DNA of 34,847 nucleotides, from positions 1 through 34,847 of the IMG/VR virus record IMGVR_UViG_3300010158_000189; one strand, given 5' to 3'. Below are positions 1 to 34,847 of the stretch, piece by piece. Source of the stretch: a virus. Numbering within the stretch: the stretch's first letter is position 1; each line of letters begins with the position of its first letter. Position numbers and translations under genes: made by a program. Under the pieces are notes generated by a model. The model saw nothing but the letters and a program-made list of their open reading frames with translations, was not told the DNA's origin and searched no databases.

Positions 1-288
1 ACTGGTAAGGCAATCAAGGAGGATGGCAGCAAAGGCGCTCCTATCCGCGTAGTAGATGCCCAAGGCCATGACTGGGATGACCGATTAATCGGTAATGGTT
101 CTGTACTTAATGTTGCATACACCTTAAATACCGTTGGTAAGGGCAAGGAGACTCGCATGAAGCCTTCTGTTCTTTCCGTACAAGTCTGGGATCACAAGGC
201 ATATAAGCCTAAGAGTTCGTTCCCGACTAAGCCACTAGATGCTGTGTCTGACACTGACGCCTCTGGCGCTTTGAAGCAGGCTTGGTAA
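1..288 (+). CDS. probable ssDNA-binding protein (T7 gp2.5-like), 3' part
   Basis: The reading frame is open from the first base and stops with TAA at 286-288, so the 5' end lies outside the window and 95 codons remain. The visible part includes LIGNGSVLNVAYTLN and MKPSVLSVQVWDHKAY, a pattern of beta strands like the OB-fold single-stranded DNA-binding proteins of podoviruses (T7 gp2.5 or DUF2815 type). The tail (AVSDTDASGALKQAW) is mildly acidic and ends in an aromatic residue, as gp2.5 tails do; in that family the tail recruits replication partners. A nuclease gene directly downstream fits a replication and recombination role. The family call is inference from a fragment; another OB-fold phage protein is possible. 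Confidence 0.5.
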   Translation, partial: TGKAIKEDGSKGAPIRVVDAQGHDWDDRLIGNGSVLNVAYTLNTVGKGKETRMKPSVLSVQVWDHKAYKPKSSFPTKPLDAVSDTDASGALKQAW

Positions 289-323
289 TGCGTAGCATTG
301 TTACGTCATCGAGAGGTGACTAA

Positions 324-1187
324 TTGAGTCAGTTAGACACTCTTGTGTCTGATATCTATGGGGTTCTCGAGGGCAAATCCCTTGTGAACCCCAAGATGTT
401 TGATAAGTACCGTCTCCTTGTAGGTGATGCAGTAATTGGTAGATTAATAACAGAAGACCGTAAGCCTTCTCTTCGTATGTCAAACCTAGGCAAGCCTCTT
501 CGTCAACTCTGGTACGAGCTTAATGGTTATCAAGGAGAAAAGATTACAGGGCAGACCCTCCTCAAGTTCTCTTATGGACATCTTGTCGAATCCCTCTGTA
601 TCATTCTCGCTGAAGCGGCAGGCCACAAGGTCGAAAAACTTCAGGAAGAAATTGAAGTCGATGGTATCAAAGGCCATATCGACTGTGTAATTGACGGTGT
701 CTTAGTAGACGTCAAGAGCTGTAGTAGTTACTCATTTAATAAGTTTAAGTACAGTAAGATATTTGACGATGATCCCTTTGGCTACGTGGCGCAACTCTCA
801 GGGTATGCTCATGCCCTAGATCTCCCGGCTGCTTGGATTGCTATTGATAAGGTCTCAGGTGAGATTTGCATCCTAGACCTGCCTAAAGAAAAGATCGACA
901 AGTACGACGTTAAACAAAGAATCAGTACAGTGCGTAACGGGTTATCCCAAAAGGAGCCACCTCCGAAATGTTACGAAGACGAGCTTGATGGAAAGTCTGG
1001 GAACAGAAAACTCTCTATCGGTTGTTCTTACTGTGCGTTTAAATTCGAATGCTGGAAAGACAGTAATGGTGGTAAAGGACTCCAGACGTACTACTATAGT
1101 ACAGGGCCTCGTTACCTTACTAATGTTGCTAAAGAACCTAAAGTAAACAAAGAAGAAGCGGAAGTCAACTTCCCTATTAAAGGTTAA
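324..1187 (+). CDS. PD-(D/E)XK exonuclease, Cas4/RecB-like
   Basis: A 287-residue nuclease of the PD-(D/E)XK superfamily, probably the phage DNA-degradation or recombination exonuclease. Visible motifs are GHLVE (85-89), GHID (metal-binding Asp120), VDVKS (Asp129 and Lys131) and QLSGY (Gln157, Tyr161), the RecB/Cas4-type motif set. The C-terminus has four cysteines (216, 234, 237, 243; GCSYCAFKFEC), the layout of a Cas4/AddB-like Fe-S or zinc cluster. The start is TTG at 324, preceded by GAGAGGTG at 311-318; the next in-frame ATG would remove N-terminal sequence and has no comparable site. It follows the SSB gene by 35 bases and precedes a small gene by 2. The superfamily call is firm; the exact substrate (5'-3' exonuclease or other) is inferred. 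Confidence 0.85.
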   Translation: MSQLDTLVSDIYGVLEGKSLVNPKMFDKYRLLVGDAVIGRLITEDRKPSLRMSNLGKPLRQLWYELNGYQGEKITGQTLLKFSYGHLVESLCIILAEAAGHKVEKLQEEIEVDGIKGHIDCVIDGVLVDVKSCSSYSFNKFKYSKIFDDDPFGYVAQLSGYAHALDLPAAWIAIDKVSGEICILDLPKEKIDKYDVKQRISTVRNGLSQKEPPPKCYEDELDGKSGNRKLSIGCSYCAFKFECWKDSNGGKGLQTYYYSTGPRYLTNVAKEPKVNKEEAEVNFPIKG

Positions 1188-1189
1188 AT

Positions 1190-1543
1190 ATGTCAGACGA
1201 CAAGATTATCGATTTTGCATCACGTATCAATAAGAATCAAGACCCATCTAATGACTCCGGTCCTTTTGAAGCACGGGTCGAAGGCCCTGTCGAAGGGATC
1301 TACGAGTTCAATTTATACGGTACGGATTCCGAACCTTCTCCTGCCCCTGTTTTTGCAGAAGGCTTCTTGAAGTTCGGCCCACAGTTCATCGCTGTGACAG
1401 AGGGCCCTGAAATGGAAAGTACTATCTTATTTGCGGCTCAGACTGCTGTCGTTAAGTATCTACAGCGCGTCGAAGAGCTGTACCCAGAAGATGGTGCTCC
1501 TTACGAAGACATTGAAGATGGTGCTCCTGATGGCGAAGGCTGA
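1190..1543 (+). CDS. acidic protein of unknown function
   Basis: A 117-residue acidic protein that I do not recognise. It starts at ATG 1190, two bases after the nuclease stop, so it is probably translationally coupled. The central part (VEGIYEFNLYGTDSEPSPAPVF, residues about 35-55, here abbreviated by its position) looks like beta strands. The C-terminus is strongly acidic, with two DGAP-type repeats (EDGAPYEDIEDGAPDGEG, 100-117). There is no signal peptide or membrane segment. Its place between a nuclease and an endonuclease VII suggests a DNA-metabolism accessory or DNA-mimic-like protein, but this is only context. Confidence 0.7.
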   Translation: MSDDKIIDFASRINKNQDPSNDSGPFEARVEGPVEGIYEFNLYGTDSEPSPAPVFAEGFLKFGPQFIAVTEGPEMESTILFAAQTAVVKYLQRVEELYPEDGAPYEDIEDGAPDGEG

Positions 1544-1691
1544 TAACTCTCATTTGGCAATGGCCGAGAAAGCGTTTAACCAACGGCTTCGAGAGATGGC
1601 ACTAAGTCTTGCTCATCAAAATCATGACAGTGAGACTATGACTATTAAGCGAGCAGAATCTTATTACGCCTTTCTGAATAAGAATGACTAA
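1530..1691 (+). CDS. small hypothetical protein
   Basis: A 53-residue helical, charged protein (starting MAKADNSHLAMAEK) of unknown function. The frame is open further upstream, but that part lies inside the preceding gene and reads as out-of-frame low-complexity sequence, so I chose ATG 1530. ATG 1560 is an alternative. Neither start has a strong ribosome-binding site. The gene overlaps the upstream gene by 14 bases and the endonuclease VII gene by 8, typical of this tightly packed operon. No motif, membrane segment or cysteine pair is visible. Confidence 0.5.
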   Translation: MAKADNSHLAMAEKAFNQRLREMALSLAHQNHDSETMTIKRAESYYAFLNKND

Positions 1692-2016
1692 GCTCTCAAC
1701 AAGAGAGCATTACCTTCTCAAGACATACGGTATCTCACTCTCCCAATACGAAGAACTTCTTAAGAAGCAAGGAGATGCGTGTGCCGTATGTCTCAGAGGG
1801 AAGGAAGTATTTCCTAAGAATCTAGCAGTGGATCATAATCATGTATCTGGCGAAATTAGAGGACTTCTTTGCACGTACTGCAACCGGTATCGGGTTGGTC
1901 GTCATCGTGATCCTTCTCTACTTCGCCGTATTGCAGATTATATTTCGCAAGGTACTGGTTGGATCGTACCAAGTAAAAAGAAAAAGAAACGTCGAAAGAG
2001 ACGGAATAAAAAGTGA
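1684..2016 (+). CDS. recombination endonuclease VII (HNH family)
   Basis: A 110-residue HNH/His-Me-finger nuclease of the T4 endonuclease VII family, which resolves branched DNA before packaging. The N-terminal YGISLSQYEELLKKQG is followed by a zinc knuckle (C33, C36 and C63, C66) enclosing the catalytic VDHNH (Asp50, His51, His53) and ending in CN. The C-terminal tail (residues about 97-110) is a run of Lys and Arg, probably non-specific DNA binding. It starts at ATG 1684, overlapping the upstream gene by 8 bases. A second, differently built family member lies at 4971-5357. This one lacks the extra N-terminal zinc finger, so it is the better candidate for the phage's own resolvase. Confidence 0.88.
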   Translation: MTKLSTREHYLLKTYGISLSQYEELLKKQGDACAVCLRGKEVFPKNLAVDHNHVSGEIRGLLCTYCNRYRVGRHRDPSLLRRIADYISQGTGWIVPSKKKKKRRKRRNKK

Positions 2017-2192
2017 TTAGATACGCAGTAGTATTCTTCTATCCTGCCCGAAACATTGGGCTATACAGCAAGACTTATAAAGACGGTATCAAAGATATTG
2101 TTGAGGCAGAACAACTTCGGATTAATGGAATCAACGAGTATCACTTTGACCCTCAGAACGTCCAAGTAATTTCGTATCGTACAGATTCATGA
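2013..2192 (+). CDS. small hypothetical protein
   Basis: A 59-residue protein beginning MIRYAVVFFYPARNIGLYSK and ending in SYRTDS. It starts with GTG at 2013, which overlaps the endonuclease VII stop (GTGA), and it ends inside the ATGA start overlap of the next gene. This double coupling is the main evidence that it is real. The hydrophobic AVVFFY near the N-terminus looks like a beta strand rather than a membrane helix. Function is unknown. Confidence 0.65.
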   Translation: MIRYAVVFFYPARNIGLYSKTYKDGIKDIVEAEQLRINGINEYHFDPQNVQVISYRTDS

Positions 2193-2653
2193 CGGTAATC
2201 GCATATAAGAATAAGATCTTAGCAGCAGACACAAAGGCTGTAGCCGAAGATGGTTTGACTTATAAGTCTAAGAAGCTAGAGAAGCTTTCCAATAATACAC
2301 TTATTGGTTGTGCTGGAGATTCTGATTGTCGTGATCTAGTCTTAATCCTTGGTAAGTCAACTCTGAATAAGATGCCAACTAAGGTAAAACTCAGGAGCAC
2401 TGAGACCTTCTTTCGTGGTATCTGGGTCTTCCCGACAGGTGAGGTGTTCAGGGTATCTGTAGAATGTGAAGATAATAAATGGGACGCAGAGATTCTTCCG
2501 GTGTTTGAGCCACAAATAGCTGTGGGTTCCGGTGGAGCATACGCTCTAGGTGCCATGTTAGCAGGAAAGACAGCAATAGAAGCTGTCAAGATCGCTTGTA
2601 AATTAGATAATAATTGTGGTCTTCCTGTAGAGAGTATGACGATTGACACCTAA
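2189..2653 (+). CDS. HslV/proteasome beta-like Ntn hydrolase
   Basis: A 154-residue protein with the marks of the proteasome beta/HslV fold. Removal of Met1 would expose Thr2 as the N-terminal nucleophile (MTVIAY). AADTKAV (Asp14) matches the HslV GGDGQVS block, the Lys pair near 28-29 matches the catalytic lysine region, CAGDSDCRD matches the AGxxxDA block, and VGSGGAYALGAMLAG followed by an AIEAVKIA helix matches the SGGNYAxAAA block. In bacteria HslV is a threonine protease that needs the HslU ATPase. No ATPase partner is seen here, so its substrate and whether it forms rings are unknown. It starts with an ATGA overlap at 2189. It could be an inactive or regulatory relative, but the nucleophile is kept. 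Confidence 0.8.
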   Translation: MTVIAYKNKILAADTKAVAEDGLTYKSKKLEKLSNNTLIGCAGDSDCRDLVLILGKSTLNKMPTKVKLRSTETFFRGIWVFPTGEVFRVSVECEDNKWDAEILPVFEPQIAVGSGGAYALGAMLAGKTAIEAVKIACKLDNNCGLPVESMTIDT

Positions 2654-3389
2654 GATTATTCTTATTGATATCGAGACTTCGCCGTTGACGACATATACGT
2701 GGTCAGCGTTTGAAGACAATGCACTAAAGATCCTTGAGTTCTCAAAGATCATGTCTGTAGCTTATAAAGATCTCCACTCACCCACCGTATCCTGTAAGGC
2801 TGTAGCCGACTACAAGGGATATAAGAAGGGTGAGATTAATGACGAGAAACTAGTACGAGAAATTTGGGAAGTCTTAGACAAAGCTGATATTGTAATTGCC
2901 CATCATGGTGATCGATTCGACCTTCCTAAGCTAAACTCCCGATTCGTATACTACGGACTAACTGCTCCTAGTTATTATAAGAGTATTGACACTAGGAAGA
3001 TTGCAAGCCGTTACTTCAAGTTCGATAGTAACTCACTGAACAATCTGTCTGCGTATCTAAGCCTAGGTGCTAAGGCTGAAACAGGTGGCTTCTCTCTTTG
3101 GGACAAGTGTATCCAAGGTGATAAGGATGCTTGGAAGAAGATGAAAGCTTACAATGTCTATGACGTTGTGCTTCTTGAAAAGGTCTACCTTACTCTGAGG
3201 CCATTCATGGAGAATCATCCTAACCTAAACATCATCTCTGGGTCAACAGAAGCACATGCTTGTCATACTTGTCAGAGTAAGAATACGGTCAAGCAGGGCT
3301 TCAAGATCACAGTTACCGGGAAGAAGCAACGATACCAGTGTAACGACTGTGGTGCATGGAGCACTGGGAAGTTTGAGAAGAACACATGA
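2643..3389 (+). CDS. DEDDy 3'-5' exonuclease with C-terminal zinc ribbon
   Basis: A 248-residue RNase H-fold exonuclease of the DnaQ/PolB type. Exo I is IDIET (Asp9, Glu11), Exo II is the HHGDRFDLPKL block (Asp93), and Exo III is YNVYD (Tyr170, Asp174), the YxxxD form that defines DEDDy enzymes. A C-terminal domain has CHTC (207, 210) and CNDC (233, 236), a zinc ribbon likely to bind DNA. The start is TTG at 2643, overlapping the upstream gene by 11 bases; the next Met lies after Exo I, so the TTG start is needed. No polymerase domain is present, so this is a stand-alone proofreading or processing nuclease. The call is firm; the precise role is inferred. Confidence 0.87.
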   Translation: MTPKIILIDIETSPLTTYTWSAFEDNALKILEFSKIMSVAYKDLHSPTVSCKAVADYKGYKKGEINDEKLVREIWEVLDKADIVIAHHGDRFDLPKLNSRFVYYGLTAPSYYKSIDTRKIASRYFKFDSNSLNNLSAYLSLGAKAETGGFSLWDKCIQGDKDAWKKMKAYNVYDVVLLEKVYLTLRPFMENHPNLNIISGSTEAHACHTCQSKNTVKQGFKITVTGKKQRYQCNDCGAWSTGKFEKNT

Positions 3390-3541
3390 GCATCGACCCA
3401 GACCTATTAGATGAGTTCAAGAAAGAACTTGCTGACCGTTATACTGCCGGAGAGCTTGCTGAGATGATGGACCTAGATATCTGGGACATCCTTGAGGCAG
3501 ATAATTTACAGGAAAAGATCATGGAATATAAGTTCCGATAA
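3386..3541 (+). CDS. small conserved-looking phage protein
   Basis: A 51-residue acidic helical protein that starts in an ATGA overlap with the exonuclease stop. Residues about 17-34 (RYTAGELAEMMDLDIWDI) could form a helix-turn-helix-like helical pair, as in small phage proteins found in replication operons. No catalytic motif is seen. It ends at the AAGGA ribosome-binding site of the dCMP deaminase gene, and its stop codon TAA at 3539-3541 touches that site. Function is unknown. Confidence 0.7.
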   Translation: MSIDPDLLDEFKKELADRYTAGELAEMMDLDIWDILEADNLQEKIMEYKFR

Positions 3542-3551
3542 AGGAAATAGA

Positions 3552-4046
3552 TTGCGTAATACTGAAGTATGGGACCGTCGCTATCTCGACATCGCCAAGA
3601 CAGTTAGTACATGGAGCAAGGACCCAAGCACTAAAGTAGGTGCTGTTCTTGTTGATACAGAAGGGCGTGTTGTAGGCACAGGTTATAACGGATTCCCCAA
3701 AGGAGTTCATGATGATCCAAGTAGATATGCAAACAGAGAACTTAAGTATGAACTCGTTGTTCATGCAGAGATTAATGCAATTCTTACAGCCGGTCACCAA
3801 GCCAGAGGAAGTACACTATATGTCTATCCGGGATTTGGAAGTCCATGTATGTGTACAGGATGTGCCAAGGCAGCTATACAAGCTGGAGTCAAACGCGTTG
3901 TTGGGCTTGTTGAAGAAATTGATGCCGAAAGGTTAGCACGTTGGAAAGCCAGTCTTCATTATTCTCAACTGATGTGTAATGAAGGGGGTATAGAAACAAA
4001 GGTATATGACAAGCTACCAGTTCTTGAAGGAACGAAGGAAACATGA
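3552..4046 (+). CDS. deoxycytidylate (dCMP) deaminase
   Basis: A 164-residue zinc-dependent deaminase converting dCMP to dUMP, feeding thymidylate synthesis. Motifs are HAEINA (His71 zinc ligand, Glu73 proton shuttle) and PCMCTGCAKAAIQAG, in which C101 and C104 form the second zinc motif. WSKDPSTKVGAVLVD near the N-terminus is typical of the family. I chose the TTG at 3552 because AAGGA at 3541-3545 lies 6 bases before it; the longer open frame from 3492 runs over the preceding gene and adds sequence unlike the family. It ends in an ATGA overlap with the HAD nucleotidase. It is part of a four-gene nucleotide cassette. Confidence 0.9.
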   Translation: MRNTEVWDRRYLDIAKTVSTWSKDPSTKVGAVLVDTEGRVVGTGYNGFPKGVHDDPSRYANRELKYELVVHAEINAILTAGHQARGSTLYVYPGFGSPCMCTGCAKAAIQAGVKRVVGLVEEIDAERLARWKASLHYSQLMCNEGGIETKVYDKLPVLEGTKET

Positions 4047-4618
4047 AGATCTTCCTAGACATGGATGGCGTCCTTGCAGACTTTGATACCTATATCCTAG
4101 ATAAGTATGGCATTAAGAATTGTAAAGATGCATACAGCACTGACTGGAACGACAAGACAGACGACCAGAAGAAGCTAGGCAATGCCATTGCTAAGGCCAT
4201 AAATAGTCGACACTTCTTCAGGGATCTTCCGGTGATGCCGGGTGCCCATAACCTCTGGAAGGCTGCTCATCGTGGCAGTGATAAGCCTTACGTACTGACA
4301 GCTATTCCCGAGTCATGTAATGAGAATGAAGTCAAGAAAGATAAGCGTGACTGGATTCATCAGTATATGAATGAAGTTCACGACGATGAGTTCATTGCCT
4401 GTGAAAGGTCTGAGAAGGTTCAGTATGCCATGGGATTTACAGGCTTACCTCGTAACATGACAAGAGTTCCTAATATCCTTATTGATGACCTTCCTTTGAA
4501 TTGTAAAGCATGGACAAAGGCCGGTGGATATGGTATACTATTCGAGGACAGTGAACAGTCCATTGCTGCACTAAATGAAGCACATCAGTACTATGGAGAG
4601 CATATTGACGTCGAATGA
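4043..4618 (+). CDS. HAD-family 5'(3')-deoxyribonucleotidase
   Basis: A 191-residue HAD phosphatase. Motif I is FLDMDGVLADF (nucleophile Asp6, acid/base Asp8). A Thr in YVLTAIP serves as motif II, and LIDDLPLNC carries the acidic motif IV. The family (NT5C) removes phosphate from deoxynucleoside monophosphates. It is coupled by ATGA to dCMP deaminase, and its last 14 bases overlap the next gene. In context it may trim the dNMP pool or remove a competing nucleotide. Length fits the phage members of the family. The substrate is inferred. Confidence 0.8.
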   Translation: MKIFLDMDGVLADFDTYILDKYGIKNCKDAYSTDWNDKTDDQKKLGNAIAKAINSRHFFRDLPVMPGAHNLWKAAHRGSDKPYVLTAIPESCNENEVKKDKRDWIHQYMNEVHDDEFIACERSEKVQYAMGFTGLPRNMTRVPNILIDDLPLNCKAWTKAGGYGILFEDSEQSIAALNEAHQYYGEHIDVE

Positions 4619-4925
4619 TACTGGAGATCATCTCCGTAAAGACGATGGTAAGTCTCGGCTGGACCTGCTTCCTCCTGAGGCTATCCTAGCCCTAGGGGAT
4701 CTGTATGCCCAAGGCGCTCTTAAGTATACTCCACGGGGCTGGGAAGAAGGAATGTCTTGGGGCCGGTGTCTAGGGTCACTGCTACGGCATGTCTTCAAAT
4801 GGGCCCGTGGTGAAGACTATGACAAAGACACTGGTGCCCATCATATGATTTCAGCAGCTTGGAACGCAATTGCACTGTACACATACCATGTCCGTAAAAT
4901 AGGAATTGATGACCGAGGAAAGTAA
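4605..4925 (+). CDS. DUF5664 dATP/dGTP diphosphohydrolase-like protein
   Basis: A 106-residue protein with the block KDDGKSRLDLLPPEAI, then GALKYTPRGWEEG, then LLRHVFKWARGEDYD, then GAHHMISAAWNAIAL. This is the all-helical, MazG-like family known in databases as DUF5664 or the N-terminal dATP/dGTP diphosphohydrolase domain. The acidic residues (Glu, Asp, and His-His near the C-terminus) could bind magnesium. I chose TTG at 4605, preceded by GGAGAG at 4595-4600; ATG 4575 and 4593 are in-frame alternatives deeper in the upstream gene. Its neighbours are all nucleotide enzymes, so it probably edits the purine dNTP pool. Enzyme activity is inferred. Confidence 0.72.
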   Translation: MTSNDTGDHLRKDDGKSRLDLLPPEAILALGDLYAQGALKYTPRGWEEGMSWGRCLGSLLRHVFKWARGEDYDKDTGAHHMISAAWNAIALYTYHVRKIGIDDRGK

Positions 4926-4926
4926 C

Positions 4927-4971
4927 ATGAAGACTTATTGCCCTATCACCCCTGTTAATGAAAGCCTTTGA
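4927..4971 (+). CDS. 14-codon leader ORF before endonuclease
   Basis: ATG 4927 is preceded by a strong ribosome-binding site (GAGGAAAG, about 4915-4922) and opens a 14-residue peptide, MKTYCPITPVNESL. Its stop (4969-4971) overlaps the ATG of the endonuclease gene as TGATG. The downstream gene has no good site of its own, so the peptide may serve to load ribosomes by coupling. It could instead be the orphaned 5' end of a gene displaced when the endonuclease arrived. It may have no function as a protein. Confidence 0.4.
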   Translation: MKTYCPITPVNESL

Positions 4972-5357
4972 TGCAGGCTAGTTGCCATCCTGATAAGACA
5001 CATCTGGCACGAGGTATGTGCCGGACTTGTTATAATCAGTGGTATTTCAAGACCCATCCTGAAGAGTACAAACAAGCAGGACTTAAGTGGCGATCAAACA
5101 ATAAAGAGAAGCTTAGAAATAAAGCTTTAAAAGAAAACTTCGGAATCACTTTAGAGGAGTTCCGTGAACGGTTAAGCAAACAAGATGGGTTGTGTGCAAT
5201 CTGTAGTTTAGAACCGGGGACACATCTAGACCATAATCACGCGACAGGTAAGATAAGAGGTATCCTCTGCAACACCTGTAACCGTGGTCTAGGGTTGTTC
5301 AAAGATAACAGATCTGTATTAGATAATGCTATAAGGTATCTTAAAAATAATGAATAA
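4971..5357 (+). CDS. homing-like endonuclease VII with extra zinc finger
   Basis: A 128-residue protein with two parts. The N-terminal zinc finger (C5, H6, C17, C20; CHPDKTHLARGMCRTCYNQW) is followed by a basic linker and then an endonuclease VII core: FGITLEEFRERL, C75/C78, LDHNH (Asp87, His88, His90), C100/C103 and N104. This architecture is common among free-standing HNH nucleases that sit between phage genes and behave like homing endonucleases. I chose ATG 4971 (coupled to the leader ORF) over TTG 4968. It overlaps the ribonucleotide reductase start by 8 bases. Mobility is inferred from its position and from its being a second copy of the family. Confidence 0.85.
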   Translation: MQASCHPDKTHLARGMCRTCYNQWYFKTHPEEYKQAGLKWRSNNKEKLRNKALKENFGITLEEFRERLSKQDGLCAICSLEPGTHLDHNHATGKIRGILCNTCNRGLGLFKDNRSVLDNAIRYLKNNE

Positions 5358-7086
5358 GAAGTGGGGCCCAACCCTTGCAATTAGTGAAGAAATACACGCT
5401 ACTAAGTACCGTGGCGTAGGAGAGACATTCGAAGATGGTGTAAATAGGCTTGCCTCTACTCTATCTGATAATGACGATCATAGACGAGCCTTATCGGACA
5501 TTCTTTTAGACATGAGATTTATGCCCGCTGGTAGGGTACAGGCCGCTATTGGTGCACCTAAACGAGTCACCCCTTGGAACTGTTTTGTGTCAGGGACAAT
5601 CGCAGATGATTTTAACGCTATCATGGAAATGGCTAAAGAAGCCGGACATACGATGCGGCTCGGTGGAGGTATTGGGTATGACTTCTCTCCTCTACGTCCT
5701 AGAGGAAGTCTCATCAAATCGCTCGGGTCCCAGTCTTCCGGTCCCATCTCTTTTATGGATATTTTCAACTCTGTATGCGGGACTATTTCTTCTGCGGGCC
5801 ACAGGCGGGGCGCTCAGATGGGCGTCCTCCGTGTAGATCATCCTGATATCGAGGAGTTCGTACATGCAAAACGGAATGAAAATAAGCTTACTGCTTTCAA
5901 TATCAGCGTTGGTATTACTGACGCCTTTATGGATGCTGTCAAAGCCGATAAAGATTTCAACCTTAAGTTCCACAATAAGGTATATAAGACCGTTCGAGCC
6001 CGTGCCCTATGGGACAGTATTATGCGAAGTACGTGGGATTGGGCTGAGCCGGGTGTTCTTTTTATCGACAGGATCAACAAGGAAAACAATCTCTGGTACT
6101 GCGAAACGATTGCTGCTACCAATCCTTGTGGAGAACAACCCCTTCCACCATACGGAGCTTGTCTGCTGGGAAGTTTCAACCTAGTCAAGTATGTACAAGA
6201 GACGAAAGCAACTGACGGAAGTACTGTAAAGGATTTTAACACTCCGTTGTTCATCAAGGACATTGAAGCTGTTGTCCGTGCTATGGATAATATCATGGAC
6301 CTCGGAGTATACCCTTTACCTCAGCAGGAATCTGAGGGTAAAAGTAAGCGTCGTATGGGTCTAGGCATCACGGGACTCGCAAATGCTCTGGAGTATCTTG
6401 GATGTCCGTATGGATCTCAAAGGTTCCTATCCATACTGGGATCAATTCTAATTCAACTCCGCGATACTGCATATCGTACAAGTGTTGAGCTCGCTAAGGA
6501 AAAGGGTCCATTCCCGATGTTTGATGCTGAGAAGTATCTACAAGGGACGTTCATCAAGACACTCCCTGAAGATATTCGAGAAGGTATTAAAAAGTATGGC
6601 ATCAGAAATAGTCATCTACTCTCCATTGCTCCAACAGGAACTATTTCCCTTAGCGCAGACAATATCTCTTCAGGAATCGAACCAGTCTTTACTTACTCCT
6701 ATACTCGGACAATCATCACAGCAGAAGGTGTCCGGTACGAGGATGTTGAGGATTATGGACATCGGGTATGGGGGGTTAAGGGTAAAACTGCCAATGAGCT
6801 ATCTCCAGAGGAACACGTAAATGTTCTCATCGCTTCTCAAAAGTATGTCGACTCAGCTTGCTCAAAGACATGCAATGTCGGAGCAGACGTTGATTGGGAA
6901 CGCTTTAAGAATATATACATTGCAGCTTATGATGGGGGTGCCAAAGGCTGCACTACCTTCAGAGCGGCAGGTAAGAGAATGGGAATCCTCGTTGAAAAGA
7001 CTGTCGAAAAAGAATACATAGATGATGAAGACTCAGTTGAAGTCTGTAAGATTGACCCTAATACTGGTCAGCCTACTTGTAGCTAA
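5350..7086 (+). CDS. nrdJ: class II (adenosylcobalamin-dependent) ribonucleotide reductase
   Basis: A 578-residue reductase that makes deoxyribonucleotides using adenosylcobalamin. Asn258, Cys260 and Glu262 sit in NPCGEQPLPPYGACLLGSFN. Cys271, 11 residues after the thiyl Cys260, matches the redox-active spacing of class II enzymes, with Cys78 (PWNCFVSG) as its partner. LGGGIGYDFSPLRPRGS (104-120), IAPTGT (426-431) and GCTTFRAAGKR (533-543) are further family blocks. The C-terminal VCKIDPNTGQPTCS holds the cysteine pair that re-reduces the active site. It has no ATP-cone and no separate small subunit, and is short, as in phage versions. The ribosome-binding site is weak, and translation probably depends on the overlapping endonuclease stop. 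Confidence 0.92.
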   Translation: MNKKWGPTLAISEEIHATKYRGVGETFEDGVNRLASTLSDNDDHRRALSDILLDMRFMPAGRVQAAIGAPKRVTPWNCFVSGTIADDFNAIMEMAKEAGHTMRLGGGIGYDFSPLRPRGSLIKSLGSQSSGPISFMDIFNSVCGTISSAGHRRGAQMGVLRVDHPDIEEFVHAKRNENKLTAFNISVGITDAFMDAVKADKDFNLKFHNKVYKTVRARALWDSIMRSTWDWAEPGVLFIDRINKENNLWYCETIAATNPCGEQPLPPYGACLLGSFNLVKYVQETKATDGSTVKDFNTPLFIKDIEAVVRAMDNIMDLGVYPLPQQESEGKSKRRMGLGITGLANALEYLGCPYGSQRFLSILGSILIQLRDTAYRTSVELAKEKGPFPMFDAEKYLQGTFIKTLPEDIREGIKKYGIRNSHLLSIAPTGTISLSADNISSGIEPVFTYSYTRTIITAEGVRYEDVEDYGHRVWGVKGKTANELSPEEHVNVLIASQKYVDSACSKTCNVGADVDWERFKNIYIAAYDGGAKGCTTFRAAGKRMGILVEKTVEKEYIDDEDSVEVCKIDPNTGQPTCS

Positions 7087-7105
7087 TCTTTAGAAAGGAA
7101 GATCA

Positions 7106-7252
7106 ATGACTTGGCCGACTGTATTAGTCAGTACTGTCACAATCTTGTACACCCTTACCAGTCTAGGCTATTTCTTTACAGGGAATTGGCAACAAGGTTT
7201 GATCTTTTTTGGATACACTGTGGCAAACATAGGATTATTGAGTATTAAATAA
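7106..7252 (+). CDS. small two-helix membrane protein
   Basis: A 48-residue hydrophobic protein with two likely membrane segments (about 4-24 and 30-47) joined by a short TGNWQQG loop. ATG 7106 follows AAGGAAG (7095-7102), a good ribosome-binding site. The stop overlaps the next ATG as TAATG at 7250-7254. No family is recognised. Size and topology would suit an early membrane effector or a small holin-like protein, but its place at the end of the metabolism operon gives no proof. Confidence 0.6.
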   Translation: MTWPTVLVSTVTILYTLTSLGYFFTGNWQQGLIFFGYTVANIGLLSIK

Positions 7253-7476
7253 TGGGATCTGAAGAAGACAAAGTAAAGCATAGCCGTCGGATTCGTAAGA
7301 AAGTAGAAGTCGCAAAGAAGCAAGATGCGTTTCGTCCTGTAAAGGCTCGTAGAGCAAAGGAGTCAGTAATGTCAGGTAATCGTGACAAGAATATCGTGAA
7401 AGACAAGCATGGCAAGAAGCATGATCTCAGTACAATGACTCACTTAGATTTAGTCAAGGCTATCCAAGAGGGATAA
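7252..7476 (+). CDS. small basic hypothetical protein
   Basis: A 74-residue, Lys/Arg-rich protein of unknown function, with a basic N-terminal half (HSRRIRKKVEVAKKQ) that could bind nucleic acid. ATG 7252 has no ribosome-binding site but is coupled by TAATG to the membrane protein. A second in-frame ATG at 7369 is preceded by AAAGGAG at the right distance, so a 35-residue product (starting MSGNRDKNIVKDKHGKK) may be the main or only one. No cysteines or membrane segments. Confidence 0.5.
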   Translation: MGSEEDKVKHSRRIRKKVEVAKKQDAFRPVKARRAKESVMSGNRDKNIVKDKHGKKHDLSTMTHLDLVKAIQEG

Positions 7477-7504
7477 GAAAGCGCCCAAATGGGCCGGAGG
7501 ATTA

Positions 7505-7726
7505 ATGTTCATAGTTCTGGTAGTCGTTCATCTTCTTACAGGGCAGTTAGTTCCTAGGACAAGTGTTGTCTCAGACCTAAAAGCCTGCGAGGAGTCTCTC
7601 CCACTATTTATTAAGCTGTATAGGCAAGGTAAGTTTGAAGATGGGCCGGACCCAGAACTAATCCGGGATGTCACTGGAGTATGTGTCCCGGTGAATCGTC
7701 CAAGTCTGAGACAAACGATTAGGTAA
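7505..7726 (+). CDS. small exported or membrane-anchored protein
   Basis: A 73-residue protein with a hydrophobic N-terminus (MFIVLVVVHLLTGQLV) that is a signal or membrane anchor without the usual basic residues. The rest is soluble and has two cysteines, at 28 and about 60 (KACEES, GVCVPV), possibly a disulfide in the periplasm. The ribosome-binding site GGAGG lies just before ATG 7505. It is the last plus-strand gene, 5 bases before the terminator hairpin. Function is unknown; a superinfection-exclusion or accessory envelope role is only a guess. Confidence 0.6.
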   Translation: MFIVLVVVHLLTGQLVPRTSVVSDLKACEESLPLFIKLYRQGKFEDGPDPELIRDVTGVCVPVNRPSLRQTIR

Positions 7727-7730
7727 AGAA

Positions 7731-7758
7731 AAGGGCCCCAACGCGGGGCCCTTTTTTT
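7731..7758. terminator. bidirectional rho-independent terminator
   Basis: A 7-bp GC-only stem (GGGCCCC 7733-7739 with GGGGCCC 7745-7751) closes a 5-base loop, extended by an AA/TT pair on each side. Reading plus, it is followed by seven T (7752-7758). Reading minus, it is followed by TTTT-C-TTT. It therefore can end transcription from both converging operons. The minus-strand stop codon of the last late gene (7757-7759) lies inside the T tract, so the junction has no spare sequence. Confidence 0.9.
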
Positions 7759-8005
7759 ATTCAATCCGTAGGAGTCGTTTAGCTATAGGCCAGAGAGTCT
7801 TTCGGGCCCAGACGAAGCAATGGTACGCCGCTGGAGGGATCAGCAGTGAGAAGTAAATGATTTGAAGGGTGCTTAATGTAAACATCTTGTTCACCAAATT
7901 AGGGGCAAGACCGGCCATGATTAAGGCCGGAGGATTATTTGTCGCGTCTAGAGCCTGTCTCATGGCATGACTCCAGTGTGAATGATGAACTGCTATCTTA
8001 AACAT
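7757..8005 (-). CDS. small membrane protein, end of late operon
   Basis: An 82-residue protein with one clear membrane segment (about 45-66, STLQIIYFSLLIPPAAYHCF) and a basic C-terminus (WARKTLWPIAKRLLRIE). The N-terminal half has a weaker hydrophobic stretch, ALIMAGLAPNLV. It overlaps the holin-like gene by 8 bases, so a role in lysis (second holin or spanin-like) is plausible. It has no lipobox, so it is not a typical o-spanin. It is the last gene of the late operon. Confidence 0.65.
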   Translation of the reverse strand: MFKIAVHHSHWSHAMRQALDATNNPPALIMAGLAPNLVNKMFTLSTLQIIYFSLLIPPAAYHCFVWARKTLWPIAKRLLRIE

Positions 8006-8318
8006 TCTTAATAGCTTGAAGCTTATTTAATAATCTAGTGACTTCTTGTTCTTGTTCAGGCGTAAGGTTTGTTGGGGTCGGGGTATGAAGAGCTACGGTA
8101 ATTTTCTCATCTACCTTCTTGACGTCCCTCCCGGCAAGCCAGAAGCCTGCCAGAGAGACAGCGAAGCCCGCACACGCCGATACAGTGTCGGCATCGGCAT
8201 ACCCCTTAGCAATCAGGGCAACGCCGCCAGCGGTCACTATATGCCGTACAGTAGCAAGTATCTGAGCTCGGATGTAGTCCGACTTAATTAGATAGTTAAA
8301 TAGATTATTAAACATCAT
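7998..8318 (-). CDS. putative holin (Pam3 gp28-like)
   Basis: A 106-residue protein with two membrane segments (about 21-38 and 46-63; HIVTAGGVALIAKG and ACAGFAVSLAGFWLAG) separated by a short acidic turn (YADAD), then a charged cytoplasmic tail with a coiled-coil-like end (NLTPEQEQEVTRLLNKLQ). The sequence style matches the Pam3-gp28 group of putative phage holins. Holins permeabilise the inner membrane at the end of infection. It starts MM at 8318 and overlaps the tail-fiber adaptor gene by 4 bases (ATGA). The assignment rests on topology and resemblance. Confidence 0.7.
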   Translation of the reverse strand: MMFNNLFNYLIKSDYIRAQILATVRHIVTAGGVALIAKGYADADTVSACAGFAVSLAGFWLAGRDVKKVDEKITVALHTPTPTNLTPEQEQEVTRLLNKLQAIKNV

Positions 8319-9157
8319 CCCACCAGAATACTTGTGCCATCGTTATAGAACGTAGCTGATTGATAGTTAAAAGCGAGTATGTACTGAGCTAGGCCGTTGA
8401 TAGTCTTTCCAGCAGGGGGTAGTACCGTAATTGGGTACGTCCCAGCATTTCCTGACCCATCAAAGACCGGATAAGGACCTAGAGTTGTAGGAAGCTGTAG
8501 AGTAGTTACCGGAGAGCTAGATTGATACACCGATAATCCAGCAAAGGCGTCAGACGTCAAGATGTTAATCGTAGCCGTGCCAGTCGTAGATACCTTATGG
8601 GTCGTGACACCTACTGCTGGAACTGCTCCTGAAGTAGGGGTAGAGATTACAATTGGCTGCCCATTAGCATCAAATGCTAAGTACCCATTCGCCCTTGCAA
8701 CTGAACTGGGAAGAACATTAGGCGGATTCAGGTCGGTGATAGGGCACTGTATCGTATACTGGTAGTCTGTATTAAGCTGCTGGATCTGTAGCTCTAGCTT
8801 ATCAAGACCCTGCTCAACAGCCCGAGGGTAAAAGGCCCCTTGGTTACTGATGCTGACAGTCTGAGTAAACGGAAGTATCCGGGTAATAGCAAGTTGTGTC
8901 CCTGACGAAATAGCAACAGGAGGAGCTCCAGTAATAGGGTAAGTCACAGAACCACCGATGCCCCAGAGATCCCCCGGTGCTGTCGGATTAAGGATTAGTG
9001 TATACAGACTAGCAGAAAGTATGACTGATGTACCTACTGCGTCAATATAACTGACTTGGATATCACCCGCAGCGACACCAATAAAAGGGAATGAGAAGAC
9101 GGTAGTGGCACCATTACCGCTGTATGTAATCGTTGTAGTAGTTGTCGATACCGTCAT
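8315..9157 (-). CDS. tail fiber / receptor-binding adaptor-like virion protein
   Basis: A 280-residue protein whose N-terminal half follows the pattern of podoviral tail-fiber heads: YSGNGATTVFSFPF (12-25), a beta-rich domain with GTQLAITRILPFTQ, then FYPRAVEQGLDKLELQIQQL, the helix that starts trimerisation. The C-terminal half is low-complexity beta sequence rich in Thr, Gly and Pro, with no catalytic motif. It probably attaches to the tail and carries or forms a fiber. It begins directly after the 946-residue internal virion protein (TAAATG). It is separate from the beta-helix tailspike at the other end of the late block. Confidence 0.75.
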   Translation of the reverse strand: MTVSTTTTTITYSGNGATTVFSFPFIGVAAGDIQVSYIDAVGTSVILSASLYTLILNPTAPGDLWGIGGSVTYPITGAPPVAISSGTQLAITRILPFTQTVSISNQGAFYPRAVEQGLDKLELQIQQLNTDYQYTIQCPITDLNPPNVLPSSVARANGYLAFDANGQPIVISTPTSGAVPAVGVTTHKVSTTGTATINILTSDAFAGLSVYQSSSPVTTLQLPTTLGPYPVFDGSGNAGTYPITVLPPAGKTINGLAQYILAFNYQSATFYNDGTSILVG

Positions 9158-11998
9158 TTATTTTCCTTTGTCGATATACTTCCGGGCAATTTCTTGGATA
9201 CTGTCCACGATGTCCGAATAAGCTTTAGGGTTCTTTGCTACCTGAGGGGAGTGCTCTTGGAGATACGCCTCTGGAGCCCATCCTGGATCTTTAGGATATT
9301 CCTGTCCATGAGTTCCCTTAATAAGCTGAAAAGCTCTCATCAGGGGTTCATCATTATGGTGAGCAAACTTTGCTTGGGCGTTTTCAGAACTGTCTTTAAT
9401 TGTACGTTTAATCAGCTCTTCAAGACCTTTGTGCATCAGTTCGTGTTCAAGAGAATAAGTACCATCCCTGAAGAACTGAGGACCCATCACAATCTTACCC
9501 ATAGCAGACTTTGGATCAAGACCGGCTTTCTTCAAAGACTCTAGTTCAGTCTTCCAAGACGCTTCATTATTGAATGCTTCTTTCTGAACAGGGCCACCTT
9601 CAGGATAAGTCGATCCCATATAGTTAGTCTCAAGAGTAGTTTCACGAATATTATTAGCAATACCACCCGGCATCTTTGCTAACGCTTGGTACCCAAGGTA
9701 TGCGATAGGATTAGTATCTACTAGCTTCCCAAAGTCATAGTTCTGAAGGAGCATCTTATGCCACTGCTTCTCAAGGTCTTCCGTAGGAACACTATTCTTT
9801 AGTGTCTGATTACCCTTCTTTTCTAGACGGGCTACATTCCCTCTTTCACCAGCCTCCGAATCTGAAGGCTGCATCTGGTCAAAGATAGGATTACTCTCAC
9901 CGTCGTTGTCATCCTGAGAGTTAAGCATCATCGAGACACTTGCCATCTTACGGGCAATCTTCAGTGCGTTCTTCCAGCCCTCTTTCTTTTCTTCGTCAGT
10001 ACTACTGTCCCACTCACCAGACTCAATGACTTCAGAGAGTTGTTGCTTCGCAGCCTGACCAAATACTACGATGTAGTCATGATACTGCTTATCAGTAAGA
10101 GGCACCTTGTTAATTGTTTTAGGGGGAAACTTCATACTCTCGTTAATATCAAGAAGCTTCTTATTAATTACATCAATGCTTTTGTCATTATAAGCGTCTG
10201 CTAATGAATCACCCCAAGCGGTCAGCCCAGCTTTACTTTTTGGTGTATCGACGTAGACAGACGAACCAAAGATAGATCCCATGGCAAGAACTTGACCTAC
10301 GGTATTATTTGGGTCGTTCTGGACAACGTCATAGAATGAGCTCATTCCCATAGGAAGTAGTCGGCTTTCTGATTGACGCTTAAGAGTCGCTACGTCCCAA
10401 CCTACATCCTCTCCCATAAAGTCTTTTTCTGACAGAGCATCGATTAGGATTGAAAAAGTTGGATTCAGCTTGGCTCGTGAGAAACGACCTAAGAGTCCAG
10501 CACGAGTAGTGTTCTTGTCTGTAATTGTCGGATGATTTCCCATCGCCATGTCAGCAAAACTACGACCATACTGAGATTCGACACCAGCGGCATTAATCGT
10601 TCTAGCAGTCGCCAGACGCCACCACAACCGGGCATACGTAGGACGGTCACCCAGCGGATTCATCCAAGTCTTACCTACCTTGATCCAGCCAAAGTGTGCA
10701 TCACTGGGGTCAATAGGAACAGCATCGGCACCAAGCATCATTCTAGCTGAGCCATAAAGGGTAGCCGTTGCAGTCAGATATCCCATGAGTTGACGGGTAG
10801 CAAAGGCACGAGCAGTTGGACTTGACTTCATAAAGGGCACAGGGGACATAAGGGTCAGTGTGCTTGAGACTTTACGAATTGTCCAAGTAAAGAGATTGAT
10901 AAACGGAACAGTGTTACCAAAGTTATCATGTAACCCTACGTTACCACGGCCAGTAAAGGTATTGACATTCTCGGCAATATCCCGAACGGCAATACTTCCC
11001 ATTGACATATCTTCGCCTATGAGCTTACCAGCATCAACTAGATCGGTAAAGGTCTTAAAGCGGACATAGTTGACATACCCAATAAAGGCACGGTCAGCAC
11101 CACGGATCACGTTGGGAACTAGCCCACCAGATTGCTTCTTTAGCCACTCATTACCTTGTTCCAGAAGAGAACTCTGGAGATATTCTTCATTAGGCTTAAG
11201 TTTGTCAGAAATGTTGCCAAGACCAAGCTTGGCCTTCTGAGATAGTTCGTAATACGGATGAGTAATAATATCACCACGAAGCTTTTCAAAAGCCTCCTCA
11301 TCCCAAGCGTATTTGAATTGCTCTATGAAGCCTTCCCAGAACCGCTTACTAGTAATCATACTAGACATCTGGACAAGAGTACTAGATAAGTCTAGTGTAG
11401 CAGCGGCATGCTTTGGAAGGTTAAGGACATTAAGAGCCTTGTCCCAGCCTGTCATGTTGTTATCTTTTAGAGAGTTCGTATAGTCATTCAGTCTGATTAG
11501 GTCGACACCGAAGGCTTGACGCTTCTCTTCATTGCCTAGATCAGCCTTCCATGCTTCCTTACTTTTATCTGCTGTCTTAGCAAGATCAAGCATCTTGACT
11601 GCTTCTTCGTGACTCACTTCAGCGCCAATCTTCTTGGCAGTAAAGTCCTCTAGGAAGGCTTTAACATTCTTAGGAGAGATGGCAGTCTGTAGGCCCATGA
11701 CCTGATCGACTAGATCCTTTTTGACCTTACTATTCAACCCCTGCATATCATTAATGAAGTTAGTCATAGCCTTCTTCTGATCTTTCAGCAGAAGCTGCTT
11801 CTCGTACTTCAGGTTGACTTCACGGGCAAAGTCGTCATCGACACCGATCTCTCTCTTGATCGCATCTCGACGGGCTTCGGCAGTCATTGTACGGAGACGG
11901 TCAGGGTGAAGGGGGCCCTTCTCTCCCGGAGTCTTGGGATCGGGGCGAAACGCCTTCTCAAAGGCTCGTGTGTACTTCTTTGGGACGCAAAAGGCCAT
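9158..11998 (-). CDS. large internal virion protein with HExxH motif (gp16-like position)
   Basis: A 946-residue protein in the position of T7 gp16, the large ejected core protein that helps carry DNA across the envelope. The first 700 residues are mostly helical with scattered hydrophobic stretches, such as YLTATATLYGSARMML, that could insert in a membrane during ejection. Near the C-terminus YSLEHELMHKGLEEL has HELMH at 852-856 (codons 9431-9445), the zinc-metalloprotease HExxH signature. No lytic transglycosylase motif is seen, unlike T7 gp16. The start overlaps the previous gene's stop as TAATG. Its virion location is inferred from gene order and composition. Confidence 0.75.
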   Translation of the reverse strand: MAFCVPKKYTRAFEKAFRPDPKTPGEKGPLHPDRLRTMTAEARRDAIKREIGVDDDFAREVNLKYEKQLLLKDQKKAMTNFINDMQGLNSKVKKDLVDQVMGLQTAISPKNVKAFLEDFTAKKIGAEVSHEEAVKMLDLAKTADKSKEAWKADLGNEEKRQAFGVDLIRLNDYTNSLKDNNMTGWDKALNVLNLPKHAAATLDLSSTLVQMSSMITSKRFWEGFIEQFKYAWDEEAFEKLRGDIITHPYYELSQKAKLGLGNISDKLKPNEEYLQSSLLEQGNEWLKKQSGGLVPNVIRGADRAFIGYVNYVRFKTFTDLVDAGKLIGEDMSMGSIAVRDIAENVNTFTGRGNVGLHDNFGNTVPFINLFTWTIRKVSSTLTLMSPVPFMKSSPTARAFATRQLMGYLTATATLYGSARMMLGADAVPIDPSDAHFGWIKVGKTWMNPLGDRPTYARLWWRLATARTINAAGVESQYGRSFADMAMGNHPTITDKNTTRAGLLGRFSRAKLNPTFSILIDALSEKDFMGEDVGWDVATLKRQSESRLLPMGMSSFYDVVQNDPNNTVGQVLAMGSIFGSSVYVDTPKSKAGLTAWGDSLADAYNDKSIDVINKKLLDINESMKFPPKTINKVPLTDKQYHDYIVVFGQAAKQQLSEVIESGEWDSSTDEEKKEGWKNALKIARKMASVSMMLNSQDDNDGESNPIFDQMQPSDSEAGERGNVARLEKKGNQTLKNSVPTEDLEKQWHKMLLQNYDFGKLVDTNPIAYLGYQALAKMPGGIANNIRETTLETNYMGSTYPEGGPVQKEAFNNEASWKTELESLKKAGLDPKSAMGKIVMGPQFFRDGTYSLEHELMHKGLEELIKRTIKDSSENAQAKFAHHNDEPLMRAFQLIKGTHGQEYPKDPGWAPEAYLQEHSPQVAKNPKAYSDIVDSIQEIARKYIDKGK

Positions 11999-13911
11999 TA
12001 CGAGTCACACTCTATTGAACGGATGAACGATATTGCATCATCGATGCTTGACGAAGCTTTTTCCATATAACCTTTAAGAATCTCTCCGGTCTTGAAGGCG
12101 TCTTCTGTAATAGCCTTCTGGTTCTTTTCTTTTCTGTAAGCATTGACATCTTCGATACGGTCAACGGCACTTGTGTCAAGCCTGTCCCGTTCCTGAAGGA
12201 TGCGAAGATCCTGAGCCGCTTGAGTCACCCTCTTCCTGAGTTCAGTATTAGCAAGTTGTAGGATAAGATCGACGTCACCACGCCTCTGGGCCTCCTGCCT
12301 CACGGCCTCTAGGACCGCTAAAGGATGGATATCTTCTGGAGCCTCAGCAAGGCCTCTGGCTACAAGCACGGCTTCATTGAAGTCCTTGTCCTTAAAGGCA
12401 ACTGCCTTGTCGGCCTCAGCCTTTAGATCTAGTGAGTCATACTCAGGCAACCGGCCTAGGGAGTCGACTAAACCAAACTCAACGGCACGACGCTCGATGT
12501 CAGCAGATAGTCCGTGGACACGGGCTGGGCCAGTCCCTTGTTGGAACTCAGGAGCTTTTACGCCGTAAGCAGATTCAGCTTCGGCTACTTGGGGTTGGAC
12601 CTTAGCAGCTTCCTCAGCAGTGCCTGTAGCAGGCTTGCTAGGTTTACCTGTATCATCGGTACTTTCAACGTCTGGTGCTCCATCTTCGGCTACTTGGTGT
12701 TGCCTATCTACGACCTTGAGTTGCTCTTCAGCAATCTTTATTGGGTCCTTATTAGGCATCAATGAGTCGGCATGTTGAACAGCTAGGTCAGCTTCTTCAC
12801 GAAGCTCGGCTTCTAGTAACTTACTCTGGATGAAGTCACGGAACATCGCTCCTTCAGGAGACTCTGAGTTCATGTACTCATCGGCACGAGCACGAACTTC
12901 ATTAATAACAGGGATCATATCCCGAAGCTGCTCGTCAACCCCTTGGATACGCTCTTGAAGATCAGCGATACCCTCGGCACTCTTGACCATCTTAGGATGA
13001 GTCTCAGGCATACCTTGAAGAGCTACTTGACGCTTCGCCCTTTCATTCTGTAAAGACAACCGAAGGTTCTCTTGTACATCCTTAATTCTATCTAGTTCAG
13101 AGAATGTATCCGGGTCGATCATACGAGCGACACGATCAGGGTCGACTTCCTGAGGACGGATCACTAGTGCAGCAGGGGGAAGCCCAGCTTCTTCAGCGGC
13201 AGTCTTACGCTCTGCTAGTTCAGCGGCATTTGGTGGAACGGTATTAAAGAACCCTTCTTCACCTTCACCGATATGACCCATTGCACGAGCCTGCGTGGCA
13301 CGGTCCATGAAGGGCTTCTGAGGAGCATTAAATAGTGCTGCCCCTTCAGGAAGAAGCATCCAAGTACTAGCCTGTATGTCACCTGTATAAGGGTTCCTGT
13401 AGTCAATACTTGTCTGTGGGGCTACTGCTCCTAGTGCTTCACCAGCACCGCCTAGGAGGGACTTCGGAACAAGACTGGGCTCTTTTGAGGCAGCCTCTTC
13501 CATAAGCTGATTACTAGCCTCTTTAACGGCACCAAAGGCACCACCCATACCGGCATTAAACGTATCCAGTGCAGTCGCACCAAGGCCGTACAGAGGCCTC
13601 AGGAGGGCTGTGTTAAGCGTCTTGGAGACTTGCTTATGAACACTACTCCAGTCCTTCTGGTCTTCTACAAAGGATTGGTTCCGTGCAATTGCCTTCGTCG
13701 CACCTTCAGAGAAGCTCCCTGCACCCCATTGCTGCTTAAATCCTGTGCCAAAGGCATTCAGGATACGGCCAAATGAGTCGTGCTGAAAGAAGGCGTCTGC
13801 TACGTCACCAGAGAAAGGATTAGGCTTCGGTACAGTATCCCCACCAGACCCATAGATATCGTTAGGATCATGTGAGGAAGCGCCGTAGATGTCGTCAGGA
13901 TTATTAGACAT
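11998..13911 (-). CDS. internal virion protein with coiled coils
   Basis: A 637-residue protein. I chose ATG 13911 (MSNNPDDIYG), which is preceded by AAGG and lies 8 bases after the upstream stop; the longer open frame to 13977 runs inside that gene. The N-terminus has a tandem DIYG motif (NPDDIYG, DPNDIYG). The middle contains a Gly/Ala-rich hydrophobic part (GLGATALDTFNAGMGGAFGA), and residues about 250-600 are highly charged helix and coiled coil. Between the M15-bearing gene and the 946-residue protein it occupies the place of an ejected core protein (T7 gp15/16 region). No enzyme motif is seen. Confidence 0.7.
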   Translation of the reverse strand: MSNNPDDIYGASSHDPNDIYGSGGDTVPKPNPFSGDVADAFFQHDSFGRILNAFGTGFKQQWGAGSFSEGATKAIARNQSFVEDQKDWSSVHKQVSKTLNTALLRPLYGLGATALDTFNAGMGGAFGAVKEASNQLMEEAASKEPSLVPKSLLGGAGEALGAVAPQTSIDYRNPYTGDIQASTWMLLPEGAALFNAPQKPFMDRATQARAMGHIGEGEEGFFNTVPPNAAELAERKTAAEEAGLPPAALVIRPQEVDPDRVARMIDPDTFSELDRIKDVQENLRLSLQNERAKRQVALQGMPETHPKMVKSAEGIADLQERIQGVDEQLRDMIPVINEVRARADEYMNSESPEGAMFRDFIQSKLLEAELREEADLAVQHADSLMPNKDPIKIAEEQLKVVDRQHQVAEDGAPDVESTDDTGKPSKPATGTAEEAAKVQPQVAEAESAYGVKAPEFQQGTGPARVHGLSADIERRAVEFGLVDSLGRLPEYDSLDLKAEADKAVAFKDKDFNEAVLVARGLAEAPEDIHPLAVLEAVRQEAQRRGDVDLILQLANTELRKRVTQAAQDLRILQERDRLDTSAVDRIEDVNAYRKEKNQKAITEDAFKTGEILKGYMEKASSSIDDAISFIRSIECDS

Positions 13912-13918
13912 ATCTACC

Positions 13919-16180
13919 TTATTGTGGAAGAGGGACAGAAGGCTTCGGACGGGGCTTCCAGCCATTCTTCGAGGCAATTGTCTTAGCAGTCGCTAGATCA
14001 ACCTTGCCATCAGCATATGCCTGTTCAAGGGAGTCCTGGGTTTGATACTGAGCAGTCTTAGTACCACCAAAGGTAAATGTCTGATGCTTAATCAGTGACA
14101 TCGGATCATCGGGCTGAATACTGCTACGGATATAGTCAGGATTGTCCTTACCATTAATCTTAGGGGTAAAGATCTTATGAGCGATCTGGCTCAGGGTCAT
14201 GCCTTCTTTTTGATACTTACTCACAGCGCCTTCAATGCTAGGAATAGCCTGAGCAAGGAAGTCGTCAAACTTAGGATTGACATCGTACTGGCCTGACTTG
14301 GCACCTACGTAACGCTGGTGACGTTCAGCTAAATAAGCCGCCTGAGCCTTAAGGAAGTTAGCGCCTTCTGGATTTAATGAACCATCAGGAGATTGATTCC
14401 TCTTCAACGTAGCTGCCAATGCTTCATAACCGGTGTTAGTCAGCGGAGAGTTCTTACCTAGATCTTCACGAAGGTTCTCTTCTGTACCAATGTCAAATGT
14501 ATTCTTGAACTCACCAGAAGCAAGCTTAAGGAAGTTCTGATAAAAAGCGGGGCCATAGCCAGATAGTCTATTAAATGACTTACTAGTAATGATACGACTT
14601 ATAGCAGGATACGCCTGTGGGTTATTGCTGACAAGATCCTCAAAGGATTGACGAACAGCCGGGGGAGTACTAGCAGAAGTGAACTGAGAGATATTAGTGA
14701 TATTACCTTTATTCATAAAGTCGTATACATTATGACTATCTACGGTGTTCTTCCTGCTCTGCTCCATAACAGCAGTATTGAGACGTTGAGTCAGTTGCTG
14801 ACGAGCCTGCTGGGCAAACGTGACGTCTCCGGGATGAGTTTGTTGAGAAGCCTCGTCTCCACGGGCTAGAATTTTATCATAGTTAGCATTGACATAGTCA
14901 GAGAAGTTCCTATACTGAGTTTCGTCACCCGACGGGCCACCCTTAATAGCTACGTGAAAGTGATCTTTTTCACCAGCTTTGCGAGCATCAGAATTGTCTA
15001 GGACTTCAGCTACGTTGTACCCCATGTGAGTAAAGGCATCATGGACCTGTTCTTTTGTAGTCCCCTCTGGGGCAATGAAGTCAACTGCATTACCAGTAAG
15101 ATGATAAGATCCTTCAGCGCCACCTACAGCAGCATTCTTTTCAGGAGATCTTAAAGTACTCGTGACCTTTGCTCCGGGGAAGATATTTCCTACAGCGGTG
15201 CTTAGATCCGGCTGACCCGTGACTTGAGCGCCTAGGGTGCCCTTGTACTCAGAGTAAACATTACTATAAGTCTGATCTGCAACTGCCCTAGTCTGAGACA
15301 TCCGATAAGGTGTCGACAGTTCATGGCTCAGTGAGGCATAAGTTGCCGGAGTCATATTAGACTTATTATTATCAAGAAAGGTGATAGCCTTATCAATGCT
15401 ACCATTCTTAGGGTCGTTATACAACGTAGTCACGGCAGTCTTAAAGATCTTGCTAGTAGCTTCTTCTAGATAATTATCATAGTCAGACTGGGCAAGTTTA
15501 CCATCAGATGTATTTGTATCAAACTCTAAAAGGCCGTTCTTACCAGTCTTAGCTGGTACGGTCTGATACTTCCCATAGTCAGGGGCGGTATAAAGAGTAT
15601 TGACATCAAAGATCAGCCCACCAAGAGAGTGGTTAAACTGCTTAGGATCACTGGCAACCATAAAATTACTGGCATCATTAATACTTTGGTTCATGCTGGC
15701 AGCACGACCGTCACGATATGCCTTCTTCTGCTGAGTACTTGCATAAGAGTTCATATTCTGGATCGTGAATGACATCCGGCGTGTAGCCATAGTGTCGTAT
15801 GCACGACGAGATGCCGGGTTACTCATCTTAGAGGCGATGTCTTGGTTCAGGGCCAAGTAATCTTTAACATACTTATCCTTAGAGTTACTAGCATCTAGTC
15901 CTTCTAAGTTATTGAATTTATTGTACAGATCTCCGCCACGGACAGAAAGATCTAGTTCAGCCGCAGTAGCTTCATGTTCATTGGCAAGACCTTGTTCCTG
16001 TAGACCGATGTTGAACCCAGTCTTCTCGGCTTCTTGAAGAGTACTACCAAAGCCTTCGACTGCACGGCCAATACCTGCGCCCATTTGCTCAGGGGTTGCA
16101 CGAACCTTCATGTAGTCAGAAGGAGCTCCCTCAGGGGCTACAGTGTTATTAGGGTTGTAATCATCTGACGATCTAGGCAT
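13919..16180 (-). CDS. virion protein with M15 peptidase domain (gp15-like position)
   Basis: A 753-residue helical virion protein carrying an embedded D-Ala-D-Ala carboxypeptidase-like M15 domain at about 325-415. The zinc motif is HLTGNAVDF (His360, Asp367) and HFHVAI (His409, with His407). Such domains cut peptide cross-links, so this is probably the virion's peptidoglycan-opening enzyme, ejected or exposed at infection. The flanking N- and C-terminal parts (1-320 and 420-753) are helical, rich in Gln, Asn and Ser, with no motif I recognise. It is coupled to the gp14-like gene by TAATG. The peptidase call is strong; the core location is inferred from gene order. Confidence 0.85.
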   Translation of the reverse strand: MPRSSDDYNPNNTVAPEGAPSDYMKVRATPEQMGAGIGRAVEGFGSTLQEAEKTGFNIGLQEQGLANEHEATAAELDLSVRGGDLYNKFNNLEGLDASNSKDKYVKDYLALNQDIASKMSNPASRRAYDTMATRRMSFTIQNMNSYASTQQKKAYRDGRAASMNQSINDASNFMVASDPKQFNHSLGGLIFDVNTLYTAPDYGKYQTVPAKTGKNGLLEFDTNTSDGKLAQSDYDNYLEEATSKIFKTAVTTLYNDPKNGSIDKAITFLDNNKSNMTPATYASLSHELSTPYRMSQTRAVADQTYSNVYSEYKGTLGAQVTGQPDLSTAVGNIFPGAKVTSTLRSPEKNAAVGGAEGSYHLTGNAVDFIAPEGTTKEQVHDAFTHMGYNVAEVLDNSDARKAGEKDHFHVAIKGGPSGDETQYRNFSDYVNANYDKILARGDEASQQTHPGDVTFAQQARQQLTQRLNTAVMEQSRKNTVDSHNVYDFMNKGNITNISQFTSASTPPAVRQSFEDLVSNNPQAYPAISRIITSKSFNRLSGYGPAFYQNFLKLASGEFKNTFDIGTEENLREDLGKNSPLTNTGYEALAATLKRNQSPDGSLNPEGANFLKAQAAYLAERHQRYVGAKSGQYDVNPKFDDFLAQAIPSIEGAVSKYQKEGMTLSQIAHKIFTPKINGKDNPDYIRSSIQPDDPMSLIKHQTFTFGGTKTAQYQTQDSLEQAYADGKVDLATAKTIASKNGWKPRPKPSVPLPQ

Positions 16181-16743
16181 TACTCATCTATCCCATAATC
16201 AGTATTAGGGTGACTAGAGCCTAGCCCCTTATTCATCTTATACTGGTGGTACTGACTACTTGCGTCAGAAGCCGAATTCATAAGAGAACTTGCAGCCTTG
16301 ACATAGCTTTCCTTCTTGGCAACAATGCCAGAGTATCTTTCAAGGGCGGCTTCATTACTGAAGTCATTAGCTTGAACTTGATACCCATAGGCTGCTTTAG
16401 CAGCACTGCTACGGATATTAATGGCATCTAGGTGGCCCAGTTCAGTCGAACTAGCCTGAACATCGGCAGCAGAACCAGTATTACTACTGACACCCCTACC
16501 AGCAGCACCAGCTATCTCTGATCCAACGTCTGCACGGGTCTCGCGGCTTTTCATAGCCGCTCTGGCACTTCCCGCTTCAGACTCCATCCCGGCGTTACGT
16601 ATTGCCTGCTGGGAATTAAAGCCCGCAACATTAGCATTATAGTTTGCAGCCTTGGCAGCAGAATCGCCCTGCTGGATAGCTCCAAAGGCATTAATGGCAC
16701 CGCCAACAACCTTCATGCCCATTGAAATTGGATCAAATCCCAT
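16180..16743 (-). CDS. internal virion protein, T7 gp14-like
   Basis: A 187-residue Ala/Gly/Ser-rich helical protein starting MGFDPISMGMKVVGGAINAF, with AAKAANYNANVAGFNSQQAI and SSNTGSAADVQASS. This layout (a short amphipathic or membrane-active N-terminus, then Ala- and Asn-rich helices) is typical of podoviral core proteins of the T7 gp14 family, which form a pore in the outer membrane on ejection. It is coupled on both sides by TAATG. There are no cysteines or catalytic motifs. Confidence 0.75.
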   Translation of the reverse strand: MGFDPISMGMKVVGGAINAFGAIQQGDSAAKAANYNANVAGFNSQQAIRNAGMESEAGSARAAMKSRETRADVGSEIAGAAGRGVSSNTGSAADVQASSTELGHLDAINIRSSAAKAAYGYQVQANDFSNEAALERYSGIVAKKESYVKAASSLMNSASDASSQYHQYKMNKGLGSSHPNTDYGIDE

Positions 16744-17186
16744 TAGTTTACCATTCTATATCTATAAAAATCATTACCATTGATCTTTTGGGGGGTGAGT
16801 TCAAAGCCTACGATCTTAAGGAGCCGAACGGCTTCGTCGTACTTTGCATCAACATAGTTCTCTAATACAGGGAATAAGTTACTCATAGCCTTGACCTCTT
16901 TCCCGTAGATACGGGCAAACTTCAAGGGGCTCATCTGACTTACTTCGTTACTAGTAATTAAGTAAGGACGACCTACAAGGCTCAGGGGGGTACCACAGAT
17001 ACCCCACATGGCTACAATCTTCCCGTCAAGGAAGGCACTCTTCCTTAGTATACCATATTTGAAAGTTAAATACAAGGCTTTTTTTGCATCCATTCCAATG
17101 GCTTCAGCCTCTAGTCGGTCCTTAACTCTCATGTCTGCTGATAGCTTCTCTACATCATCTAGGACAGAGTACTTAATCTCAAACAT
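16743..17186 (-). CDS. GNAT-like protein of the T7 gp13/DUF2833 type
   Basis: A 147-residue protein with an acetyltransferase-like shape: ALYLTFKYGILRKSAFLDGKIVAMWGICGT contains the strand-turn-strand core (about 35-65; described by position), then PYLITSNEV and a C-terminal RLLKIVGFELTP. This matches the small protein found before the core genes in T7-like phages (gp13; DUF2833), needed for virion assembly. The acetyl-CoA-binding loop is degenerate, so activity is doubtful. It is coupled to the tail nozzle gene by TAATG. Confidence 0.68.
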   Translation of the reverse strand: MFEIKYSVLDDVEKLSADMRVKDRLEAEAIGMDAKKALYLTFKYGILRKSAFLDGKIVAMWGICGTPLSLVGRPYLITSNEVSQMSPLKFARIYGKEVKAMSNLFPVLENYVDAKYDEAVRLLKIVGFELTPQKINGNDFYRYRMVN

Positions 17187-20100
17187 TAATCGTCCCCTAG
17201 AGTCCAGTAAGCTACTACGGATAAGACATTAGCAGGCAGGGGATACGTTTGCTGAACAGCAATTTGACCATTAGGACCCCAACCCGAAGAGACATTCTTA
17301 TAATAATCTCCGGTGTATAACGGTACGGCATCGCCAGCAAGGGCCGTCATTGTCCTTTCTTTAATCTCGTTCATATCGGTCCATGCAACCTCAGCGTAAT
17401 TAGGCTGGGTACTGGCATCGGTTTGATCGGAACCAAGCTGGAGGCCTCTGGAGGCTTCTAGACGGATACCAACAGATGAGATTAGCTTACGACGGTTCTG
17501 GATCGACTTCCCTTCTACAGGGGGCGAGTCCATGTACATAGTCTGTAATTGACAGATATAAGGTAGGCCAACTACAATCAAAGATGCTGAGTTATCCAGT
17601 GTGATACTGCCATTCAGTACTGTCTGATTAGGGACGACTGACCCATCGGCAAGAATAGCAACTGACATACCTTCTAAGTGATTAAGACCAGTTACAACAG
17701 TAATAGGCGCAGAAATCGTCCAAGTGTTTGCTGCGACTGGGACAGGGCGGGGGCTAGTTGTATCAGGAGTGACCTCAGTTATTGCATTCAGAATCTGGCA
17801 ATGAACATGAGTACTATCTACATAAGACGTAATAGTTGCCTTGCCACCACCGGCACGAATTACACTACCAACCATTCCTGAGTTAAAGACAGCAGAACTA
17901 GCAGTAAAGATTACGTCAGTACCTGTAGCACTTGGAATATCAAGAATGGCATTTATAGTACTACCCTTATATGTCAGACCAGCGTCAACACAGAAGGTAT
18001 CTTCTACAGTATCCCAGTTTCGGTTATCCATACGCTCTGAGTAATATCTCCAAGCACCTTGGACATATCTTTGAGTAATGACATACACGGCATCAACAGG
18101 CGGCTCAGTTACAGAGCAGACACCTACAAAGAGACCATTAGTGTCATGGCGAGCCCACGCAAATACATTCTGTTCTTTAAGATAAGTAAGTGATAGAAGC
18201 TTACCGTCATTACGGACAACCCATAGAATCTTAAAGGGTTCTTCGGCCCAAGTTGCCTGAACCGATTGAAAGTTATTAAACAAATGGCTAGAAAGAGTCG
18301 TCAGATCTGTACCAGTGTAGATATTAGTATAGAAGTTATAACTCAGGTCACGCCAAATTGAACCCTTAGCTTGGACATAAAGGATATCGTAATTGATGAC
18401 CTGTGGGGGTACAATGGCATTACAGCCATTATAAGCCTGAGCAGTAGCAGTCTGATTACTCGGAGTAATACCAGATGAAGAACCTCCATTAACCTGCCAA
18501 GCACCCTTCCCAGTTAGTACAACAAGACCACCGGGCATTGGGACTAAGAACTGGATACCATTGACTTGTTGAGCCCACGGGGTTCCTGTAATTGAGTCAG
18601 CAGCAGTAACAGGAATACTTGAATCCATATTATTATACCTACCGGGTTGTGACATCCAGTAAGTATCAGGATTATTCAATGAGTTCCCGTATACTCTTCG
18701 TTGTTGAAAGTACGCAGCAACACTTGGATACGTCTTACTAAGTGGTCCGACATTCAAGGTTCCAGTTGCACCAGTACCAGCAGTACCGCCACCAGTCAGC
18801 GTTGCTCCTGAGACTGTGCACGGGGCTGTAGCCGCATTAAGCGTATAGGCATTACCTACTGTACCGGGTTGACGATAAGTCACAACAAGCGTAGTTGCAG
18901 TACTTGTATAAGTAGCTACAGACAGACTCAGAAGTGGAGATGCATTAAGCGTATTTGCTAATGTCTGTAAAGTAAGTGCAAGAGTGCTTTCAAGGTGAGT
19001 ATACACAAACCCTGATGTCACTGGAAATACAATACTATTACTGAAGTTAAGGGATATTCCATTGAACTTCACTACATTTGTATCAGCAGGGTTAGCACTG
19101 AATGTAACGGTACCTGTAGAAAGACCACCGCCGGAGTCAGTGAATGCAATCGTATCCGCAGGAACGTAGTTCTTTCCCGGATTAGTAACAATGAATCCTG
19201 ATACAGTCCCATTAGTCACTACTGGGGTTCCAGTGAATCCTGTACCAGTACTAGTTGTGACAGAATACCCAACAGTACTCTGACTATAATTTCCGCTGCC
19301 TACTGCTGTAATAGATACGCTATTAATGATACCACGAGCAAATGGGTCCGAATGTTGTGGAGGAACCTTTGTAAAGTCAGGGGTTATGTTTGTATCTGTA
19401 AAAGCAGTTCCAAGGGCTGTTCCAATGAATCCATATAGAGATGAGACAGGAACGCTAGCACTATAAGACGGAGATGTTGCATAAACATTATAAGATACTG
19501 CATTAGCAGATTGACGCCAAGTCAGACTATTCGAACCAGCTATCAACGCTATGTCAACATTCTGAATACTAGCAGGAGTGCTTGGGTTACTCTCTTCGCC
19601 TAAGGCATTAACAGCCGTGACTACATAAGAATACCAAGTCGATACAACACTGCTTGCTTGAGCAATAATGCTAAGAGAAGTAGGGGCAGCCATTACTGTA
19701 GAAAAAGTATCAGCAGTAAAGACCCAATTTGTATTTGAAACGCGAGTAAGACTGTAAGGAGAATATTCAGTCTGAGTACTCGTGTTGACACAAGTGAGTG
19801 TCATTACGTCAGCACTTTGAGTAAACTTAAGATAAGGTAGGTCTACTGCGGCATAAGGGGCCACGGCAGTATAGATACGGGCAACTGTTCCACCAGAAGA
19901 TACAGTACTAGTTGTAATAGCAGTGCCAAATAGATTTGTAACTGTAAATGTGTCTACAGTTGGAGTTGATGAAACGATCCAAGTCAGCCCTGAAAACCCA
20001 GTATTACCAAAGTCATAGACCCAGTCACCGACTGAGTAACCGTGGCCAGTTACTGCGAATGTGCCTACACTGTTTACAGAAGCCGACTTACTTGCTTCAG

Positions 20101-20395
20101 TTACATACGCTCCCTGAAACTTGACACGCATATAGCTTTGACCAAATTCAAGAACGTAGCCTTGATTCAGTGAGAACTGGAATGGGATGTCTCTAGGAGG
20201 AGTAGGGTACTGCTGCTTGCACATACCGACATAAGCTAGTCCTGCGCGAGAGTTTGCTCCGCCTTTATAACTAGCGAAGAAGTTCCTCATTGTAGAACAC
20301 CCTAGGGCGTACTTATCAAGATCTGTGCGTCCAAATAAACTAGGGGTCAGCTCACCTGCATTAAGGGCATTCTGGACGGTGATGTTACTTCCCAT
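17186..20395 (-). CDS. tail tubular protein B / nozzle (gp12-like), enlarged
   Basis: A 1069-residue tail tube nozzle protein. The start at ATG 20395 (MGSNITVQNALNAGELTPSL) has GGAG upstream and lies 2 bases after the gp11-like stop. Family landmarks are GRTDLDKYALGC, FKGG-like YKGGANSRAGLAYVG, GHGYSVGDWVY (about 118-127), a fibronectin-like segment (YSYVVTAVNALGEESNP, about 255-271), DTNITPDFTKVPP and AAYFQQRRVYG. Between about 357 and 555 two extra beta modules are inserted, which makes it longer than T7 gp12. The protein forms the lower tail tube through which DNA leaves the virion. It sits between gp11-like and gp13-like genes, as expected. Confidence 0.85.
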   Translation of the reverse strand: MGSNITVQNALNAGELTPSLFGRTDLDKYALGCSTMRNFFASYKGGANSRAGLAYVGMCKQQYPTPPRDIPFQFSLNQGYVLEFGQSYMRVKFQGAYVTEASKSASVNSVGTFAVTGHGYSVGDWVYDFGNTGFSGLTWIVSSTPTVDTFTVTNLFGTAITTSTVSSGGTVARIYTAVAPYAAVDLPYLKFTQSADVMTLTCVNTSTQTEYSPYSLTRVSNTNWVFTADTFSTVMAAPTSLSIIAQASSVVSTWYSYVVTAVNALGEESNPSTPASIQNVDIALIAGSNSLTWRQSANAVSYNVYATSPSYSASVPVSSLYGFIGTALGTAFTDTNITPDFTKVPPQHSDPFARGIINSVSITAVGSGNYSQSTVGYSVTTSTGTGFTGTPVVTNGTVSGFIVTNPGKNYVPADTIAFTDSGGGLSTGTVTFSANPADTNVVKFNGISLNFSNSIVFPVTSGFVYTHLESTLALTLQTLANTLNASPLLSLSVATYTSTATTLVVTYRQPGTVGNAYTLNAATAPCTVSGATLTGGGTAGTGATGTLNVGPLSKTYPSVAAYFQQRRVYGNSLNNPDTYWMSQPGRYNNMDSSIPVTAADSITGTPWAQQVNGIQFLVPMPGGLVVLTGKGAWQVNGGSSSGITPSNQTATAQAYNGCNAIVPPQVINYDILYVQAKGSIWRDLSYNFYTNIYTGTDLTTLSSHLFNNFQSVQATWAEEPFKILWVVRNDGKLLSLTYLKEQNVFAWARHDTNGLFVGVCSVTEPPVDAVYVITQRYVQGAWRYYSERMDNRNWDTVEDTFCVDAGLTYKGSTINAILDIPSATGTDVIFTASSAVFNSGMVGSVIRAGGGKATITSYVDSTHVHCQILNAITEVTPDTTSPRPVPVAANTWTISAPITVVTGLNHLEGMSVAILADGSVVPNQTVLNGSITLDNSASLIVVGLPYICQLQTMYMDSPPVEGKSIQNRRKLISSVGIRLEASRGLQLGSDQTDASTQPNYAEVAWTDMNEIKERTMTALAGDAVPLYTGDYYKNVSSGWGPNGQIAVQQTYPLPANVLSVVAYWTLGDD

Positions 20396-20397
20396 TA

Positions 20398-21213
20398 TTA
20401 ATCTCCAAACGAACCACCACCACCCGGCCAAGACATACTATAACCAGCACCAGAATTAAATCCGTTACCGTACCCAAATCCTAGATTATACCCTTGACCA
20501 CCATACCTAGCCTGCATCCAGTCTGGGGAGTGATCCATATTAGTCACGCCTTCATTACCATCACGAATTCTTGCCTGAGCAATAGCCATCTCGGCCTGCT
20601 TGACACAACGATCCATAAGAGGAATGTCGAGGGACAGCGCAGGTACAAGAAAAGCCCCAAGCGTTGCAACCATGGCTTCCTGAAACAAGCTGTCCCAACC
20701 CGCAGGGTTAGAATCATTGACGGTATATACCGCCTGAGCAAGTTGCTGGTTAGTCAAGATCGACAACAGCGTTGTGGCTGGAGCGAGGGTAACCTTTTGG
20801 ACCTTAAAGGGGATTTGACCACCAGTAGGTAACCAAGAGGCTGCTGCAACATTAACCGGGAAAGCAGGAGTGCTTAGACCAGTACTTGCAGGATAAGAAG
20901 GTACGATGTATCTGACGTCTAGGCAGTCAGAAGGATACGAGTATGCATACAGCCAAGGGGTCGGAGGAACTGGAAGAGTCAATCCGTCCGGGTTCTCAGG
21001 GGTACCCATGGCAGCAGCTAGAAGGGGCAGCGTTACTTGGCTTCCTAAGCAGTTCCAGTGGGCTGTACGGGCCAGTTGTTCAAACGTGGACTGCCATAGG
21101 GTACTGATGTGATCTCCCTCTACAGACCCGTCTGAGGGGTTCAGGGAGGAAATTTGACCACGGGCACCAACAGCCATAAGAGCTCGGTTGGCAATATTAA
21201 GTTGGTCGGCCAT
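20398..21213 (-). CDS. tail tubular protein A / adaptor (gp11-like)
   Basis: A 271-residue adaptor protein that joins the portal to the tail nozzle. The N-terminal NIANRALMAVGARGQISSL and then LWQSTFEQLARTAHWNC are characteristic of T7 gp11-type gatekeeper proteins. YAYSYPSDCLDVRYI and the late helix LDIPLMDRCVKQAEMAIAQA also fit. The C-terminus is a glycine-rich tail (GGQGYNLGFGYGNGFNSG onwards) of unknown purpose. It starts at ATG 21213, just after the stop of a 39-residue gene, and is followed after 2 bases by the nozzle gene. Confidence 0.85.
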   Translation of the reverse strand: MADQLNIANRALMAVGARGQISSLNPSDGSVEGDHISTLWQSTFEQLARTAHWNCLGSQVTLPLLAAAMGTPENPDGLTLPVPPTPWLYAYSYPSDCLDVRYIVPSYPASTGLSTPAFPVNVAAASWLPTGGQIPFKVQKVTLAPATTLLSILTNQQLAQAVYTVNDSNPAGWDSLFQEAMVATLGAFLVPALSLDIPLMDRCVKQAEMAIAQARIRDGNEGVTNMDHSPDWMQARYGGQGYNLGFGYGNGFNSGAGYSMSWPGGGGSFGD

Positions 21214-21216
21214 TTA

Positions 21217-21336
21217 TTAACCTATCCCTAGTAGTAATAGACCTTGGTTATAGATAGCGGGGAGGATACTACCCCAAGTAAAGTACTGAGGAGTATAGAA
21301 CCCCGGATTAAAGTAGTTCCGAGAAAAATAGGTCAT
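21217..21336 (-). CDS. 39-residue aromatic tail-region protein
   Basis: A 39-residue protein rich in Tyr and Phe (MTYFSRNYFNPGFYTPQYFT) with a hydrophobic end (AIYNQGLLLLGIG). It starts in an ATGA overlap with the repeat protein's stop and ends 3 bases before the gp11-like start, which fills an otherwise unexplained gap. Short aromatic proteins of this kind accompany the upstream repeat protein in related phages and prophages (from memory, not checked). Probably a small virion component. Confidence 0.6.
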   Translation of the reverse strand: MTYFSRNYFNPGFYTPQYFTWGSILPAIYNQGLLLLGIG

Positions 21337-22373
21337 GTCACATCTGTCGTGATAGCAGTCCTGTTACCGTTTGAATCCACTGTAGCTACGATACGATTCT
21401 TAGTATCCGCCACAGCATTCTTGAAGGTAATCGTGCTAGAGCCACCACCAGAGACCTTACCGGCAAGAGCCGAAGATAATAGTCTCAAAGCTTCCCGTGG
21501 ACTTAAGCCATTCTCGATGGCATCGATGAAATCCCAGACAGCAGGGCCTACGTTTGCAGTAGTTAGCAGATCGCCAGTGACAGTAATACCAGCAGACATT
21601 CTTCCATAAGCATTAGGTGTTCCAGAGACAGTGCCGGAGCCTAGTAGGATTACTGCTGCATTACCAAGAGCCTTGATAGCCCCTTGAAGGTCACCTGAAC
21701 CGGCTAGATTAGAAGCTATTGCAAATTGTCCACTGACAACTGCCAACAGGGTACCAGAACCAGATAAGGAACTACTGGCAGCCATTGTAGCATTGATACT
21801 AGAACCCACTGAGCTAGTGCCAGTAAGGTTAGCTACTACACTGACTAGAAGAGCCGCAGAAGCAGTTGTAATATCACCAGAACCAGACAAGGCTGCAACG
21901 ATACTCGTCACGAGACCCATATTAGCGGTAACAGCCCCAGACCCTGACAGAGCAGCAGCTAGTGAGGCAATAGCCTTAGCAGCGGCAGTCAGATCACCTG
22001 ATCCAACAAGTCCAGAAATAATATTAGCTTTTGCTAAAATCGATGCGGTTAGATCACCAGAACCAGTCAAAGGGGCAACTGCGTTAAGTCCACCCGCTAG
22101 ACGGAATGGTGTAATATTGCCAGTACCAGTCAAATAACTCCTGCTTGACATATCTCCAGAGACTTCTGGATACATATAAGCATTCGGCGTATACTGACCA
22201 GAAGGGATAGAAGTAAGCTTTCTGGCAGTAGTTGATCCGTCTTGGTAAAGAAAGTTTCTATTTGCCCCGCTTTTATTAAACGTACTGCGGACTTGTGGTT
22301 CAACAGAAGTCGTAGAACCGGCTAAAAATAGACTAGGAAGTTTATTCAGTACAGAATAGTTACCTAGTAGCAT
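21333..22373 (-). CDS. tail protein with ten 20-residue repeats and conserved C-terminal domain
   Basis: A 346-residue protein in three parts. The N-terminal 80 residues are unrecognised. Residues about 81-271 are repeats of exactly 20 residues built on L-x-G-S-G-D-L-T-A (GSGD at 104, 124, 164, 225; variants elsewhere), probably an extended beta or beta-helix rod. The C-terminal VWDFIDAIENGLSPREALRL and GKVSGGGSSTITFKNA followed by RIVATVDSNGNR form a domain common at the ends of phage and prophage tail proteins. It lies between the paralog pair and the tail tube genes. It may be a fiber or tail-attached shaft. No catalytic site is visible. Confidence 0.75.
   Translation of the reverse strand: MLLGNYSVLNKLPSLFLAGSTTSVEPQVRSTFNKSGANRNFLYQDGSTTARKLTSIPSGQYTPNAYMYPEVSGDMSSRSYLTGTGNITPFRLAGGLNAVAPLTGSGDLTASILAKANIISGLVGSGDLTAAAKAIASLAAALSGSGAVTANMGLVTSIVAALSGSGDITTASAALLVSVVANLTGTSSVGSSINATMAASSSLSGSGTLLAVVSGQFAIASNLAGSGDLQGAIKALGNAAVILLGSGTVSGTPNAYGRMSAGITVTGDLLTTANVGPAVWDFIDAIENGLSPREALRLLSSALAGKVSGGGSSTITFKNAVADTKNRIVATVDSNGNRTAITTDVT
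21561..22133 (-). repeat. in-gene tandem repeat, 60-nt unit, about ten copies
   Basis: The coding sequence repeats with a 60-base period encoding the 20-residue L-x-G-S-G-D unit. The copies have diverged at DNA level (the anticoding side shows recurrent AGATCACCAGAACC-like boxes), so they look old rather than freshly duplicated. Two copies carry an extra or shifted residue. Confidence 0.8.
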
Positions 22374-22374
22374 A

Positions 22375-23541
22375 TTAACCCCAGACGAATTCTAAGGACC
22401 CGAAGAAGGCAGAGTTCACAGGAGTAGCGGCACCAGCATAGATCAACCATGAAAGGCATGCACCATCCTGAACAACAGGCGCGGAAGGGAGTTGATTCAG
22501 TAGGTCACGTTCACCAGCGACACCAACAGTAGTGATTGGGATAGTCAATAGGGGTTTTACTAGAACTAGATTAAGTACACCAGAGATGTATGATGTCGAG
22601 ATCGTGACACCAGTAGGAGTCTGGACGCCTTGGTCACCAGCCTGAAGAGGCATAAAAGGGCCAAACTTACCAGAACCAGTACCAGCATACGCAATACTGC
22701 CTACAGGAGCAGCGGTGTTACCAATAGGTAGCGCAGGAGCAGACGGAGTCGCACGAGACGCAGTACCGGCGTTACCTGAAGTCGTCGCGTTCGTATACGT
22801 CAACGTCAAGTTCGGGGTAGCAGCACCCATCACGGTTGAAGGGACTAAAAAGGCTTGTACACCAGCACCATTTGTGTACCGAGGGGGACGCAGAGTCATA
22901 GTATGGGTACCAGTACCAGCATCTGTAAACGCAATGAACGTACCAGCCTTAGCATTCGCATAAGTAGTAGACACCTTAGCAGTCGTAGCAGATTGACGGA
23001 CTGCATAGTAAGTCGTATTTAATGATAATCCAGTAGGAAGAGTCGTAGTAGTTGTGAACTGACACGCCCAAATTGGACCACCAGCACCGCCAAAGTCGTT
23101 CGTATAAGTCAACAATAGACCAGTACTTGATGATGCAGTAAAGGTATTAGATGAGATAATCGTCTGAAGGGTAGTAGTAGTCGTAGTCGTAATAGGAACA
23201 TACGCAAGAACGTCTACAAGCATAAGTACAGCCGGAGCAGTCGTTACAGCGGCTGAATAAACTGAGGCATTAAGTATCTGCTTCACACTCGGGGAGACGT
23301 CACCGCCATGCAGAATACCTGCACCAGTCGTTGGTGAGTAGTCAAACATCGACTGCATCACTAGATTCGTACCGGTACCGTAAATCGTAGCAGCACCGGG
23401 ATTACCAGCACCACCGAAGAGATCGTACCACTGACCAGCAGCCTGAGCAGTCGTAGGAAGTGCGTTCTTATTCCAATCGGCTCTCCAGCGTTGTCCAGCA
23501 GACATCGCGGAAATCATTTGGTCCATACTTTGAATTGCCAT
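22375..23541 (-). CDS. virion protein, paralog A, with inserted beta module
   Basis: A 388-residue virion protein homologous to its upstream neighbour. The shared scaffold starts MAIQSMDQMISAMSAGQRWR, has a central VSPSVKQIL and VDVLAYVPI, and ends FFGSLEFVWG. After the VLAYVPI strand, residues about 128-217 are an inserted module containing LPTGLSLNTTYYAVRQS and AGTFIAFTDAGTGTHTM, a beta domain seen in many unrelated phage virion proteins. The scaffold resumes at RYTNGAGVQAFLV. It may be a capsid-exposed or tail-attached protein. Its precise place in the virion is not known. Confidence 0.72.
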   Translation of the reverse strand: MAIQSMDQMISAMSAGQRWRADWNKNALPTTAQAAGQWYDLFGGAGNPGAATIYGTGTNLVMQSMFDYSPTTGAGILHGGDVSPSVKQILNASVYSAAVTTAPAVLMLVDVLAYVPITTTTTTTLQTIISSNTFTASSSTGLLLTYTNDFGGAGGPIWACQFTTTTTLPTGLSLNTTYYAVRQSATTAKVSTTYANAKAGTFIAFTDAGTGTHTMTLRPPRYTNGAGVQAFLVPSTVMGAATPNLTLTYTNATTSGNAGTASRATPSAPALPIGNTAAPVGSIAYAGTGSGKFGPFMPLQAGDQGVQTPTGVTISTSYISGVLNLVLVKPLLTIPITTVGVAGERDLLNQLPSAPVVQDGACLSWLIYAGAATPVNSAFFGSLEFVWG

Positions 23542-24870
23542 TTAACCCCACACTGATTGAATCATACCGTGAAAGACAGAACCAGATAGGTTACCGTTCG
23601 GTAGACAAACTAAATTAAGATATGCATCATCTTGGATTACAGGGACAGAGCCACCAGCATCCATAAAGAATACTTTTTCAACAGGAGCATCAATAGTCCT
23701 GAGTTGAAAACTTGCTGTCGGATAAACAAGAGCCATAGAAATAAGGCCAACATCAACAGTGGTGAAAAGAATCCCATCCATCGATCTTACTCCGGTATCA
23801 CCGGTTTGAAGCTGTAGAAAAGGAGACGACTGAAGATTCGCTGTTGCATTAGGAATCATTACTGTCCCGTTTACAACCTGAGTCGAAGCAATCACCTGAG
23901 TCGTCCAACGATTAGGAACCCCATCTTGATTCGTATACTGTACGAAATACACCGGAGTACCTGAATGGGCCGCGACTACTACTGGCATCAACTGGAGTCC
24001 TTTATTCAGACTCGGGGATACTGTAGAAGTAGTAGATTGCAGAGACAAAGAAGTAAGAGTAACTGTATCACCATTGCTATTACCTGTAAGCCCGAACTGA
24101 AAGCTCACTGTACTTGACTTAGCAATGAAAGAAAATGATCGAGTAACGCCTAGAAAGTTCTGATTAATATTAGCTGTATTGCCGTATGTGAATGAGAACA
24201 TATCACTCGCACCGGCTGTATTAGAAGAAGCGACGTTTACTTGAAGACTTCCTGATGCAGAGGACATTGAAGAGATATTGAATTCACAACGATACATCTG
24301 ACCTACAGTTACTGCGACACTGGTTTGTCCGGCCCACGCAGCGGCAGCCGAAGCTGTCATAGTAATAGCATTACCGGGATTTGATAATGAACAGTTAGCA
24401 ATAGCAGTAAAACCAGTCGTGCCTGATACAGGAACTTGAGTCAGTATTTCAGAACCAAACGTAGCTGTACTAGATGCATACCAACGAGACGGAGGAGTCG
24501 TCTGAGTCATTGGTTGAACACCGCCAGTGCTTTCATCTAAGAATGGATAGAACCCCACCATGTCATATAAGACAAAGAAGGAAGGGATTGCAGCAGCAGT
24601 TGTATTAAGAATACTAAGTTGTTTCAGTAATTTTGTACTTGGTGAGACATTCATACCGACAGGAAGGCCATACGATAAAGAATAAGCTTGTGGTGTATAA
24701 GTATTAGGAGTGCCGATATAATAATTAGGAACAGGATTACCCGGAGACATACTCAGATCAAACCAGATATTTGCTCCAGTTGTTTGAGTAGGGGCCTTAC
24801 GCCAAGTAGCCTGCCATGACTGGCCGTTATTCTCGGCAGTCACCATATCACTGATATTACTTATAGCCAT
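23542..24870 (-). CDS. virion protein, paralog B, with inserted jelly-roll-like module
   Basis: A 442-residue paralog of the next gene. Shared landmarks are MAISNISDMVTAENNGQSWQ, VSPSTKLLKQ, VLYDMVGFYPF and the end VFHGMIQSVWG. After the FYPF strand, residues about 115-300 are an insert with GQMYRCEFNISS and NGDTVTLTSLSLQS, a pattern like carbohydrate-binding jelly-roll modules (CBM4/9-like). The scaffold resumes at NKGLQLMPVVV. The two adjacent genes thus differ mainly in what is inserted at one loop, which suggests surface display. Sugar binding is an inference. Confidence 0.72.
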   Translation of the reverse strand: MAISNISDMVTAENNGQSWQATWRKAPTQTTGANIWFDLSMSPGNPVPNYYIGTPNTYTPQAYSLSYGLPVGMNVSPSTKLLKQLSILNTTAAAIPSFFVLYDMVGFYPFLDESTGGVQPMTQTTPPSRWYASSTATFGSEILTQVPVSGTTGFTAIANCSLSNPGNAITMTASAAAAWAGQTSVAVTVGQMYRCEFNISSMSSASGSLQVNVASSNTAGASDMFSFTYGNTANINQNFLGVTRSFSFIAKSSTVSFQFGLTGNSNGDTVTLTSLSLQSTTSTVSPSLNKGLQLMPVVVAAHSGTPVYFVQYTNQDGVPNRWTTQVIASTQVVNGTVMIPNATANLQSSPFLQLQTGDTGVRSMDGILFTTVDVGLISMALVYPTASFQLRTIDAPVEKVFFMDAGGSVPVIQDDAYLNLVCLPNGNLSGSVFHGMIQSVWG

Positions 24871-25037
24871 TACTTATCTGATCCGACAGGCACTTCTTCA
24901 TTATTCATCGTTGAAAAGCCAAAGGCTTCGGCAGACATAGAAGCAGTTACTGGTTTACCAACATGGCTACAATTAAGTATGACATTCCCTTTGTCATCTT
25001 GAGACACAGGGGCACCACAGATAGAACAATTTAACAT
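24870..25037 (-). CDS. 55-residue zinc-ribbon-like protein
   Basis: A 55-residue protein with CSIC (4-7) and C23-S-H25, which together could bind one zinc. It starts MLNCSICGAPVSQDDKGNVI. It is coupled by TAATG overlaps on both sides (25037 and 24870), so it is certainly placed as a gene. The rest (ASMSAEAFGFSTMNNEEVP) has no known motif. Small zinc-binding proteins occur in late operons of other phages; the role here is unknown. Confidence 0.72.
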   Translation of the reverse strand: MLNCSICGAPVSQDDKGNVILNCSHVGKPVTASMSAEAFGFSTMNNEEVPVGSDK

Positions 25038-25471
25038 TACGTCTCCGTGACAGTAAGCTGACCAATTGCAAACTGAGGTTGAATCAAATTAGCTACGGTA
25101 AGTGGAGAACTCAATGCACCTTCATAAAGAACTGTGCCTGCACCACTTGAAGCTGTTCCGATAGCTACGTAAGTAATAGTCGCGCCGGTAGCGCCGCATT
25201 GTGCGAACTGTGCTAGGGCAGCGTTAGACGTAGAACCAGAAGAGGGAATAGCCCAGCCGGAAGTAGTTCTGACTACAGCAAGACGGACATAGTTTGTATA
25301 AGCTGTTTCATTAGTAGTCTGGTTATTGCCAACACCGGGATTAGCAGTATGTAGCGATAGATATAGACTAGTATTAGGTGACGTAGCAGTATTATCCGCA
25401 ATGTTAGCCCAGTTCGTCGCGTTAAAGACTAAGGCTAAGATGGAGTTACAAGTAGCAGTACTTTTTGGCAT
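25037..25471 (-). CDS. conserved virion protein, beta-rich
   Basis: A 144-residue protein with SLYLSLHTANPGVGNNQT and YTNYVRLAVVRTTSGW, a combination common in small structural proteins of phages and prophages, probably decoration or tail-associated. The C-terminal VANLIQPQFAIGQLTVTET is beta-rich. It is coupled by TAATG to the zinc-ribbon gene and follows the 149-residue gene by 8 bases. The family is recognised only as a phage structural type; its location in the virion is not known. Confidence 0.65.
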   Translation of the reverse strand: MPKSTATCNSILALVFNATNWANIADNTATSPNTSLYLSLHTANPGVGNNQTTNETAYTNYVRLAVVRTTSGWAIPSSGSTSNAALAQFAQCGATGATITYVAIGTASSGAGTVLYEGALSSPLTVANLIQPQFAIGQLTVTET

Positions 25472-25479
25472 AGCAGTCC

Positions 25480-25929
25480 TTATTTATAATAGATATTGAC
25501 GATGAATTCAGAGGCACTGACAGAAGTAGTATCATTATCCGCAATACCCCCTGTAAAACAATACCCAATACCATTTGCGAATATCAAACCATTTTCATAA
25601 CTACGGGCAACACCTGCTCCTGAGGCACCTGCTGGGACCATAAGACGGACCATAGGGGTACCTGCACCGGGAGTAGGAGCAGTAGCTGTGTCATAGATCT
25701 TCAGATAACCTATACTTGTAGAGTTATTAAAGATTTCAAGACCATAGATTTGACCACCAGAAGACTTAACTTCTGTTGAATTAGTTGAGTTTGTCATGAC
25801 TTGTGACGAGATACTCAAACCACCTGCTGTAAGTGGAACAAGGCTTGTCCCTAATGTATCACTAGGCCCATTACAGACCATTGTTACATAGGGCTTCACT
25901 AGTCCATTTAAAGCAGGATTAGGGAGCAT
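25480..25929 (-). CDS. virion-associated beta protein
   Basis: A 149-residue protein with IYGLEIFNNSTSIGYLKIYD and GLIFANGIGYCFTGGIADND, a pattern shared by many phage structural proteins of roughly this length. It is predicted to be an all-beta decoration-type fold. It is coupled by TAATG to the acidic 143-residue gene. No catalytic motif; two cysteines (about 19 and 122). Confidence 0.65.
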   Translation of the reverse strand: MLPNPALNGLVKPYVTMVCNGPSDTLGTSLVPLTAGGLSISSQVMTNSTNSTEVKSSGGQIYGLEIFNNSTSIGYLKIYDTATAPTPGAGTPMVRLMVPAGASGAGVARSYENGLIFANGIGYCFTGGIADNDTTSVSASEFIVNIYYK

Positions 25930-26360
25930 TACTTCGCGCCGATTTTATACAGGCGGCTCATTCTATCTGGACGGCCCGGATTATTCCGAGTATTGAGCTT
26001 CTTTGCTCCATCCTTAGGATACTCAGCGCCGACGATATTGTCTTCTGCTTCTTCGTTCTCTTCGTTCTCTTCTTCTTCGTCTTCACCAGACATATAGCAA
26101 ATCTGGAGTTCTACACGACAGTGTGAACCGGACTCTAGATCCTGAGAAGATACCGAAGTAACCTTAGCAAGGGCGTGAAGATGAAGCATGTCACCTATTT
26201 CTAGGTCATTCTCGTCAACACCGATCTTTTCTAGCTCTTTCTCACATAGAGAAATAGACAGGCCGAATGGGTACTTAGGAGTGCCGAGGGACGGAGACAT
26301 AGCCTCCGCCTTCTCGTCATCATCCATAGCCATGTCAACCATAGCTGGGATCTTTTGCAT
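25929..26360 (-). CDS. conserved phage capsid-region protein with acidic tract
   Basis: A 143-residue protein containing PKYPFGLSISLCEKELEKIG and IGDMLHLHALAKVTSVSS followed by HCRVELQICYM, a beta-barrel-like pattern seen in small capsid-region proteins of podoviruses. A strongly acidic run of Glu/Asp/Asn at about 90-107 precedes a basic C-terminus (RNNPGRPDRMSRLYKIGAK). It may stabilise the capsid, or act as a head fiber base; neither is shown. It is coupled by TAATG to its neighbours on both sides. Confidence 0.62.
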   Translation of the reverse strand: MQKIPAMVDMAMDDDEKAEAMSPSLGTPKYPFGLSISLCEKELEKIGVDENDLEIGDMLHLHALAKVTSVSSQDLESGSHCRVELQICYMSGEDEEEENEENEEAEDNIVGAEYPKDGAKKLNTRNNPGRPDRMSRLYKIGAK

Positions 26361-26668
26361 TAGGCAAATACACGATAGTTATATACAGAGGTATCCGAAG
26401 CAGTGCCCTTGATTGTAAAGCCCGTACCAGCGGTAATTGTATCTACAACAGGAGCAGCACCAACAGTACCACCAACGGTCTTCAAAGTTACTGCAATAAC
26501 GGAGTTAGCGGTGATTGCGGCATTAGCAACAGTTACCGGGGTAACACCATTCAACGTAACAGTGCCCATCATCGTATACAAGTCACTTACAAGAGGGGAG
26601 ACTTGACCAGTAGTAAGATTGATATTAGAACGGGGAATTAGTGATTTAATGACAACAGTATCTACCAT
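26360..26668 (-). CDS. small beta-rich virion protein
   Basis: A 102-residue protein of alternating Val, Thr and Gly (TVTLNGVTPVTVANAAITAN and GTGFTIKGTASDTSVYNYRV), typical of phage decoration or fiber-knob proteins. Ends YNYRVFA. There is no catalytic motif or cysteine. It begins 3 bases after the MHxRH-repeat gene, in a run of small late genes. Confidence 0.62.
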   Translation of the reverse strand: MVDTVVIKSLIPRSNINLTTGQVSPLVSDLYTMMGTVTLNGVTPVTVANAAITANSVIAVTLKTVGGTVGAAPVVDTITAGTGFTIKGTASDTSVYNYRVFA

Positions 26669-26671
26669 TGG

Positions 26672-26986
26672 TTATTCCTTTGAATTATTTTCAGTTTTAC
26701 CGATAAGATCTTCGCCAGTCTTGTCCGACCCAGCGTGACGAGAGTGCATTTCTTTCATGTCTTTTTCATGACGAGAGTGCATTCCCTTTTGTTCTTCCTG
26801 ATGACGCTTATGCATCGAACTGCGTTCGTCTTCCTGAGGACTGTTCTTTACTTCACCGTCGTCTTCGGCGGAAGAACCATCTGCACCGGCAGCGGCTTTG
26901 TCTCCACCTTTATTCACAGCAACGTCGCCGTCTTCATTACGCTCAAGCTTAGGGGACTTGTCGTACAACTTTGAATGTTTAGCCAT
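26672..26986 (-). CDS. charged protein with 11-residue MHxRH repeats
   Basis: A 104-residue, very polar protein. The first half is acidic and disordered-looking (GGDKAAAGADGSSAEDDGE). Residues about 58-84 hold three copies of an 11-residue unit, M-H-x-R-H followed by six charged residues (MHKRHQEEQKG, MHSRHEKDMKE, MHSRH). An 11-residue period suits a right-handed coiled coil, and the histidines could bind metal. Phage proteins with this style of repeat are known by sequence but not by function. It sits 2 bases downstream of the 56-residue basic protein. Confidence 0.68.
   Translation of the reverse strand: MAKHSKLYDKSPKLERNEDGDVAVNKGGDKAAAGADGSSAEDDGEVKNSPQEDERSSMHKRHQEEQKGMHSRHEKDMKEMHSRHAGSDKTGEDLIGKTENNSKE
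26736..26815 (-). repeat. 33-nt direct repeat, three copies
   Basis: TGACGAGAGTGCATT occurs at 26736-26750 and again at 26769-26783, and a diverged copy TGACGCTTATGCAT is at 26802-26815, all 33 bases apart. On the coding (minus) strand it encodes the MHxRH units. The first two copies are identical over 15 bases, which suggests recent duplication of one unit. Confidence 0.85.
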
Positions 26987-26988
26987 TA

Positions 26989-27159
26989 TTATTCCTTACC
27001 ATACAATTTGCTACGAATCTCTTTAGCTGAGCGAGATTTCTTTTCTTCTGTTTCAGTAAGCGCCTTAACCTTCTTATCGGCCTTGGCAGCTTTAATTACT
27101 TTCTTCTTCATAGTTCCACCACTGACTTTCATAACATCAATAAGATTAGGGCTTACCAT
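26989..27159 (-). CDS. 56-residue lysine-rich protein
   Basis: A strongly basic 56-residue protein (MVSPNLIDVMKVSGGTMKKK then about twelve more Lys/Arg), ending IRSKLYGKE. ATG 27159 lies 3 bases after the stop of the AT-hook-like gene, and the stop lies 2 bases before the next start, so it fills a clean slot in the operon. An internal Met at residue 17 is a possible second start. Probably binds nucleic acid or acidic virion protein; no family recognised. Confidence 0.62.
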   Translation of the reverse strand: MVSPNLIDVMKVSGGTMKKKVIKAAKADKKVKALTETEEKKSRSAKEIRSKLYGKE

Positions 27160-27162
27160 ATA

Positions 27163-27582
27163 TTAACCGAATTTCTTAGGACGACCGCGTCCACGCTTCT
27201 CGGCTTGACCAAGCAACGGGATGTCATCACGTAATACAGGTGAGATTGATTCTTTGTGCTTCTCGGCACCCATAACAGCCATTTCTTGGCGTTGGATTGC
27301 AGAGGCAAGTTCTAGTGCGCCGTCTAGGGTGCGAGGACGGCCAACATATGGACGACCGGCTTTTTCAGCAGCCTTACGACCTTCATTATCAAGCTTCTCT
27401 AGAAGTTCGCTCATTTTAACCCGAGCAGACTCATTAAGAGGCTCCATTTCGATACACGGATCACCATCGAAGTAGATTTCAGAATTCTCAACGTGGAGAG
27501 TATCGTCATCGCCATAAAAACCAGCTACGTCTAGAACTCGATAAGCAGGGCGTTCTGGACGTTCAAATTTTTCAGTAGTCAT
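27163..27582 (-). CDS. phage protein with C-terminal AT-hook-like motif
   Basis: A 139-residue protein. The N-terminal half (PAYRVLDVAGFYGDDDTLHV and EIYFDGDPCIEMEPLN) looks like small beta strands. A helical middle (SELLEKLDNEGRKAAEKAGR) is followed by the C-terminal KRGRGRPKKFG, which contains the GRP core of an AT-hook that grips the minor groove of AT-rich DNA. It is the first gene after the cUUCGg stem-loop and follows the cement gene. It could bind packaged DNA or be a head component. Function is unproven. Confidence 0.65.
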   Translation of the reverse strand: MTTEKFERPERPAYRVLDVAGFYGDDDTLHVENSEIYFDGDPCIEMEPLNESARVKMSELLEKLDNEGRKAAEKAGRPYVGRPRTLDGALELASAIQRQEMAVMGAEKHKESISPVLRDDIPLLGQAEKRGRGRPKKFG

Positions 27583-27612
27583 AGAATTAATTGATTCCTT
27601 TTAAACCCATCA

Positions 27613-27634
27613 GGGGTGGCCCGAAGACCACCCC
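27613..27634 (-). terminator. 9-bp stem closed by cUUCGg tetraloop
   Basis: On the minus-strand transcript, GGGGUGGUC pairs with GGCCACCCC around a UUCG loop (27613-27634), the exceptionally stable C(UUCG)G tetraloop. It lies 12 bases past the cement gene's stop. What follows is UGAUGGGUUUAAAAGG, without a long U tract, so it is not a classical terminator. It may partly terminate, or protect the 3' end of the capsid and cement message from exonucleases. Confidence 0.75.
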
Positions 27635-27645
27635 GTCAGGACACA

Positions 27646-28173
27646 TTACACTACGATGTAGTTATTGGCGTACTTGCCGAAGGTGGCAATCTGAGCCGGG
27701 TTGACCGCAAGTTCTGCGATAAACGGAGCTGAGAAGGTCGACGCAACGGTATAGGTAAGCTTGTAGAAGCGAGGTAGGACAGTATTCGAATTCAGCGAAG
27801 GTAGCGGAATGTCGATTACAGTGCCAGCAACTAGAGCAGTACCAACAAGGGCAACAGTGGAAACAAGGGTCGTGTACGAGCCCTCAGTGCCAGTGCCGCT
27901 GTCAGGAGCAGTCTTGACGGTGATGGTTACAGTACCAGCACCAGTACCAGCAGTAGGTACAGTTAGAAGGACATGCGGGATAGCAAGTCCGTCACCGGCA
28001 CCATAGTCTTCGCCAACGGCAGTATTAGTTGCTGGGAAGCCATTAATGATCTGGGGCAGAGTGCCTACACCAGCGCCAGTGATATCAACGATTACCGATG
28101 AATCGGCAGTCGTGGTAACAGTCTGGGCAACGCCAACAGTGGTATTAAACGATAGAGATTGGTCTAAAAACAT
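27646..28173 (-). CDS. capsid cement protein, Bbp16-like
   Basis: A 175-residue beta-rich protein directly after the major capsid gene. FLDQSLSFNTTVGVAQTVT at the N-terminus, IPHVLLTVPTAGTG, and PRFYKLTYTVASTFSAPF near the C-terminus match the Bbp16 family of capsid cement proteins known from Bordetella phage BPP-1, which binds the outside of the capsid at its symmetry axes. It starts 21 bases after the capsid gene. The family call rests on both sequence and position. Confidence 0.82.
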   Translation of the reverse strand: MFLDQSLSFNTTVGVAQTVTTTADSSVIVDITGAGVGTLPQIINGFPATNTAVGEDYGAGDGLAIPHVLLTVPTAGTGAGTVTITVKTAPDSGTGTEGSYTTLVSTVALVGTALVAGTVIDIPLPSLNSNTVLPRFYKLTYTVASTFSAPFIAELAVNPAQIATFGKYANNYIVV

Positions 28174-28194
28174 ATGATTTCCTTTCCAGAAACC

Positions 28195-29247
28195 TTAAAC
28201 GATACGGGCTTCTGAGTTCGTCAGAGCATCAACCACGCGGATTGGTACATCACGGAACATCAGGACGGGGTCACCGGCATAGTCCTTGCTGGATAGCAGG
28301 ACGTTACGGTCACGAATCGCCTGAATGTCCATGTACTCACGACCAGTACGGTTTACGTACCAAGCAGGGAGAATACCGGGCACTGGATCATCTGGAGCAT
28401 CGCTCTCGGTGATGCCAGTTAGACGACGAGAAGCAGTAGGTAGACGAACTACCGCACGGCTCATGATCGCAAACAGGTCAGGAGGAGTAGAACCCTGTAG
28501 GCCAGCAGTGGTCGTATCTACGTTAGCGATACGGACGTTATAACGCCAGTCCTTAACACATAGACCAACATTGAACTGGAACAGAGAAGTATAGGCTTCG
28601 AAACGATTACCGTTACCATCATACTGGGGAACGATGTCGCCCTTGTCTTCGTACACTAGACCAGCCTGCGAACCCTTCGGGAAGATGCCGAAGCAAGTAT
28701 GGTCGCCCCAGCCAACTAGCCAGATCGACAGATTGTTCGAACCGGTACCACCAGCGTCAAGGACGTTTACGGCGTTCTTGGCAGTCGAGGTATTAACAGT
28801 GTTGTACAGAGGAGCTAGACCAGTGAACTGAGTCGGGTTCGTGGCTTCGTTCGAATAGAACAGAGCGGAAGCGACCTGCTGGGATAGACCTTCAATGTGG
28901 GCCATGTCTTCCGAATAACGGAACTTGGCTACATTGCCATTCAGGTTCGCAAGAGTCTTGTCGACAATTGAGTATGCCTGAAGCTGACCAACGGAGAACT
29001 GGAACTGAGCAGTTAGTGACTTGCTGGCCTGTACGCCCTGATTAGCTGCGCGCCATGTACCCTGAGGTAGGCCGGTACGGACAGTGACTTTGTGACCAAG
29101 AGGTAGATTGCCTTCCTGCCAGATCATGTCCTTCATTACTTCATTGCACTGCGATAGCAGCTCAGCAACGATAGCAATCGAACCATCCGGGTCGGCCCTA
29201 CGTGCCCAATCAACTAGATTGGGAAATACGTTTTGTGTAAAAACCAT
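28195..29247 (-). CDS. major capsid protein (BPP-1 Bbp17-like)
   Basis: A 350-residue major capsid protein of the HK97 fold, in the BPP-1-like group. Landmarks are FPNLVDWARRADPDGSI (8-24), LPLGHKVTVRTGLPQG, a conserved QLQAYSIVDKTLANLNG, WLVGWGDHTCFGIFPKG and YEDKGDIVPQ, and the C-terminal PVLMFRDVPIRVVDAL. It is the expected size for this group. It follows scaffold by 17 bases and is followed by the cement gene, the BPP-1 order. The strong upstream sigma70 promoter would feed this gene. Confidence 0.92.
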   Translation of the reverse strand: MVFTQNVFPNLVDWARRADPDGSIAIVAELLSQCNEVMKDMIWQEGNLPLGHKVTVRTGLPQGTWRAANQGVQASKSLTAQFQFSVGQLQAYSIVDKTLANLNGNVAKFRYSEDMAHIEGLSQQVASALFYSNEATNPTQFTGLAPLYNTVNTSTAKNAVNVLDAGGTGSNNLSIWLVGWGDHTCFGIFPKGSQAGLVYEDKGDIVPQYDGNGNRFEAYTSLFQFNVGLCVKDWRYNVRIANVDTTTAGLQGSTPPDLFAIMSRAVVRLPTASRRLTGITESDAPDDPVPGILPAWYVNRTGREYMDIQAIRDRNVLLSSKDYAGDPVLMFRDVPIRVVDALTNSEARIV

Positions 29248-29264
29248 GTTATGTCCTTATTGTC

Positions 29265-30077
29265 TTAGCCATATAAGGCTTTGACTTTTGATTTCGGTTG
29301 TGATACAGGCTTAGGAGCAGCGAGAGGACGGCCTTCAGACATGTTCTTACCCGCCGTAGCGAATAGTCTAATAACTGCTAGATTGTTCCCCAGACCCGAA
29401 CTGTCCATCAATGAACGTAGTTCAGCCTGCTGTTCTTTAGTGCCTCCGTGAGTACGAATAAAAGTACTAGCGGCATCGAGTGTCGTTTGTAGACGATTAC
29501 CCCCAAATTCAGGGTCCTTAGTCGTCGCTTCACGCCAATCGGTCTTCTGCTGTTCCCAAGCATTGTTGTAATGCTCAGTTAGCTTTTCTACCGCAGCTTT
29601 TGATTCGCTGATATACAAGTCGACTAGTTTCTGACCAGTTTCTTGGAGCTTGGCATGATCTGCCTTACCCTCAAGTTCTAATGCTGACAAAAGATTAGTC
29701 AACTCACCGACGCGAGTTTCATCAAGGGATACGCCCTCTGGGAAAACAAATGCGTCGTACTTTGGAGGCGGAGCCGGTTCAACGGACTGGCCCCCTTCGT
29801 CTTTAGGAGCTTCAGCTTCTGGAGGTGTTTCACCATCCTTAGAAGCCTTGGCTGATTCTTTTACTTCCGGGGTCTCAAGAGCCTCACCTAGCATACTCGG
29901 CGCAGGGGCCGGTGCGGGGGCTTCTGGAGCGGGAGCCGGACTATCTGGTACTACCGTACCCACTGGATCAGGAGCCGGTGTAGGGGCTTCTGTAGGCGTT
30001 ACAACGGAGATTGGAGCTTCTTGGGCAACAGTTTCGACTGGAGTCACTGGGACTGGGGCGACGGGTTCGTCAGCCAT
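29265..30077 (-). CDS. scaffolding protein
   Basis: A 270-residue acidic protein upstream of the capsid gene. The first 110 residues are a Pro/Ala/Val-rich disordered tract (APEAPAPAPAPSMLGEALE). The rest is helical and charged (ELTNLLSALELEGKADHAKL, KAAVEKLTEHYNNAW), and the end is basic (PVSQPKSKVKALYG), the usual capsid-binding tail of phage scaffolds. No protease motif is visible. The start overlaps the previous stop as TAATG. The identification depends on composition and position. Confidence 0.82.
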   Translation of the reverse strand: MADEPVAPVPVTPVETVAQEAPISVVTPTEAPTPAPDPVGTVVPDSPAPAPEAPAPAPAPSMLGEALETPEVKESAKASKDGETPPEAEAPKDEGGQSVEPAPPPKYDAFVFPEGVSLDETRVGELTNLLSALELEGKADHAKLQETGQKLVDLYISESKAAVEKLTEHYNNAWEQQKTDWREATTKDPEFGGNRLQTTLDAASTFIRTHGGTKEQQAELRSLMDSSGLGNNLAVIRLFATAGKNMSEGRPLAAPKPVSQPKSKVKALYG

Positions 30078-30424
30078 TAGTTAATATTTCCTTTATTTTC
30101 CGTAATCATATTAAGATATTCTTTGGGAGCAGCGATTTGGATATCTTCCATAATCCTGAGTCCGACGTTCTGTTCTCCGCATGAGAAGGCAGTCCGGTGA
30201 GGATCGTCCTTAAAAGGGGTCTGAAAGACTTTACAAAACGTCAGGATATCGTAGAACCATCCCCGACCTTCTGGGTGTTGCATCGCTGCCTGAATGAACT
30301 TAAGGCGATCTGCCCTTTTTCGGGCATACTTCTTACGAGCTTTATTGACTTGCTCTTTATCTGAAGTATCATATGCCTCTTCAGCTTGTTCAGATAATTG
30401 GTTCTCTAGAACCGAATCAGCCAT
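30077..30424 (-). CDS. conserved head-region protein
   Basis: A 115-residue protein with KFIQAAMQHPEGRGWFYDIL, PFKDDPHRTAFSCGEQNVGL and APKEYLNMI, a signature shared by a widespread small phage protein lying between portal and scaffold genes. The N-terminal third is charged helix. Its job is not known to me; head assembly is likely from its position. The start overlaps the 142-residue gene's stop by 8 bases (ATGGCTGA). Confidence 0.72.
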   Translation of the reverse strand: MADSVLENQLSEQAEEAYDTSDKEQVNKARKKYARKRADRLKFIQAAMQHPEGRGWFYDILTFCKVFQTPFKDDPHRTAFSCGEQNVGLRIMEDIQIAAPKEYLNMITENKGNIN

Positions 30425-30845
30425 CGGTCTTGCCTAAGACAGCAGCATTCTTAGCACGTTGGTCAAGGTTAGCGGTAATATCGCTCCAAACCATAGCCTT
30501 ACTAGTAGCAATAGTCCGACCAGTGTCAGCCATTGTATCTAGGTTCTCTTTGATCTTGATCCAGATAGGACCAGCTTGTTCATCAGAGAAATTAGTAATT
30601 CCGTGGGATAGTGTTACGATGCCTTCTAAAATGTCTCGGATATCGAGCCACTTAGGGTTCATCTGAGAGTGGGCCAACTGGTGAGCCGAACCTGCGGCTA
30701 CCTTTAGTCCATCAATAAAGTCTACGAAAAGATTTAACTTCTTATTTCCTGTAACCAAGAGAAACTCTCCGGCTCTGCTTGCAGACTTCTTGAGGCCATC
30801 AATATAGCGATCAAGCATTTCTGCTTCTGTAATAAATAAAGTCAT
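30417..30845 (-). CDS. helical hypothetical protein, first gene after late promoter
   Basis: A 142-residue all-helical protein of unknown function (MLDRYIDGLKKSASRAGEF, WLDIRDILEGIVTLSHGI, GRTIATSKAMVWSDI). It has no cysteines, signal or membrane segment. ATG 30845 is preceded by a strong AAGGAG site in the short leader made by the consensus promoter, so it should be well expressed. Probably an accessory head-assembly protein by position. Confidence 0.68.
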   Translation of the reverse strand: MTLFITEAEMLDRYIDGLKKSASRAGEFLLVTGNKKLNLFVDFIDGLKVAAGSAHQLAHSQMNPKWLDIRDILEGIVTLSHGITNFSDEQAGPIWIKIKENLDTMADTGRTIATSKAMVWSDITANLDQRAKNAAVLGKTDG

Positions 30846-30869
30846 TGTTCTCCTTGTTGTTTATTCAGT

Positions 30870-30898
30870 ATTATAACACACTTAACAGTACATGTCAA
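30870..30898 (-). promoter_or_regulatory. perfect consensus sigma70 promoter
   Basis: On the minus strand TTGACA (30898-30893) and TATAAT (30875-30870) are separated by exactly 17 bases. All 12 bases match the consensus. Predicted transcription starts near 30863, giving a leader of about 18 bases that holds AAGGAG and ends at ATG 30845. It lies in the 57-base gap after the portal gene, the only sizeable gap in this part of the late block. It would drive scaffold, capsid and cement expression by host RNA polymerase. Confidence 0.9.
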
Positions 30899-30902
30899 GT
30901 TA

Positions 30903-32714
30903 TTAAGAGCCACCCATTAATTGAGCAAGGACATCTTGTCCACCGCCAGTATCAATCCCAGATAGAACCTTACCTGCTGGTGCCGCAGCCCCAGCGGCCT
31001 GAGCCATACGCTCTGTACGCTGCATCTGCATCTCTTGCTGCTGCTGCTGTGCCTTCTGATTCCTGATACCTGCAACTTCATCCTCTCCACGTAGGATCTT
31101 CTGAGGATTACCTAGTAATTCATTATATTCACGGACAACGGCATCGGTATCAATGTTATCCATTGCAGTTGGTACCAGAGGAGCCATAGCGCCTACGATT
31201 TGGATCAGACGTTCAATACCACCAGTAGCGGCACCCTTTTGAGCCAGTGCAAGCATCGAGACGAACTCGACGTCTAGTGGAACGCCCTTAAGGCTGTCTG
31301 GGGGCTCGTCAATGAGACCCTTACGCTTAAGGATACTATAGATCCTCTTAAGCTTAGGCTTCAGTGACTCAGCAATAAGACTTTCAATAACCGGACCAAG
31401 GACTTGTAACTTCTCTTGTAGTTTCTGAGCTACTTCATATGCCGTCATACGCTCAGGAGTATTAGCTGAGTTCTCTAGCATCAAGAAGAGGTCGTTGAAG
31501 AAGCCCTTCTGAATCCTTTGTTCAATAATCTGGATATTCTGCGACATCGCAGCAATTTCAGGGTTGACCTGATAAATCGGACGGATACCGCCATTCCTTA
31601 CATCTGAGACGTAAGTAAGGTTACCCGGAAGGGTACTACTTGGCTTATTCTTAAGCTCCATAGAACCGATCAGTGGTGGACGGACAAGCTTCTCAACAGC
31701 CTCGGCTAGACGACGAGTCATGACCTGTAGCTGCATGATGTCCGGGAGGACGTCCATACCGACAGAACGGCCATACGCATCATTGCTCTGAGTCGACCAA
31801 CGAGAAGCAGTAAATGGCTGGTCTACGAAACCACGAAGAGACAATGGAGATCCGGCATTGCTGCCAAAGACCCAATACGCTTCTCTCCAAGCGAAGTTAC
31901 CCGGAATCTTTCCAAAGCCTGTGACTTCAAAGTTAGGCTCAATCGCATGGGCAACCATACGTTCGACTTCTAAATTATTACCCTTTTCGGCCCAGAGCTT
32001 CTGAATATCAACTGGACACTTATCGACACCAAAGAAGCCAACCATTTGAGATACGGTCATGACGAATAATCGATACAGACCATCGACACGCCCAGTAGAG
32101 CTATTGCTTAGGAAGTACTCGCCAACAGTAGGATTGTAGCACCTGATGATATCCTTATCATCTTCGTAAATAATGTTAGGAGCAGTGCCAAAGGCAGAGA
32201 TGTCTTCACACTCGACGGCAAAGGCATTATAGAAGTTACTGCCAGCAATGACGTTATACATCCGGTCTTCGGTCTCATCGAGCCACTGACGGGCTTCTGA
32301 GTCTAAGACTAGCTTCTTAATACCCGGAATGATCTTGAACCATGGACGGCTAGGCGAGGCAAGACCAGACATAAGTCCAGACGAGCAAATACGAAGGGCG
32401 TACGTACCAGTAGGGTCGGCGATACTACCGTTAAGTTCACGACCACGGGTCATGTTATTTGGAGTAGGCATGCCACCAGTACTCTGGGTCAGCCAAATAC
32501 TTCTACGTGGCAGAAGGAACTGAGCTATGTCGGCCCAGTTTTGTGTCCACCAAGATTGTCTCCAGTTCCTAAGAGATACCAATCGGGTCTCCAAAGAGCT
32601 ACGGAGCGGCTGCCATTTAGGGTCGATATCTGGAGGAGATACTTCAGAAGTCTCCATAGATAGTAACGATGGACTGGCTTTTTCATAATGAGCCTTATTG
32701 AAATCCTTAGCCAT
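30903..32714 (-). CDS. portal (head-tail connector) protein
   Basis: A 603-residue portal protein of the podoviral head-to-tail connector family (PF12236 type). Landmarks are RRSIWLTQSTGGMPTPNN near residues 70-88, GTYALRICSSGLMSGLASPS, SRPWFKIIPG, AFGTAPNIIYEDD, NSSTGRVDGLYRLF, and PPLIGSMELKNKPSSTLPG later. The C-terminal portion (KAQQQQQEMQMQRTERMAQA) is Gln-rich helix, the barrel or tail extension. A dodecameric ring of it would anchor the tail and be the packaging channel. It is coupled to the 74-residue gene by TAATG, and followed by the late promoter. Confidence 0.92.
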   Translation of the reverse strand: MAKDFNKAHYEKASPSLLSMETSEVSPPDIDPKWQPLRSSLETRLVSLRNWRQSWWTQNWADIAQFLLPRRSIWLTQSTGGMPTPNNMTRGRELNGSIADPTGTYALRICSSGLMSGLASPSRPWFKIIPGIKKLVLDSEARQWLDETEDRMYNVIAGSNFYNAFAVECEDISAFGTAPNIIYEDDKDIIRCYNPTVGEYFLSNSSTGRVDGLYRLFVMTVSQMVGFFGVDKCPVDIQKLWAEKGNNLEVERMVAHAIEPNFEVTGFGKIPGNFAWREAYWVFGSNAGSPLSLRGFVDQPFTASRWSTQSNDAYGRSVGMDVLPDIMQLQVMTRRLAEAVEKLVRPPLIGSMELKNKPSSTLPGNLTYVSDVRNGGIRPIYQVNPEIAAMSQNIQIIEQRIQKGFFNDLFLMLENSANTPERMTAYEVAQKLQEKLQVLGPVIESLIAESLKPKLKRIYSILKRKGLIDEPPDSLKGVPLDVEFVSMLALAQKGAATGGIERLIQIVGAMAPLVPTAMDNIDTDAVVREYNELLGNPQKILRGEDEVAGIRNQKAQQQQQEMQMQRTERMAQAAGAAAPAGKVLSGIDTGGGQDVLAQLMGGS

Positions 32715-32938
32715 TAACCCCCCAACAGGGAAGTTTTAGCGGTCTTAGGGGCTTCAAGGCCTTGGGCTGAAGTCTTAATTGTATCTGATGCACCCATGCC
32801 TTCAGCGGCAGCAGCGGTATTTTTAGCGGTACCACCTGACTGCTGGACAGACATAGAGCCTAATGTGGCAGCATGGGCAGCCGGAGGTGGCAATGGAGCC
32901 ATCGTAGGTGTTGGAGCCTTTGGCATAAGGAAGCCCAT
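32714..32938 (-). CDS. small Pro/Ala-rich protein preceding the portal
   Basis: A 74-residue low-complexity protein with KAPTPTMAPLPPPAAHAATL near the start and SDTIKTSAQGLEAPKTAKTS near the end (TSLLGG). Short proteins with a proline run and an ending like this are common just upstream of portal genes in podoviruses. Function is unknown. ATG 32938 overlaps the upstream stop (TAATG); an in-frame Met at residue 5 is an alternative. Confidence 0.68.
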   Translation of the reverse strand: MGFLMPKAPTPTMAPLPPPAAHAATLGSMSVQQSGGTAKNTAAAAEGMGASDTIKTSAQGLEAPKTAKTSLLGG

Positions 32939-33093
32939 TACTTGTACATCCTTTCATGCTTCTTTTTCTTAGCCTTATCGGCTTTGTTAAAATCTTTACC
33001 AACAGACTGAGGAATACCAGCTTTTTTGGCAAACTCTTTACTGTGAGCTACTGCTCTCATGAATTTCTCTTGTTTGCTAGATACAGATGGCAT
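32938..33093 (-). CDS. 51-residue conserved basic phage protein
   Basis: A 51-residue basic protein, MPSVSSKQEKFMRAVAHSKE then AKKAGIPQSVGKDFNKADK and a Lys-rich end. This is a widespread small protein of phages and prophages, recognised by the KQ-F-M-AVAH and GIPQSVG-F motifs, of unknown function. It overlaps its neighbours by one base on each side (TGATG at 33093 and TAATG at 32938). Confidence 0.78.
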   Translation of the reverse strand: MPSVSSKQEKFMRAVAHSKEFAKKAGIPQSVGKDFNKADKAKKKKHERMYK

Positions 33094-33458
33094 CACGATA
33101 CCTCGATCTGAGTTTCTTTAGAATTCTTAATAGCTTCACGTAATTGTCGAGACAGAATGATACAACCATCTGATGCAGTTTGATTCATTTTAAAATTATC
33201 TCCGTGGATAAAGAATCCACCACGACCAAAAGTGTCTTGATCTGTCGGACGAAGAGCGGCGACGCAGACACCTAGATGATGATCGTCGAACCAGATACCG
33301 ATTTCCCAGACACCTTTCGGTATAGGTCCTAGATTATGAACCATCTGGAGTTTAGGATTATTCAACCCTTGTCCATGACCGGCGTAGCCTTTACCTACGG
33401 GTTCACCGCCATGGGAAAGAATCCCAGTGGCTTGAACGTATACCCAACCTAGATTCAT
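33093..33458 (-). CDS. L,D-transpeptidase-like (DUF2778/Tlde1-type) protein, candidate lysin
   Basis: A 121-residue protein with GWVYVQATGILSHGGEPVGK, GYAGHGQGLNNP, GPIPKGVWEIG and IHGDNFKMNQTASDGCIIL. His85 and Cys99 in the last block match the H...(S/T)xGC catalytic signature of YkuD-like enzymes, and the layout matches DUF2778, the family of the type VI effector Tlde1 that attacks peptidoglycan peptides. No signal peptide. No other endolysin appears in the window, so this may be the lysis enzyme or a wall-editing protein. It sits between tailspike and portal genes. The motif is seen; lytic activity is inferred. Confidence 0.75.
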   Translation of the reverse strand: MNLGWVYVQATGILSHGGEPVGKGYAGHGQGLNNPKLQMVHNLGPIPKGVWEIGIWFDDHHLGVCVAALRPTDQDTFGRGGFFIHGDNFKMNQTASDGCIILSRQLREAIKNSKETQIEVS

Positions 33459-34847
33459 TACTGATACTTGACTAGGAGCTGATAAAGAGAGGCAGTACCG
33501 GCTGTGTCATTAAACGCACGGAATGTAGCACCAGTAGCAGGAACAAGACCTAATGTACAGTACCACTTCGGGACAGTCGTAGCGGCGAACGTGCTAGTCG
33601 AGACACCGACACCACCGTCATAGAAGTCTACCTTGAAGTTACCAGCAGTCGCCTTCTTGACGAAGACGCACATATCGATAGTACCAACGATAGGACTACC
33701 TACGGATTGGTCGAAGTAGATTGCACCAGCAGCATTAGGAAGTTGGAACGAACCGTCTTTTACTACGACACTACTGGCATAACCACCAGTACCGATGGCA
33801 TTGATGACATTAGGAGAGGCATTCGTGACTACTTTGTAGTCTAGAATTTGAGACGAAGTGCTGTTGAATGGGAACCCTCCTTCACCTCCGTTACCGAAGT
33901 GCGTAATGATAGCCGCAGTCGTACCGTTGACGTAGTAACGAGAGCCAGCACCGGCATTAAACAATGCACCACCGGAGAGGCTTGCAGCACCGCCGTTACC
34001 TGTTACAGTAAGAGTGTAGAGTTGTTCATTGACACAGAGCCAGTTAGTCGGAGACGCCGTGAAGTTATTGTCACTGATAGTGACGTTGAGCGCACCAGTT
34101 TCGATATCGATACCACAAGCGATAGCGTTAGCACCCTCGAAGAAGTTCTTCGTGATGAAGGCACTTCTGGCTGAACTCCAGATATAAGCACCGACACCGG
34201 CCTGAGGATGGAGGAATTCTACGTTATCGACGTAGTTATAGTTACCGAAGGTGCTTCTTGTCTGGAGGTGGACCATATGACCGGTAGTACCGACGATACG
34301 AACCATCTCTTTACGACCGATATGAGGACCGTCGCAGCCTTCAAGATCGATACCGATGGCACCGCCTTGGATTTCGACGCCATCGATAGCGGCATCGAAA
34401 CACTTCGACATCTGGATAGTCGCTACAGTCGTGCCACCGAAGAGAACGTGGTCAATGACAGGACGGAACATATACGCCTGAGTCGTGTTATCATCGGTGA
34501 AACCACCGGCGATACTGTTGTACTGAACGGCATAACTAGACAAACCGCACTGGATTTGCATATCATGAAGCTCAGGACCTTTTACTTGTGCAGTACTATT
34601 CGCATTCTGAAGCTTGAAGCAGACAGAAGGAAACGTACCACTGAGAAGCTGTCCAATGATGACAGAGCCACTCTTGTCAGAAGAAGGGATTACACCACTG
34701 ATACCCTGACCAATGCCTTTTACGATAACACCGGGAGCCATAGTAATAGTCGTCCCAATATTCGAGATACCACCCGGAGCGGTCAGGCTGTAGCCATTCG
34801 CATTTGCGGCGGTGAAGGCGTTAGTCCACTTAGGGCCGTCGTCATTG
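33458..34847 (-). CDS. tailspike with right-handed beta-helix, 5' truncated by window edge
   Basis: The frame is open to the window's right edge, so the N-terminus is missing. The ATG at 34741 is internal, because the in-frame sequence before it (PKWTNAFTAANANGYSLTAP, then GG and ISNIGTTIT) reads as the start of a pectate-lyase-like helix. The visible part has turn-rich coils such as DAAIDGVEIQGGAIGIDLEG, FITKNFFEGANAIACGIDIE and LNVTISDNNF, typical of tailspikes that bind or cut surface polysaccharide. The C-terminal 120 residues are a separate beta cap (FKVDFYDGGVGVSTSTFA). Catalytic residues cannot be named. The stop overlaps the next gene by TAATG. Confidence 0.82.
   Translation of the reverse strand, partial: NDDGPKWTNAFTAANANGYSLTAPGGISNIGTTITMAPGVIVKGIGQGISGVIPSSDKSGSVIIGQLLSGTFPSVCFKLQNANSTAQVKGPELHDMQIQCGLSSYAVQYNSIAGGFTDDNTTQAYMFRPVIDHVLFGGTTVATIQMSKCFDAAIDGVEIQGGAIGIDLEGCDGPHIGRKEMVRIVGTTGHMVHLQTRSTFGNYNYVDNVEFLHPQAGVGAYIWSSARSAFITKNFFEGANAIACGIDIETGALNVTISDNNFTASPTNWLCVNEQLYTLTVTGNGGAASLSGGALFNAGAGSRYYVNGTTAAIITHFGNGGEGGFPFNSTSSQILDYKVVTNASPNVINAIGTGGYASSVVVKDGSFQLPNAAGAIYFDQSVGSPIVGTIDMCVFVKKATAGNFKVDFYDGGVGVSTSTFAATTVPKWYCTLGLVPATGATFRAFNDTAGTASLYQLLVKYQ

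Follow-up and report, generated by a model that had tools for sequence, protein, structure and literature searches.

Genes at the locus

The window, a stretch of 34,847 nucleotides from IMG/VR record IMGVR_UViG_3300010158_000189, derives from a T7-like podophage encoding a connector, tubular proteins, internal virion proteins and a gp17-type fibre N-terminus. Two abutting minus-strand genes, the stop of one meeting the start of the other, lie within it. The product of gene A (22375..23541) is a scaffold protein of 388 aa in which what we call the PRY loop holds an LPTGLS-type module, and gene B (23542..24870) encodes a paralogous scaffold protein of 442 aa with a jelly-roll-like insert. They occupy the middle of a four-gene cassette, all on the minus strand, whose first gene (25037..25471) is a Gp80 homologue belonging to the podophage GP4 fiber I protein family (PF23140). 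The fourth gene, a conserved neighbour (21333..22373), encodes an L-x-GSG repeat protein composed of repeats of ~20 residues; its glycines recur with a period of 20 (autocorrelation 0.27 versus 0.21 at the shuffled 99th percentile). In the window the cassette is placed between the capsid and tail genes. Just upstream, at 25929-26668 on the minus strand, are two small late genes; the matches there are to phrog_825 and, weakly, to the C-terminal portion of a polysaccharide deacetylase family (phrog_24355).

Homology and predicted structure of A and B

The original prediction held that the two genes share homologous sequence, and this was confirmed. BLASTP aligned A with B over their whole length (E 2e-15), and hhalign matched the family profiles of A and B at 100% (E 5.5e-57, 287 columns), with both inserts appearing as gaps and with conserved positions common to the two proteins along the full-length alignment. 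These alignments identify A and B as paralogues.

The AlphaFold2 (AF2) model of A is confident along its whole length (pLDDT 90.8, pTM 0.90). In the predicted structure of B, pLDDT is mostly ~90 or more across the scaffold and poor to moderate (26-80) in the insert. The scaffold strands of the two models match one to one and in the same order: those of A at residues 87-95, 104-117, 229-234, 244-251, 306-314, 323-336, 343-346, 363-369 and 378-387 correspond to those of B at 80-89, 97-112, 293-300, 307-314, 361-371, 376-390, 397-400, 418-423 and 433-441. Both proteins show compositional bias, so their similarity could in principle reflect convergence or low complexity among Ser/Thr/Ala/Gly-rich virion proteins, but the full-length profile alignment with its shared conserved positions and the identical strand order have already refuted this explanation.

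No family in Pfam, PHROGs, NCBIfam or the PDB matched the A/B scaffold by sequence, and a Foldseek search of the PDB returned no convincing match to its fold. Capsid proteins (Nudaurelia, IBDV and others) were dropped as candidates for the scaffold fold, with TM scores of 0.15-0.2 and an rmsd of about 20 Å. Foldseek did match an insert-less predicted model, A0A6J5RWB6, with a TM score of 0.91 by target length.

Inserts and their sites

Relatives that lack the inserts define their boundaries. The A protein of a related locus, L059, is 69% identical to window A over 297 aligned residues, and the gap in the alignment corresponds to window-A residues 135-219; L059-A runs continuously from TQTL into PRY. 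The A insert (22885..23139, minus strand; residues ~135-219) is the LPTGLS/NTTYY beta module and comprises ~85 residues, slightly fewer than the ~90 first proposed. L059-B is 53% identical to window B over 285 residues, with a gap at window-B residues ~130-290, and passes directly from SR to STTGAGVQ. The B insert (24007..24480, minus strand; residues ~131-288), a predicted beta-sandwich, therefore adds ~158 residues to window B, and the earlier estimate of ~185 must be revised. A 642-kb phage (LR756502) also encodes both A and B without inserts, at lengths of 297 and 284 aa. Judged by sequence continuity in these relatives, both inserts are true insertions, unrelated to each other as had been proposed. 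The contrary outcome, in which they form part of an ancestral continuous domain, did not emerge: homologues without inserts are widespread.

The A insert immediately precedes P220-R221-Y222, and the B insert follows directly on R129-W130. Since these insertion points flank the PRY/PRW motif on opposite sides, a few residues apart, the inserts share an inter-strand connection but not a residue position. The original prediction of a common insertion loop thus holds for the connection that follows the same strand but not for the exact site, which is offset around the motif.

Nature of the inserted modules

That phage virion proteins carry modular beta domains is already well known. The LPTGLS module matches portions of baseplate wedge, wedge-fibre connector and tail fibre families in PHROGs (best E 9.4e-6), in agreement with its earlier description as a module found in phage virion proteins. 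A second module, of roughly 76 residues, occupies an N-terminal loop of many A homologues and matches a PHROG tail-fibre family (E 6.6e-6). Each of these modules also occurs in one neighbouring protein, other than A or B, of related loci. Foldseek additionally aligned ~90-column stretches of A with predicted models of tail fibre and spike proteins, and these stretches are most likely the LPTGLS module. The modules resemble Ig-like and other mobile beta domains (those of Hoc and gpV type, and the LPTGLS domains of PHROG baseplate and fibre families) in being optional surface modules shared by unrelated virion proteins. Modules of the Hoc and gpV type, however, are terminal or tandem extensions, whereas those of A and B sit in internal loops, at two alternative sites, on a scaffold of two paralogues.

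The B insert had been likened to carbohydrate-binding jelly rolls, and this likeness lies in the predicted fold class, which would be that of CBM4 and choice-of-anchor-C domains. Foldseek matched it to the CBM4 structure 1gui with a probability of 0.98, but the alignment is loose (rmsd 5.0 Å over 107 columns) and the insert is modelled with low confidence; the search also returned a fold resemblance to Cry protoxin domains. The match to NCBIfam choice_anch_C (TIGR04362; E 5.6e-5, 23.4 bits) falls below the curated cut-off of 120, and none of the CBM families in Pfam matched the insert. These results are suggestive of a weak resemblance to jelly-roll carbohydrate-binding-like domains, short of family membership. 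A Pfam match of B to Phage_holin_3_3 (E 8.6e-4, 19.8 bits against a cut-off of 28.4) was rejected: it covers a short Ala-rich segment within the insert. Searches of phages by tblastn with the inserts alone returned one record or none, but the queries are short and biased, so this near-blank result is not evidence of absence.

Distribution and evolution of scaffolds and inserts

We used a scaffold profile to search for relatives and found 529 related places in IMG/VR, of which 80 were kept, and 12 in bacterial assemblies; these loci are a non-random sample that includes many near copies. Of the 104 non-redundant A proteins surveyed, 32 lack a large insert, ~39 carry one in the N-terminal loop and ~31 have their PRY loop filled by the LPTGLS module. 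A therefore has two alternative insert sites, which are filled, empty or exchanged depending on lineage. B, by contrast with A, is usually an unoccupied scaffold: 86 of 90 B proteins are empty, and insert-bearing forms occur only in the window phage, its close copies and the loci L046 and L047. One A protein from a bacterial assembly (L130, 10001-11284) has a jelly-roll-like module in its N-terminal loop, apparently of the same type as the window-B module but at another site.

In a tree of the scaffold columns, a single branch with a support of 98 parts 46 A rows from 35 B rows. This division indicates that the A/B pair is ancient and not the product of a duplication local to the window phage. 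On the tree of the 46 A proteins, the insert states need at least seven changes, and well-supported branches force four changes for the label 'none'; these counts are approximate, because one protein (L066) was scored 'none' although part of a module is present. Window A and its sister from L046, both with a filled PRY loop, fall in a supported group together with the empty L059 protein and a clade filled at the N-terminal loop. Modules are exchanged across such lineages. Window A is 69% identical in its module and 57% in its scaffold to the A protein of L123, a member of a distant clade, whereas against L046 the module is only 39% identical and the scaffold 63%. This discordance between module and scaffold is the pattern that would be expected of module exchange or independent gain. 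The notion of a duplicated scaffold with a swappable site is thus upheld as to the exchangeability of the inserts, but the site is not single, A having two.

Genomic settings of the cassette

The order Gp80-B-A-repeat is kept in about 100-102 of 134 loci, and most of the loci without the full order seem to be contigs truncated close to the cassette. Wherever B and A both occur among the 134 loci, B always precedes A; two loci (L003 and L129) have Gp80-A-repeat and no B. In most cassette-bearing loci, whose flanks are short, no other window gene was recognisable nearby. The cassette is also found in very different phage backgrounds: in a 220-kb contig (L081), in the 642-kb phage and, as Gp80-A-repeat without B, in the cultured, long-tailed Pseudanabaena phage PA-SR01, the source of locus L003. 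The cassettes of L003 and L056 adjoin fibre-like genes, collagen-like in the latter case.

Two neighbouring observations may be recorded here. At L046 (4611-5655), extra genes, one with a helix-turn-helix-like start, lie between Gp80 and B and are possibly a mobile element. The public record names a gene of phage Pam2 (L137, 1-504) 'botulinum neurotoxin type A', presumably in error.

Relation to fiber I of GP4

The window Gp80 homologue matches PF23140 with an E value of 5.1e-18 (66 bits, above the cut-off of 27) and the solved relative 8jou (10 chains) with an E value of 2.7e-7. Pfam assigns this relative to fiber I of the Ralstonia podophage GP4 (Zheng et al. 2023, J Mol Biol 435:168258), although PHROG_240 and RefSeq records give Gp80 relatives the name 'head protein'. 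Fibre I of GP4 is reported to be a chain of Gp80 dimers linked by a rope protein. Mass spectrometry of purified virions of the Burkholderia phage JC1 identified its Gp80 homologue, gp53, with five unique peptides and 59% coverage (PMC9144972).

The window resembles GP4 in belonging to a podophage, in having a member of the Gp80 family as the first gene of its cassette and in encoding a glycine-rich repeat protein nearby. In the GP4-type phages BcepMigl and Itty13, however, A and B are lacking beside Gp80, and the A and B profiles did not match the genes that follow it there, whereas in the window A and B stand between Gp80 and the repeat protein. The gene after Gp80 in BcepMigl encodes a glycine-rich protein (gp28) with a weak 22-residue period. 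Homology between this protein and the window GSG-repeat protein is not supported (BLASTP E 0.42), and a role of the latter as a rope or shaft partner is therefore possible by analogy only.

A putative secondary adsorption fibre

Because the cassette Gp80 belongs to the bead-protein family of GP4 fibre I, the most likely role of A and B is as components of a secondary fibre. We consider it probable that A and B build such an adsorption fibre together with the Gp80 bead and the GSG-repeat protein, and that the exchangeable loop domains alter its contact with surfaces. The ancient beta-rich pair, the bead and the repeat protein would form an appendage on the side of the virion. It would be distinct from the tail fibre of T7 type, for which the window encodes an N-terminal attachment domain at 8315-9157. 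Relative to a GP4-like fibre of Gp80 and rope, the cassette would contribute two further subunits. The A/B scaffold would do the structural job, while its inter-strand loop, and in A also the second loop near the N-terminus, would tolerate whole beta-domains. As these are gained, lost and swapped between phages, they may change the surface sugar or protein that the fibre contacts.

The product of the 8315-9157 gene (minus strand) is only 280 aa long and has a fibre N-terminus of the T7 gp17 type (phrog_1640, E 3e-21); it could be either a shortened main tail fibre or an attachment piece. Also on the minus strand, at 17186-20431, is a homologue of tail tubular protein B (phrog_376) that is 1081 aa long against a profile of 712 columns; its residues ~100-560 look like added beta-rich sequence.

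The inserts might instead be neutral or merely stabilising, spread by recombination while binding stays unchanged. The insert-less forms counted above are abundant enough in both A and B to indicate that the inserts are dispensable, and baseplate and connector proteins without a known receptor role also contain the LPTGLS module. Nevertheless, nearly all large insertions fall in two loops, where they have been gained or exchanged repeatedly, and the nearest likeness of the B insert is to carbohydrate-binding-like jelly rolls; together these points make neutrality rather unlikely.

It also seems improbable that A and B are a Hoc-like capsid decoration that the inserts extend, sticking phages to mucus, polysaccharide or cells. 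The 'head protein' label of the Gp80 relatives and the placement of the window cassette between capsid and tail genes would suit a decoration, as would the modular display of beta-domains that is common among such proteins. The assignment of the solved Gp80 relative to fiber I of GP4 and the fibre-like neighbours at L003 and L056 point away from the capsid, however, and Foldseek matched no known decoration fold.

On the reading of a secondary adsorption fibre, the cassette could, more tentatively, be a transferable and hitherto undescribed appendage unit, widespread at more than 500 places in viral contigs and common to T7-like, long-tailed and very large phages. Its two ancient paralogous scaffolds would then form a hetero-oligomer whose exchangeable loop domains add a second adhesion specificity.

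None of the family libraries searched contains the scaffold family, yet it turns up in hundreds of viral contigs from widely differing phages and is nearly always present as a B-then-A pair. The cassette shows a natural display site, and natural pairs with and without inserts, such as those of the window and L059, would allow a direct test of what a single domain does in phage adsorption. The cassette also suggests that fibre I of the GP4 type is one form of a more general, mobile appendage.
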